A stretch of 48,186 nucleotides of DNA from Zoogloeaceae bacterium (GTDB taxonomy: Bacteria; Pseudomonadota; Gammaproteobacteria; Burkholderiales; Rhodocyclaceae), in NCBI GenBank assembly GCA_031277315.1, contig JAITMP010000008.1, positions 1 to 48,186 of the forward strand, in the 5' to 3' direction. The translations under genes were made by a program, and so were the position numbers. The notes beneath the pieces were generated by a model. It saw only the letters and a program-made list of their open reading frames with translations. It was not told the DNA's origin and did no database searches. Of the stretch, positions 1 through 48,186 are shown piece by piece; position 1 is the first letter of the stretch; each line of letters begins with the position of its first letter.

Positions 1-41
1 ATGTCTCCGAACAGGTGTCCAGTATGTGGACGGGCCGTACA
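1..41. mobile_element. end of an IS element (IS21-like?) abutting the CRISPR array
   Basis: The first 41 bases end in GTACA and then switch abruptly into the 3' half of a CRISPR repeat. Nearly the same 41 bases occur at 13272-13312, in a place with no CRISPR array. A segment shared by two unrelated contexts and ending at the same base is what a transposon end looks like. The motif tgtccaNcatgt recurs about 20 bases apart in the second copy, which resembles the repeated terminal boxes of IS21-family elements. The transposase would lie left of the window. Family assignment is from memory of the end sequence and is tentative. Confidence 0.45.
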
Positions 42-302
42 CTTGCGGGGATGAACCGACTTCGAGCATCACGGTCGGCGGGCGGCTATCGCGTTCCCCG
101 CGCGAGCGGGGATGAACCGTTTGTTAGCGCAAGAAGATTGCACGATCAAGCGCGTTCCCCGCGCGAGCGGGGATGAACCGCGGCGGCATGACAACCGATT
201 GGCTGGCCTGGAGCGTTCCCCGCGCGAGCGGGGATGAACCGCCTACCCCTTCTGGAACGGTGACCTGTTTAACGCGTTCCCCGCGCGAGCGGGGATGAAT
301 CG
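42..302 (+). CRISPR. type I-E CRISPR array, trailer end (4 full repeats, 1 truncated)
   Basis: Full 29-base repeats lie at 91-119, 152-180, 213-241 and 274-302, with a 17-base remnant of a fifth at 42-58. All four spacers (59-90, 120-151, 181-212, 242-273) are exactly 32 bases. The repeat begins gcgttcccc, ends gatgaaccg and has the ccccgc/gcgggg hairpin of Cascade (type I-E) repeats. By comparison with the E. coli repeat, this strand is the crRNA strand, so the leader is to the left. The last repeat carries a substitution in its tail (gatgaatcg), as terminal repeats usually do, which marks the old, trailer end. No cas gene is in the window. The left part of the array is separated by an IS end. 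Confidence 0.95.
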
Positions 303-445
303 GGAGCGGGCGGTGGGGCCCCCCGTTCCGGTTTCCCAGCAACCCCACATGGCGCTCCGGCATTGCTACCGTGCTACGGCCGGGGGAATTGCACCGTGTC
401 ACGCCCGCGCCATCATTATAGCCATTCCTCCGCCGCCCGCAGGAG

Positions 446-474
446 GCGTTCCCCGCTTGCGGGAAGAGACCCCG
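446..474 (+). repeat. decayed CRISPR repeat beyond the trailer
   Basis: This stretch starts with gcgttccccgc and continues ttgcggg, matching the start and hairpin of the array repeats, but its 3' end (aagagacccc) has decayed. It lies 143 bases past the last recognised repeat, which is not a whole number of 61-base units, so the intervening spacers have been lost or rearranged. It could instead be a chance hairpin. The cttgcggg variant also occurs in the truncated repeat at 42-58, which supports a repeat origin. Confidence 0.4.
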
Positions 475-525
475 ATCGGGTCGAGGGCAGGCCCTGCCCC
501 CGACTTAATCGGGAGGGTAGGGTTT

Positions 526-555
526 GATATCTATACTCCAAGGAAGTAAGATATC
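526..555. promoter_or_regulatory. inverted repeat upstream of the AbrB/PIN pair (possible autoregulatory operator)
   Basis: GATATC at 526-531 and GATATC at 550-555 are the outer arms of an imperfect inverted repeat (GATATCtatact facing agtaaGATATC). It sits 28 bases before the antitoxin start codon and contains the tatact hexamer that could serve as a -10 box. AbrB-type antitoxins typically bind such repeats in their own promoter. The operator role is inferred. Confidence 0.45.
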
Positions 556-583
556 CGTGAATTCGTGACAGAGGGAACTCCCA

Positions 584-802
584 ATGCTTGCCAAACTCAC
601 CTCAAAGAACCAGATTACTTTGCCCAAAGCGGCAGTGTCCAGTGTTGAAACGACGGAATATTTCGATGTGGCCGTTGAAAACGGGCGCATTGTGCTGACT
701 CCGGTGCGGGTGCAGCATGCTCGCGCCGTTCGGGAAAAGCTGGAAAAACTTGGCATCACTGAACAGGACGTGGAAGATGCCATTGCGTGGGTGCGCCGAT
801 GA
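584..802 (+). CDS. AbrB/MazE-type (SpoVT-AbrB) antitoxin
   Basis: A 72-residue protein whose N-terminus reads KLTSKNQITLPKAA, the swapped-hairpin DNA-binding motif of the SpoVT/AbrB family (residues 3-45). The short C-terminal helix (about 46-72) would cover the partner toxin. Such proteins neutralise the toxin and repress their own operon. A gaggga ribosome-binding site precedes the ATG at 584. Its stop codon overlaps the start of the PIN-domain gene by four bases (ATGA), so the two are translationally coupled. The K-x-Q-I-T-L-P core is clear; the exact subfamily is not determined. Confidence 0.85.
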   Translation: MLAKLTSKNQITLPKAAVSSVETTEYFDVAVENGRIVLTPVRVQHARAVREKLEKLGITEQDVEDAIAWVRR

Positions 803-1209
803 TCCGGCGTGTTGTTCTCGACACCAATATTGTTTTGTCAGCGTTGCTTTTCGATACCGGTCGCCTCGCGTGGGTGCGCCATGCCTGGCAGCATCGGCAA
901 CTGCAACCTTTGGTGTGCGCAGAAACGGTGAATGAGCTTTTGCGCGTTCTCGCCTATCCGAAATTCAATCTCACGACGGATGAGCAGAGGGAACTGCTGG
1001 CTGATTTTTTGCCTTATGCCGAGATTGTGACGTTGCCAAATCCCTGGCCTGATTTGCCGGTTTGCCGTGACGAAAGGGATCAGATGTTTCTGGCGCTTGC
1101 CGAGATCGGCAATGTGGATGCGCTGGTAACGGGTGACGCGGATATTCTTGCCCTGCGCGAAGTATTTTCCCGCCGGATTCTGACTGTTGCCGAACTGGCA
1201 GGACTGTAG
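799..1209 (+). CDS. PIN-domain ribonuclease toxin
   Basis: A 136-residue PIN domain of the 'putative toxin, PIN family' type. VVLDTNIVLSALLF near the N-terminus gives the first catalytic Asp. NELLRVL supplies the conserved Glu, and DERDQMFLALAE and TGDADIL supply the C-terminal acidic residues that bind Mg2+/Mn2+. PIN toxins cleave RNA and are blocked by the AbrB partner encoded just upstream. I chose the ATG at 799, which overlaps the antitoxin stop, over a GTG four codons earlier, because ATGA coupling is the rule for these pairs. All acidic residues are present, so the toxin looks intact. Confidence 0.88.
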   Translation: MIRRVVLDTNIVLSALLFDTGRLAWVRHAWQHRQLQPLVCAETVNELLRVLAYPKFNLTTDEQRELLADFLPYAEIVTLPNPWPDLPVCRDERDQMFLALAEIGNVDALVTGDADILALREVFSRRILTVAELAGL

Positions 1210-1305
1210 CCCCCGCAGGTCGGGATTCGCTGCTTACCTGCGCCAATCTCTACCCAAGCCCCGTTTCACGGAGCCTGGGTTTTCCTTGAAAGCGCGCGTG
1301 CCGCG

Positions 1306-1497
1306 TCAGCCCTTCTTCATCGGACAGGTGTTGAGGCCGACGATGCGGTATAGCGGGCACCAGCCCATCAGGCCGGTGGCGAGCGGGATGATGCCGATCC
1401 AGGCCCACATCGGGCCGCCTGTCAGCGCCCAGATAATCAGGGCCGCACCCACGATGATGCGCAGGATTTTGTCGATACCGCCAACGTTGCTGTTCAT
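1306..1497 (-). CDS. DUF2892 (YgaP-like) small inner-membrane protein
   Basis: A 63-residue protein with the N-terminal signature MNSNVGGIDKILRIIVG and two hydrophobic helices (about residues 12-28 and 31-47), ending in CPLYRIVGLNTC. This matches the DUF2892 family, whose members are also found fused to rhodanese domains in YgaP. The two Cys near the end are typical. Its function is unknown; sulfur handling has been suggested for relatives. A strong ggaggg site precedes the ATG. It lies downstream of the Crp/Fnr gene on the same strand, and a Crp-type box sits in the gap between them. Confidence 0.85.
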   Translation of the reverse strand: MNSNVGGIDKILRIIVGAALIIWALTGGPMWAWIGIIPLATGLMGWCPLYRIVGLNTCPMKKG

Positions 1498-1564
1498 TTC
1501 ACTCCCTCCATCAAGGCCGGAATATACCGTGCGGCAAACTGTAGCGGCGATGCGCGGCGGTGTC

Positions 1565-1580
1565 TGTAACCTGAGTCACA
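1565..1580 (-). promoter_or_regulatory. candidate Crp-type operator before the DUF2892 gene
   Basis: Read on the minus strand the site is TGTGA-CTCAGG-TTACA, one mismatch from the Crp consensus TGTGA-N6-TCACA. It lies about 70 bases before the DUF2892 start and overlaps the stop codon of the Crp/Fnr-family gene. The neighbouring regulator's recognition helix has the R-E-x-x-x-R spacing that reads GTGA half-sites in Crp. The link between them is an inference. Confidence 0.45.
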
Positions 1581-2271
1581 CAGATGCAGGCGCGGTGGCG
1601 AGGCGATGCAGGCCGGGGCGGTCGATGAGGGCGATTTGCCCCCGTCCGAGGCTGACCAGCCCTTGCGCGGCAAAACCCTTCAGGAGGCGGCTGACGATTT
1701 CGCGCACGCTGCCCAGTTCGTCCGCCAGTTGCTGGTGGGTGATGCGCAGGGCGTCTTCCTTGCGCGCCAGCAGCAGGCGGGCGAGACGCTGATCGAGACG
1801 GACGAAAGCGACTTCTTCGACCCGTTGCATCAGTTCGCCGATGCGCTCGGCAAACAGGTGAAAGACGAAATCGCGGAACGGGGCGTGGCCGAGCATCAGG
1901 TCGGCGAAGAGCGGCGGCGGCAGCAGCAGCAGGGTGAGCGGCGTTTCGGCAATGCCGTGGACGTTGTAGTGGCTGCGCCCGAGCAGGCAGCTTGACGAAA
2001 TGATGCAGGAGCCGCCCGGCGCGACCCGATAGAGCGTCAGTTCGCGTCCGTTGGCGGCGCGCTTGCCGACCTTGATCTGCCCGTCGAGGAGCAGCGGGAA
2101 GCCGGGGCACGGCTGCCGCTCGGAAAACACCTGGGCGCCGGCCGGCAGGCTCATGATGGCGTCGGCCTGCGGCAGCGCCGCCTGTTGCGCCGGCGCGAGA
2201 CCGTTCAGCGCCGGGTAAAGCGTGAGCAGATGGGCGAGCAGGCGCGGCGCGTCGATAACGGCGGCGCGCAT
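1576..2271 (-). CDS. Crp/Fnr-family transcriptional regulator
   Basis: A 231-residue two-domain regulator. Residues about 25-150 form the cyclic-nucleotide-binding-like beta-roll, with SLPAGAQVFSE and the family hallmark GGSCIISSSCLLG. Residues about 150-220 form the winged helix, with ITHQQLADELGSVREIVSRLLKGF. The recognition helix V-R-E-I-V-S-R combines the Crp-like R-E-x-x-x-R pattern with the Fnr-like E-x-x-S-R pattern. The N-terminal Cys cluster of true Fnr is absent, so oxygen sensing by an iron-sulfur cluster is unlikely. This subfamily often sits beside DUF2892 genes, as here. The methyltransferase gene ends only 5 bases upstream, so the three genes may be co-transcribed. Confidence 0.88.
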   Translation of the reverse strand: MRAAVIDAPRLLAHLLTLYPALNGLAPAQQAALPQADAIMSLPAGAQVFSERQPCPGFPLLLDGQIKVGKRAANGRELTLYRVAPGGSCIISSSCLLGRSHYNVHGIAETPLTLLLLPPPLFADLMLGHAPFRDFVFHLFAERIGELMQRVEEVAFVRLDQRLARLLLARKEDALRITHQQLADELGSVREIVSRLLKGFAAQGLVSLGRGQIALIDRPGLHRLATAPASV

Positions 2272-2276
2272 CCTGC

Positions 2277-3044
2277 TCAGCTCAGCGGCTTGCGCGAAAT
2301 GTGATACGACATCACGCCGGTCATGAAGCTGTGGGTTTCGACATCAACGAAGCCGATGCCGCGCAGCAGATCGGCCATTTCCTGCGGCGTGTAGAAGTGG
2401 TGGATGGCGTCGGCGAAATAGCCCACGCACTTCATGCTTTCAGCCGTGCTGCCGAACAGCTTGGCCGTGAACCAGACCATGAAACGCAGGTAGGCGAGGT
2501 ACGGCACCTCGATGATGCGCGAGGACGGCCGCAGCATGTCGTCGTGACAGAAAATGCCGCCGGGTTTGAGCACGCGCTGGATTTCCTTGAAGGCGCGGAT
2601 GATCTCCAGATGCCTTGAGGCGAATTGCAGCGTCACCGCGTCGAAGGAATTGTCGGGAAACGGCAGCGTGTGCGCGTCGCACACCTGGGCGTGAATGACG
2701 AGATTGCGTTCGGCGGCGCGCCGCTGTCCTTCCTGTGTCATGTGCGGACTGCCGTCGACGGTGTGGATCTCGAGCGTCGGATCAAAGGAAAGCAGCTTGA
2801 GCGGAATGTCGTGCGTGCCCGAGCAGACGTCGAGCACCTTGGCGTTGGGCGGCAGCCGCTTGTGGATGGCGCGCGCAAAGCGCGTGCTCCACCAGGCGCA
2901 ACTGCCGAGCGACGCGACGGCGTTGCCCTTGTCGTAATAAGCCGGCACATCGCGGAACACTTCCGGAATCAAGGTCCGCCACACATCACCGAACATTTGC
3001 GAGCGCAAATCTTCGCGTTTCAGAAAATCCTCAGGAATACCCAT
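2277..3044 (-). CDS. class I SAM-dependent methyltransferase (UbiE/MenG-like)
   Basis: A 255-residue Rossmann-fold methyltransferase. Motif I is VLDVCSGTHDIPLKL (about residues 70-84), the acidic end of strand 2 is IHTVDGSP, and the post-motif region FPDNSFDAVTLQFASRHL followed by RVLKPGG (motif III) is as in UbiE/COQ5 relatives. The N-terminus (about 1-60) is unlike UbiE proper, and the motif-I glycine pattern DVCSGTHD deviates from DxGxGxG. It is therefore probably not the quinone C-methyltransferase, and the substrate cannot be read from the sequence. It lies upstream of the Crp/Fnr gene with a 5-base gap. The ribosome-binding site at the chosen ATG is weak. Confidence 0.8.
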   Translation of the reverse strand: MGIPEDFLKREDLRSQMFGDVWRTLIPEVFRDVPAYYDKGNAVASLGSCAWWSTRFARAIHKRLPPNAKVLDVCSGTHDIPLKLLSFDPTLEIHTVDGSPHMTQEGQRRAAERNLVIHAQVCDAHTLPFPDNSFDAVTLQFASRHLEIIRAFKEIQRVLKPGGIFCHDDMLRPSSRIIEVPYLAYLRFMVWFTAKLFGSTAESMKCVGYFADAIHHFYTPQEMADLLRGIGFVDVETHSFMTGVMSYHISRKPLS

Positions 3045-3074
3045 GTCAGTTGTCTCGTGATTGTTTTAATGGGA

Positions 3075-3103
3075 CGGATCATACACCCGGAGGGTGTGAT
3101 CCG
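3075..3103 (-). terminator. hairpin between murJ and the methyltransferase gene
   Basis: The arms cggatc...acaccc and gggtgtgatccg pair with a two-base bulge and a three-base loop, just past the murJ stop. On the murJ strand no clear U-run follows, so it may be a weak or factor-dependent terminator, or a processing hairpin. Confidence 0.35.
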
Positions 3104-3114
3104 GTTTCAGGCGC

Positions 3115-4650
3115 TCAGACGCTCTGGCGCTTGAAGTCGCTCAACCGGAAGCCGAGCAGCCGGAGCGTGCCGAAATAGGCTGCGCCGGCGGCGGCGATCA
3201 GCGCGGTCAGGCGCAGCAGGCGTTCCAGCGGCGGCGCGCTGATCCAGTGCGCGACCGGCCCCATGCCGAACCACAGCACCGCGCCCATGACGGCAAGCGC
3301 GGCGGCCAGTTTCAGGCTGAATGCGCGCCAGCCCGGCTGCGGCGTGTAGTCGCCGCGGCGGCGCAGGCCGCGCCAGAGCAAGCCCGCGTTGAGGCAGGCG
3401 GCCAGGCCGATCGACAGCGCCAGCCCGGCATGCTGCAGCGGCGCGATGAAAAGGGCGTTCATGGCTTGCGTGGCGGCGAGGGTGATGAGGGCGATCTTCA
3501 CCGGCGTGCGGATGTTCTGCTTGGCGTAGAAGCCGGGCGCCAGCACTTTGACCAGAATCAGGCCGGTAAGCCCGACGCTGTAGGCGATGAGCGCATCGCG
3601 CGTTTTCAAAACATCGTCGGCCTGAAACGCGCCGTGGTTGAACAGCGTGGCGAGCAGCGGCACGGCGAGCAGCGCCAGCCCCAGCGCCGCCGGCAGGGTG
3701 AGGAGGAAGGTCAGGCGCAGGCCCCAGTCGAGCAGGGCCGAGAATTCGCCGCGATTGCCGTCGGCATGGCTCTTCGACAGGCTCGGCAGCAGAATGGTGC
3801 CGAGCGCGGCGCCGAGCAGCCCGGCGGGAAATTCCATCAGCCGGTCGGCGTAGTAGAGCCAGGACACGCTGCCGGCCGGCAGGAAGGAGGCGAAGACGGT
3901 GTTGATGAGGAGCGAGATCTGGCTCACGGAAACGCCGAGCAGCGCCGGCAGCATCAGCTTCAGGATGCGCCGCACGCCCTCGTCCCGCAGCGAGAGGGAG
4001 AAGCGCGGCAGCATGCCGAGTCTGGCCAGAAACGGCAGTTGCAGGGCAAGCTGGAGCGCGCCGCCGAGAAATACCGCCCAGGCCAGCGCCAGCACCGGCG
4101 GATCGAAATACGGCGCCGCGAACAAGGCCATGCCGATGAAGGAGAGGTTCAGCAGCACCGGCGTGAACGCCGGCACGGCAAAACGGCTCCAGGTGTTGAG
4201 AATGCCGCCGGCCAGCGACACCAGCGAGATGAACAGGATGTAGGGGAAGGCGATCCGGGTCAGTTGGACAGTAAGCGCGAATTTGTCCGCGTCGGCGCTG
4301 AAGCCCGGCGCCGAGACGTAAATCAGGATCGGCGTCAGGACGATGCCGAGCAGCGTCACCGCCAGCAGGACCAGAAAGAGCAGGCTGGCGGCATGGTCGA
4401 CGAGGATTTTCGTTTCCCCGTCCGTCCGCCGGTTCTTGTATTCAGCCAGAATCGGCACGAAAGCCTGCGAGAAAGCGCCTTCGGCAAACATGCGCCGCAG
4501 GAGATTGGGCAGGCGGAAGGCGACGAAAAAGGCGTCGGTGGCGATGCCGGCGCCGAACGTCCGGGCGATGACAAAATCCCGCGCGAACCCCAGGATGCGC
4601 GACAGTAGCGTCATGCTGCTGACCGTGGCGAGGGTCTTGAGGAGATTCAT
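3115..4650 (-). CDS. murJ: lipid II flippase MurJ
   Basis: A 511-residue, about 14-helix membrane protein of the MviN/MurJ branch of the MOP superfamily. It flips lipid-linked peptidoglycan precursor across the inner membrane and is essential in most bacteria. The start [25 protein letters not shown] is the conserved family N-terminus, and [24 protein letters not shown] and [13 protein letters not shown] follow as in E. coli MurJ. I set the start at 4650; the open frame extends 28 codons upstream, but that part has no family similarity and overlaps the promoter of the divergent rpsT. The length is as expected for the family. Confidence 0.96.
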
Positions 4651-4690
4651 ACGCGGCAATAGTATCGGTTTCGGCGCCCCGCCGCGCAGC

Positions 4691-4719
4691 TTGCATTGCA
4701 GCCCGAAACAGCCTAAAAT
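4691..4719 (+). promoter_or_regulatory. sigma-70 promoter of rpsT
   Basis: TTGCAT at 4691-4696 and TAAAAT at 4714-4719 are separated by exactly 17 bases and are followed by a GC-rich discriminator. The start site would be about 25 bases before the rpsT ATG. It lies in the gap between divergent murJ and rpsT. Confidence 0.7.
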
Positions 4720-4750
4720 GCGCCCCTTTTCCAAGCCCTGAGCATTTCAC

Positions 4751-5011
4751 ATGGCCAATACCGCACAAGCGCGCAAGCGCGCCCGTCAGGCGATCAAGCG
4801 CCGCGCCCGCAACTTCAGCCAGCGTTCCGAACTGCGCACCGCCATCAAGCGTGTCCGCAAGGCGATTGCCGCCGGCGACAAGGCGGCGGCGCAACAGGTG
4901 TTCAGCGAGTCGATGAGCGCCATCGACAGCATCGCCGACAAGAAGATCATTCACAAGAACAAGGCGGCTCGTCACAAAAGCCGCCTGTCCGCCGCCATCA
5001 AGGCGCTGTAA
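4751..5011 (+). CDS. rpsT: 30S ribosomal protein S20
   Basis: An 86-residue, strongly basic protein with the S20 hallmarks: [18 protein letters not shown] at the N-terminus, [12 protein letters not shown] in the middle, and [18 protein letters not shown] near the end. S20 binds 16S rRNA early in 30S assembly. The gene has its own promoter at 4691-4719 and a strong hairpin terminator at 5030-5060, so it is probably monocistronic. Divergence from murJ is a frequent arrangement in proteobacteria. Confidence 0.98.
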
Positions 5012-5029
5012 GTCGGGCTGTTCTGAACG

Positions 5030-5062
5030 AATGGCGGCCGGTTCCGGCCGCCATTTCTTTTT
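5030..5062 (+). terminator. rho-independent terminator of rpsT
   Basis: The perfect 12-base arms aatggcggccgg (5030-5041) and ccggccgccatt (5044-5055) are followed by a T-rich tail (tcttttt). It begins 18 bases after the rpsT stop. Confidence 0.9.
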
Positions 5063-5174
5063 CCGCCGCCGCTTCGCCGCCAATTCAATTGGCGCACGGC
5101 TTCCGGCCTGAATCGTCTATATACAAGCACAGCGTTTTCACTTAAGATTTACCCGCAAACACGCAAGAAAAGAA

Positions 5175-5200
5175 AAAGGCGGCGCAAGCCGCCTTTCGCT
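5175..5200. terminator. second hairpin, 63 bases before argD
   Basis: The arms aaaggcggc (5175-5183) and gccgccttt (5188-5196) with a four-base loop have A-rich and T-rich flanks, so the hairpin could terminate in either direction. If argD transcription starts upstream of it, this would be a leader hairpin of the arginine operon; otherwise it is a back-up terminator for rpsT. The sequence does not decide. Confidence 0.5.
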
Positions 5201-5258
5201 TTTGGAATGGTTTTTGGCGGTCGCCCAACGTTCAGGATCAAACGCTCAGGATCACACC

Positions 5259-6428
5259 ATGTCGCATCTGATGAATACGTATAACCGGCTTCCCGTGGCG
5301 TTCACCCATGGCCGGGGCGCCCGGCTTTTCGACGAGGCCGGACGTGGCTATCTCGACGCGCTGGCGGGCGTCGCCGTTTCGACGCTGGGCCATGCCCATC
5401 CGCGTCTGGTGCAGGCGATTGCCGATCAGGCCGGGCGCCTCCTCCATGCCTCCAACATCTACCGCATGCGTGAGCAGGAACAACTTGGCGACCGGCTGGC
5501 CGCGCTGTCCGGCATGGACGAAGTGTTTTTCTGCAATTCCGGCTGCGAAGCCAACGAGGCCGCCATCAAGCTGGCGCGCCTGTTCGGCCACCAGAAAGGC
5601 ATTGATGCGCCCGCCATCATCGTGATGGAAAAAGCGTTCCACGGTCGCACGCTGGCGACGCTGTCCGCCACCGGCAACCGCAAGGTGCAGGCCGGTTTCG
5701 AGCCGCTCGTCGGCGGCTTTGTGCGCGCGCCCTTCGACGATCTGGCCGCCGTCGAGCAGGCCGCCGCCAACAACCAGAACATCGTCGCCGTGCTGGTCGA
5801 GCCGATTCAGGGCGAAGGCGGCATCAATGTCGCCCATGCCGATTATCTGCGCGGGCTGCGCCGCATTTGCGACGAGCGCGGCTGGCTGCTGATGTTCGAT
5901 GAGGTGCAGTGCGGCATTGGCCGCACCGGCCAATGGTTCGCCTGCCAGCATGCCGGCGTCAAGCCGGACGTGATGACGCTGGCGAAGGGGCTGGGTTCGG
6001 GCGTGCCGATCGGCGCTTGTGTCGCCGCCGGCGCCGCCGCCGGCGTCTTCAAGCCGGGCAACCACGGCTCGACGTTCGGCGGCAATCCGCTTGCCTGCAC
6101 GGCGGCGTTGACGACGCTGGCGGTGATCGAGGAAAGCGGCCTGCTGGCCCGCGCCGCCGCTCTCGGCGAGCGGCTCCGCGCCGGTTTTGCCGAGGCGCTG
6201 CAAGGACAGGCCGGCGTCGTTGCCATCCGCGGCGACGGCTTGATGATCGGCATTGAACTGAACCGCCCCTGCGCTGAACTGGTAACGCGGGCGCTGGCGC
6301 GCGGCCTGCTCATCAACGTCACCGCCGAGCGGGTGGTGCGGCTGCTGCCGCCGCTGGTGTTGACGGACGACGACGCGAGTGAACTGGTGGCGATTCTCGC
6401 GCCGCTGATCCGGGAATTTCTCGTCTGA
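5259..6428 (+). CDS. argD: acetylornithine aminotransferase
   Basis: A 389-residue class III PLP aminotransferase that converts N-acetylglutamate semialdehyde to N2-acetylornithine in arginine synthesis; relatives also act on succinyldiaminopimelate. Visible motifs are FCNSGCEANEAAIKLAR (PLP phosphate binding), FHGRTLATLSATGN, MFDEVQCGIGRTG with the PLP-nitrogen Asp, and LAKGLGSGVPIGA with the Schiff-base Lys. I set the start at the ATG at 5259, preceded by an agga site; 19 further upstream codons lack family similarity. It is followed after 12 bases by argF and then argG, so an arg operon is likely. Confidence 0.95.
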   Translation: MSHLMNTYNRLPVAFTHGRGARLFDEAGRGYLDALAGVAVSTLGHAHPRLVQAIADQAGRLLHASNIYRMREQEQLGDRLAALSGMDEVFFCNSGCEANEAAIKLARLFGHQKGIDAPAIIVMEKAFHGRTLATLSATGNRKVQAGFEPLVGGFVRAPFDDLAAVEQAAANNQNIVAVLVEPIQGEGGINVAHADYLRGLRRICDERGWLLMFDEVQCGIGRTGQWFACQHAGVKPDVMTLAKGLGSGVPIGACVAAGAAAGVFKPGNHGSTFGGNPLACTAALTTLAVIEESGLLARAAALGERLRAGFAEALQGQAGVVAIRGDGLMIGIELNRPCAELVTRALARGLLINVTAERVVRLLPPLVLTDDDASELVAILAPLIREFLV

Positions 6429-6440
6429 GAACGGTTCGCC

Positions 6441-7364
6441 ATGACCGCGCCGAAACATTTTCTGCAACTGAAGGATTTTTCCCGCGACGAGCTGGCGCAT
6501 CTTTTCGCCCGCACGCGCTGGATCAAGGATCAGTTCAAGCGCTACACGCCGTATCACCCGCTGTTCGACCGCACGATGGTGATGATCTTCGAGAAGCAAA
6601 GCACGCGCACGCGGCTTTCTTTCGAGGCCGGCATACATCAACTGGGCGGCGCGGCGATCTTTCTCAGCACGCGCGATTCGCAGCTTGGCCGTGGCGAGCC
6701 GGTGGAGGACGCCGCGCAGGTGATTTCGCGCATGTGCGACATCGTCATGATCCGCACCTTTGAGCAGGAGATCGTCGAACGCTTCGCCCGCCATTCGCGC
6801 GTGCCGGTCATCAACGGCCTCACCAACGAATATCACCCCTGCCAGATTCTCGCCGACATCTACACCTTCATCGAGCATCGCGGCTCGATCGAGGGAAAGA
6901 CGGTGGCCTGGATCGGGGATTCCAACAACGTCTGTAATACCTGGCTGCAAGCGGCCGAGGTGTTCGGCTTCAACGTGCATGTTTCGACGCCGCCCGGCTA
7001 TGAAGTCGAGCCGGAACGGGCCGGCCTGTACGGCACCAGCCATTACGCGGAGTTCGCCGATCCGATGGAAGCGGCGCGCGGCGTCGATCTCGTCACCACC
7101 GACGGGTGGACCTCGATGGGCTTCGAGGCTGAAAACGAGGCGCGCCGGCGCGCCTTCGAGGACTGGCAGGTCGACGCCGAGATGATGCGTCAGGCCAGGC
7201 CCGATGCCCTCTTCATGCACTGCCTGCCCGCCCATCGCGGCGAGGAAGTCGCCGCCGAGGTGATCGACGGCCCGCGCAGCGTGGTGTGGGACGAGGCCGA
7301 GAACCGGCTCCATACCCAGAAGGCGCTGATGGAGTATCTGCTCCTCGGGCGCGTCGATTCATGA
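6441..7364 (+). CDS. argF: ornithine carbamoyltransferase
   Basis: A 307-residue enzyme joining carbamoyl phosphate and ornithine to give citrulline in the cytoplasm. EKQSTRTRLSFE is the carbamoyl-phosphate site. NEYHPCQILADIYT carries the HPCQ motif, and MHCLPAHRGEEV holds the ornithine-side Cys. DGWTSMGFE occupies the SMG-loop position. It starts 12 bases after argD and ends 20 bases before argG, which makes a tight argDFG cluster. The length is normal. Confidence 0.97.
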   Translation: MTAPKHFLQLKDFSRDELAHLFARTRWIKDQFKRYTPYHPLFDRTMVMIFEKQSTRTRLSFEAGIHQLGGAAIFLSTRDSQLGRGEPVEDAAQVISRMCDIVMIRTFEQEIVERFARHSRVPVINGLTNEYHPCQILADIYTFIEHRGSIEGKTVAWIGDSNNVCNTWLQAAEVFGFNVHVSTPPGYEVEPERAGLYGTSHYAEFADPMEAARGVDLVTTDGWTSMGFEAENEARRRAFEDWQVDAEMMRQARPDALFMHCLPAHRGEEVAAEVIDGPRSVVWDEAENRLHTQKALMEYLLLGRVDS

Positions 7365-7384
7365 TTTTTTGAAACGGGCCAACC

Positions 7385-8626
7385 ATGAGCAAGAAGTCAT
7401 CCAGCGTCAAGAAAGTCGTCCTCGCTTATTCCGGCGGACTCGATACCTCCGTCATCCTGAAGTGGCTGCAAGACACGTACGGCTGCGAGATCGTCACCTT
7501 CACCGCCGATCTGGGCCAGAACGAGGAACTCGAACCGGCGCGCGCCAAGGCGCTGAAACTCGGCATCAAGAAGCAACACATCTTCATCGAGGATCTGCGC
7601 GAGGAATTCGTGCGCGACTTCGTTTTTCCGATGTTCCGCTGCAACACCGTGTATGAGGGCGAGTACCTGCTCGGCACCTCGATTGCCCGGCCGCTGATCG
7701 CCAAGCGTCTGGTCGAGATTGCCCGCAAGACCGGCGCCGACGCGATCGCGCACGGCGCCACCGGCAAGGGCAACGATCAGGTGCGCTTCGAGCTGGGCGC
7801 TTACGCGCTGATGCCGAACGTCAAGATCATCGCGCCCTGGCGCGAGTGGGATCTGCTCTCGCGTGAAAAGCTGATGGCGTATGCCGAAGCGCATGGCATT
7901 CCGGTGGACATGAAGCACAAGAAAGGCGGCTCGCCCTACTCGATGGACGCCAATCTGCTGCACATCTCCTACGAGGGCCGTCATCTGGAAGACCCGGCCG
8001 CCGAAGCCGAGGAATCCATGTGGCGCTGGACCGTCTCGCCGGAGCGGGCGCCGAACAAGGCCGAGTACCTCGATCTCGAATTCAAACAGGGCGATCTGGT
8101 CGCCATCAACGGCGAGAAGATGAAACCGCATGTCCTGCTGGCGGCGCTCAACGCGCTCGGCGGCAAGCATGGCATTGGCCGTCTCGATCTGGTGGAGAAC
8201 CGCTACGTCGGCATGAAGTCGCGCGGCTGTTACGAGACGCCGGGCGGGACGATTCTGCTCAAGGCGCATCGCGGCATTGAGTCCGTCTGCCTCGACCGTG
8301 AAGTTGCGCATCTCAAGGACGATCTGATGCCGCGCTACGCCAGCCTGATCTACAACGGCTACTGGTGGAGTCCCGAGCGCAAGGCTTTGCAGGCGCTGAT
8401 CGACCACACCCAGCAGAACGTGAACGGCTGGGTGCGCGTGAAGCTCTACAAGGGGAATGTCATTCTCGTTGGCCGTGATTCAAAAACCGATTCGCTGTTT
8501 GATCCGACCATCGCCACCTTCGAGGACGATGCCGGCGCTTACGACCAGCGCGACGCGGGCGGCTTCATCAAGCTCAATGCGCTGCGCATGCGCATTGCCG
8601 CCAACCGTGTCCGCCGCAAACGTTAA
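7385..8626 (+). CDS. argG: argininosuccinate synthase
   Basis: A 413-residue ATP-dependent ligase condensing citrulline with aspartate. [18 protein letters not shown] is the N-type ATP pyrophosphatase P-loop. [17 protein letters not shown] and [16 protein letters not shown] are the conserved citrulline/aspartate regions. The length and the block order fit the shorter (type 1) ArgG. It is the third gene of the arg cluster; the DUF2788 gene follows 14 bases later. Confidence 0.97.
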
Positions 8627-8640
8627 GGAGTCCGGCGCAG

Positions 8641-8862
8641 ATGGAAGGAACGGTCTTCGGCTTCACCGAAGCGCAAATCACCGAGTTCGGCATGACCGTC
8701 GGGCTGACGGGATTCATGCTGTTCATGCTGTTCATCATCGGCGAACTGGCGTGGAAATCGAAGGCCGGCAAGATGGGAACGTTCATTCTGTTTTTCGTGC
8801 TGGCCTTCGGCATGCTCGGGTTTGCCGCCAAGGCCGTCATCAAGCAGCTTTGGGGAATCTGA
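8641..8862 (+). CDS. DUF2788 small membrane protein
   Basis: A 73-residue protein with two predicted membrane helices (about residues 17-36 and 45-65) linked by a short basic segment, WKSKAGKMG. This layout and sequence match DUF2788, a family I know mainly from betaproteobacteria. Its function is unknown. It follows argG closely and precedes the YajQ gene, so it may share the arginine transcript. The small size and clear family pattern argue that it is a real gene. Confidence 0.85.
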
Positions 8863-8905
8863 CGCTTCAGATAACCGGTTGCATTCATTTGCCGAGGGGG
8901 AAACC

Positions 8906-9391
8906 ATGCCGTCATTCGATATCGTCTCCGAGGTGAATCAGGTCGAGCTGCGCAATGCCGTCGAGCAGTCGAACAAGGAGATCGCTAACCGCTTCGATTT
9001 CAAAGGCTCCGACGCCCGCGTCGAACAGGGCGAGGACGCGCTGACGCTGTTCGCCGATGACGATTTCAAGCTCGGTCAGGTCTACGACATTCTTATCGCC
9101 AAGCTCGCCAAGCGCAATGTCGACGTGCGTTATCTGGAGCGCGGCGACATCGAAAAAATAAGCGGCAACAAGGTCAAGCAGGCGACAGCGGTGAAAGAAG
9201 GCGTGACCGGCGAACTGGCCAAAAAGATCGTCCGCCTCGTCAAGGACAGCAAGCTGAAGGCGCAGGCCAGCATTCAGGGCGAAGCGGTGCGCGTCTCCGG
9301 CGCCAAGCGGGACGTGCTGCAGGAAGTCATCGCGCTGATGCGCAAGTCCATCACCGATGTGCCGTTGCAGTTCAACAATTTCCGGGATTGA
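8906..9391 (+). CDS. yajQ: YajQ-family cyclic-di-GMP/nucleotide-binding protein
   Basis: A 161-residue protein beginning [19 protein letters not shown], the conserved YajQ N-terminus, with [12 protein letters not shown] and [20 protein letters not shown] following. The family has two tandem ferredoxin-like domains. Xanthomonas members bind c-di-GMP and modulate transcription factors; other members bind tRNA or nucleotides. The ATG at 8906, with a gaggggg site six bases upstream, gives the family start; 28 upstream in-frame codons overlap the DUF2788 gene and are excluded. Confidence 0.93.
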
Positions 9392-9411
9392 CCGACTGGG
9401 GGGAGAGGGCG

Positions 9412-10071
9412 ATGGGTGGTATGAAAAACAGGTTTTTGCTGTGCGCCGCGCTCGGCATGCTCGGCGCGCTTGGCGCGCTGCCGGTTGCGGCGGAGGAAGT
9501 CGGCGTCGTCGGCCTGTTTCCGGGCAAGGCAGTGCTGGTCATTGACGGCGGCGCGCCGCGCACCGTCCGCGTCGGCGACAAGGTGGGCGGCGTGCGCCTG
9601 ATCGCCGTCGACGAAACCAGCGCCACGGTTGAAGTCGGCGGCAAGCGCGAGCGCCTGGCGATCGGCCAACATGCGCACGCCGGCGGCGGCGGCGGGGGCG
9701 GCGGCCAGAGTCTCAGTCTGACCGCCGACAGTCGCGGTCATTTCATCACCACCGGCACGGTCAACGGCGCGACGATCACCTTCCTCGTGGATACCGGCGC
9801 CACCACCATCGCGCTCGGCGCTTCCGACGCGCGCCGCGCCAACATCAATCTTGCGAATGCCGAGCCGGTGATGATGGGAACGGCGAACGGCGTCGTGCAA
9901 GCCTGGCGGGTAAAGCTGGCCAGCGTGCGCATCGGCGATGTGACCCTGAACGAGGTTGAGGGCACGGTATCGCCGCATGACATGCCGTATGCGCTGCTCG
10001 GCATGAGTTTTCTCAACCGCATGGAAATGAAGCGCGATGGCCAGACCATGACCTTGCGCAAGCGTTACTGA
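9412..10071 (+). CDS. periplasmic retroviral-type (clan AA) aspartic protease
   Basis: A protein of about 219 residues with a signal peptide (KNRFLLCAALGMLGALGALP, cleavage near AAEE). A small N-terminal beta domain follows (about 30-85), then a glycine-rich linker with eight consecutive Gly, and then a pepsin-like half-domain. The catalytic triad is FLVDTGATTIALG, Asp about residue 127, and LLGMSFLNRMEM matches the end of the fold. This is the TIGR02281-type family of bacterial proteases; the substrates are unknown. The ATG at 9412 has a gggagagg site; ATG 9421 is an alternative. Confidence 0.85.
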   Translation: MGGMKNRFLLCAALGMLGALGALPVAAEEVGVVGLFPGKAVLVIDGGAPRTVRVGDKVGGVRLIAVDETSATVEVGGKRERLAIGQHAHAGGGGGGGGQSLSLTADSRGHFITTGTVNGATITFLVDTGATTIALGASDARRANINLANAEPVMMGTANGVVQAWRVKLASVRIGDVTLNEVEGTVSPHDMPYALLGMSFLNRMEMKRDGQTMTLRKRY

Positions 10072-10108
10072 TTTGAACATTCAACCGTTGTCCGGAATGG
10101 GACGTGAA

Positions 10109-10699
10109 ATGGCCCGCGTGACGCCGACGGCGGACTGGCTGCGGCTGCGCTTCGCCGGCTCGCCGCGCCTGCCGGCCATCGAGGAAGAAGCCGTGCCGCC
10201 GGGGCTGACGCCGGCCGCCGTGCTGGTGCCGGTGATCGAGCGGCCGCAGGGGCTGACCGTGCTGTTTACCGAGCGCACGGCGCATCTCACCGATCATGCC
10301 GGGCAGGTCAGCTTTCCCGGCGGACGGCGCGAGGCAAGCGACGCCTCCCCGGTGTTTACCGCCCTGCGCGAGACGCAGGAGGAAATCGGCCTCGATCCGG
10401 GTCTGGTCGAAGTGCTCGGCCTGCTGCCGGAATACCGCACCGGCACCGGCTTCAGCGTGACGCCGGTGGTCGGTTTGGTGCGCCCGCCCTTCGCGCTCCA
10501 TCCCGATCAGTTCGAGGTGGCCGAAATTTTCGAAACGCCGCTGACGTTTCTGCTCGACCCGGCCAATCACCAGCGCCACAGCGTCGAGATCGGCGGCGTC
10601 CTGCGCCAGTTTTACGCCATGCCCTACGAGAGCCATTTCATCTGGGGCGCGACCGCCGGCATGCTGGTGAGCTTGTGCCGCCTGTTGCGCGGCGAGTAA
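10109..10699 (+). CDS. Nudix CoA pyrophosphatase (NudL-type)
   Basis: A Nudix hydrolase of about 196 residues. It has the CoA-pyrophosphatase signature LFTERTAHLTDHAGQVSFPGG directly before the Nudix box (ALRETQEEIGLD), so it probably splits coenzyme A into 3',5'-ADP and phosphopantetheine. The C-terminal half contains the usual IWGATAGML. The start is uncertain: TTG 10073, ATG 10097 and ATG 10109 are all in frame. I chose 10109 for its ggga site, six bases upstream. It sits between a protease gene and a CobD-like gene on the same strand. Confidence 0.85.
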   Translation: MARVTPTADWLRLRFAGSPRLPAIEEEAVPPGLTPAAVLVPVIERPQGLTVLFTERTAHLTDHAGQVSFPGGRREASDASPVFTALRETQEEIGLDPGLVEVLGLLPEYRTGTGFSVTPVVGLVRPPFALHPDQFEVAEIFETPLTFLLDPANHQRHSVEIGGVLRQFYAMPYESHFIWGATAGMLVSLCRLLRGE

Positions 10700-10768
10700 T
10701 CCGATAATCGGCGATAATCGCGTTTCATTTGTTTTCACCGCGCCCGCCGGCTTCCCGAAACCCGTTTC

Positions 10769-11692
10769 ATGACCGTCATCGCCCTCATCATCGTTTTGTT
10801 TCTGGAACAGGCGCGTCCGCTCTCCGCGCGCAAGCGGATCGACGCGCCGCTGTCGCGCTACGCCGCTTTCTTTGAAAAGCATTTCAACGACAGTCAGGCG
10901 CAGCACGGCATGACCGCATGGCTGCTGGCAGTGCTGCCGGTCAGCGTCGCCTGCGCCGCCATCTACATCGGCTTGATGGCGGTGCATCCGCTGCTCGGCT
11001 TCGTCTGGAATCTGGCGATTCTTTACCTGACGCTGGGCTTCCGTCAGTTCAGCCGCTATTACACAGAAATTCATCTCGCATTGCGCATGGGCGAGACGGC
11101 GCGGGCGCGCGCGCTTCTCGGCGAATGGCGCGGGCGCTCGGCGGACGGCCTCAACGCCACCGAGATCGCCCGCTTGACGATGGAAGAGGCGCTGGTCGCC
11201 TCGCATCGCCATGTCTTCGCCGTGGTGGTCTGGTTCGTCCTGCTGTCGGGGCCGTCCGGCGCGCTGCTGTACCGTTTGGCGTATTACCTTTCCCGTCACT
11301 GGGGCGGGCGGCGCGACGCTGAATTCGGCGCTTTTGGCCACTTCGCGGCGCGGGCTTTCGCCGTTCTCGACTGGCTGCCGGCGCGCATCACCGCCATGTT
11401 CTTCGCCATCGCCGGCGATTTCGAGGACGCCGTTTATTGCTGGCGCACCCAGGCGGCGTCTTGGCCCGACGAGGCAGAGGGTATACTACTGGCCAGTGGC
11501 GCCGGGGCGCTCGGCGTGCGCCTCGGCCAGCCGATCGTCGAATCGGGTCACCTCACGGACAGGCCCGAGTTGGGGCTGGGCGAGGACGCCGATGTCGATT
11601 TCATGCAGAGCGGCATCGGACTGGTCTGGCGCACATTGGTGCTGTTTTTATTACTGCTGGCGTTGTTCGGCATCGCCAGTTGGGCAGGTTGA
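10769..11692 (+). CDS. CobD/CbiB-family membrane protein
   Basis: A 307-residue integral membrane protein resembling the CobD/CbiB family, which in cobalamin synthesis attaches aminopropanol to cobyric acid. Visible family features are the N-terminal VLFLEQARPL, a long central amphipathic stretch with FRQFSRYYTEIHLAL, and the late segment FAIAGDFEDAVYCWRTQAASW. At least four hydrophobic segments are present, including a C-terminal one. No other cobalamin gene is nearby. This divergent branch is widespread in betaproteobacteria without cob clusters, so a role other than B12 synthesis is possible. Confidence 0.75.
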   Translation: MTVIALIIVLFLEQARPLSARKRIDAPLSRYAAFFEKHFNDSQAQHGMTAWLLAVLPVSVACAAIYIGLMAVHPLLGFVWNLAILYLTLGFRQFSRYYTEIHLALRMGETARARALLGEWRGRSADGLNATEIARLTMEEALVASHRHVFAVVVWFVLLSGPSGALLYRLAYYLSRHWGGRRDAEFGAFGHFAARAFAVLDWLPARITAMFFAIAGDFEDAVYCWRTQAASWPDEAEGILLASGAGALGVRLGQPIVESGHLTDRPELGLGEDADVDFMQSGIGLVWRTLVLFLLLLALFGIASWAG

Positions 11693-11713
11693 TTTCCTTT
11701 CAGGAGGGACGAA

Positions 11714-12901
11714 ATGGCTGACAAAAAAGAAGTGGTGGTATTGAGCGCCGTGCGCAGCGCGGTGGGCGGCTTCGGCGGTTCGCTCGCCGGCATGGAGCCG
11801 GCGGAACTCGGCGGACTGGTCATCAAGGAGGCGATCGGCCGCGCCGGCGTCGATCCCGGACAGATCAGCTACGCCGCCGTCGGCAACTGCATCCCGACCG
11901 AGAAACGCTACGCCTACGTTGCCCGCGTGGCGTCGATTCAGGGCGGCATGTCGATGAGTTCAGTGGCGTTCGCCGTCAACCGCCTGTGCGGTTCGGCGCA
12001 GCAAGCCATCGTCAGCGCCTCGCAAGCGATCATGCTCGGCGACGCCGATTTCGCCATCGGCGGCGGCGTCGAAGTGATGTCGCGCGGCGCTTACCTGCTG
12101 CCCGCGCTGCGCTCCGGCGCGCGCATGGGCGACGCATCGGCCATCGACGCGATGGTCGCCGCCCTCACCGACCCGTTCGGCGTCGGCCACATGGGCATCA
12201 CGGCTGAAAATCTGGCCGCCAAGTTCAAGATCAGCCGCGAGGAGCAGGACGCTTTCGCCGTCGAGTCGCAGGCCCGCGCCACGAAAGCCATCGCCGAAGG
12301 CCGCTTCAAATCGCAGATCGCGCCGATCACGCTCAAGACCCGCAAGGGCGATGTTGTGTTCGACACCGACGAGCACGTCCGCGCCGGCACGACAATGGAA
12401 ATGCTGGCGAAGATGAAACCGGCGTTCCTGAAAGACGGCACCGTCACCGCCGGCAATGCCTCCGGCATCAACGACGCCGCCGCCTTCCTCGTCCTCGCCG
12501 ACGCCGCCAAGGCCGCCGCCGGCGGCCACAAGCCGATTGCCCGCCTGGTCGCCTACGCCATTGCCGGCGTGCCCAACGAGGTGATGGGCGAAGGGCCGAT
12601 TCCGTCGACGCAGGCGGCGCTGCAAAAAGCCGGCCTCAGCCTCGACAAGATTGACGTCATCGAATCGAACGAAGCGTTCGCCGCGCAATCCATCGCCGTC
12701 GCCAAGGGCCTCAACCTCGACCCGGCCAAGACCAACGTCAACGGCGGCGCCATCGCCCTCGGCCACCCGGTCGGCGCCACCGGCTCAGTCATCATCACCA
12801 AACTGCTGCACGAACTGATCCGCGTCAAAGGCCGCTACGGCATCGCCACCATGTGCATCGGCGGTGGCCAAGGCATCACAACGATCTGGGAACGCCTCTA
12901 A
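11714..12901 (+). CDS. bktB: beta-ketothiolase, BktB-like
   Basis: A 395-residue thiolase condensing or cleaving acyl-CoA with acetyl-CoA. The nucleophile Cys is in NRLCGSAQQAIVSA (about C92), the general-base His in IALGHPVGATG (about H351) and the second Cys in MCIGGGQG (about C381). The text HMGITAENLA matches BktB of Cupriavidus more than PhaA. It probably supplies the 3-ketoacyl-CoA for the PHA genes that begin 550 bases downstream, but a strong terminator at 12927 separates them. An aggaggg site precedes the ATG. Confidence 0.9.
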   Translation: MADKKEVVVLSAVRSAVGGFGGSLAGMEPAELGGLVIKEAIGRAGVDPGQISYAAVGNCIPTEKRYAYVARVASIQGGMSMSSVAFAVNRLCGSAQQAIVSASQAIMLGDADFAIGGGVEVMSRGAYLLPALRSGARMGDASAIDAMVAALTDPFGVGHMGITAENLAAKFKISREEQDAFAVESQARATKAIAEGRFKSQIAPITLKTRKGDVVFDTDEHVRAGTTMEMLAKMKPAFLKDGTVTAGNASGINDAAAFLVLADAAKAAAGGHKPIARLVAYAIAGVPNEVMGEGPIPSTQAALQKAGLSLDKIDVIESNEAFAAQSIAVAKGLNLDPAKTNVNGGAIALGHPVGATGSVIITKLLHELIRVKGRYGIATMCIGGGQGITTIWERL

Positions 12902-12926
12902 GCCTGACCCGTCTCAGCCGCAATAC

Positions 12927-12957
12927 AAAGCCCGCCACATGGCGGGCTTTTTTTTGC
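12927..12957 (+). terminator. terminator of bktB
   Basis: The perfect 10-base arms aaagcccgcc (12927-12936) and ggcgggcttt (12941-12950), with the loop acat, are followed by a run of T. It sits 25 bases past the thiolase stop. Confidence 0.93.
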
Positions 12958-12984
12958 GCTTGGCGCATGGTGATTTTGCAGCGA

Positions 12985-13082
12985 CGTAGGCTGGGATGGA
13001 GCGACGTAGACGTAGGCTGGGATGGAGTGAAACGGAATCCCGGCATGCCAAAGCCGGGTTTCGCTGCGCTCAACCCAGCCTT
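12985..13082. repeat. palindromic intergenic repeat (gctggg...cccagc)
   Basis: The block gtaggctgggatgga occurs at about 12985 and again at about 13012, then gaaacggaatcccggc pairs with gccgggtttcgctgcgct, closing with caacccagcc. The whole can fold as one long hairpin. It resembles the dispersed REP-like elements of betaproteobacteria and is related in style to the shorter ttgggcttcg/cgctcagcccaa repeats in the 21.7-25.4 kb island. Confidence 0.7.
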
Positions 13083-13263
13083 GTATTATGAATTTGTCTT
13101 GAGGGGCACCTCAAGGCAGAGGAGTTGGACGCCGCACCCAGCCCTAGGTATCCAAACCTGCATCGTAGATAGTAGCGCCGCTCGATTATTGGGGCATGGT
13201 ACGCATCGCATAGCTTGACCTGCACACCCGCTTGGCGACCGCAGGTAGATCGGTCGCTTAACC

Positions 13264-13312
13264 TGTCCACCATGTCCCCGAACAGGTGTCCAGCATGTGG
13301 CCGGGCGGTACA
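13264..13312. mobile_element. IS end remnant matching the window's first 41 bases
   Basis: 13272-13312 matches 1-41 with only a few differences and ends at the same GTACA. Within it tgtccaNcatgt is repeated (about 13265 and 13287), like the multiple terminal boxes of IS21-family elements. No transposase frame is visible in the 180 bases to the left (13086-13263), where I see nothing else interpretable. It is a solo remnant between bktB and phaC. Confidence 0.45.
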
Positions 13313-13345
13313 CAAGCGGATCGGAGGGCGGCGGAATAGGCTGCG

Positions 13346-13374
13346 TTGACAGCGCGTATGTTGCGGTGCAAAAT
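13346..13374 (+). promoter_or_regulatory. candidate sigma-70 promoter of the phaC operon
   Basis: A perfect TTGACA (13346-13351) is followed after 17 bases by CAAAAT (13369-13374). It lies about 75 bases before the phaC ATG and just downstream of the IS remnant. The -10 box is weak. Confidence 0.55.
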
Positions 13375-13448
13375 TCCTCATGCGCCCGAGGTTTCCCGTT
13401 CGTCCGCTACACTGGCGGATATGTCGCCGTTTCAGGGAGATGCAGTAG

Positions 13449-15179
13449 ATGTCCGGTCATTCACAACCACAACCCCCACAACCCGATGCGGCTGCCATGC
13501 AAAATCTGTTTCAGGCGGGGCAGGCTTTCGCGCAAGGATTCATCCAGTTCATGCAGCAGGCTCAGGCTGCGCCGGCCGCGCTGACGCCGCTGGCTTCCTT
13601 GGCCTTGCCCCGGACGGATGCCATCGCCATTTTGCAGAATGAGTTCGCGGCCCGCCATGCCGCGCTTTGGCAGGACATGTTGCAGCAGGGGAAGGGGGCG
13701 GCGCCGGCCGAGGTGACGGACAAGCGGTTCGCCGCGCCGGCATGGGCGGAAAGCCCGTATTTCGATTATCTGCGCCGGGCCTATCTGCTCAATGCGGATT
13801 TCATTACCCGGCTGGCCGAGGCGGTGCCGGCGGAGGATGAGGCGGCGCGCGGCCGGCTGAAGTTTTTCTCCCGGCAATTTGTCGACGCCATGTCGCCGTC
13901 GAATTTCGCGGCGACGAATCCTGAATTCATCAAGACGGCGCTTGCAACCGAGGGGGCGAGCATCACCGCCGGCATCCAGAACCTGCTTGCCGATCTGGGC
14001 AAGGGCCGCATCTCGATGAGCGACGATGAGGCGTTCGAGGTCGGGCGCAATCTGGCGGTGACGCCGGGGCAGGTGATTTTCGAGAACGATCTGATTCAGC
14101 TTATTCAATACGATCCGGCGACGGCGAAGGTGCGCGAGCGGCCGCTGGTGATCGTGCCGCCTTGCATCAACAAATACTACATTCTCGATTTGCAGCCGGA
14201 AAATTCCTTCGTGCGCCACGCCGTCGAGCAGGGCATCACGGTGTTCCTCGTTTCCTGGCGCAATCCGCAGGCCGAGCAGGGTCATTTCGGCTGGGACGAC
14301 TATCTGGAACTGGGGGCGTTGAAGGCGCTTGAAGTGGCGCAGGCGGTGAGCAAGGCCGACAAGGTGAACGCGCTCGGCTTTTGCATCGGCGGCACGATTC
14401 TCGCCGCCGCGCTCAGCGTTGCCAAGGCGCGCGGCGCCGATCCGGTGGCGAGCCTGACGCTGCTGACTTCGCTGCTCGACTTTTCCGATGGCGGCGAGGT
14501 CGTGAATTACATCGACGCCGCCTCCGTCGCCGCGCGCGAAGCGGCGATCGGCCGTGGCGGTCTGGTGCGCGGCGCCGAGTTGTCCCTGGCTTTTTCCAGC
14601 CTGCGCGCCAATGATCTGGTGTGGAATTACGTTGTCGACAATTATCTGAAAGGCGGCAAGCCGTCGGCTTTCGACCTGCTTTACTGGAACGGGGACGGCA
14701 CCAATCTGCCCGGCCCCTTCGCGGTTTGGTACTTGCGCCGCCTGTATCTGGAAAACGCGCTGCGCGAGCCGGACCGGCTGGCGATGTGCGGCGTTACCGC
14801 CGATCTGCGGCGGCTCGACATGCCGGCGTACATTTATGCCAGCCGGGAAGACCATATCGTGCCCTGGCGCAGCGCCTATCTTTCGCGCGGCCTGCTCGGC
14901 GGCGAGACGACTTTTGTGATGGGCGCCAGCGGCCATATTGCCGGCGTCATCAACCCGCCGGCGAAGGGCAAGCGCAGCCACTGGCGCAACGAAACCGCCG
15001 TCGACGCGGAAGACTGGCTGGCCGGCGCGACCGAATACAAGGGCAGTTGGTGGCCGAACTGGATCGAATGGCTCGGGCGTTTTTCCGGCGCGCAGCGCGC
15101 CGCGCCGAAGCGGGCGGGCAACCGGCGCTACAAGCCGATCGAAGCCGCGCCGGGCCGCTACGTCAAGGAAAAAGCTTAA
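13449..15179 (+). CDS. phaC: class I poly(3-hydroxyalkanoate) synthase
   Basis: A 576-residue PHA polymerase that links 3-hydroxyacyl-CoA monomers on the granule surface. The lipase-like box NALGFCIGG carries the nucleophile Cys (about C312). The catalytic Asp is in ASREDHIVPW (about D468) and the His in GASGHIAGVINPP (about H496). The length and single-subunit architecture indicate class I, so short-chain monomers are expected. The N-terminus (about 1-100), rich in Ala and Gln, is variable as usual. An agggaga site lies eight bases before the ATG. It is the first gene of phaC-phaB-phaB-phaR. Confidence 0.97.
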   Translation: MSGHSQPQPPQPDAAAMQNLFQAGQAFAQGFIQFMQQAQAAPAALTPLASLALPRTDAIAILQNEFAARHAALWQDMLQQGKGAAPAEVTDKRFAAPAWAESPYFDYLRRAYLLNADFITRLAEAVPAEDEAARGRLKFFSRQFVDAMSPSNFAATNPEFIKTALATEGASITAGIQNLLADLGKGRISMSDDEAFEVGRNLAVTPGQVIFENDLIQLIQYDPATAKVRERPLVIVPPCINKYYILDLQPENSFVRHAVEQGITVFLVSWRNPQAEQGHFGWDDYLELGALKALEVAQAVSKADKVNALGFCIGGTILAAALSVAKARGADPVASLTLLTSLLDFSDGGEVVNYIDAASVAAREAAIGRGGLVRGAELSLAFSSLRANDLVWNYVVDNYLKGGKPSAFDLLYWNGDGTNLPGPFAVWYLRRLYLENALREPDRLAMCGVTADLRRLDMPAYIYASREDHIVPWRSAYLSRGLLGGETTFVMGASGHIAGVINPPAKGKRSHWRNETAVDAEDWLAGATEYKGSWWPNWIEWLGRFSGAQRAAPKRAGNRRYKPIEAAPGRYVKEKA

Positions 15180-15259
15180 AAATGGAACCGGTCGCGCAAC
15201 AGGGGAAGCGCAGCCGGCGGCAGTACGCAAAATTCCCCGCCAGCAAAGGAGAATGAATC

Positions 15260-16000
15260 ATGTCGAGAGTGGCGCTGATAACAGGAGGCATGGGCGGACT
15301 GGGCGAGGCGATCTGCATCAAGATGGCCGCGTTGGGCTACAAGGTCGTGACGACGTACAGTCCCGGCAACACCAAGGCCGGCGATTGGCTGAAGCACATG
15401 AAGGGGCTGGGCTACGATTTCCGCGCCTATCCTTGCGATGTCGCCGATTTCGATTCGTGCCATGCCTGCGTTGAAGCGGTGGTGAAGGACATCGGTCCGG
15501 TCGATATTCTGGTGAATAACGCCGGCATCACGCGCGACATGACGTTCAAGAAAATGACCAAGGCCGACTGGGACGCGGTCATGAAGACCAACCTCGACAG
15601 CGTCTTCAACATGACCAAGCAGGTGATGGACGGCATGACGGATCGCGGCTGGGGCCGCGTCGTCAACGTCTCCTCCGTCAACGGTCAGAAGGGCGCGTTC
15701 GGCCAGACCAATTATTCGGCGGCCAAGGCCGGCATGCACGGCTTTACCAAGGCGCTGGCGCTGGAAGTGGCGAAAAAGGGCGTGACGATCAACACGATCA
15801 GCCCCGGCTACATCGGCACCAAGATGGTGATGGCGATTCCGCAGGAAGTGCTGGACTCGAAGATTCTGCCGCAGATTCCGCAGGGGCGGCTCGGCAAGCC
15901 GGAGGAGGTGGCCGGTCTGGTCGCCTATCTGACTTCCGACGAGGCGGCATTCGTCACCGGCGCCAATATCTCGATCAACGGCGGTCAGCACATGTTCTGA
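15260..16000 (+). CDS. phaB: acetoacetyl-CoA reductase (copy 1)
   Basis: A 246-residue SDR reducing acetoacetyl-CoA to (R)-3-hydroxybutyryl-CoA with NADPH. The cofactor motif is TGGMGGLG (residues about 8-15). NNAGITRD, SSVNGQKGAFGQTNYSAAK (catalytic Ser, Tyr, Lys) and the C-terminal ISINGGQHMF are as in PhaB. It starts 80 bases after phaC behind an aaaggag site and is followed by a second, similar gene. This copy has TTYSPGNTKAGDW where PhaB reads its nucleotide phosphate and acyl group. Confidence 0.95.
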   Translation: MSRVALITGGMGGLGEAICIKMAALGYKVVTTYSPGNTKAGDWLKHMKGLGYDFRAYPCDVADFDSCHACVEAVVKDIGPVDILVNNAGITRDMTFKKMTKADWDAVMKTNLDSVFNMTKQVMDGMTDRGWGRVVNVSSVNGQKGAFGQTNYSAAKAGMHGFTKALALEVAKKGVTINTISPGYIGTKMVMAIPQEVLDSKILPQIPQGRLGKPEEVAGLVAYLTSDEAAFVTGANISINGGQHMF

Positions 16001-16064
16001 CGCCACGGGCCGCCGCCTCGCCCCAGCGGCGGCCAACGGTTTTTTTGTTGATGAAAGCACTGAA

Positions 16065-16805
16065 ATGTCGAAGAGAGTAGCGCTGGTTACGGGCGGTATG
16101 GGTGGACTGGGCACGGCGATCTGCCGCGCTTTGGCCGAGGACGGATTCGTCGTGGTGGCCAACTGCCTGCCCGGCTTTCCGCAGAAGGACGAATGGCTGG
16201 CCCAGAACCGGGCCGACGGCTACACGTTTCATGCCGCCGAGGGCAATGTGGCGGATTACGACGATTGCGGCGCGATGGTCAAGCGCATCGAGGCTGAAGT
16301 CGGCGCGGTGGACGTGCTGGTGAACAACGCCGGCATCACGCGCGACGCCATCTTCCGCAAGATGCAGGCGAAGGACTGGAACGCGGTGATCGACGTGAAT
16401 CTGAACAGCGTGTTCAACGTCACCCACCACGTGCTGACCGGAATGACCGAGCGCGGCTGGGGCCGCGTCATCAACATTTCCTCGGTCAACGGCATCAAGG
16501 GCCAGTTCGGACAGGCCAACTATTCGGCGGCGAAAGCCGGCATTCTCGGCTTCACCAAATCCATCGCGCAGGAAGTGGCGCGCAAGGGCGTGACGGTGAA
16601 TGCCATCGCGCCGGGCTATGTCGGCACCGACATGGTGATGGCGATCAAGGCGGAGGTGCGCGAGCAGATCGTCGCCCAGATTCCGATGGGGCGTCTCGGC
16701 AAGCCGGAGGAGATCGGCAAGCTGGTGGCCTATCTTTCCTCGGAACATGCCGGCTACATGACGGGATCGACGCTGTCGATCAACGGCGGCCTGCACATGT
16801 ATTGA
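16065..16805 (+). CDS. phaB: acetoacetyl-CoA reductase (copy 2)
   Basis: The same length (246) and architecture as the preceding gene: TGGMGGLG, NNAGITRDAIF, NISSVNGIKGQFGQANYSAAK and LSINGGLHMY. The two differ most in the segment after the cofactor motif (VVANCLPGFPQKDEWL here). They are thus an old tandem duplication rather than a recent copy, and may differ in acyl chain length or cofactor preference. Cupriavidus-type genomes also keep several PhaB copies. Confidence 0.94.
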   Translation: MSKRVALVTGGMGGLGTAICRALAEDGFVVVANCLPGFPQKDEWLAQNRADGYTFHAAEGNVADYDDCGAMVKRIEAEVGAVDVLVNNAGITRDAIFRKMQAKDWNAVIDVNLNSVFNVTHHVLTGMTERGWGRVINISSVNGIKGQFGQANYSAAKAGILGFTKSIAQEVARKGVTVNAIAPGYVGTDMVMAIKAEVREQIVAQIPMGRLGKPEEIGKLVAYLSSEHAGYMTGSTLSINGGLHMY

Positions 16806-16862
16806 CGGGGCAGGGCGGAGAAAGCGCGCTTTCCAGATGAAAAACGGGCGAGGAGAAATGGC

Positions 16863-17456
16863 ATGGCGGAAACCAGATTAATCAAGAAGTATCCCAATCG
16901 GCGGCTCTACGACACCAAAACGAGCGCCTACATCACGCTCTCCGATGTCAAGGAACTGGTGTTGAAAAGCGAGGAATTCCAGGTCGTCGACGCCAAGAGC
17001 GGAGAAGACCTCACGCGCAGCATCCTGCTCCAGATCATTCTTGAGGAGGAAACCGGCGGCATTCCGATGTTTACCCGTGACCTGCTCTCGCAGATGATCC
17101 GTTTCTACGGCAATGCCATGCAGGGCATGATGGGAAAATATCTCGAAGGCAACATCAAGGCGTTCGCCGACATGCAGGCCAAGCTGCAGGGGCAGGCCCG
17201 CGCCATGTACGGCGAAAACAACCCGGCCAGCCGCGATCTCTGGGCGCAGTTCTTCAATTTTCAAGGCCCCGCCATGCAGAGCATGATGGGCGCTTACATG
17301 GAACAGTCGAAAAACATGTTCATGCAGATGCAGGAACAGATTGAAAACCAGACGCGCAACATGCTCTCCGGTTTCCAGTTCCCGAACTTCACCGCGCCGG
17401 CCGTTAAACCGGCGGACAAAACCGGCGGCGAGCCAACGCCCCCGGCGAAGAAATAG
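16863..17456 (+). CDS. phaR: polyhydroxyalkanoate synthesis repressor PhaR
   Basis: A 197-residue protein with the PHB/PHA accumulation regulator DNA-binding domain at the N-terminus ([21 protein letters not shown], residues about 8-28). Two PHB_acc-type segments follow (ARDLWAQFF..., [22 protein letters not shown]), and then a Pro/Lys-rich tail. PhaR binds both phasin promoters and nascent PHA, lifting repression when granules form. Its position at the end of the pha genes is standard. No phasin gene is in the window. Confidence 0.95.
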
Positions 17457-17497
17457 GCGCGCGCGGCCCCGTCTCGCTGCCGCGCCGCGCAGACAGC

Positions 17498-18820
17498 ATG
17501 CGCAAGAAAACAGCCGCCCCGCCGCGGGTCGGCTTCGTCTCCCTCGGCTGCCCGAAGGCGCTCGTCGATTGCGAGCAGATTCTGACGCGCTTGCGCGCCG
17601 AGGGTTACGATATCGCGCCGGATTACGCCGGGGCTGATCTGGTGGTGGTGAATACCTGCGGCTTCATCGATGCCGCCGTGGCGGAATCGCTCGACGCCAT
17701 CGGCGAGGCGCTCGACGAGAACGGGCGCGTCATCGTCACCGGCTGTCTCGGCGCGAAGGAAGATGTGGTGCTGGCCGCTCATCCGCGCGTGCTTGCCGTC
17801 ACCGGCCCGCACGCCGCCGAGGACGTGATGCGGGAAGTGCACAGACACTTGCCGAAACCGCATGATCCTTTCTCGGATCTCGTTCCCCCGCAAGGCGTCA
17901 AACTGACGCCGCGCCACTATGCGTATCTGAAGATTGCCGAAGGCTGCAATCATCGCTGCACGTTCTGCATCATCCCTTCGCTGCGCGGCGATCTCGTCAG
18001 CCGGCCTGTCGGCGAGATCATGCGCGAGGCGGAAAATCTCGCCGCCGCCGGCGTGAAGGAATTGCTCATCGTCTCGCAGGACACCAGCGCCTACGGCGTC
18101 GACCTGAAATACCGCACCGGCTTCTGGGGCGGCAAGCCGATCAGGACACGCCTCTACGAACTGGCGCGGGCGCTGGGCGAACTCGGCATCTGGGTGCGCC
18201 TGCACTACGTCTATCCTTATCCGAACGTCGACGATCTGATTCCGCTGATGGCCGAGGGCGCGATCCTGCCCTATCTCGACGCGCCCTTTCAGCACGCCAG
18301 CCCGCGCATCCTCAAGCAGATGAAGCGGCCGGCCAGCGCGGAAAACATGCTGGCGCGCGTGCGCGCTTGGCGCGCCGTCTGCCCGGAGCTGACGATTCGC
18401 AGCACCTTCATCACCGGCTTTCCGGGCGAAACCGAAGAAGATTTTGAACTGCTGCTGCGGTTTCTTGAGGAAGCCCAACTTGATCGCGTCGGCGCTTTCG
18501 CTTATTCGCCGGTGACCGGCGCCGCCGCCAACGCGCTGCCCGGCGCGGTGCCTGAAGCCTTGCGCGAGGAACGGCGCAGCCGCTTGATGGCCGTGCAGGA
18601 AGACATCAGCACCGAGCGTCTGGAGCGCAAAATCGGCCGCGAGATCGAAGTGCTGGTCGATGAAGTCGATGCGGAAGGGGCGGTGGCTCGCAGCCAGGCC
18701 GACGCGCCCGAGATCGACGGCCTGGTGTACATCCCGAACGGGACGCATCTCGCGGTCGGTGAATTTGCCCGCGTGCGCGTGACGGACTGCGACGTGCACG
18801 ATCTCTACGCGCGCGCCTGA
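17498..18820 (+). CDS. rimO: ribosomal protein S12 methylthiotransferase RimO
   Basis: A 440-residue radical-SAM enzyme that methylthiolates the conserved Asp of ribosomal protein S12. The N-terminal UPF0004 domain supplies three cluster Cys ([23 protein letters not shown]). The radical-SAM motif is [10 protein letters not shown] (CxxxCxxC). The C-terminal TRAM domain ends with ...[22 protein letters not shown] and the block ISQDTSAYG-like [11 protein letters not shown] distinguish RimO from MiaB. It starts 41 bases after phaR; co-transcription is possible. Confidence 0.96.
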
Positions 18821-18823
18821 TTC

Positions 18824-19777
18824 ATGTCTGCCCTGCCTGCCACATCCGTCATTCCCGCCGCCCGCAAGCCAACGATCGGCCTCGTGCTGGGCAGCGGCTC
18901 GGCGCGCGGCTGGGCGCACATCGGCGTCATCCGCGCGCTGGCTGAGGCAGGCATCGTGCCCGACATCGTTTGTGGCTGCTCCATCGGCGCTTTCGTCGGT
19001 GCCGTTTATGCTGATGGGGATATCGAAAAACTGGAAAGCTGGGTTTCCGCCCTGACCTGGAAAGATGTCGTCTCGCTGCTCGATATGAGTTTGACGAGCG
19101 GCCTCATCAAGGGCGAAAAACTGATCCAGTTCTTCGAGCGGCATTTCGTCAATCGTGATTTCCACGACCTCGGCTTGCCCTTCGCCGTCGTCGCCACCGA
19201 CTTGGCCACCGGGCGGGAGCGCTGGCTGCGCGAAGGCAACGTCGCCCAGGCCGTGCGCGCCTCGATTGCGATACCGGGATTGTTCACGCCGGTCGCTTAC
19301 GAAAACGGTTATCTCGTCGATGGCGGGCTGGTGAATCCGATTCCCGTCTCGCTGTGCCGTGCGCTCGGCGCGGATGTCGTGATTGCCGTCGATCTGTGCG
19401 CCGATGTCGTCGGCAGCGCGCTCAAGCAGCCGGTGATCGAGGAGGAAAGCGAAGCGGGCTGGACGCGCCGGATACTGGCGCGTTTCGGCAAGACGCCGGC
19501 GGAGGGCGAAACCGCGCGCCTGCCTTCGCTCGTCAGCGTCGTTGCCACCGGCATTCACATCATGCAGGTGCGCATCGCGCGCAGCCGCTTGGCCGGCGAG
19601 CCGGCCGATGTGCTGATCGCGCCTCGCCTCGCCCGGATCGGCCCGCTGGATTACCATCGCGGCGTGGAAGCCATCGCCGAAGGGCGGGCGGCGGTCGAGC
19701 GCATGCGCCACGTCATCGAGGCGATGCCGGGCTTGAAGAACGGAAACGGGAGCGGGAACGGAAACGGAGCGGCATGA
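18824..19777 (+). CDS. patatin-like phospholipase (RssA-like)
   Basis: A 317-residue patatin-fold acyl hydrolase. The oxyanion-hole motif GSGSARGWAHIGV (about 23-35), the nucleophile elbow GCSIG (Ser about 53) and the catalytic Asp in VDGGLVNPIP (about 166) are all present. The family includes E. coli RssA; the substrate is unknown. It lacks a signal peptide. The C-terminus ends in a low-complexity GNGSGNGNG tail made by tandem aacgga/aacggg units. It starts three bases after rimO, and its stop overlaps the next start (ATGA). Confidence 0.88.
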   Translation: MSALPATSVIPAARKPTIGLVLGSGSARGWAHIGVIRALAEAGIVPDIVCGCSIGAFVGAVYADGDIEKLESWVSALTWKDVVSLLDMSLTSGLIKGEKLIQFFERHFVNRDFHDLGLPFAVVATDLATGRERWLREGNVAQAVRASIAIPGLFTPVAYENGYLVDGGLVNPIPVSLCRALGADVVIAVDLCADVVGSALKQPVIEEESEAGWTRRILARFGKTPAEGETARLPSLVSVVATGIHIMQVRIARSRLAGEPADVLIAPRLARIGPLDYHRGVEAIAEGRAAVERMRHVIEAMPGLKNGNGSGNGNGAA

Positions 19778-21183
19778 ACGCGGCGGATATTTCTGAACGA
19801 CTGGCGGGCATCGTCGGCGCGCGCAACGTCGCCACCGGCGCCGAAGCCGCGCCGCATCTTGTCGACTGGCGCCGCCGTTACAGCGGCGAAGCGCGTTGCG
19901 TCGTCAAACCGGCGTCGACGGCGGAAGTCGCCGCCGTGGTGGCGTTCTGCGCCGAAGCGCGCATCCCGATGGTGCCGCAGGGCGGCAACACCGGGCTGGT
20001 CGGCGGCGCCACGCCGCGACGGGACGGCGATGAAATTGTCATCAACCTCTCGCGCATGAAACGCATCCGCGAGATCGACATCGCCAACGACACGCTGACC
20101 GCCGAAGCCGGTTGCCTGCTGGCCGAAGTGCAGGCGGCGGCGGCGGATGCGGGCAGACTGTTCCCGTTGTCGCTGGCGTCGGAAGGCAGTTGCGAGATCG
20201 GCGGCAATTTGTCCACCAACGCTGGCGGCACGGCGGTGCTGCGCTACGGCAACATGCGCGAACTGACGCTGGGTCTGGAAGCGGTGCTGCCCGATGGCCG
20301 CGTCTGGCACGGCTTGCGCGGGCTGCGCAAGGACAACACCGGCTACGATCTGAAACACCTTTTCATCGGTGCCGAAGGCACGCTCGGCATCATCACCGCC
20401 GCGGTGCTGAAACTGTTTCCGCTGCCGCGCCGGCACGCCACGGCTTGGCTGGCGCTGCGCGATCCGGCCGCCGCCGTGGCGCTGCTCTCGCGCTTGCGCG
20501 GCGTCTGCGGCGAGCGCCTCGCCGGCTTCGAGATCATTGGCCGTCCGGCGCTGGAACTGATGTTGAAGCACATCCCCGGCGCGCGCGATCCGTTTGCCGC
20601 CGCCTCGCCCTGGTATGTGCTGGTTGAACTCGCCGATACATTGGCGGAGTCCGATCCATCCGGCATGCTGGAAACCCTTCTCGGCGTTGAGATCGAAGCG
20701 GGCCGGGTGACGGATGCCGCCGTGGCGCAAGACCTGGCCCAGCGGCAGACGTTCTGGCAATTGCGCGAACAGATCTCCGAAGCGCAGCGCATCGAAGGCA
20801 TCAGTATCAAGCACGACATCGCTGTCCCGGTGTCGCGCATCGCCGAATTCATCGCCCGCGCCGACGCGGCGCTCGCCCGCGCTTTCCCCGCCGCGCGCAT
20901 CGTCACGTTTGGGCACATCGGCGACGGCAACCTGCACTACAACCTGTCGCGCCGGGAGGTGGCGGCGAATGCCGAACTGATCGCCCGCGCGCCGGAAGTC
21001 AACCGTATCGTGCACGACATCGTTGCCGAACTCGGCGGCTCCATCTCCGCCGAACACGGGCTGGGACAACTCAAGCGAAGCGAAATCCTCCGCTACAAAA
21101 GCGCCGTCGAAATGGATCTGATGCGCGCCGTCAAGCAGGCGCTCGACCCGCACGGGCTGATGAATCCGGGCAAGGTGCTGTGA
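19774..21183 (+). CDS. FAD-linked oxidase (D-2-hydroxyacid / D-lactate dehydrogenase type)
   Basis: A 469-residue flavoprotein. Residues about 35-220 form the PCMH-type FAD domain (PQGGNTGLVGGATP, SEGSCEIGGNLSTNAGG, IGAEGTLGIIT). Residues about 225-469 form the FAD-oxidase C domain (FGHIGDGNLHYN, SAEHGLGQLKR). The pattern is that of the D-2-hydroxyglutarate/D-lactate dehydrogenase group. The exact hydroxyacid cannot be told. The ATG at 19774 overlaps the patatin stop by four bases. It ends just before the tRNA operon. Confidence 0.88.
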   Translation: MNAADISERLAGIVGARNVATGAEAAPHLVDWRRRYSGEARCVVKPASTAEVAAVVAFCAEARIPMVPQGGNTGLVGGATPRRDGDEIVINLSRMKRIREIDIANDTLTAEAGCLLAEVQAAAADAGRLFPLSLASEGSCEIGGNLSTNAGGTAVLRYGNMRELTLGLEAVLPDGRVWHGLRGLRKDNTGYDLKHLFIGAEGTLGIITAAVLKLFPLPRRHATAWLALRDPAAAVALLSRLRGVCGERLAGFEIIGRPALELMLKHIPGARDPFAAASPWYVLVELADTLAESDPSGMLETLLGVEIEAGRVTDAAVAQDLAQRQTFWQLREQISEAQRIEGISIKHDIAVPVSRIAEFIARADAALARAFPAARIVTFGHIGDGNLHYNLSRREVAANAELIARAPEVNRIVHDIVAELGGSISAEHGLGQLKRSEILRYKSAVEMDLMRAVKQALDPHGLMNPGKVL

Positions 21184-21194
21184 GTTTTGCAGGG

Positions 21195-21223
21195 TTTACA
21201 AGCACTGGGGCGCTACGTATAAT
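21195..21223 (+). promoter_or_regulatory. strong promoter of the tRNA-Ala/tRNA-Glu operon
   Basis: TTTACA (21195-21200), 17 bases, then a perfect TATAAT (21218-21223). The GC-rich discriminator gcgcgc just after the -10 is typical of stringently controlled stable-RNA promoters. Confidence 0.88.
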
Positions 21224-21237
21224 GCGCGCTCCTCTGT

Positions 21238-21313
<76 letters not shown>

Positions 21314-21345
21314 CGTGACACTTAAGACTTTCGAGTCATTCTCGG

Positions 21346-21421
21346 GTCCCCATCGTCTAGAGGCCTAGGACATCGCCCTTTCACGGCGGTAACCGGGGTT
21401 CGAATCCCCGTGGGGACGCCA
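21346..21421 (+). tRNA. tRNA-Glu (anticodon TTC)
   Basis: A 76-base cloverleaf. The acceptor GTCCCC pairs with GGGGAC, the anticodon region is ccctttcacgg (TTC), the T-arm is ccggggttcgaatccccg, and CCA is encoded. It lies 32 bases after tRNA-Ala. A gene-poor, repeat-rich accessory stretch starts immediately after its 3' end, the usual position for integrated elements. Confidence 0.96.
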
Positions 21422-21603
21422 ATACTGCGCTTGCTGCCTAATCCTTTGGCAATCGGCGCCAGCACCAGTGAATTCAGAGAAACGCCCCCTGTCTTGGCGC
21501 GGGTGGTCGCCTTGCATGAATGGATTTGGGAACGCGGGCAATGACGCCCGTTGCCGGGCAGGTGTAGGCGCACCCTGAAAGTCTGCCGCTGGAGGACGGC
21601 GGG

Positions 21604-21732
21604 GAAAGCGCCTTGTTGTGCGGCGGAGAAGAAGGTCAAGTGAATACGGCTTTTCGTTGCAATATGGGCTGTTCCGTGGTGTCGAACTGTTGATGTTGGG
21701 CTTCGGCTTCGCTCAGCCCAACCTATCGGGCT
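21604..21732. repeat. long duplicated flank A (copy 1) with a palindromic core
   Basis: 129 bases shared with 24567-24697 (131 bases): both begin gaaagcgccttgttgtg and end ctcagcccaacctatcgggct. The last 40 bases are a hairpin, ttgggcttcg...cgctcagcccaa. The stretch between tRNA-Glu and here (21422-21603) holds no gene I can support. Confidence 0.85.
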
Positions 21733-21824
21733 TGGTCGAGCGTGCCCTTGATGTCCTTGAATGCCCCGATGGCCGCGCCGACCGACGCGCCGAACGAGAT
21801 GCCAAGTGCGAGTTCAGAGGGCAT
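21723..21824 (-). pseudogene. 5' fragment of a phage tail tape-measure-like gene
   Basis: A 33-codon frame starting MPSELALGISFGASVGAAIG, preceded by an aagga site eight bases upstream. The style (LALGI-GASVGAAI-FK-IK-TL) is that of tape-measure protein N-termini of Mu- or P2-like phages. It is cut by duplicated flank A, whose first bases on this strand (aagcccgataggtt) provide the stop codon. It looks like a phage remnant broken by a repeat insertion. The match is by eye, hence the modest confidence. Confidence 0.35.
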
Positions 21825-21863
21825 TGGTGTTATCCTTTGGTAGTGCGATCAGGGAGAGACGGA

Positions 21864-22121
21864 ATGAGCGAACCCGATATTGTTCTTGACATGTTTGATG
21901 TCGATACGAGCGCGCTGCTTGGGGTTTCGTCGATCATGGGATTCGTCGGCCTGTGGATATGGACCGGACATTTCCTTGTCTCGGCGCTGCTTGCGCCGTT
22001 CGCGGGCGGCGCCATTGCCATGGGGTTGTGGGCGTTGTGGATTGCCTTGCTGGTCGTGGCTGGGGTGACGCGGTTCCTGTCCTTCATTGCGGCCAGTTGG
22101 GCTTCACTGCGCTTAGCCTAA
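21864..22121 (+). CDS. small membrane protein of unknown function
   Basis: 85 codons from an ATG preceded by an excellent agggagag site. Two hydrophobic helices lie at about residues 20-38 and 42-70 (FVGLWIWTGHFLVSALLAPFAGG, MGLWALWIALLVVAGV). I do not recognise the family; size and topology recall phage-borne holin-like or accessory membrane proteins. The last nine codons are supplied by a palindromic repeat (22097-22134), so the original C-terminus may have been lost. Confidence 0.5.
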   Translation: MSEPDIVLDMFDVDTSALLGVSSIMGFVGLWIWTGHFLVSALLAPFAGGAIAMGLWALWIALLVVAGVTRFLSFIAASWASLRLA

Positions 22122-22134
22122 CCTATCGGGCTTG
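22097..22134. repeat. degenerate copy of the ttgggcttc...cctaacctatcgggctt repeat
   Basis: gttgggcttcactgcgctta is followed by gcctaacctatcgggctt, matching the core of flank A with a few changes. It supplies the 3' end of the frame at 21864-22121 and, on the other strand, the end of the frame at 22113-22511. Confidence 0.65.
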
Positions 22135-22511
22135 AGCGGCTCGGCCGCGCGCTCGCCGCGCGCGGCCATGTCACGGCTGCGCGCATCGGCAGCGTGCGCC
22201 ATGGCGTCAAGGGATCGCTGACGGACGCCATCGCGCTGCCGAACCTTGGCCAGCTTTTTAGCACTTCCGGCGGCGCCATTATGGGTAGCGGTAACATCCG
22301 CCGTGGATTCACCCCGCGCCCGCACCTGGTTGTCTTCCCCCTCGCTTGCCTTGCGCTGGTGATCCCTGATCTTGAGCAGGATCACGCCGACGATCAACGC
22401 GCCGGCCATAAATAAAATTTCCGGATAGATTGTCACCAGCACCACGATGATTGCCATGATGATCAGCATGGCGAGACCGGTAGCCAAACCGTTGATGATG
22501 GCGTTGATCAT
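22113..22511 (-). CDS. hypothetical membrane protein, possibly chimeric
   Basis: 132 codons. The N-terminal half has two hydrophobic helices (about residues 5-28 and 33-46: AMLIIMAIIVVLVTIYPEIL, MAGALIVGVILL). The C-terminal half is polar and basic, with a coiled-coil look (KKLAKVRQRDGVRQRSLDAM), and could be a leftover of a tape-measure gene. The frame ends inside the repeat at 22097-22134. I cannot name a family. It may be a remnant rather than a working gene. Confidence 0.4.
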   Translation of the reverse strand: MINAIINGLATGLAMLIIMAIIVVLVTIYPEILFMAGALIVGVILLKIRDHQRKASEGEDNQVRARGESTADVTATHNGAAGSAKKLAKVRQRDGVRQRSLDAMAHAADARSRDMAARGERAAEPLKPDRLG

Positions 22512-22518
22512 GCTATCC

Positions 22519-22727
22519 AGCCCGCGTAGGTTGGGCTGAGCATGGCGAAGCCCAACGTGTGAGGTAAAACAAAGCTGCGGCGCTTATTGTTCGCTGTGGA
22601 CGGAAGGCGTCATGGGTCATGGTTATCGCGGTTGTCTGGCTCCGGTTCGGTTTCGCGTTCGACTTCGATGTATTCACCTTCGAGAATCACCGGGTTGTTG
22701 CGCGTTTGTTCGGGCGGGTTGCCGCTG
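22519..22727. repeat. long duplicated flank B (copy 1)
   Basis: 209 bases colinear, without gaps, with 25398-25606 and over 90 percent identical by eye. It begins with an inverted copy of the ttgggc/gcccaa palindrome (taggttgggctgagc...gaagcccaacgt) and continues into the 3' part of a small membrane-protein gene that is complete only in copy 2. Confidence 0.88.
22610..22727 (-). pseudogene. 3' fragment of the small membrane-protein gene at 25489-25743
   Basis: On the minus strand this stretch encodes NPPEQTRNNPVILEGEYIEV and an acidic tail, nearly identical to the C-terminal 35 residues of the complete gene at 25489-25743. The membrane-spanning N-terminal part is missing and replaced by the end of hicB. 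It is therefore a truncated copy left by duplication. Confidence 0.75.
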
Positions 22728-22745
22728 TGAGGTGGCGACATGAGA

Positions 22746-23159
22746 CTATTCAAACGAGAGAACCAGCCGTTTCCCCAGCGCGGCGGCGGCGCGGTCGAGC
22801 GATTTGAGCGACGGCCAATGCTTCGGGTCTTCGAGACGGCGCGCCGACGGCCAGGATGTTTGCAGCACACGCGCAAGATCGGCCAGGCTGGTTTCGCCGC
22901 GTGCGCGGCGAACGAGCAAGGCCGCCTGCGTTTTGGCGTCCGGCGCAATGTAGCGCGCGCCCGGCGCGTGCGGGGTCGGCGCGGGAATGTCATGCACATC
23001 CTCGAGCTTGATGTCGAGCATGACGGAGAGCACTTCGACCGCGTTAAACAGGGCTTCCTCCGCGGTTTCCCCTTCCGTGAAAATATCGGGAAAGTCGATG
23101 AACTGCACGAAGAAGCCGCCGGCTTGTTCCTCGATGGTTGCGGGATAACGGATGTCCAT
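22746..23159 (-). CDS. hicB: HicB-family antitoxin
   Basis: 137 residues. The N-terminal partial-RNase-H-like HicB fold is YPATIEEQAGGFFVQFIDFPDIFTEGETAEEAL..., with the typical F-DFPD-FT-G-T-EEA signature. It is followed by a C-terminal helix-turn-helix region (about 85-135: LADLARVLQTSWPSARRLED). HicB neutralises the mRNA interferase HicA and represses the operon. An aagga site precedes the ATG. hicA lies immediately upstream with a 10-base gap. Confidence 0.88.
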   Translation of the reverse strand: MDIRYPATIEEQAGGFFVQFIDFPDIFTEGETAEEALFNAVEVLSVMLDIKLEDVHDIPAPTPHAPGARYIAPDAKTQAALLVRRARGETSLADLARVLQTSWPSARRLEDPKHWPSLKSLDRAAAALGKRLVLSFE

Positions 23160-23169
23160 GTCAATGTCC

Positions 23170-23415
23170 TTATTTCAATTTGATACCGGCCTGCCGTTCA
23201 ATGGAGGCCAGCGTTCCCGGTTTCAGGTCGCGATGACCGTGCACCGGCACGGGAACGATCCGGGCGCCATCTGCGCTGACCATGACGTGATGACTGCCGC
23301 TGATGCGCCGCAGCCGCCAGCCGGCGGCTTTCAGTTTTGAGATGACCGTTTTCCCGTCTATGGATTCATTATATATCTTTTTTGATATATTGCGATGACG
23401 ATTCCCCACCCGCAT
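23170..23415 (-). CDS. hicA: HicA-family mRNA interferase toxin, start codon possibly damaged
   Basis: The conserved part is GKTVISKLKAAGWRLRRISG, then SHHVMVSADGARIVPVPVHGHRDLKPGTL, i.e. a complete HicA double-stranded-RNA-binding-like fold with the catalytic His in GSHHVM. The expected start, M-E-S-I-D-G-K, is not there: the DNA reads ATG AAT CCA TAG, and only the next frame reads ESIDGK. The coordinates use the first in-frame ATG (23415), which adds about 18 unusual residues. One missing G after the ATG would explain the data, so the gene may be inactive. Confidence 0.7.
   Translation of the reverse strand: MRVGNRHRNISKKIYNESIDGKTVISKLKAAGWRLRRISGSHHVMVSADGARIVPVPVHGHRDLKPGTLASIERQAGIKLK
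23371..23390. promoter_or_regulatory. AT-rich inverted repeat at the hicAB promoter
   Basis: ATATATC and GATATAT flank six T. On the hicA strand tataat lies directly before the ATG. It is a candidate HicB operator and -10 region; the surrounding DNA is far more AT-rich than the window average. Confidence 0.5.
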
Positions 23416-23508
23416 CCCGACTACGATTTGAGCGTCGACGGCGAGAACATCACGGCCAGCCTGCGCGGGCGGGCAGAGCTTACCCGGAGATTCCCTGCGC
23501 GGTCTTAG
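23395..23508 (+). pseudogene. 5' fragment of a phage late-control D (gpD/baseplate hub) gene
   Basis: 37 codons, beginning MTIPHPHPDYDLSVDGENIT and then ASLRGR. The pattern PDY-L-VDG-ITA-LR-R is that of the N-terminus of phage P2 gpD and its Mu-like relatives. It stops early, with no continuation in any frame that I can follow. It lies opposite the 5' region of hicA. Confidence 0.4.
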
Positions 23509-23804
23509 GCTGGAAGCCAGACTCCCGAAACTGAACCCGTCCTGCACCCCCAGCGCGTTCACAATCACTTGGCCGGCCAGATTGGAGACGGCGGCAGCGG
23601 CCATCGTCCCGGAAATCTTGCTCCCCCGGTAGGCGTCGAATTTCTGGCAGGTATAGTGGTGATACGCCGGTCGGCGGGAGGCAAACGCCACTGATTGGCG
23701 ATATGGGTCATCCCGTGGCGTCAGGATTTTGATGTTGGGCTTCACTATACTCAGTCCAGCCCCGCTCGCTTTCCCAAACGCTTGGGTTTTGTTATCATTC
23801 ACAC

Positions 23805-24053
23805 ATGCCAACTATTTACCGATTGGGTAGCTTGCGTGTGGTCATCTATCCGAACGATCATCGGCCCGCGCACGTCCACATCAAAGGGCAAAGCGGTGAA
23901 GCAGTGTTCATTCTTCACTGCCCCGATGGCCCGCCGGCACTACGCGAAAGCTACGGCTTCGATCGCCCCGATCTGGGGCGTATCAAGGATGCCTTGGCGG
24001 TTGTACTGTCCGCTTTATGTAATGAATGGAGGAATATTCATGGGCATTACTGA
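23805..24053 (+). CDS. DUF4160 protein (putative TA-type partner)
   Basis: 82 residues: MPTIYRLGSLRVVIYPNDHR, then PAHVHIKGQSGEAVFIL, the DUF4160 signature with its HRPAHVHI motif. These small proteins are usually paired with a DUF2442 protein, as here, and are often listed among candidate toxin-antitoxin systems, although no mechanism is established. It overlaps the DUF2442 gene by 14 bases. Confidence 0.85.
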   Translation: MPTIYRLGSLRVVIYPNDHRPAHVHIKGQSGEAVFILHCPDGPPALRESYGFDRPDLGRIKDALAVVLSALCNEWRNIHGHY

Positions 24054-24456
24054 ACGTGAATTCCAGCAAGCCGAAACCAACATGCAGGCGCTACGCGATG
24101 CAGGACATGCCATATCCGCTCGCTATGACCGCCGTAGTTCGCGTGTCGTTATCGGCCTGAATACTGGTGTGCAGATCGCTTTCCCGGCCCGGTTGGCTGA
24201 AGGGCTGACCGGGGCATCTGCTGACGATCTGGCGGAAATTGAAATCAGTCCGGCAGGGTTAGGACTTTACTGGCCGCGCCTTGATGCAGACGTGTATGTT
24301 CCCGCACTCCTGCAAGGTATTTTTGGCTCAAAGAACTGGATGGCGAGCCGCCTTGGCGCGGTAGGCGGCGCGGTGCGCTCAGCGGCAAAAGCCGCCGCGT
24401 CGCGTGAAAATGGTCGCAAGGGCGGTCGTCCGCGCAAAATGGCTGCGGGCGGATGA
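24040..24456 (+). CDS. DUF2442 protein, partner of DUF4160
   Basis: 138 residues. The DUF2442 domain covers about 25-100 (ARYDRRSSRVVIGLNTGVQIAFP, then ISPAGLGLYWPRLDADVYVPALLQGIFG). A basic, Ala-rich C-terminus (AAKAAASRENGRKGGRPRK) probably contacts nucleic acid. The ATG at 24040 has a ggagg site seven bases upstream and overlaps the end of the DUF4160 frame, so the two are coupled. The basic tail favours the DNA-binding, antitoxin-like role for this partner, by inference. Confidence 0.85.
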   Translation: MGITEREFQQAETNMQALRDAGHAISARYDRRSSRVVIGLNTGVQIAFPARLAEGLTGASADDLAEIEISPAGLGLYWPRLDADVYVPALLQGIFGSKNWMASRLGAVGGAVRSAAKAAASRENGRKGGRPRKMAAGG

Positions 24457-24566
24457 ACAATGCTCTTTGCGAATGTGGCAGTCGTTTCTGTCAATACAGG
24501 ACGGCGCCTTGGTTGCCGTATGTGTCGCGGGCATAGCAGATAGTCACCCCCCGTTGGCTACAGCAG

Positions 24567-24697
24567 GAAAGCGCCTTGTTGTGTAGTGGAGAGGAAAGTT
24601 AGGCGAAGACGGCGTTTTTCGCTGCAATATGGGCCGTTCCGTGGTGTCGAACTGTTGATGTTGGGCTTCGGCTTCGCTCAGCCCAACCTATCGGGCT
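24567..24697. repeat. long duplicated flank A (copy 2) with a palindromic core
   Basis: 131 bases matching 21604-21732, with scattered substitutions and a small indel. The palindromic 3' part (ttgggcttcggcttcgctca...) is identical in both copies, the 5' part less so. Confidence 0.85.
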
Positions 24698-25056
24698 GGC
24701 CGCACTTTGCGTAACAGGCCGTTATGTTAAATGGCGAAGCCATTTACCCCGTAGCGATTGCCAAGACCGGGTGGGTTCAATGCCCAACCGGGCTTGTGCT
24801 CGTGACACTCGCGCCACCGGCGCCTATCTATTGATGACCTTGCGCCAGCAAAGCCCAGTGCGCCGTGGCAAAGATGCGGCACGGGGTTTTGCTCATGCCG
24901 ACAAGGGCTTGCCGCCCATCACGGCACGGTGCCGCATCTGGTGCGTGCCGCGCCAACCTCACGTGTAGACTCGCTTTACGCGCACCTCCGTGCTGCGGCC
25001 CTTTATCTTGAATTCCCGGTTTATGCCCATCAGGAAACTGGACACCAAGGTAACTG
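24698..25056. other. gene-free stretch between flank A copy 2 and the next gene
   Basis: About 360 bases in which I find no convincing gene. A small palindrome (aaatggcgaagccattt, about 24728) is present. The open frames here lack ribosome-binding sites and family character. Confidence 0.5.
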
Positions 25057-25344
25057 CTATTCTCCTGCCTCTACCACTGTCTTGAGTCCCTGGAACTCCA
25101 TCGCCTCTTTGAAGTTTTTCAGCATCTGTTCCTGTCGTTCTGATGCAATCGACTCGCCATCACTCCAACGGGCGAATGCACCAGGCTCCACGATAATGCA
25201 CTGCTGGCCACCACTGAGTCCCGCCTCCACGTACAACTGCACCACTTTGCCACCTTCGCGATATTCGGCATCGAAGCGACCGGTAAATTGAACCTCGAAG
25301 CCGCGATCACTGCGCACACCTTGCTTGTTGAGCCAAGTGAACAT
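25057..25344 (-). CDS. conserved hypothetical protein
   Basis: 95 residues starting MFTWLNKQGVRSDRGFEVQF. The ATG has a gagg site nine bases upstream; the 30 codons before it in the frame run into flank B and are excluded. It appears to be a small soluble alpha/beta protein (TGRFDAEYREGGKVVQLYVE strands, then a C-terminal helix, ASERQEQMLKNFKEAMEF). I do not recognise a named family. It occupies the position between flanks A and B that holds other genes in the first copy of the duplication. Confidence 0.65.
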   Translation of the reverse strand: MFTWLNKQGVRSDRGFEVQFTGRFDAEYREGGKVVQLYVEAGLSGGQQCIIVEPGAFARWSDGESIASERQEQMLKNFKEAMEFQGLKTVVEAGE

Positions 25345-25397
25345 GTCAATTACCTCTGAAGGTGAAGCGAGGTTTGAGAGGCACATACTCGATACCG

Positions 25398-25606
25398 AGC
25401 CCGTGTAGGTTGGGCTGAGCATAGCGAAGCCCAACGTGTGAAGTAAAGCAAAGCTGCGGCGCTTATTGTTCGCTGTGGACGGAAGGCGTTATGGGCCATG
25501 GCTATCGCGGTTGTCCGGCTCCGGTTCGGTTTCGCGTTCGACTTCGATGTATTCACCTTCGAGAATCACCGGGTCGTTGCGCGTTTGTTCGGGCGGGTTG
25601 CTGCTG
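25398..25606. repeat. long duplicated flank B (copy 2)
   Basis: 209 bases aligned without gaps to 22519-22727. It contains an inverted ttgggc/gcccaa palindrome and the 3' part of the gene at 25489-25743. Confidence 0.88.
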
Positions 25607-25743
25607 AACAGACGGCGGGCGGCGCCGATGGCGAGCGCCACGAAGACGATCAGCAGGGCCAGCCACCAGGCGATGAAGACGGCGACCAGAACGGCGGCGA
25701 GCAAGGCGGCGAAGATCAGCCAGCGTAGGATTTGCGCGATCAT
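25489..25743 (-). CDS. small membrane protein with an acidic tail
   Basis: 84 residues. A long hydrophobic N-terminal segment (IAQILRWLIFAALLAAVLVA, then WWLALLIVFVALAIG, about residues 3-41) makes two membrane passes. A hydrophilic, acidic tail follows (EGEYIEVERETEPEPDNRD). The family is not recognised. A second, truncated copy of the tail lies at 22610-22727 within the duplicated flank B. The existence of a damaged paralog suggests that this copy is the parent. Confidence 0.6.
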   Translation of the reverse strand: MIAQILRWLIFAALLAAVLVAVFIAWWLALLIVFVALAIGAARRLFSSNPPEQTRNDPVILEGEYIEVERETEPEPDNRDSHGP

Positions 25744-25874
25744 GAGAATGTTTTCTATGCAGTTGCAGACGGAAAAATAACGGAAGGATAGCGGAAGGAT
25801 AGCGCGGCTGCGCTGGCGTGACTACCTGTGTTTGCCGCGGCGTTTGCCATAGTGCGCGGACTGTTTCCTGAAAG

Positions 25875-25902
25875 CGAAAAGCCGGCGGATGCCGGCTTTT
25901 CG
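25875..25902. terminator. bidirectional terminator after the gcdH operon
   Basis: The arms cgaaaagccggc and gccggcttttcg flank the loop ggat, with T-rich tails on both sides. It marks the right-hand border of the accessory island and the end of the leftward gcdH operon. Confidence 0.85.
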
Positions 25903-25948
25903 TTGCTTCCCGCGAGCGGGAATGGGGGAATGGGGAATGCGGCGCCGC

Positions 25949-27151
25949 TCAGTTGCCGAAGGCCGGGATGTCGGTTTGGGCGCGGCCAAGGATAAGGGCG
26001 TGGATGTCGTGGGTGCCTTCGTAGGTGTTGACGACTTCCAGATTCACCATGTGGCGGATGATGCCGAATTCATCGGAGATGCCGTTGCCGCCGAGCATGT
26101 CGCGCGCCAGACGCGCCACGTCGAGCGCCTTGCCGCAGGAGTTGCGCTTCATGATGGAGGTGATTTCGACTGCGGCGACGCCCTCGTCTTTCATGCGGCC
26201 AAGGCGCAGGCAGCCTTGCAGGCCGAGGGTGATTTCGGTTTGCATGTCGGCGAGTTTTTTCTGGATCAACTGGTTGGCGGCGAGCGGGCGGCCAAACTGT
26301 TTGCGGTCGAGCACGTATTGGCGGGCGCGGAACCAGCAGTCTTCCGCCGCGCCGAGCGCGCCCCAGGCGATGCCGTAGCGGGCCGAGTTGAGGCAGGTGA
26401 AGGGGCCTTTGAGGCCGCTCACGCCCGGCATCAGGTTTTCTTCCGGCACGAAGACTTCGTCCATGACGATCTCGCCGGTGATGGAGGCGCGCAGGCCGAC
26501 CTTGCCGTGGATGGCGGGAGCGGAGAGGCCTTTCATGCCTTTTTCAAGGATGAAGCCGTGAATGACGTTGTCTTCGGTCTTGGCCCAGACGATGAAGACG
26601 TCGGCGATCGGCGAGTTGGAAATCCACATCTTGGTGCCGGAGAGCGAATAGCCGCCCGCCACTTTGCGGGCGCGGGTGACCATGCTGCCGGGGTCGGAGC
26701 CGTGGTTGGGTTCCGTCAGGCCGAAGCAGCCGATCCACTCGCCGGTGGTCAGCTTGGGCAGGTATTTCTGTTTCTGCGCTTCGCTGCCGAACTCGTTGAT
26801 CGGCACCATCACCAGCGAGGATTGCACGCTCATCATCGAGCGGTAGCCGGAGTCGACGCGCTCGACTTCACGGGCGATGAGGCCGTAGCAGACATAGTTG
26901 AGGCCGGCGCCGCCGTATTCGGCGGGGATGGTGGGGCCGAGCAGTCCGAGTTCGCCCATCTCGCGGAAGATGGCCGGATCGGTTTTTTCGTTGCGGAAGG
27001 CTTCCTGAATGCGCGGCGCGAGTTTGTCCTGACAGTATTGATGGGCGGTGTCGCGCACCATGCGTTCTTCTTCGGAGAGTTGCAGGTCGAGGAGGAGGGG
27101 ATCGTCCCACTTGAAGGCGACCTTCTGCTGTTTTCCGTGCGGTTTGTTCAT
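25949..27151 (-). CDS. gcdH: glutaryl-CoA dehydrogenase
   Basis: A 400-residue acyl-CoA dehydrogenase that oxidises and decarboxylates glutaryl-CoA to crotonyl-CoA in lysine, tryptophan and anaerobic aromatic breakdown. Features specific to this branch are [14 protein letters not shown] (carboxylate-binding Arg), [17 protein letters not shown]-binding WISNSP, and [16 protein letters not shown] carrying the catalytic Glu (about E378). The length is typical. It is the last gene of a six-gene leftward operon, 45 bases after the SDR gene. The family fit is strong. Confidence 0.94.
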
Positions 27152-27196
27152 GGCGGTTCCTGTTGTGCCGAAAATTGAAAAATGATGGGTGGATGA

Positions 27197-27943
27197 TTAA
27201 TGGATCGTCAGCCCGCCGTCCACGGCGAGAATCTGTCCGGTGATGTAGCTCCCCCAGTCGGAGGCGAGAAAAACGAAAGCGGGCGCGACTTCGTGCGGCT
27301 CGGCCCAGCGGCCAAGGGGAATGCGTTCGAGATATTTGTCCTTGAAGCGGTCGTCGGTGCGGATCACTTCGGTCATCGGCGTGGCGGCGCCCGGCGCGAT
27401 GGCGTTGACCGTGATGCCGTAGCGCCCGAGTTCCTTGGCCGCCGATTTGGTCATGCCGGCGATGGCGGCCTTGGCAGCGCTGTAGTTGATCTGGCCGATG
27501 GTGCCGAGCAGCCCCGCCGTCGACGTGACGTTGATGACGCGGCCGAACTTGCGCTCGATCATGCCGTTCACCACCGCCTGCAGACAATAGAAACTGCCGT
27601 TCATGTGCACGTCGATGACTTGCTGCCATTGTTCCGGCGTCATCTTGTGCAGCATGGCGGTGCGGGTGATGCCGGCGTTGTTGACCAGAATGTCGACGCG
27701 GCCCCATGCGGCGGTGACATCGGCGGCCATGCGGTTGACCGATTCGCGCTCGGCGACGTTGCAGGTGAAGCCGCGCGCTTCGCCGCCAGCGCGGCGGATG
27801 TCGGCGGCGACGGCTTCAGCCGCTTCGGCGTTCATGTCGATGACCGCGACTTTCGCGCCCTCATCGGCATAGGCCCGCGCGATGGCGGCGCCGATGCCCT
27901 GACCGGCGCCGGTGATGATTGCAACCTTGTCTTTCAAAAACAT
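27197..27943 (-). CDS. SDR-family 3-oxoacyl/3-hydroxyacyl-CoA reductase (FabG/PhaB-like)
   Basis: 248 residues. The cofactor motif is TGAGQGIG, NNAGITRTAML follows, and the catalytic residues are Ser in VTSTAGLLG and Tyr/Lys in NYSAAKAAIAGM. The C-terminus is TGQILAVDGGLTIH. Given its place between gcdH and an ATC-hydrolase-like gene, a role on a CoA thioester in the same pathway is likely, but the substrate is unknown. I set the start at the ATG at 27943, preceded by ggagg. Confidence 0.88.
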   Translation of the reverse strand: MFLKDKVAIITGAGQGIGAAIARAYADEGAKVAVIDMNAEAAEAVAADIRRAGGEARGFTCNVAERESVNRMAADVTAAWGRVDILVNNAGITRTAMLHKMTPEQWQQVIDVHMNGSFYCLQAVVNGMIERKFGRVINVTSTAGLLGTIGQINYSAAKAAIAGMTKSAAKELGRYGITVNAIAPGAATPMTEVIRTDDRFKDKYLERIPLGRWAEPHEVAPAFVFLASDWGSYITGQILAVDGGLTIH

Positions 27944-28006
27944 GTGTTGTCTGCCTCCCTGTTGTTGTTGGGTTTGCGGCTGGCGCAAGCGCGCCCGCGT
28001 TGCGTG

Positions 28007-28516
28007 TTATGCGCTCAGCGTGAACCGCCGGGTGCACGTCGCGTCGCCGTTCGGCAACAGGCTTTCCGTGATGACATTCACCTTGGGCGAGATGGTCCGG
28101 CCCGCCACCTGGAACCAGAGATCGCAGCCTTTGCCGCAGCGGTTCGGCAGGCCGGCGGCGCGGAAGGAATCCATCCACGGGCAGGCGGTGTGCACCACCA
28201 GAACGTCATTGCCGTCTTTCTCCATGCGCGCCGTTTCGCCCATCACGTCGCTGGCGCGCTGCATGGTGAAGGCGATCCGCTCCAGATCCTCCGGCTTGCC
28301 GCCGCGTTCCAGATACATCTTGCCGGTGCCGACGCCGACGTTTTCCCAGAAGGCGAGTTCCATGTCCATCGCCGCCGCTTCGCCCAGCTTGTCCTGCGCC
28401 GCCTTGCGCCAGGCGTGGAAGAAATCATGGGTGATGCGGATCATGGATTGCCAGTCGCGCTCCTTGCGCGCCAGCGCCTGCGCCAGATCGGCGCCGCTTT
28501 TTTCCGTGCTGTTCAT
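28007..28516 (-). CDS. ATC-hydrolase-like protein
   Basis: 169 residues resembling the L-2-amino-thiazoline-4-carboxylic acid hydrolase family (Pfam-style ATC_hydrolase). It has an N-terminal helical region with FFHAWRK, the central MGETARMEKDGNDVLVVHTACPWMD, and a Cys-rich part, RCGKGCDLWFQ, ending with CTRRF. Most members of this family have no proven ATC activity and occur in anaerobes beside oxidoreductases. The Cys pattern suggests thiol chemistry or metal binding. Its start overlaps the stop of the zinc-ribbon gene by four bases. Confidence 0.65.
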   Translation of the reverse strand: MNSTEKSGADLAQALARKERDWQSMIRITHDFFHAWRKAAQDKLGEAAAMDMELAFWENVGVGTGKMYLERGGKPEDLERIAFTMQRASDVMGETARMEKDGNDVLVVHTACPWMDSFRAAGLPNRCGKGCDLWFQVAGRTISPKVNVITESLLPNGDATCTRRFTLSA

Positions 28517-28701
28517 GCGGGCTTCCCTTTCTCGTTTCGCTGCGCGGTGAATTCCGCCAGCGCTTGTTTGAATTCGGCTTCCATCTCCGGCGTGACGGCC
28601 GCGCTGCACTCGTAGCAGGTATTCGTCATGCGGTCGAACCAGCGGCAGCCGCACTGGTCGCAGGCGAGTTCCGGCGCTCCGGCCGGGTTGCGGAAAATCA
28701 T
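28513..28701 (-). CDS. small zinc-ribbon-like protein
   Basis: 62 residues: MIFRNPAGAPELACDQCGCR, then WFDRMTNTCYECSAAVTPEM and a charged helix. Two CxxC knuckles (CDQC and CYEC) separated by 14 residues could hold one zinc. It is too small to be an enzyme; an adaptor or metal-binding accessory is likely. It overlaps both neighbours by four bases (ATGA at each junction), which shows it is a true operon member. The ATG at 28701 is preferred over an upstream TTG. Confidence 0.7.
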   Translation of the reverse strand: MIFRNPAGAPELACDQCGCRWFDRMTNTCYECSAAVTPEMEAEFKQALAEFTAQRNEKGKPA

Positions 28702-29165
28702 CGGCAAGCTCCCAGAAAAGCCAGGCCGAGGGTATCGAGAAATTCCTCGTAGCCCGCGTCCTGTAGTTCGTATTTCGTGCGCATGACGAAGAACATGATG
28801 TTGCCCGAGCGGATCTGCCGCTTCATCAGCGAGAGCGTTTCGTCGCCGATGTTGCCGCGCAGTTTCTCCATCGCCTCGGCGTCGGCGACGAAGAGCAGGT
28901 CGACCTTCGCCTCCTGAAAGCCGCGATACGGCACTCGCGCCGCGCGGACGCCGCCCGGCACGATCTCCCAGCGCAGCATCTCGCCGGCGCCCTCGGCGCC
29001 CATCAGTCCGGCGACGTGCTTGCCGGGCTGAATGCCGGACCCTTCCTTCGGCACGATCGCCACGCTTGATCCCGGCGTCATGTCGGTGAACAACTCGGCG
29101 TGGCGGTCCAGCATCGCCTGCCAGTCCGCCAGTTCGCCAAAAATATCTGTCGCCAGGGCGCTCAT
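28698..29165 (-). CDS. unknown protein, paralog of the next gene upstream
   Basis: 155 residues, soluble, family not recognised. It shares with the protein at 29171-29572 the landmarks WQAML near the N-terminus, LLFVADAEAM in the middle and ELQDAGYEEFLDTLGLAF at the end, in the same order and spacing. It also has a middle segment, VPKEGSGIQPGKHVAGLMGA. It could form a heterodimer with its paralog. The short gap (5 bases) and ATGA overlap to the zinc-ribbon gene show tight coupling. Confidence 0.7.
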   Translation of the reverse strand: MSALATDIFGELADWQAMLDRHAELFTDMTPGSSVAIVPKEGSGIQPGKHVAGLMGAEGAGEMLRWEIVPGGVRAARVPYRGFQEAKVDLLFVADAEAMEKLRGNIGDETLSLMKRQIRSGNIMFFVMRTKYELQDAGYEEFLDTLGLAFLGACR

Positions 29166-29170
29166 ATTAT

Positions 29171-29572
29171 TCAGTGTTTCGGAAAAACCAGCCCGAGATC
29201 CTCGACGAAGCCGGCCAGTCCGGCCTCCTCAAGCTCATCCAGGGTTTTCAGCATATACGGATGCAAGCGGCCTTGCCGGATCAAAATCGGCAGCGGCTGC
29301 CAGCCATCTTCCTGCACGGTTGCCAGCGCCTTGTCGTCCGCCACCAGCAATATTGCCACGTCGTCGCCGGGCGTGCCGCTATACTCACGCAAATCCGCCC
29401 GGCAACCGGCGGCATCGCTGCGCCAGAGGAGCAGGGTGCCGCGGCGGGCGGCGAAATCCTGCCGGCGCAACAGGCCGATGGACGCGCTCGACGGCGGCAT
29501 GCCCTCACGATTCAACATCGCCTGCCAACTCGCGCGATTGAAAAATTCGTCTTCCATCAAAGCCCACAGCAT
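29171..29572 (-). CDS. unknown protein, first gene of the gcdH operon
   Basis: 133 residues from the ATG at 29572; an ATG at 29557 (MEDEFFNRASWQAML) is also possible, and neither has a strong ribosome-binding site. It matches the protein at 28698-29165 at WQAML, ILLVADDKAL and MLKTLDELEEAGLAGFVEDL. It contains no catalytic motif that I know. It is nearest to the divergent promoter region with the TGCA repeats. Confidence 0.68.
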   Translation of the reverse strand: MLWALMEDEFFNRASWQAMLNREGMPPSSASIGLLRRQDFAARRGTLLLWRSDAAGCRADLREYSGTPGDDVAILLVADDKALATVQEDGWQPLPILIRQGRLHPYMLKTLDELEEAGLAGFVEDLGLVFPKH

Positions 29573-29616
29573 CGAGTCGGGAATAGCCTGATATATAGCA
29601 TGAGACAGTCAAAAAC

Positions 29617-29671
29617 TGCAACGTATTGCATCAATTATTCATCGAATGCACAATAATGCAAGGCAAATGCA
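29617..29671. promoter_or_regulatory. phased TGCA array between divergent operons
   Basis: TGCA occurs at 29617, 29627, 29647, 29657 and 29668, i.e. at steps of 10, 20, 10 and 11 bases, all on nearly the same face of the helix. TGCA-N6-TGCA pairs are the operator type of the BzdR/BoxR family that controls anaerobic and aerobic benzoyl-CoA pathways in Azoarcus. The array lies in the 120-base gap between the gcdH operon and the GTPase-XdhC gene. The regulator itself is not in the window. Confidence 0.6.
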
Positions 29672-29692
29672 GAACAATTGGGAGCGGAGCCG

Positions 29693-30847
29693 ATGAAATC
29701 AGCCAGCGGAATTGAAAGCGGGATTGACCTGAATGCCTTGTCAAGCCGCTCGCGCCCGGTCGTGGCGCGGGCGATCACCCTGCTCGAAAACGACCGGCCG
29801 GGGGCGGCGGAATTGATGGCCGAACTGGCGCCGCGCCGCGGCCGTGCTGATGTCGTCGGCATTACCGGGGCGCCGGGGGCGGGCAAGTCCACCCTCATTA
29901 ACGCCTTGCTCGGGGAATTCACGCGGCGCGGGCGCAGCGTCGCCGTCGTCGCCGTCGATCCGTCCAGCCCGATCAGCGGCGGCTCGATTCTCGGCGACCG
30001 CGTGCGCATGGATGAACACGGCGCGCACGACGCGGTTTTCATCCGCTCGGTGTCCTCGCGCGGACACCTCGGCGGCTTGTCGAAGACGGCCGGCCGCGTC
30101 ATCGACCTGTTCGATGCCGTCGGTTACGATGTCGTCATCGTTGAGACGGTCGGCGCCGGTCAGTCGGAGGTGGAGATCCGTGATTTCGCCGACACCAATA
30201 TCGTGGTCTGCCCGCCCGGACTGGGCGACGACGTGCAGGCCATCAAGGCCGGCATCATCGAGATCGCCGATCTGCTGGTGGTCAACAAGGCCGATCTGCC
30301 GCAGGCGGAACGCGCCATGCTCGATTTGACCACGGCGGCGCAGTTGCGCCGCCGCGCCGACTGGAAGGTGCGGGTGCTACGCACCGTGGCAACCAGCGGC
30401 GATGGCGTCGCCGCGCTGGTCGACGCCATCGACGAGCATATCGCCGCCACCGGCAACGGCAAGCGGCTGAAAAAATCCGCCGCCGTTTCTGCTCCGCGAG
30501 AAGAGCGCGAAGGGGAACGCATCGGGCCGGTTGCCGACGCCGACCTGTTCACCCAACTGCAACGCTGGCGCGCCGCCGGCAAGGGCGTCGCGCTGGCGAC
30601 GGTGGTGAAGACCTGGGGCTCCTCGCCGCGCCCGGAAGGCAGCCATCTGGCGGTGGAGGAGAACGGCGCTTTCGTCGGCTCGGTTTCCGGCGGCTGCATC
30701 GAAGGCGCGGTGATTGGCGAAGCGCAAGCCGTCATCGCGGACGGCCAGCCGCGCCTGCTCGAGTTCGGCGTTTCCGACGAACGCGCATGGGAAGTCGGCC
30801 TCGCATGCGGCGGCCGCGTGCAGGTTTTCGTCGAGCGCGTGGGATAG
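29693..30847 (+). CDS. fusion of a MeaB/ArgK-type GTPase and an XdhC/CoxI domain
   Basis: 384 residues. Residues about 1-255 are a MeaB-type G3E GTPase: P-loop GAPGAGKST (59-67), VDPSSPISGGSILGDRVRM, ETVGAGQSEV and NKAD (198-201). MeaB proteins gate cofactor loading of B12 mutases. After a charged linker (256-283), residues about 285-384 are an XdhC/CoxI N-terminal domain: TVVKTWGSSPRPEGSHLAVE, SGGCIEG, CGGRVQVFVE. XdhC proteins carry and protect sulfurated molybdenum cofactor for hydroxylases. The C-terminal Rossmann domain of full XdhC is missing. The frame is continuous across both parts. The start is at ATG 29693, with ggagcggag upstream. Confidence 0.88.
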   Translation: MKSASGIESGIDLNALSSRSRPVVARAITLLENDRPGAAELMAELAPRRGRADVVGITGAPGAGKSTLINALLGEFTRRGRSVAVVAVDPSSPISGGSILGDRVRMDEHGAHDAVFIRSVSSRGHLGGLSKTAGRVIDLFDAVGYDVVIVETVGAGQSEVEIRDFADTNIVVCPPGLGDDVQAIKAGIIEIADLLVVNKADLPQAERAMLDLTTAAQLRRRADWKVRVLRTVATSGDGVAALVDAIDEHIAATGNGKRLKKSAAVSAPREEREGERIGPVADADLFTQLQRWRAAGKGVALATVVKTWGSSPRPEGSHLAVEENGAFVGSVSGGCIEGAVIGEAQAVIADGQPRLLEFGVSDERAWEVGLACGGRVQVFVERVG

Positions 30848-30884
30848 ATTTGCTGTCATATCCTGTCTGTAATCGCGCCGCTGC

Positions 30885-30913
30885 TTGACCTGTTCCGGGG
30901 GTTGAATTAAAAT
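30885..30913 (+). promoter_or_regulatory. promoter of tRNA-fMet
   Basis: TTGACC (30885-30890), 17 bases, then TAAAAT (30908-30913), 22 bases before the mature tRNA. Confidence 0.8.
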
Positions 30914-30935
30914 CCGCCTGTTTAGTTTCAACGGG

Positions 30936-31012
30936 CGCGGGGTGGAGCAGTCTGGCAGCTCGTCGGGCTCATAACCCGAAGGTCATAGGTTCAAATCCTA
31001 TCCCCGCAACCA
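30936..31012 (+). tRNA. initiator tRNA-Met (anticodon CAT)
   Basis: A 77-base cloverleaf with encoded CCA. The initiator hallmarks are visible: a C1-A72 mismatch at the top of the acceptor stem (cgcgggg versus ccccgca), and three consecutive G-C pairs in the anticodon stem (GGG/CCC around ctcataa). The anticodon is at 30970-30972. Confidence 0.97.
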
Positions 31013-31034
31013 ATTCCAGCTATACATCGACAAG

Positions 31035-31055
31035 CGCCGGCCAGCCGGCGTTTTT
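31035..31055 (+). terminator. terminator after tRNA-fMet
   Basis: The arms cgccgg (31035-31040) and ccggcg (31045-31050) with loop ccag are followed by five T. It sits 22 bases past the tRNA. Confidence 0.8.
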
Positions 31056-31096
31056 CATTTCCGCTTCCGGTTTTCTTTCCCCGGCTGCATCGCATA

Positions 31097-33010
31097 TCAC
31101 AACCCGGTCTTGAGGCGGGCGGCCGGGGTCAGGTGGTTTGCGATGTCTTTTTCGATCGGCAGCGGCTCGCCGCTGATGACGCAGGCGAGCAGTTCGGCGC
31201 CGAGCGGCGCGTAGATGAGGCCGCGTGAGCCGAGGCCGAGCAGGCCGAACAGCCCTTCGCTATCCGGAATCGCGCCGATCAGCGGCAGGCGGTCCGGCCC
31301 CACGCAGCGGATGCCGGCGCGGCCCGCCAGCCGCGCGGGATCGACGGTTGCGGCGAAATCGGGCAGCAGGTTTTGCAGTCGCGCCAGATTGGCGCGGTGA
31401 TCTGCCGCGCGCGTGAGCGTGTCAGTCGCGCCTTCCTCGTAAGTGGCGCCGACGACGTGCACGCCGAAAGAGGTGGCGGGCGTGACGTAGCCTTCGCGCG
31501 CGACCACGGTTTTGATGGCGCGGTTTGGTTCAGCGGGAATGCAGGTGATCTGGCCGCGCACGGGCCGCAGCGGCAGCGCCGCCGATGCCTTGAAGCGCCG
31601 CGCCAGATGGCCGTTGGCGAGAATCGCCAGGGGCGCCGTGGCGATGGTTTCACCGGCGGCGTCCACGGCGCGCCAGGCGTTGCCGTCATGCAGCAGATCG
31701 GCGGCCTCGCGCTGCGTATGCAGCCGTACTTTCACGCCCGCCATGCTTGCCGCGTTTGTCGCGTTTGCCGCATTTACCGCATTTACCGCATTTACCATGC
31801 GCAGGGCGGTGTCGCACAGCGCGGGCGGATGCACCCATGCGCCTTGCGGAAACCACCAGCCCGGCGCCGGCACGCGCCAGCCGGCAAGCGCCGATGCTTC
31901 GTCGATGTCCACTTGGCGCAGCACATCGGGCGGCAGCAGGCCCGCCTCAACGATGCGCTGCTGCCGTTCGGCTTGTTTGGCGTCACGCGCCAGACGCAGC
32001 ACGCCGCATTGCTGCCAGATCAGTCCGGGGTCTTTTGAAAAATCGTGTAGCTGACGCAAGGCGTAGTGAAAGCCGGCGATGCTCAGACGCGAGCGCCGGT
32101 TGCCGTCGGCGGACGGCACCGGCTGGAGCGCGCCGGCAGGGTTGCCGGAGGTTTCGCGGGCCAGTCCGTCGCGCCGTTCGATGAGATCAATCGTCCAGCC
32201 GCGCGCGGCGAGCCGCTCGGCGACGAGACAACCGGCCAGACCTCCGCCGATGATGAGCGCATGGCGTTCCTGCGCGGTGTTCGCTTGCGTTACTTGCCTC
32301 GCGTGCACTGCGCCGGTGAAGCGGCCGCAGAGCATGTCGCGCTTGCGACCGAAGCCTGCGCGTTTGTCGACGTGGAAGCCGGCTGCCGCCATGCCGCGGC
32401 TGACGTGTCCGGCCGCGCTGTAGGTGGCGAAGGTCGCGTCCGGCGCGGCGAGCCGGCCAAGTTGCGCGAACAACGCCTCGCTCCACATGTCGGGGTTGCG
32501 CGCCGGCGCGAAGCCGTCGAGAAAGAAGGCGTCGACGCGCGCGTCCACCTGCGCCAGCATCGCCGCCGCTTCGCCCCACAGCAAAGTCAAACTAATGCGG
32601 CCGTCATCGAGATGCAGACGATGGAAGCCGGGCGCGAGCGGCGGATAACGCGCCAGCAGCGCGGCGCCGAGCGGGGCCAGGTGCGGCCAGTCGCGGTAGA
32701 GCGCAGCGAGGTCTTCGCGGCGGAACGGATGTTTGTCGACCGAGAGATAGTGCAGCCGCGCGTTGCCCGGCGCCGATGCGCGGAAGCGCTCCCAGGTGCA
32801 GAGAAAATTCAGCCCGGCGCCGAAGCCGGTTTCGAGCACGGTAAAGCAGCCGCCTTTTTGCCAGCGGGCGGGAAGGCCGTTGCCGGCGAGAAAGACATGG
32901 CGCGTTTCGTCGGGGCCGCCGTCCCGCGACCAGTAGGCGTCGCCGTAGCGTTCGCTGTAGATCGCGCCGTCGTGGAAAGACGGCGCGGCGGGTTCGATGG
33001 GACGCTGCAA
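31097..33010 (-). CDS. mnmC: bifunctional tRNA mnm5s2U biosynthesis protein MnmC
   Basis: 637 residues. The N-terminal methyltransferase (about 1-235) shows DETRHVFLAGNGLPARW, LETGFGAGLNFL and FLDGFAPARNPDMW. The C-terminal FAD oxidoreductase (about 245-637) shows ALIIGGGLAGCLVAERLA and GRAGIRCVGPDRLPLIG. It completes the mnm5 group at the wobble U of several tRNAs. The start is a TTG (33010) giving MQRPIEP, as in relatives; there is no ATG near it. A low-complexity NAVNAVNAANATNAAS tract interrupts the oxidoreductase domain. Confidence 0.94.
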   Translation of the reverse strand: MQRPIEPAAPSFHDGAIYSERYGDAYWSRDGGPDETRHVFLAGNGLPARWQKGGCFTVLETGFGAGLNFLCTWERFRASAPGNARLHYLSVDKHPFRREDLAALYRDWPHLAPLGAALLARYPPLAPGFHRLHLDDGRISLTLLWGEAAAMLAQVDARVDAFFLDGFAPARNPDMWSEALFAQLGRLAAPDATFATYSAAGHVSRGMAAAGFHVDKRAGFGRKRDMLCGRFTGAVHARQVTQANTAQERHALIIGGGLAGCLVAERLAARGWTIDLIERRDGLARETSGNPAGALQPVPSADGNRRSRLSIAGFHYALRQLHDFSKDPGLIWQQCGVLRLARDAKQAERQQRIVEAGLLPPDVLRQVDIDEASALAGWRVPAPGWWFPQGAWVHPPALCDTALRMVNAVNAVNAANATNAASMAGVKVRLHTQREAADLLHDGNAWRAVDAAGETIATAPLAILANGHLARRFKASAALPLRPVRGQITCIPAEPNRAIKTVVAREGYVTPATSFGVHVVGATYEEGATDTLTRAADHRANLARLQNLLPDFAATVDPARLAGRAGIRCVGPDRLPLIGAIPDSEGLFGLLGLGSRGLIYAPLGAELLACVISGEPLPIEKDIANHLTPAARLKTGL

Positions 33011-33046
33011 CTCGCCTCGCCGTAGCGTTCGCTGTAGATGGCGCCG
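32941..33046. repeat. 29-base direct repeat at the 5' end of mnmC
   Basis: The block cgccgtagcgttcgctgtag plus nine more bases occurs at 32941-32969, inside the coding region, and again at 33018-33046, upstream of it, with one mismatch. The offset of 77 bases is not a multiple of three, so the second copy is out of frame. Confidence 0.9.
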
Positions 33047-33048
33047 GA

Positions 33049-34551
33049 TTACGCTTCCCGCCGCAACTGCGGAAAGAGGATGACGTCGCGGATGCTCGGG
33101 CTGTCGGTGAGCAGCATCACCAGCCGGTCGATGCCGATGCCGCAGCCGGCGGCGGGCGGCAGGCCGTATTCGAGCGCGCGGATATAGTCGGCGTCGTAGT
33201 ACATCGCTTCTTCGTCACCGGCTTCCTTGGCCTTGGCCTGATCGAGAAAGCGCGCCGCCTGATCCTCGGGGTCGTTCAGTTCGGAGAAACCGTTGGCGAT
33301 TTCGCGTCCGGCGATGTAAAGCTCGAAGCGTTCAGCGATTTCGGGCCGGCTGTCGCTGCGGCGGGCGAGCGGGCTGGCCTCGGCGGGCCAGTCGATGATG
33401 TATGTCGGCTCGAACAAATCGGCCTCGGTGGTTTCCTCGAACAGCATCAATTGCAATTCGCCGAGGGTAGCGTTGCGCTTCGGCTCGCAATGCAATTCCT
33501 TCAGCTTGGCGGCGAGCCAGACCGGGTCGTTGAGTTGCGCCAGCGCATAGCCGGGGTGATGCGCGTGGATGGCGTCGACCGCCGTCATGCGGGCGAAGGG
33601 CTTGCTGAAATCCAGCGTGCGGCCCTGATACTCGAAAACCTCGGCGCCGAGCGCCTCGCGCGCGGCGTGGCGCAGCAGGCCCTCGGTGAAATTCATCAGC
33701 AGCCGGTAGTCCGAATAAGCCTCGTAGAATTCCATCATGGTGAATTCGGGATTGTGGCGGGTCGAGATGCCCTCGTTCCTGAAATTGCGGTTGATCTCGA
33801 ACACTTTCTCGAAGCCGCCGACGACCAGACGCTTCAGGTACAACTCCGGCGCGATGCGCAGGAACAGTTCCATGTCGAGGGCATTGTGGCGGGTCTTGAA
33901 GGGCCGTGCCGACGCGCCGCCGGGAATCGGATGCATCATCGGCGTTTCGACTTCGAGAAAGCCGTGGTCGATCATGTAGCCGCGAATCGACTGCACCAGA
34001 CGCGAGCGGGCCGTGAATACCCAGCGCGCGTTTTCGTTAGCGATCAAATCGAGATAGCGCTGGCGCACCTTCTGTTCCGTGTCGGTGAGGCCGCGAAATT
34101 TTTCCGGTAGCGGGCGCAGCGACTTCGTCAGCAGGCGCAACTCGGAGACGTTGATGGTCAACTCGCCGGTCTTGGTCTTGAACAGAACGCCGCGCGTGCC
34201 GACGATATCGCCGATGTCCCAGTGCTTGAACGCGGCGTGCGTCGCTTCGCCGGCGCGGTCGTTGCTGACGTAGAGCTGGATGCGCCCCGACAGATCCTGA
34301 ATGGTGGCGAAGGACGCCTTGCCCATGACACGCTTCAACATGATGCGGCCGGCGACGCAGACGTCGACCGGCTCGGCTTCGAGCGCCTCGCGGCTTTTGT
34401 CGCCGTAGCATTCGTCGAGCTTGCCGGCGGTGTTCTCGCGCAGGAAATCGTTGGGGAAGGCGACGCCTTCGGCGCGTAGCCGCGCCAGTTTCTCGCGGCG
34501 CTCGGCCACAATCTGGTTCTCGTCCTGGGGCAGCGGGGTTGGTTCGTTCAT
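33049..34551 (-). CDS. lysS: lysyl-tRNA synthetase (class II)
   Basis: 500 residues. The N-terminal OB-fold anticodon domain (about 55-150) contains [21 protein letters not shown]. The class II catalytic core shows motif 2 ([20 protein letters not shown]) and motif 3 ([12 protein letters not shown]). The length matches bacterial LysRS. The start at ATG 34551 (MNEPTPL) is chosen over an ATG two codons upstream, because only 34551 leaves room for the gaaag site; the rest of the open frame is not conserved. Gene order recJ-prfB-lysS is as in E. coli. Confidence 0.96.
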
Positions 34552-34717
34552 GGTCATGCTTTCAGAAAAATTCGCATTGCACAAATTGTGAAGCGCCTGC
34601 GCGTTCAAGGCAAGCCGCCGGCGCATTCCGGCTGACTCCGGCTGACCATGGCGCTTGCGATGGATGAAGCGCGGATAGTCGATTTCCCGTCAGGCGGCGC
34701 AAATCCGGCCCGCGCCA

Positions 34718-35822
34718 TCAAACCCCCTGCTTCAGGCTGGCTTCGATGAATTCGTCCAGATCGCCGTCGAGCACGGACTGGGTGTTGCCGATTTCGATGT
34801 TGGTGCGCAGATCCTTGATGCGCGACTGGTCGAGGACGTAGCTGCGGATCTGGTGGCCCCAGCCGATGTCGGTCTTGGCGTCTTCCATCTGCTGCGCGGC
34901 GGCCTGGCGCTTGCGCAGCTCGGCTTCGTAGAGGCGCGAGCGCAGCATGGCCATCGCCTCGGCCTTGTTGCGGTGCTGCGAGCGATCGTTCTGGCATTGC
35001 ACGACGATGCCGGACGGCGCATGCGTGATGCGCACGGCGGAGTCGGTCTTGTTGATGTGCTGACCGCCGGCGCCGGAGGCACGGAAGGTGTCGATGCGCA
35101 GATCCGCCGGGTTGATCTCGATCTCGATGGAATCATCCACTTCGGGATAAACGAAGACGCTGGCGAAGGAGGTGTGACGCCGCGCGTTCGAGTCGTAGGG
35201 CGATTTGCGCACCAAGCGGTGAATGCCGGTTTCCGTGCGCAGGTGGCCGTAGGTGTATTCGCCGGAGATTTTCAGCGTGGCGGTTTTGATGCCGGCCACT
35301 TCGCCGTCGGATTCTTCCAGCACTTCGACCTGAAAGCCCTTGCGCTCGCAATATTTGAGATACATGCGCAGCAGCATCGAGGCCCAGTCTTGCGCCTCGG
35401 TGCCGCCGGCGCCGGCCTGAATGTCGAGAAAGCAGTTGTTCGGATCAGCCGGGTTGGAGAACATGCGGCGGAATTCCATCGCCGCCACTTGCTGTTCGAT
35501 GGCGCCGGCGTCGGCTTCGACGGCGAGCAGCGTGTCGTCGTCGTTTTCGCCGCGCGCCATCTCGAACAGTTCCCGCGAATCGCGCAGGCTCTGGTCAATG
35601 TCGGCGAGGACGAGGACGGTGCCTTCGAGGGCTTTCTTCTCGCGGCTCAGCTCTTGGGCGCGGGCGGGGTCGTTCCAGACGGCCGGGTCTTCGAGCGCCC
35701 GGTTGACTTCATTCAGCTTCGATTGTTTGACATCGAAGTCAAAGATACCTCCGCAGATCCCGCTCCCGGTCGGAGAGGTCGGCGAGACGATTGGCGAGGC
35801 TGTTGAGGCGTTCGGCTTCCAT
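34718..35822 (-). CDS. prfB: peptide chain release factor 2, with programmed +1 frameshift
   Basis: 367 residues once the shift is included. Frame 1 starts at ATG 35822 ([20 protein letters not shown]) and reaches an in-frame TGA at 35741-35739; the shift continues [11 protein letters not shown]. The domain that hydrolyses peptidyl-tRNA carries [15 protein letters not shown] (GGQ). The stop-reading tripeptide, SPF in E. coli RF2, is SPY here (VRKSPYDSN). It ends with [18 protein letters not shown] as in RF2. It lies 27 bases after recJ and upstream of lysS, probably in one operon. Confidence 0.96.
35738..35753 (-). promoter_or_regulatory. prfB programmed frameshift site
   Basis: On the coding strand: a Shine-Dalgarno-like cggagg, three bases (tat), then CTT TGA C. 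This is the classic RF2 autoregulatory slip: scarce RF2 delays reading of UGA, and the ribosome shifts +1 from CUU to UUU. Confidence 0.95.
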
Positions 35823-35849
35823 GATGTGGGCGCTTTGAAAAACGCAGGA

Positions 35850-37556
35850 TTATACCGGCTCCAGATGCTCCACCACCAGTTGCACATTCGTGACGCCGTT
35901 GAATTCGTTGCTCGCCAGACGGTAGGCGGCGCGCGCGGCAGTCAGGGGCGTGGATGCGGCGTCGTTGGCGGCGAAGTTGAACTGGATGGCGTCGAAGCGG
36001 GCGCCGCCCTTGCGCAGCGTCAGCTTGAGATGGCGGTCTTTCAGGATGCGTTGCTTTTCCACCTCGAATTCGTCGCTGAACAGCGGGGCGGGGAAGCCCT
36101 GGCCCCAGATCGCGCTCTCCAGCAGGCGCGCCGATTCGAGCGACATCCAGCCGGTTTCGAGCGCGCCGTCGGTTTCGATGACGTGCGTCAGATCGGTCGG
36201 GCTGACGAGGCCGCGCACGGTTTCGTCAAAGAGGGTTTCAAAGGCCGTCAAATTTTCTTCGCGCAAGGTCAGGCCGGCGGCGGCGGCGTGGCCGCCGAAG
36301 CGCAGCAGCAGGCCGGGCGCCCGCTTCGAGATGAGATCGAGCGCGTCGCGCAGATGCAATCCGGGAATCGAGCGGCCCGAGCCTTTCAGTTCGCCGCCGT
36401 TGCCGCGCGCGAACGCGATTACCGGCCGATGCAGCCGGTCTTTCACGCGTGAGGCGAGCAGGCCGATGACGCCCTGGTGCCAGGCCGGATCGTAGAGCGA
36501 GAGAGCGGCGCGGTCGGACGGCGCGAGGCCGTCGAGCAGGGCCAGCGCCTGTTCCTGCATCCCGGCTTCAATGCCGCGCCGCTCGCGGTTGAGGCGGTCG
36601 AGTTCCTGCGCGGCGTTGAGAGCCTGGCCGAGATCGTCGCTGACGAGGCAGGCGAGGCCGAGCGACATGTCGGCGAGCCGGCCGGCGGCGTTCAGGCGCG
36701 GCCCGAGCGCGAAGCCGAGATCGAAGGTGTTGGCGCGTTCGGCTTCGCGTCCGGCGACGCGGAACAGGGCGCGCAGGCCGGGCTGGAATTTGCCCTGGCG
36801 GATGCGCGCCAAACCCTGCGCGACGAGGATGCGGTTGTTGCGGTCGAGCGGCACCACGTCGGCCACCGTGCCGAGCGCGACCAGATCGAGCAGGGCGGCG
36901 AGATTCGGTTCCGGGCGGACGTTGAACGCGCCGCGTTTGCGCAGTTCGGCGCGCAGCGCCAGCATGACGTAGAACATGACGCCGACGCCGGCCAGCGCCT
37001 TGCTCGGAAAATCGCAACCGGGCTGATTCGGATTGACGATGCCGTCCGCCGCCGGCAGTTCGTCGCCCGGCAGGTGGTGATCGGTAATCAGCGTGGCGAT
37101 GCCGCGCCGCCGCGCTTCGTCGACGCCTTCGACGCTGGCGATGCCGTTGTCGACGGTGATGATGAGGTCGGGCCGGCGCTCGGCGGCGAGACGCGCCACT
37201 TCCGGCGTCAGGCCGTAACCGTAATCGAAACGGTTGGGCACCAGATACGAAACCTCGGCGCCGAAAGCGGTGAGGGCGCGCATGCCGACGGCGCAGGCGG
37301 TGGCGCCGTCGCAATCGTAATCGGCGACGATGAGCAGCCGCCGCTTGGCGGCGATGGCGTCGGCGAGAAGCTGCGCCGCCGCCGCCGCGCCCTTCATGCG
37401 CGCCGGATCGAGCAGCGCGGCGAGCGACGTGTCGAGTTCCTCCGCCCGGCTCACGCCGCGCGCCGCGTAAAGGCGCGCCAGCAGCGGATGCACACCGGCG
37501 TATTCGAGGCGCTCGCGCGCCTGTTGCGGCGTCTTGCGCGTCAGGATGCGTGTCAT
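35850..37556 (-). CDS. recJ: single-stranded-DNA exonuclease RecJ
   Basis: 568 residues. DHH phosphoesterase motifs are present: [11 protein letters not shown] (about 77-87), ITVDNG and [12 protein letters not shown]. The DHHA1 motif is [13 protein letters not shown], followed by the C-terminal OB-like RecJ domain. The enzyme degrades 5' single-stranded ends in recombination and mismatch repair. The start at ATG 37556 overlaps the stop of the upstream gene (ATGA); the frame is open for 130 more codons upstream, but those lie over the neighbour and are unlike RecJ. Confidence 0.95.
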
Positions 37557-38572
37557 GCGCGCAGTCCGGCAAGCGCGCGCGGGCGGCGCCAGAAACGCCA
37601 GGGATCGCGGCGGTTCAGAACGATGTCGACGATGCCGTCGTCGCCGAGCGCGGTCAGGCGCAGGCCGCGCAAGCGCCCCGCCTTCAATGCCGTCAGCATC
37701 GGTGCGAACCAGCGCGCTTCGAGTTCCATCGCGCCGGCGCGCCAGGCGGTGGCGTCGAGGCTTTGTGCCGCCAGATCGAGCGTGTCGAGCACAATCAGGC
37801 TGCGCGGCGCGGCGTCGCCGGCCCGCGCCGGCACGCATGACGCAGGCATGCCGGCGCGACGCGCCAGACCGAGCGCGAGCGGATGGTCGGCATGCAGATG
37901 CGCCGCCGGTGCGCTGATGACGGACGGCAACACGCCGGCGCCCCAGGGCCACAGGCTGTTCGCCGTTGGCCGGCCGGCGGCTTCACGCGCCGCGTTCACG
38001 GGATGGTTGTGCAGCAGCACTTGCGTTTCGTTGATGAAGCGCCGCCAGTCGCGCGCGTCTTCGCCGCGCGGCAAAAAAGGTTCCAGCGTGCGGCCGGCGA
38101 GCGCCGAGGGCGGCTGCGTGACGATGCGCGGCTGGCGCTTCACGCGCAGATACCAGCGGCGCGGATGCGGGGCGAAAAGCTCGCCGAAATCATCATCGAC
38201 ATCACTCAGGTGCGCATTCAAGGCGGCGGCGAGTTGCGCTGCTTCGCCGGCGTTGAGATCCGGCCCGGCGGCATCGAGGGCCAGCGTGTCGCGCGCGAAG
38301 CGCAGATGCGACGGATCGGCGCAGAGCCAGACATCATTCCCCGGCGCGCCGCCGTCGCCGAGCAGACGCAGCGCGCCGATGGGGAATTCCTCGTTTTCAT
38401 TTTTTACTCCGAAAACGTCGCACAGCCAGTATTCAAACGGCAGGGCGGACCGGCGCGCGTGGCGGCCACGGCCAAGCAGCGCGTGCAAGGCCGGCAGCGC
38501 GAGATCGCGCGTGATCTGGGCGATGGAGTCCTGCGGCCAGAGCAGGCCGGGCACGGCGACATGAAGCAGCAT
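37553..38572 (-). CDS. COG4255-type protein ('phosphoglycerate mutase-like' regulatory protein)
   Basis: 339 residues, a soluble protein with LLLHVAVPGLLWP-like N-terminal text (MLLHVAVPGLLWPQ) and the family landmark NSLWPWGAGVLPS. Databases often label such betaproteobacterial proteins as cofactor-independent phosphoglycerate mutase or RpfE-type regulatory protein. I see no alkaline-phosphatase-fold metal motifs that would prove mutase activity. It is translationally coupled to recJ through a four-base overlap. Its function is unknown. Confidence 0.7.
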   Translation of the reverse strand: MLLHVAVPGLLWPQDSIAQITRDLALPALHALLGRGRHARRSALPFEYWLCDVFGVKNENEEFPIGALRLLGDGGAPGNDVWLCADPSHLRFARDTLALDAAGPDLNAGEAAQLAAALNAHLSDVDDDFGELFAPHPRRWYLRVKRQPRIVTQPPSALAGRTLEPFLPRGEDARDWRRFINETQVLLHNHPVNAAREAAGRPTANSLWPWGAGVLPSVISAPAAHLHADHPLALGLARRAGMPASCVPARAGDAAPRSLIVLDTLDLAAQSLDATAWRAGAMELEARWFAPMLTALKAGRLRGLRLTALGDDGIVDIVLNRRDPWRFWRRPRALAGLRA

Positions 38573-38616
38573 TCGTGAAATGCTAACATGAGAGCATGTT
38601 TAAAAAGCGACTTGCC

Positions 38617-38808
38617 ACCCCATCCCCATCCCGGCTGTCCCGGTGCCGGCTTTGCACAGCCGGCCCGCTCAGGCGGCGCAAAGCAGTGCTTTGCGAAACC
38701 CCGCCTTCGCCCCCTTGAAGGGGAAGGAGTCATAAGCCCTCCCCTTCAAGGGGAGGCACAGTTTACGAACCCTCCCTTTCAAGGGAAGGGTTGGGCAGGG
38801 ATGGGGTT
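38617..38808. repeat. palindrome-rich intergenic element (MITE-like)
   Basis: This about 190-base block starts accccatccccatccc and ends gggcagggatggggtt, which are inverted copies of each other. Inside are three near-identical arms, cccttgaaggg, ccccttcaaggggagg and cctttcaagggaagg, that can pair in several ways. No coding frame is credible. It separates the recJ-side operon from the divergent lol genes. Confidence 0.7.
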
Positions 38809-38853
38809 AACTCAGCAAAGGCCATGAACAAAAAACCATGACGCGCTCCAAGA

Positions 38854-40095
38854 ATGAAGTATGAACTTTTCATCGGCTTGCGTTATACCCGCGCCAAGCG
38901 CCGCAACCATTTCATTTCCTTCATCTCGCTGATTTCGATGTGCGGCATCGCGCTCGGCGTGACGGCGCTGATCGTCGTACTGTCGGTGATGAACGGCTTT
39001 CAGAAAGAGTTGCGCACGCGCATCCTCGGCGTCGCTTCGCATGTGCAGATTTCCGGCGCCGACGGTGAACTGGCCGTCTGGCAGCAGGTGGCCGATCAGG
39101 CGGCGCGGCACAAAGCGGTGCGAGCCGCCGCGCCCTACGTCACGGCGCAGGGCATGCTTTCCTTCGATCAGGTGGTGCGCGGCGCGCTGGTGCGCGGCGT
39201 GCTGCCCGACGCGGAGGAGCAGGTCGCCGATTTCAACCGGCATATGCTGAGCGGTTCCATGCGGCAGTTGCGGGCGGGCGAATTCGGCATCATCCTCGGC
39301 GCCGAGCTGGCGCGCGCGCTGCATGTTTTCGTCGGCGACAAGGTGACGCTGATCGCGCCGCAGGGGCTGGTGACGCCGGCGGCGATCCTGCCGCGGCTCA
39401 AACAATTTACGGTGGTCGGCCTGTTTGAGGTCGGCATGTATGAATACGATTCCGGCCTGGCGCTGATTCACCTCGCCGACGCGCAGGCGCTTTACCGCAT
39501 GGAAGACCGCGTCTCCGGCGTGCGCCTGAAGCTGGACGATCTGTTCGCCGCGCCCGGCGTGGCGCGCGAATTGATGCCCCTGATCGACGCCGATGTCTAC
39601 ATCGCCGACTGGACGCGCAGCCATGCCAATTTTTTCCGCGCCGTGCAGATCGAAAAGAACGTCATGTTCATCATCCTGCTGCTGATCGTCGCCGTGGCCG
39701 CTTTCAACATCGTGTCCACGCTCGTGATGGCCGTCACCGACAAGGAATCCGACATTGCCATCCTGCGCACGCTGGGGGCCAGCCCCGGCAGCATCATGCA
39801 GGTGTTCATCGTGCACGGCGCGCTGATCGGCGTCATCGGCCTGGCGCTTGGGCTGGCCGGCGGCATCGCGCTGGCGCTCAACATCGACGTCGTGGTGCCG
39901 GCCATCGAGCGGTTGTTCAATACCCAGTTCCTCGCCAAGGAGGTGTACTACATTTCCGAACTGCCTTCCGATTTGCAGTGGCGCGATGTCGGCGTCATCG
40001 CCGCCGTGTCCTTCCTGCTGACGTTGCTGGCGACGCTGTATCCAAGCTGGCGCGCTTCGCGCGTCAACCCGGCGGAGGCGCTCAGATATGAGTGA
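38854..40095 (+). CDS. lipoprotein-releasing system permease LolC/LolE
   Basis: 413 residues with one N-terminal helix (about 21-46), a large periplasmic domain and three C-terminal helices. [25 protein letters not shown] is the family start, and [21 protein letters not shown] is the coupling-helix region facing LolD. The complex extracts outer-membrane lipoproteins from the inner membrane and hands them to LolA. Only one permease gene is present beside lolD, so a homodimer (LolF-type) is possible; C and E cannot be distinguished. Confidence 0.93.
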
Positions 40096-40828
40096 AGCAA
40101 AAGGAATCATGCCGGCGCGCAACGGCATGGAGAACGACGCGGAAGCTGTGCTCTCCTGCCGTGGCCTGAAAAAAATTTATGCGCAGGGCAAGATCGAAGT
40201 GCCGGTGCTGCTGGGTGTCGATCTCGACATCGCGCGCGGCGAGCGGATCGCCATCGTCGGCGCTTCCGGTTCGGGCAAGAGCACGCTGCTGCACTTGCTC
40301 GGCGGCCTCGACGCGCCGACCGCCGGCACGGTCAGCCTGCTCGGCTGCGACTTGACGCGAACGGGCGAGGCCGAGCGCAGCCGGCTGCGCAACGAGTCGC
40401 TCGGATTCGTATACCAGTTTCATCACCTGCTGCCGGAATTCACCGCGCTGGAAAACGTCGCCATGCCGTTATTGATCCGGCGCTTGCCGCGCGCCGAGGC
40501 CGAAGCGCGCGCGGCGCAGATGCTGAAAGAAGTCGGCCTCGCGCAACGGCTGACGCACACGCCGGGCGAGCTGTCCGGCGGCGAGCGTCAGCGCGCGGCG
40601 GTGGCGCGCGCGCTGGTGACGCAGCCGGCCTGCGTGCTGGCCGACGAGCCGACCGGCAATCTCGACCGCCATACCGCCGAAGCCGTCTTCGATCTCATGC
40701 TGGCGCTCAACGAATCCCGCCGCACCAGCTTCGTCATCGTTACCCACGACCTGAGCCTGGCCGCCAAAGCCTCGCGCACCCTGCGGCTCGACGACGGGCT
40801 TTTGGCGCCGTCGTTTCCGTCGCTGTAA
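40088..40828 (+). CDS. lolD: lipoprotein-releasing ABC transporter ATPase
   Basis: 246 residues. Walker A is GASGSGKST, the Q-loop is in [23 protein letters not shown] (LolD-type), the signature is LSGGERQR and Walker B is [31 protein letters not shown] closes the fold. The start overlaps the permease gene by eight bases, with a ggagg site nine bases upstream. The N-terminus is about 15 residues longer than usual, and later ATGs (40109, 40127) are possible. Nothing follows on this transcript except, 48 bases on, nikR. Confidence 0.95.
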
Positions 40829-40876
40829 CATAGGCACCGCCGCCAGGGTTGCCGATGCTTGTCTTGAGGAGGGATC

Positions 40877-41362
40877 ATGGAACGTTTTACCATTTCGCTC
40901 GATGAACAACTGGCGAAGGAATTCGACCGCCTGATCCGCGAGCGCGGCTACAGCAACCGCTCGGAAGCGGTGCGCGACATTCTGCGCGAGAAGCTGGAAG
41001 CGGGCCGTCTTGCCCGCGAAGAAGCGCCCGACTGCATCGCCGCGCTGTCCTACATCTACAACCATCATGAGCGCGATCTCGCCGAGCGGCTCACCGTGCT
41101 GAGCCACGGCCACCACGACCTTACCGTGTCGACCATGCATGCCCATCTCGATCACGATCATTGTCTGGAGACGATGATCCTGCGCGGCCCGACCAAGGCG
41201 GTGCGCGCCTTCGCCGATTCCGTCACGGCGGAGCGCGGCGTGCGTCACGGCGCGCTGAATCTGGTGCCGGCCGACCTGAACCCCGGCCACGTCCATCACC
41301 ACCATGACCACCACCACGGGCCGGATCATCCCTACCACGTGCACAGCCGGCCAAAGAGTTGA
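40877..41362 (+). CDS. nikR: nickel-responsive regulator NikR with a His-rich tail
   Basis: 161 residues. The ribbon-helix-helix domain is MERFTISLDEQLAKEFDRLI...RSEAVRDILRE. The ACT-like domain carries the nickel ligands at the exact E. coli spacing: H77, H88, H90 and C96 (SHGHH..., MHAHLDHDHCLE). With nickel bound it represses uptake genes. Unlike standard NikR (about 133-140 residues), it ends in an extension, GHVHHHHDHHHGPDHPYHVH, that should bind more metal. A gaggaggg site precedes the ATG. It starts the nickel cluster. Confidence 0.96.
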   Translation: MERFTISLDEQLAKEFDRLIRERGYSNRSEAVRDILREKLEAGRLAREEAPDCIAALSYIYNHHERDLAERLTVLSHGHHDLTVSTMHAHLDHDHCLETMILRGPTKAVRAFADSVTAERGVRHGALNLVPADLNPGHVHHHHDHHHGPDHPYHVHSRPKS

Positions 41363-41404
41363 ACAATGGAGCGAACGGCATTTGACATGACAACGGAGCG
41401 CGCC

Positions 41405-42781
41405 ATGACGCAAGAACCGGATTCAGGGCCGGCGCCGGAGGGGCGGGATGCGCTGCCGGGGTTGCCGGCGAGCGCGCTTGAGCATCCGCCGGAGGGCGTC
41501 GGGGAGGATGTCTGGATTGATGTCATCCGCAAGATGGACGAGGTGTATTCGGATCTCTTGCAGTACGAGGTGGCGCTGGAGGAGAAGAACGCCAAGCTGG
41601 AGGAGACGCAGAAGTTCATTTTCAGCGTGCTGACGTCGATGTCCGACGTGCTGGTGGTGTGCGATCGCCACGGCATCATTCAGGAGGCGAATCAGGCACT
41701 GGCCGAGTTGGTGGGGAACAGCGAGGAGGCGTTGCGCGGCACGCCGCTGGTCGATCTGTTCGCCGACGAGGCGTCGCGCGAGCAGGCGCGGCGCTTTCTG
41801 CACGATTTGCACAGCGAGCGGATTCAGGATTGCGAATTGCATTTCCGCTGCCGCTATGCGACGGAGATGCCGGTGGCGGTGAACTGCACGCCGCGCCTGT
41901 CGCCGGTCGGCAAATTCGCCGGCATGGTGATGACGGGCCGTCCGGTGGGGGATTTGCGCCGCGCTTACGAGCAGTTGCGCCATGCGCACGAGGATTTGAA
42001 ACTTGCGCAACAGCAGTTGGTTCATTCCGAGAAAATGGCTTCGCTGGGCCGTCTCGTCGCCGGCGTCGCGCACGAGTTGAACAACCCGATCAGCTTCGTG
42101 CTCGGCAATGTGTATGCCCTGCAACGTTATGGCAATCGCATGCAGGAATATCTCGCCGCGATCCACGCCGGCAAGCCGGCGGCGGACATCGCCGGGCTGC
42201 GCCAGACGCTGCGCATCGACCGTCTGATGGAGGACATGAAGCCGCTCATCGACGGCACCATCGAAGGCGCCGAGCGCACGCACGACATCGTCGCCGGCCT
42301 GCGCCGCTTTTCCACGCAGGATCGCGGCGATGAGGAAGTATTCAATCTGGCTGAAGTGCTGGAGCGTTCGGTGCGCTGGGTGGTGCGGGCGTCCGGCGCG
42401 AAAGTCGACGTGCGAATCGACGCGCCGGAAGCGATTCCGGTGTCCGGCTCGGCCGGCCAGATGCAGCAGGTGCTGGTGAATCTGGCGCAGAACGCCATCG
42501 ACAGCACCGAGCGTCAGGCCGATGCCCGCCTCGACATCCGCGCCAAATTGGGCAATCAAAGCGTCACGCTGACTTTCCACGACAGCGGGCCGGGCCTGCG
42601 CGATGAGGTGATAAGCCGGATTTTCGATCCTTTCTTCACGACCAAGCCGGTCGGCAAGGGCACGGGGCTGGGCTTGTCCATCAGCTACGGCATCGTCGAG
42701 CGCCATCACGGCCAGTTGAAAGCCGCCAACCATCCCGAGGGCGGCGCGGTGCTGACGCTGACTTTGCCCTTGGCTGGTTAA
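41405..42781 (+). CDS. PAS-domain sensor histidine kinase, HupT/HoxJ-like
   Basis: 458 residues from ATG 41405, chosen for its ggag site six bases upstream; ATGs at 41366 and 41387 are alternatives. There is no membrane segment. A coiled coil (about 45-72) precedes a PAS domain (about 75-180: FIFSVLTSMSDVLVVCDRHG). The phosphoacceptor box is EKMASLGRLVAGVAHELNNP (His about 223), and the ATP-binding domain has NLAQNAIDS, DSGPGL and GTGLGLSISYG. The text around the H-box and PAS recalls HupT/HoxJ, kinases that work with the hydrogen-sensing hydrogenase. Its place between nikR and nickel-uptake genes supports a hydrogenase link. The partner regulator is not in the window. Confidence 0.82.
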   Translation: MTQEPDSGPAPEGRDALPGLPASALEHPPEGVGEDVWIDVIRKMDEVYSDLLQYEVALEEKNAKLEETQKFIFSVLTSMSDVLVVCDRHGIIQEANQALAELVGNSEEALRGTPLVDLFADEASREQARRFLHDLHSERIQDCELHFRCRYATEMPVAVNCTPRLSPVGKFAGMVMTGRPVGDLRRAYEQLRHAHEDLKLAQQQLVHSEKMASLGRLVAGVAHELNNPISFVLGNVYALQRYGNRMQEYLAAIHAGKPAADIAGLRQTLRIDRLMEDMKPLIDGTIEGAERTHDIVAGLRRFSTQDRGDEEVFNLAEVLERSVRWVVRASGAKVDVRIDAPEAIPVSGSAGQMQQVLVNLAQNAIDSTERQADARLDIRAKLGNQSVTLTFHDSGPGLRDEVISRIFDPFFTTKPVGKGTGLGLSISYGIVERHHGQLKAANHPEGGAVLTLTLPLAG

Positions 42782-42913
42782 AGGCTGTTCTGTAAAACCT
42801 CAATACCGGCAGCCGAGTTTCCACCGGCTAGCCGAATTCAAGAAAATTCCTTTCTGAAACAGTGAAGTATGGTCCTCGACGGCATGGCACGATTGTTGTT
42901 AAGATAAACTACC

Positions 42914-43630
42914 ATGAAGTTCATACAAAACGCCTTCCTTTGTGCCTTTGTTTCTCTGCTGCTGGCCCTGGCGCTACCGACGGCGGCGCATGACCTCTGG
43001 CTGGAAAAAGAAGCCGACGGCTATGTCCTGCTGCAAGGCCACCGCACCACGGCGCATGCCGGCGCCGAGCGCGTGCCGTATCCAGCCAACTTCGCGCGGC
43101 AGGCGGTGTGCGCGGACGAGCGCGGCGGCGTCAAGCCGCTTGCCATCGCGCCGGGCTATCCGGCCCGGCTGGGCGACGACTGCGCGGCGCGGCAGGTGAC
43201 GGCCTCTTCCGGTTACTGGACGAAAACGGCGTGGGAAACGCGGAACGCGCCGAAGGCGGGCATCGCGGGCGTCCTGAAAAGCTGGCGCGCGGAGGAGTCG
43301 GTGAAATACATCGAACGCTGGAGCGCCGCTCTGGCGCGGCCGCTCGCGACGGGACTGGAGATCACGCCGGTCAACGACCCCTTCCGCCTCGGCGTCGGCG
43401 ACCGGCTCACCGTGCGCGTCACGCTGGACGGCAAGCCGCGCCCGGATGTGCCGGTGGCTTATGACGGCGCCACGCGCGGCGCCAGCGGGGAAGACGGCAC
43501 GGTGGTGCTGAAAATCCGCCACGGCGGTTTGCAGATGATTGCCGCCAGCCTTGAGACGCCGCTCGACGACGGCCAGGCCGACACCCTGATTCAGGCCGCG
43601 ACGCTGAACTTCGCGTTGCCCGGGAAATGA
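42914..43630 (+). CDS. nikK: NikK-like periplasmic nickel-uptake component (DUF4198)
   Basis: 238 residues with a signal peptide (about 1-25, ending PTAAHDLWLEKE). The HDLWLE start of the mature protein is the hallmark of DUF4198 proteins, beta-rich periplasmic proteins found with nickel/cobalt ECF transporters. The exposed N-terminal His could bind metal. The C-terminal part (about 150-238) looks like an Ig/carboxypeptidase-regulatory-type fold (GDRLTVRVTLDGKPRPDVPV). It overlaps the next gene by four bases. Confidence 0.82.
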   Translation: MKFIQNAFLCAFVSLLLALALPTAAHDLWLEKEADGYVLLQGHRTTAHAGAERVPYPANFARQAVCADERGGVKPLAIAPGYPARLGDDCAARQVTASSGYWTKTAWETRNAPKAGIAGVLKSWRAEESVKYIERWSAALARPLATGLEITPVNDPFRLGVGDRLTVRVTLDGKPRPDVPVAYDGATRGASGEDGTVVLKIRHGGLQMIAASLETPLDDGQADTLIQAATLNFALPGK

Positions 43631-44181
43631 GTCTGGAAATGCTGATTCCATTTGATTCGCGCCGGGATGAAGCCGGCGTTGGTTTCTGTTCCTGTCCACG
43701 CAAATGGAGGAGAAAGCAAAGCCGGTTCATTTCATGGCTGGCGGTTCAAATAAGTGTTTGGATAGCCTGCCTGCTGACGCTTTCCCCAGCCTTCGCCCAC
43801 GAAGTGCGGCATGACATCGAGATGCGCGATGCCGTCGCGGTGCGGCTGACGTTCGCCGACGGCCAGCCCTTCGCTTTCGAGGCGTTCGAGGTTTACGCCG
43901 CCGGCGGCGACACGCCGCTGCAAGTGGGCCGCACCGACGCGCAGGGGCGGGCGCTGTTCCTGCCGCCGGCAAGCGGCGCGGTGCGCTTGCGCGCTTTCTC
44001 GGCGGACGGTCACGGCGTCGACCTGACCTTCGATCCGCCGCGCGGCGGCGAAGCCGCGCCGCCGCCAACGTCGTCGTCGTTGGAGGAAGGCCGCAGCGCG
44101 AAATTTGTTTTCGGCATCGGCATCCTGTTGGCATTGTTCGGCATCGTCCAGTTATTCCTGCGCCGGAAAGAAAAACGATGA
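43627..44181 (+). CDS. nikL: NikL-like nickel-uptake component
   Basis: 184 residues. A hydrophobic signal-type segment (about 33-57, WLAVQISVWIACLLTLSPAF) is followed by AHEVRHDIEMRDAVAVRLTF. A beta-sandwich domain comes next (about 60-140). The C-terminal membrane anchor (FVFGIGILLALFGIVQLFL) ends with RRKEKR. This layout fits NikL of NikKMLQO transporters. The 30 residues before the signal segment are unusual, and the real start may be internal. It overlaps both neighbours by four bases. Confidence 0.75.
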   Translation: MSLEMLIPFDSRRDEAGVGFCSCPRKWRRKQSRFISWLAVQISVWIACLLTLSPAFAHEVRHDIEMRDAVAVRLTFADGQPFAFEAFEVYAAGGDTPLQVGRTDAQGRALFLPPASGAVRLRAFSADGHGVDLTFDPPRGGEAAPPPTSSSLEEGRSAKFVFGIGILLALFGIVQLFLRRKEKR

Positions 44182-45182
44182 AACGCCGTCTTGCGATTCT
44201 GTTGTCATCGTTCGCCGCCTTGCCGGCCTTCGCGCATCACGGCGTTGCCGGCGTCGGCGCCGCCGCGCTGGAAGGCCCCGGCGCGCCGGTTGAATCCGCC
44301 ACGTCGGCGGTGTTGCCGGAGGGCAGCGCGCTGATCGCGCTGAAAATTGATCAGGCGAAATTCCGGCGCGGCCGTCTGGCGCGGCCCGATATTGAAAGCG
44401 ATTATTCCCGCTTCAGCATGCTCGGCCTCGGCTACGGCTTCACGTCCTGGTTCTCCGGCTATCTGTTCGCGCCCTACAACGTCAAGGCGGACGAAGCCGG
44501 CGGCTTCAAAACGCGCGGCTGGGCCGATGTGTCGGCGCTGGGCCAGATCGGCTTCCGTCATGACGGCAAGGCGTTCTCGCTGGTGCCGAAAAACGAGAGT
44601 CTGGATGAAATGGAGGACTGGCACTTCACCGTTTTCGGCGGGCTGACCCTGCCGACGGGTCGCGCCAATTACCGCCTGCCCGACGGCTCGATTGATCCGG
44701 GCATGTCGACCGGCTTCGGCAAGCCGTCCTACACGCTCGGCCTGACGGCGACGAAGATGCTCACGTCGACGCTGACTTTCAACGCCGAAGCGTCGACGCT
44801 GTGGTTCAGGACATTCCGCTACGCTACCGATTACACGACGGGCCGCGATTCCACCACGCGCTTTGGCCGCGAAACGCGACTGAACGGCGGCCTCGTCTGG
44901 CGCGTTCATACCGATCCTGAAAACAAGCTGCGCATGGATCTCAGTCTGGAGATGCAATACCTGCGCCTTGGCCGCGACGTGGTGGATGGCGTCGGCGAGC
45001 GGGCCACCGGCGGACAGATGCTCTACGCCGTGCCCGGCGTGCGTTTCTATTGGGACAAGTTCAGCTTCGCCGTCGGCGTCAAGAAGGCGGCGTGGAAGAA
45101 GCTCAATGAGCCGCGCGAGCAGCAGGGCGCGGAGGGTTTGGAAAAATACCGTTTGCTTGTCAGCGCCTCGGTGCTGTTCTGA
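44178..45182 (+). CDS. outer-membrane beta-barrel protein in the nickel operon
   Basis: 334 residues. A signal peptide (MKRRLAILLSSFAALPAFA) and a His pair at the mature end (HHGVAG) are followed by alternating amphipathic strands throughout. Examples are YSRFSMLGLGYGFTSWFSGY, the loop after FGGLTLPTGRANYRLPDGS, and a C-terminus ending in Phe (LLVSASVLF), as barrel proteins do. It resembles the 'transporter'/MetA-like outer-membrane family. Being locked between nikL and nikMQ by overlaps, it is a candidate outer-membrane nickel channel; this is an inference. Confidence 0.75.
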   Translation: MKRRLAILLSSFAALPAFAHHGVAGVGAAALEGPGAPVESATSAVLPEGSALIALKIDQAKFRRGRLARPDIESDYSRFSMLGLGYGFTSWFSGYLFAPYNVKADEAGGFKTRGWADVSALGQIGFRHDGKAFSLVPKNESLDEMEDWHFTVFGGLTLPTGRANYRLPDGSIDPGMSTGFGKPSYTLGLTATKMLTSTLTFNAEASTLWFRTFRYATDYTTGRDSTTRFGRETRLNGGLVWRVHTDPENKLRMDLSLEMQYLRLGRDVVDGVGERATGGQMLYAVPGVRFYWDKFSFAVGVKKAAWKKLNEPREQQGAEGLEKYRLLVSASVLF

Positions 45183-45183
45183 G

Positions 45184-46455
45184 ATGCATATTCCGGACGG
45201 TTTTCTCTCGCCGCAGACGTATCTGCCCGCCTATGCCGTCGCGGGCGCGGCGTGGGCGTGGGCGGCGCGGGGACTGCGCGGCGCGCTCGACGAGCAGACT
45301 GTGCCAAGGCTGGCGGCGGTAACGGCGCTTGCTTACGGCCTGGGCCTCGTCATGGTGCCGATTCCCGGCGGCACCTCCGGCCATGCGCTCGGCGTGGCGA
45401 TGCTGGCGCTGCTGTTCGGCGTGCGCGTGGCTTTTCTTGCCTACAGTCTGGTGCTGGCGCTGCAATCGCTGTTTTTCGGCGCCGGCGGCATCACGGCGCT
45501 GGCGGTGAATGCGCTCGCCATCGGGCTGGCCGGCGCGGCCACGGCGGCGGCGGCGTTCCGGCTCTTGCGGCGCCGGGAGACGGCGGCGGTGGCCGTTGCC
45601 GCCTGGCTCTCGGTGGCGCTGCCGGGATTGCTGGTGGCGCTGGTGCTGGGCGCGCAGCCGGCCATCGCGCAGCGGGCCGACGGCACGCCGCTGTTCTTCC
45701 CCTTCGGGCTGTCGATCACGCTGCCGGCAGTACTGATCCCGCATATCTTCATCGGCGCCGGCGAGGCGGTGCTGACCATGCTGGTCTGGCGCTTCGCCCG
45801 CGCGCGCCGCTGGCTGCCGCCGGATGCCGCGTCGGGCGTTGATGAAAAGCGGGTGGAATCGTCCGCAGTCGCGGATGCCTTTCCCCGCAAAACGGGGAAG
45901 GGCGCGGCAGCGTCCTTCTGGCTGTGCGCTTATCTGGCGGCGGTGGTCGCCATCACGTTCGTGCATGAACCGCTCTGGCTGGCGGCGGCGCTGGCGGCGG
46001 CGTTCGTCGCCTGTGGCGCGGCGCGCTGGCGCATCTTGCGCCGCGCCGCGCTGGCGGTGCTGGCGTTCAACCTCGCCGTCAGCCTCGGCTACGCGGCGGT
46101 CGCCGTCTGGCAGGAGCGCTTTTCGGCGCAGACCCTGCTGCTGCTCAATCTGCGCGTGCTGCTGCTGGTGTTTCTCGGCTTCTGGTTCGTCGCCCGCGTG
46201 AGCCTGCTCGAAGCCTGCCGCTTCTCGCCCGGACTGACGTTCGTCGTCACGCTGGCCGTCGGCCAGATTCAAACTTTCGCGCGCGCGCTGCGCGATTTCC
46301 GCCTGGCATTCGTCAGCCGCAACGCCGCCTGTCCCGCGCCGGTTGATCGTGCCCGCCAAGCCGCCGCGCAAGCCGCGCACCTTCTCGACAAATCCATCGC
46401 TGGCGCTGCCGAGACGGCGCTGGCGATGCGTTCACGCGGAGCTTTCGATGATTGA
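45184..46455 (+). CDS. nikMQ: fused nickel ECF transporter components NikM-NikQ
   Basis: 423 residues. Residues about 1-215 are a CbiM/NikM substrate-binding membrane protein with the metal-binding N-terminus MHIPDGFLSPQTY (Met1, His2) and GGTSGHALGVAM. After a hydrophilic linker (about 216-240) comes a CbiQ/NikQ coupling protein (about 241-423), with RVSLLEACRFSPGLTFVVTL and FRLAFVSRNA near its end. Usually these are separate genes. It starts two bases after the barrel gene stop and overlaps nikO by eight bases. Confidence 0.88.
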   Translation: MHIPDGFLSPQTYLPAYAVAGAAWAWAARGLRGALDEQTVPRLAAVTALAYGLGLVMVPIPGGTSGHALGVAMLALLFGVRVAFLAYSLVLALQSLFFGAGGITALAVNALAIGLAGAATAAAAFRLLRRRETAAVAVAAWLSVALPGLLVALVLGAQPAIAQRADGTPLFFPFGLSITLPAVLIPHIFIGAGEAVLTMLVWRFARARRWLPPDAASGVDEKRVESSAVADAFPRKTGKGAAASFWLCAYLAAVVAITFVHEPLWLAAALAAAFVACGAARWRILRRAALAVLAFNLAVSLGYAAVAVWQERFSAQTLLLLNLRVLLLVFLGFWFVARVSLLEACRFSPGLTFVVTLAVGQIQTFARALRDFRLAFVSRNAACPAPVDRARQAAAQAAHLLDKSIAGAAETALAMRSRGAFDD

Positions 46456-47227
46456 ACTCGACGCCGTTCATTACGCCTGGCCCGATGCGCCGCCGGCGCT
46501 CGACGGCATCTCGCTCACCGTGCGCGAGGGCGAGAAGCTGGTGCTGCTCGGCGCCAACGGCTGCGGCAAATCGACGCTGCTGAAATTGATGAACGGACTG
46601 GTGGCGCCGCAGGCCGGACGCCTGCTTTACCAGGGTGAAGAAGTCACGCCGGCGCGCCTGAAGCAGGGCGCGTTCGCGCGCCGTTTCCGCAGCGAAGTCG
46701 TGCTGCTGTTCCAGCATCCCGAGGCGATGCTGTTCAATCCCACTGTGCGCGACGAGATCGCCTACGGCCCGCGCCGCCTCGGCCTGCCCGATGCCGAGGC
46801 GCGGGTGGCGCGCTGGGCGGCTGCGCTGCGCCTTGAAGCCCTGCTCGACAAAGCGCCGTTCTCGCTCTCCGGCGGACAGAAACAAAAAGTGGCGCTGGCG
46901 GCGATTCTGGCGCTGGAACCGCGCCTGCTGCTGCTCGACGAACCGGCGGCGAATCTCGACCCGTGGGCGTCGGGCTGGCTGGTGGATTTTCTGCTCGACT
47001 GCGGCAAGACGGTGGTGACGAGCACGCACAACCTGTCGATGGCGACGGAACTCGGCGAGCGGGCGCTGGTACTGGGAGAGGGCGGGCGCGTGCTGTTCGA
47101 CGGTGCGCTGACCAAGGCGCTGCGCGATCCGGCGCTGCTCGAAACCGCCAACCTCGTCCACCGCCACCGTCACCGCCACGGCAGCAGCTTCGAACACGCC
47201 CATCCCCACACGCACGATTGGAAATAG
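46448..47227 (+). CDS. nikO: nickel ECF transporter ATPase NikO/CbiO
   Basis: 259 residues. Walker A is GANGCGKST, the Q-loop is in VLLFQHPEAMLFNPTVRDEIAYGP (typical of ECF ATPases), the signature is LSGGQKQK and Walker B is LLLLDEPAANLDP. The C-terminus has a His-rich tail (HRHRHRHGSSFEHAHPHTHDW), like that of NikR in this cluster, probably a nickel store or chaperone element. It completes the transporter. Confidence 0.93.
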   Translation: MIELDAVHYAWPDAPPALDGISLTVREGEKLVLLGANGCGKSTLLKLMNGLVAPQAGRLLYQGEEVTPARLKQGAFARRFRSEVVLLFQHPEAMLFNPTVRDEIAYGPRRLGLPDAEARVARWAAALRLEALLDKAPFSLSGGQKQKVALAAILALEPRLLLLDEPAANLDPWASGWLVDFLLDCGKTVVTSTHNLSMATELGERALVLGEGGRVLFDGALTKALRDPALLETANLVHRHRHRHGSSFEHAHPHTHDWK

Positions 47228-47285
47228 GTGCGTGCAGCGACTGTCGCGCTTGCCTGTTTATACAAATACATGCATAATTTCCCCG

Positions 47286-47612
47286 ATGAAGCCGTTGCAG
47301 TTCATCGACTCCAGCCGGAAAGATTTGCGCGGCATGCCTGCCGCTGCGCGATACGAGCTGGGTGTCGGGCTGATGACAGTTCAATACGGCGGCGAGCCGA
47401 AAGACTTTAAGCCCATGCCAAGCATTGGGCCGGGCGCTGCCGAGATTCGCCACCGGGACGATAGCGGCGCGTTCCGGGTGATCTACGTTGCCAAGTTCGC
47501 CGAAGCGGTGTACGTGCTGCACGCCTTCCAAAAGAAGACGCGCAAGACCTCCAAGGCGGATATTGACCTGGCGGCGAGCCGCTACAGAAAACTGATTGGA
47601 GCGCGCAAATGA
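47286..47612 (+). CDS. RelE/HigB-superfamily toxin (phage Gp49-like)
   Basis: 108 residues: KPLQFIDSSRKDLRGMPAAA at the start, GAAEIRHRDDSGAFRVIYVAKF in the middle, and YVLHAFQKKTRKTSKADID. These are the strands and basic residues of HigB/Gp49-type ribosome-dependent mRNA interferases; the Arg in FRVIY and the FQKKT motif are conserved. The toxin gene comes first, as in higBA operons. The start at ATG 47286 gives the family length. An AT-rich stretch with cataat (47272-47277) could be the -10. Confidence 0.88.
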   Translation: MKPLQFIDSSRKDLRGMPAAARYELGVGLMTVQYGGEPKDFKPMPSIGPGAAEIRHRDDSGAFRVIYVAKFAEAVYVLHAFQKKTRKTSKADIDLAASRYRKLIGARK

Positions 47613-47905
47613 GCAAAGACCACATCACCCTCACGCCGGGCAGCGGCAATGTCTTCCTTGACCTCGGTTTCGATCCCGCTGAAGCGGAAGTCATGCATCT
47701 GCGCGCCCTGACGGCCATCCAGCTTGAGCAGCACCTCAAGGCGCGAGGCTGGACGCAAGTCGAAGCCGCCAAGAAACTCAAGGTCACGCAGCCGCGCATC
47801 TCCCGCCTCGTCAAAGGCAAATGGGAAGACTTCAGTCTGGACATGCTGCTGACCCTCGCTGCCCGCGCCGGCTTGAAACCCCGGCTGCGACTGACGGCGC
47901 GCTGA
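47609..47905 (+). CDS. XRE-family antitoxin (HigA-like)
   Basis: 98 residues with a helix-turn-helix: LKARGWTQVEAAKKLKVTQP, then RISRLVKGKWEDFSLDML. An N-terminal segment of about 30 residues is expected to wrap the toxin. It overlaps the toxin gene by four bases (ATGA). HigA proteins bind the operon promoter and neutralise the toxin. Confidence 0.9.
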   Translation: MSKDHITLTPGSGNVFLDLGFDPAEAEVMHLRALTAIQLEQHLKARGWTQVEAAKKLKVTQPRISRLVKGKWEDFSLDMLLTLAARAGLKPRLRLTAR

Positions 47906-47947
47906 ATTTCCCCTTTGCCGCCTCACTCCGTCGAGGAGTGCGTAGCG

Positions 47948-48186
47948 GTGGAGTTCATCAGCTTCCCATCTAAGGAAGACTGCATCCTCGGCGTAAAGCT
48001 CTCGCCCAGTGGCGCCCGCGCAGGCATCTACCTGGAAGCCGTTGGCAGAGATGCGAAGCTTAAGCAGATCGCTGACCCTAATCGCGCGTATGTCGAGGCA
48101 TACAGCATTGCAAGTGGGGAACGCTTCGTCTCCCCATCCTGCCATGTTATCCTCCCCCCTCAACTGGCTTTTTGGGGGGGTGCGGG
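47948..48186 (+). CDS. unrecognised open frame running off the window
   Basis: An in-frame stretch with protein-like composition (EFISFPSKEDCILGVKLSPS, then AGIYLEAVGRDAKLKQIADP) begins at a GTG, or at a TTG 33 bases earlier, and stays open to the last base. No clear ribosome-binding site is visible, and I do not recognise the protein. The opposite-strand frame over the same region looks like a shadow. Codon use is less GC-skewed than in neighbouring genes, so this may be recently acquired DNA. Confidence 0.3.
   Translation, partial: MEFISFPSKEDCILGVKLSPSGARAGIYLEAVGRDAKLKQIADPNRAYVEAYSIASGERFVSPSCHVILPPQLAFWGGA

Follow-up and report, generated by a model that had tools for sequence, protein, structure and literature searches.

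The window analysed here, the whole 48,186-nucleotide stretch of a Zoogloeaceae bacterium contig, contains one uninterrupted reading frame (29693-30847, forward strand; 384 residues plus stop, coding 29693-30844 by translation) in which a MeaB-type GTPase is joined to part of an XdhC/CoxI protein (Table 1). An earlier note, made from the letters alone, had read two chaperone types into this one chain, and profile searches bear this out. The MeaB half scored 306.8 bits against Pfam PF03308 (cut-off 23.1; E 1.3e-91, residues 25-261; E 6.3e-92 in a profile search of the contigs of the same genome) and 322.9 bits against NCBIfam TIGR00750, above its cut-off of 240.75, while it stayed under the cut-off of NF006958 (248.6 bits against 329). 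The XdhC half scored 92.7 bits against PF02625 (cut-off 24.3; E 1.4e-26) and covered all 68 of 68 profile positions. The PF03308 match stops at profile position 247 of 273 and is followed by a linker and then XdhC; because the C-terminal dimerization extension of standalone MeaB is missing, the protein is best described as a MeaB-domain protein and not as a standalone MeaB. On the XdhC side, only the N-terminal domain is fused, and the Rossmann domain (XdhC_C) is not part of the same chain in this genome. A structure model built from 21 sequences (mean pLDDT 70.1, pTM 0.60) showed secondary structure in both parts, with linker residues 259-280 below pLDDT 50, and is too weak to judge an interface between MeaB and XdhC.

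Table 1. Features of the fusion gene and its neighbors (positions in the window)
Feature	Position	Strand	Basis or remark
HicB-like antitoxin and HicA toxin genes	22746..23811	-	
Acyl-CoA dehydrogenase with YEG motif, glutaryl-CoA dehydrogenase type according to the earlier note	25949..27151	-	Beside the fusion in the closest relatives
FabG-like short-chain dehydrogenase	27197..27943	-	Family match
ATC_hydrolase family protein	28007..28516	-	PF14196, 40.1 bits
DUFa	28698..29165	-	No family match; near the fusion or an unfused XdhC cassette in relatives
DUFb	29171..29572	-	No family match; beside the fusion in 10/10 loci (L005-L014)
GGGAG, ribosome-binding-site-like	29680..29684	+	8 bases 5' of the ATG, read in the sequence
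MeaB-XdhC_CoxI fusion gene, 384 residues plus stop	29693..30847	+	Translation, Pfam, relatives
MeaB GTPase domain, residues 25-261	29765..30475	+	PF03308
P-loop GAPGAGKS, residues 59-66	29867..29890	+	Aligned with K68/S69 of M. extorquens MeaB
Switch I, D89-R105 (MeaB D92-R108)	29957..30007	+	Alignment to M. extorquens MeaB
Switch II region, E151-Q157 (MeaB E154-Q160)	30143..30163	+	Alignment to M. extorquens MeaB
Switch III core, D179, Q182, K185 (MeaB D182, Q185, K188)	30227..30247	+	Alignment
Linker, variable in length and sequence among fusions	30467..30550	+	Alignment; structure model
XdhC_CoxI domain, residues 292-359	30566..30769	+	PF02625
SGGC motif, residues 332-335	30686..30697	+	Alignment of 21 proteins
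ACGG motif, residues 371-374	30803..30814	+	Alignment of 21 proteins

Two of the neighbors, DUFa and DUFb, match nothing in Pfam or NCBIfam; the best solved-structure match of a DUFa profile had an E-value of 0.039, and the C-terminal end of DUFa (LGLAFLGACR) is invariant in 18 aligned copies. In most of the carriers fetched both genes are neighbors of the fusion, and in some genomes without a fusion they lie close to the XdhC cassette; neither was seen at the single fusion locus found outside the family (G495, see below). They may be unknown members of the same maturation system.

Conservation of the junction and constraint on both halves

The junction is in frame, with zero internal stops, in 20 of 20 translated sequences including the window (reading frames taken from the match start in each), which come from 20 different contigs. 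A sequencing error at the junction was rejected, since the same junction occurs in all 20 sequences, four of them from single-contig assemblies (G010, G073, G137 and G044); separate MeaB and XdhC genes were encountered in the more distant genomes G117, G001 and G132. Ten MeaB residues (K68, S69, D92, D105, R108, E154, Q160, D182, Q185 and K188, M. extorquens numbering), which two structural papers describe as making contacts in the active state with GTP, with the partner subunit or among themselves (PMC9974510, PMC10481361), are identical in 20/20 fusions. When 11 fusions and 10 unfused XdhCs were aligned, the SGGC and ACGG motifs of XdhC showed no variation across the 21 proteins, so that the motifs of both halves are intact, as first noticed from the window sequence. 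Across ten pairs computed, dN/dS ranged from 0.09 to 0.29 in the MeaB half and from 0.05 to 0.30 in the XdhC half, and between the window and five relatives it was 0.14-0.19 and 0.06-0.12, respectively; judged by these ratios, both halves are under purifying selection. A degenerate XdhC half, the other outcome of concern in the earlier note, was rejected on the low dN/dS and the invariant motifs. That the gene is a non-functional chimera, left by a deletion and now drifting, is scarcely credible: the window's fusion does lie away from both the iaa-like operon and the other cassette genes (described below), yet it is constrained relative to the five relatives at the ratios just given, and its partner genes are intact frames on two other contigs (C4 and C10).

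The molybdenum maturation cassette

In most of the relatives fetched, the fusion is surrounded by genes for XdhC_C (PF13478), a MobA-like-transferase protein, a SufS-family cysteine desulfurase and a NifU-like protein. In the window's own genome (G000; 2.41 Mb, 50 contigs, 98.4% complete), the fusion is followed by a tRNA and mnmC, and the cassette is found intact on contig C4, where XdhC_C is a separate gene (L133:8945-9643) and the cassette is followed by what we take, by resemblance, to be molybdate transporter genes. The best NCBIfam model for the MocA-like gene was MocA (157 bits, under the cut-off of 186.45), and that for the cysteine desulfurase was SufS (483.4 bits, above the cut-off). 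No second XdhC_CoxI domain and no second MeaB match above 20 bits were found in this genome. A loss of the molybdenum partners from this genome was also considered, and was rejected on the intact frames on C4 and C10. In Rhodobacter capsulatus, XdhC is described as bringing the molybdenum cofactor to a cysteine desulfurase, with sulfuration preceding insertion (passages of PMC2997495).

A wider comparison was offered by 70 mostly alphaproteobacterial loci that matched the XdhC part only. All 70 carry XdhC_C, and most carry MocA-like (66), coxE (61) and coxD (55) genes; MeaB occurred in 0/70, within the DNA fetched around each, with one locus (L039) ending at a contig edge and possibly being a fusion cut by the contig end. 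Because none of these loci carries MeaB, molybdenum maturation would not generally need it.

A candidate client operon, probably for indoleacetate degradation

Candidate clients for both halves lie on contig C10 of the same genome, where genes for a thiolase-like protein, a CoA ligase, HyuA, HyuB, an acyl-CoA dehydrogenase, a B12-binding subunit and a mutase are followed on the same strand by three molybdenum hydroxylase subunits (L131:11938-15942), a MoaD-like gene and a CaiB-type CoA transferase; the operon also holds a hydroxyacyl-CoA dehydrogenase, and an indolepyruvate-oxidoreductase-like gene lies downstream. The B12-dependent acyl-CoA mutase gene stands directly before the hydroxylase genes. 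The mutase and B12 subunit scored above their NCBIfam cut-offs, the hydroxylase large subunit, HyuA, acyl-CoA dehydrogenase and CoA transferase fell into the expected families under the single-function cut-offs, and the CoA ligase, HyuB and remaining genes were named by eye. A molybdenum hydroxylase reportedly has a role in the indoleacetate pathway, as Ebenau-Jehle and colleagues are said to have described in 2012. In the account given in parts of PMC8360864, the anaerobic pathway comprises the IaaB ligase, the IaaL CoA transferase, the IaaGH mutase and the IaaF dehydrogenase, and a GGG in place of YEG is a hallmark of IaaF enzymes; the 2-oxoindoleacetyl-CoA lactamase is described as being of hydantoinase type (parts of PMC5214803). 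The C10 acyl-CoA dehydrogenase has GGG where most have YEG, and the same motif was present at 17 of 17 loci checked (16 genomes, one counted twice). From its gene content and this one motif, the C10 operon is most likely one for anaerobic indoleacetate degradation (iaa), with indoleacetate as the presumed substrate.

The own hydroxylase subunits share 78-91% identity with those of G017, G078 and G006 (L135, L139 and L141) and just 50-62% with those of genus mates, whereas the own mutase is 91% identical to that of genus mates; the hydroxylase genes therefore seem to have been exchanged.

The operon bears on several proposals of the earlier note. The idea that the protein is a GTP-driven factor maturing a molybdenum hydroxylase, possibly one with a CoA thioester as substrate, is upheld with respect to the hydroxylase, whose best NCBIfam model is the 4-hydroxybenzoyl-CoA reductase alpha subunit (575.5 bits, under the cut-off of 994.55), but not with respect to the GTPase, for which an ordinary B12 mutase is available as a candidate client: since a B12-dependent acyl-CoA mutase is encoded in the same operon, the GTPase need not be diverted to molybdenum. 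The adjacent gcdH operon, to which a link was suggested, is kept in the closest relatives, but the candidate clients lie elsewhere, on C10. The note sought clients inside the window only; a candidate mutase and hydroxylase could be named elsewhere in the same genome.

Distribution, domain architectures and phylogeny

Among the best 80 of 183 matches of a species-genome scan, the whole fusion was found at 10 loci (L005-L014) with 66-86% identity, and within the same family it is carried by 12 of 150 genomes, the own genome included. In the searches of the order and the class, matches had to reach E 1e-60 and no more than four or five candidates were scored in each genome; on these terms, 399 genomes of the order yielded one fusion besides our own, in a member of another family (G495), where it adjoins XdhC_C, an indolepyruvate-oxidoreductase-like gene and an iaa-type binding-protein gene, and 369 genomes of the class yielded none besides our own. 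As far as sampled, the fusion is common to several genera and mainly restricted to this family.

Related architectures extend this picture. XdhC_C continues in frame after the fusion in four relatives (L007, L009, L013 and G044), and L007 has three Pfam domains (MeaB, XdhC_CoxI and XdhC_C) in one chain. Two species of another genus (G017 and G078), whose MeaBs are 65-68% identical, carry a different fusion: in G017 a close MeaB (67-68%) is joined in one frame to a MocA-like protein, with both domains recognized by Pfam and the iaa operon on a different contig, and in G078 the MeaB-MocA-like frame is open over the 761 residues fetched, with one TGA further on in the MocA match. Ten proteins with related MeaBs were scanned for further domains, and four of them (L194, L195, L199 and L100) have a 4HBT thioesterase-like domain C-terminal to MeaB; other related MeaBs show a FAD-binding match (L099), a short nitroreductase match (L193) or, after the GTPase, a weak XdhC_C-like match of 22.5 bits, under the cut-off of 29.7 (L197).

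Separate versions of both halves also occur in genomes with iaa genes. In G117 and G001 an unfused MeaB (50-52%) is divergent from the gene that opens the iaa operon, and a short unfused XdhC belongs to a cassette of its own. G132 has a MeaB (57%) divergent from the iaa genes, with XdhC and XdhC_C on its other side; its first iaa genes lie at a contig end, and no iaa mutase was found in this genome, which may be a missed case, its contig ending within the iaa genes. Unfused related MeaBs were found in 11 genomes from other families of the order, and among the eight stretches fetched, six have a mutase gene within 1 kb of the MeaB and L210 has one within 3 kb; none was found in L207.

In a MeaB tree of 58 rows, the window and its nearest rows, 11 in all and every one a fusion, form a clade (100/99), which the MeaB-MocA pair joins at just 85/70. 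The iaa-divergent MeaBs of G117, G001 and G132 fall outside this clade, a placement that points to more than one acquisition of a MeaB at the iaa operon, although the five iaa operon surroundings without a MeaB (see below) speak against this. Fifteen canonical MeaBs form a supported clade (100/100) apart from the window's MeaB; row labels were partly set without a neighbor check, and three of 18 rows labeled canonical (L107, L108 and L110) were placed elsewhere. The tree leaves its backbone unresolved; four changes are needed to explain the fusion label, and a single origin of the fusion may still be accommodated.

Association of the fusion with the mutase and the hydroxylase

The iaa mutase (76-100% identity) was detected in 19 of the 150 family genomes, namely 12/12 fusion carriers versus 7/138 others (Fisher p 3e-13; at genus level 6/6 versus 4/62, p 2e-6; both tests ignore kinship). 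Fusion and mutase share a contig in 8 of the 12 carriers, 11-57 kb apart, of which G009 says little because its contig is just 83 kb, and they lie on different contigs in the other four, the own genome included. The fusion is not required for the iaa mutase, since seven genomes carry the mutase without it; moreover, the approximately 20 kb fetched around the iaa operons of five of them (G006, G119, G055, G017 and G078) showed no MeaB.

In 10 of the 12 carriers, mutases and MeaB-type G domains are equally numerous, and in these ten a canonical MeaB lies about 1.3 kb or less from the methylmalonyl-CoA mutase; IcmF has its own G domain, and G004 contains a further mutase/G-domain pair. With the other mutases having their own G proteins, the iaa mutase is left for the fusion. 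For these counts, split pieces were joined in G009 and G095, in G004 a mutase fragment and a G-domain fragment from two contigs were counted as one IcmF, and short matches below 25 bits, four of them above the curated cut-off, were dropped. The two exceptions are G010 (three mutases, two G domains) and the own genome (two mutases, one G domain). No canonical MeaB was found in the own genome or in the single-contig G010, although a methylmalonyl-CoA mutase is present, and for this reason the fusion may also serve that enzyme; the methylmalonyl-CoA mutase of these two genomes must be served by the fusion or by another factor, or need none.

The same counts bear on a different reading, along the lines of the earlier note, in which the GTPase half no longer serves B12 and instead gates the insertion or sulfuration of the molybdenum cofactor, as a GTP-driven XdhC. 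The position of the fusion among XdhC_C, MocA-like, SufS-type desulfurase and NifU-like genes, the joining of a close MeaB to a MocA-like protein in G017 and G078 and the sub-threshold XdhC_C-like match of L197 would all fit such a switch, but the checked MeaB switch I, II and III residues are kept in 20/20 fusions, the iaa mutase would be partnerless in the pairing counts without the fusion, and MeaB is missing from all 70 XdhC-only loci (L039 being cut by its contig end). We regard this reading as unlikely.

On the molybdenum side, the fusion is the sole XdhC_CoxI protein above the cut-off in 8/12 carriers, with others present in G100, G004, G044 and G095. At least one enzyme with a MoCoBD_1 domain was found in 12/12 carriers and three in the own genome, and in the 99%-complete G121 the fusion is the sole XdhC_CoxI protein and the iaa hydroxylase the sole MoCoBD_1 enzyme found. 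A coxSLM-like enzyme is encoded 3' of the fusion in G010, G073, L008, L011 and L012 and is a possible further XdhC client in those genomes. As a general client it was rejected, since 2/12 carriers have that coxL and G121 has the iaa hydroxylase alone. The corresponding alternative, in which the XdhC half serves this downstream enzyme and has only a chance association with the iaa operon, draws on the orthologues of coxS, coxL, coxM, coxD, coxE and coxG that follow the fusion in L005 (genome G010), L008, L011 and G073, and on the coxS, coxL and start of coxM seen in the stretch fetched for L012; given that this coxL occurs at 90% identity or more in only G010 and G073 among the carriers, and that G121 has only the iaa enzyme, we consider it very improbable.

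Discussion

We conclude that the fusion is probably a dual-cofactor maturation chaperone for the mutase and the molybdenum hydroxylase of one pathway, most likely anaerobic indoleacetate degradation, a reading drawn from sequence comparison. In the proposed mechanism, GTP binding and hydrolysis by the MeaB half would hold the IaaGH-type mutase open for the entry of adenosylcobalamin, as MeaB does for methylmalonyl-CoA mutase, and the XdhC_CoxI half, helped by XdhC_C (separate, or fused in four relatives), the MocA-like transferase and the cysteine desulfurase, would carry and sulfurate the molybdenum cofactor needed by the hydroxylase of that operon, an enzyme of the xanthine dehydrogenase family. 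We infer that the fusion acts physically on both clients, and the simplest account of why this pair of chaperones became fused is that both clients share one pathway.

The architecture also points to how the protein may assemble. MeaB is described as working in dimeric form: switch III from one subunit extends to the GTP of its partner, and the C-terminal extension takes part in dimerization (sections of PMC9974510); R. capsulatus XdhC is likewise described as a dimer (sections of PMC2997495). As the fusion lacks the MeaB extension and XdhC is itself a dimer, we infer by analogy that the fusion dimerizes through XdhC; the XdhC domain would take the place of the C-terminal dimerization arm, and an XdhC dimer may join two GTPase domains. 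A more far-reaching, and rather doubtful, version is that of one machine, in which loading of XdhC with the molybdenum cofactor would set the dimer state needed for GTP hydrolysis. If so, the insertions of adenosylcobalamin and sulfurated molybdenum cofactor would be coordinated, and the pathway would obtain both metalloenzymes or neither. At the other extreme, the fusion could be a co-expression device whose halves act separately on their clients with nothing coupled, for which the variable linker of low model confidence and the separate versions of both halves in the iaa-bearing G117 and G001 can be cited; a weak point against it is that the MeaB match stops before the dimerization arm and that relatives carry other C-terminal domains there (4HBT in 4/10), which hints at a structural role for the partner domain, and we hold this uncoupled arrangement to be quite improbable.

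The dual-cofactor chaperone proposed here can be compared with several known systems. It shares the P-loop and the switch I-III residues with MeaB/MMAA, the methylmalonyl-CoA mutase chaperone (TIGR00750, PF03308; structures 2QM7 and 8DPB), but has XdhC_CoxI in place of the C-terminal dimerization helices and stands apart from the canonical MeaB clade. With the XdhC/CoxI chaperone (PF02625 plus PF13478; structures 2WE7 and 3ON5) it shares a complete PF02625 domain with SGGC and ACGG, and the XdhC_C, MocA-like and cysteine desulfurase genes are likewise present in the own genome; here, however, the chaperone is split, with the Rossmann domain as a separate protein and the N-terminal domain joined to a GTPase. 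IcmF, an isobutyryl-CoA mutase fused to a G protein, similarly has a MeaB-type G domain covalently joined to a part of a maturation system, but there the G domain is joined to its client mutase and here to a second chaperone for another cofactor. The fusion of G017 likewise combines a close MeaB with a molybdenum maturation protein in a genome with the iaa operon, its partner being a MocA-like nucleotidyltransferase and not XdhC. The YqeC-type accessory protein of selenium-dependent molybdenum hydroxylases is also a P-loop protein in molybdenum hydroxylase maturation, although it is not known to belong to the MeaB family.

Within the library searched, no paper names MeaB together with XdhC, and no such fusion appears in the titles and abstract openings of the matches listed in two further searches (8 of 22 and 12 of 265); the genome paper of one fusion carrier, Ca. 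Desulfobacillus denitrificans, for which a metatranscriptome is available (PMC8402940), has 0 mentions of indole, mutase and cobalamin, and the word chaperone has 0 occurrences in the main text of the iaa paper PMC8360864. The fusion brings B12 and molybdenum, two unrelated metal cofactors, together at the level of maturation in a single chain, and it offers candidate maturation factors for both the iaa mutase and the iaa hydroxylase; the proposal is directly testable because named candidate clients exist for both halves. In addition, MeaB domains that end before the dimerization arm and continue into an XdhC, MocA-like, thioesterase-like or FAD-binding domain constitute a natural experiment on MeaB dimer formation.
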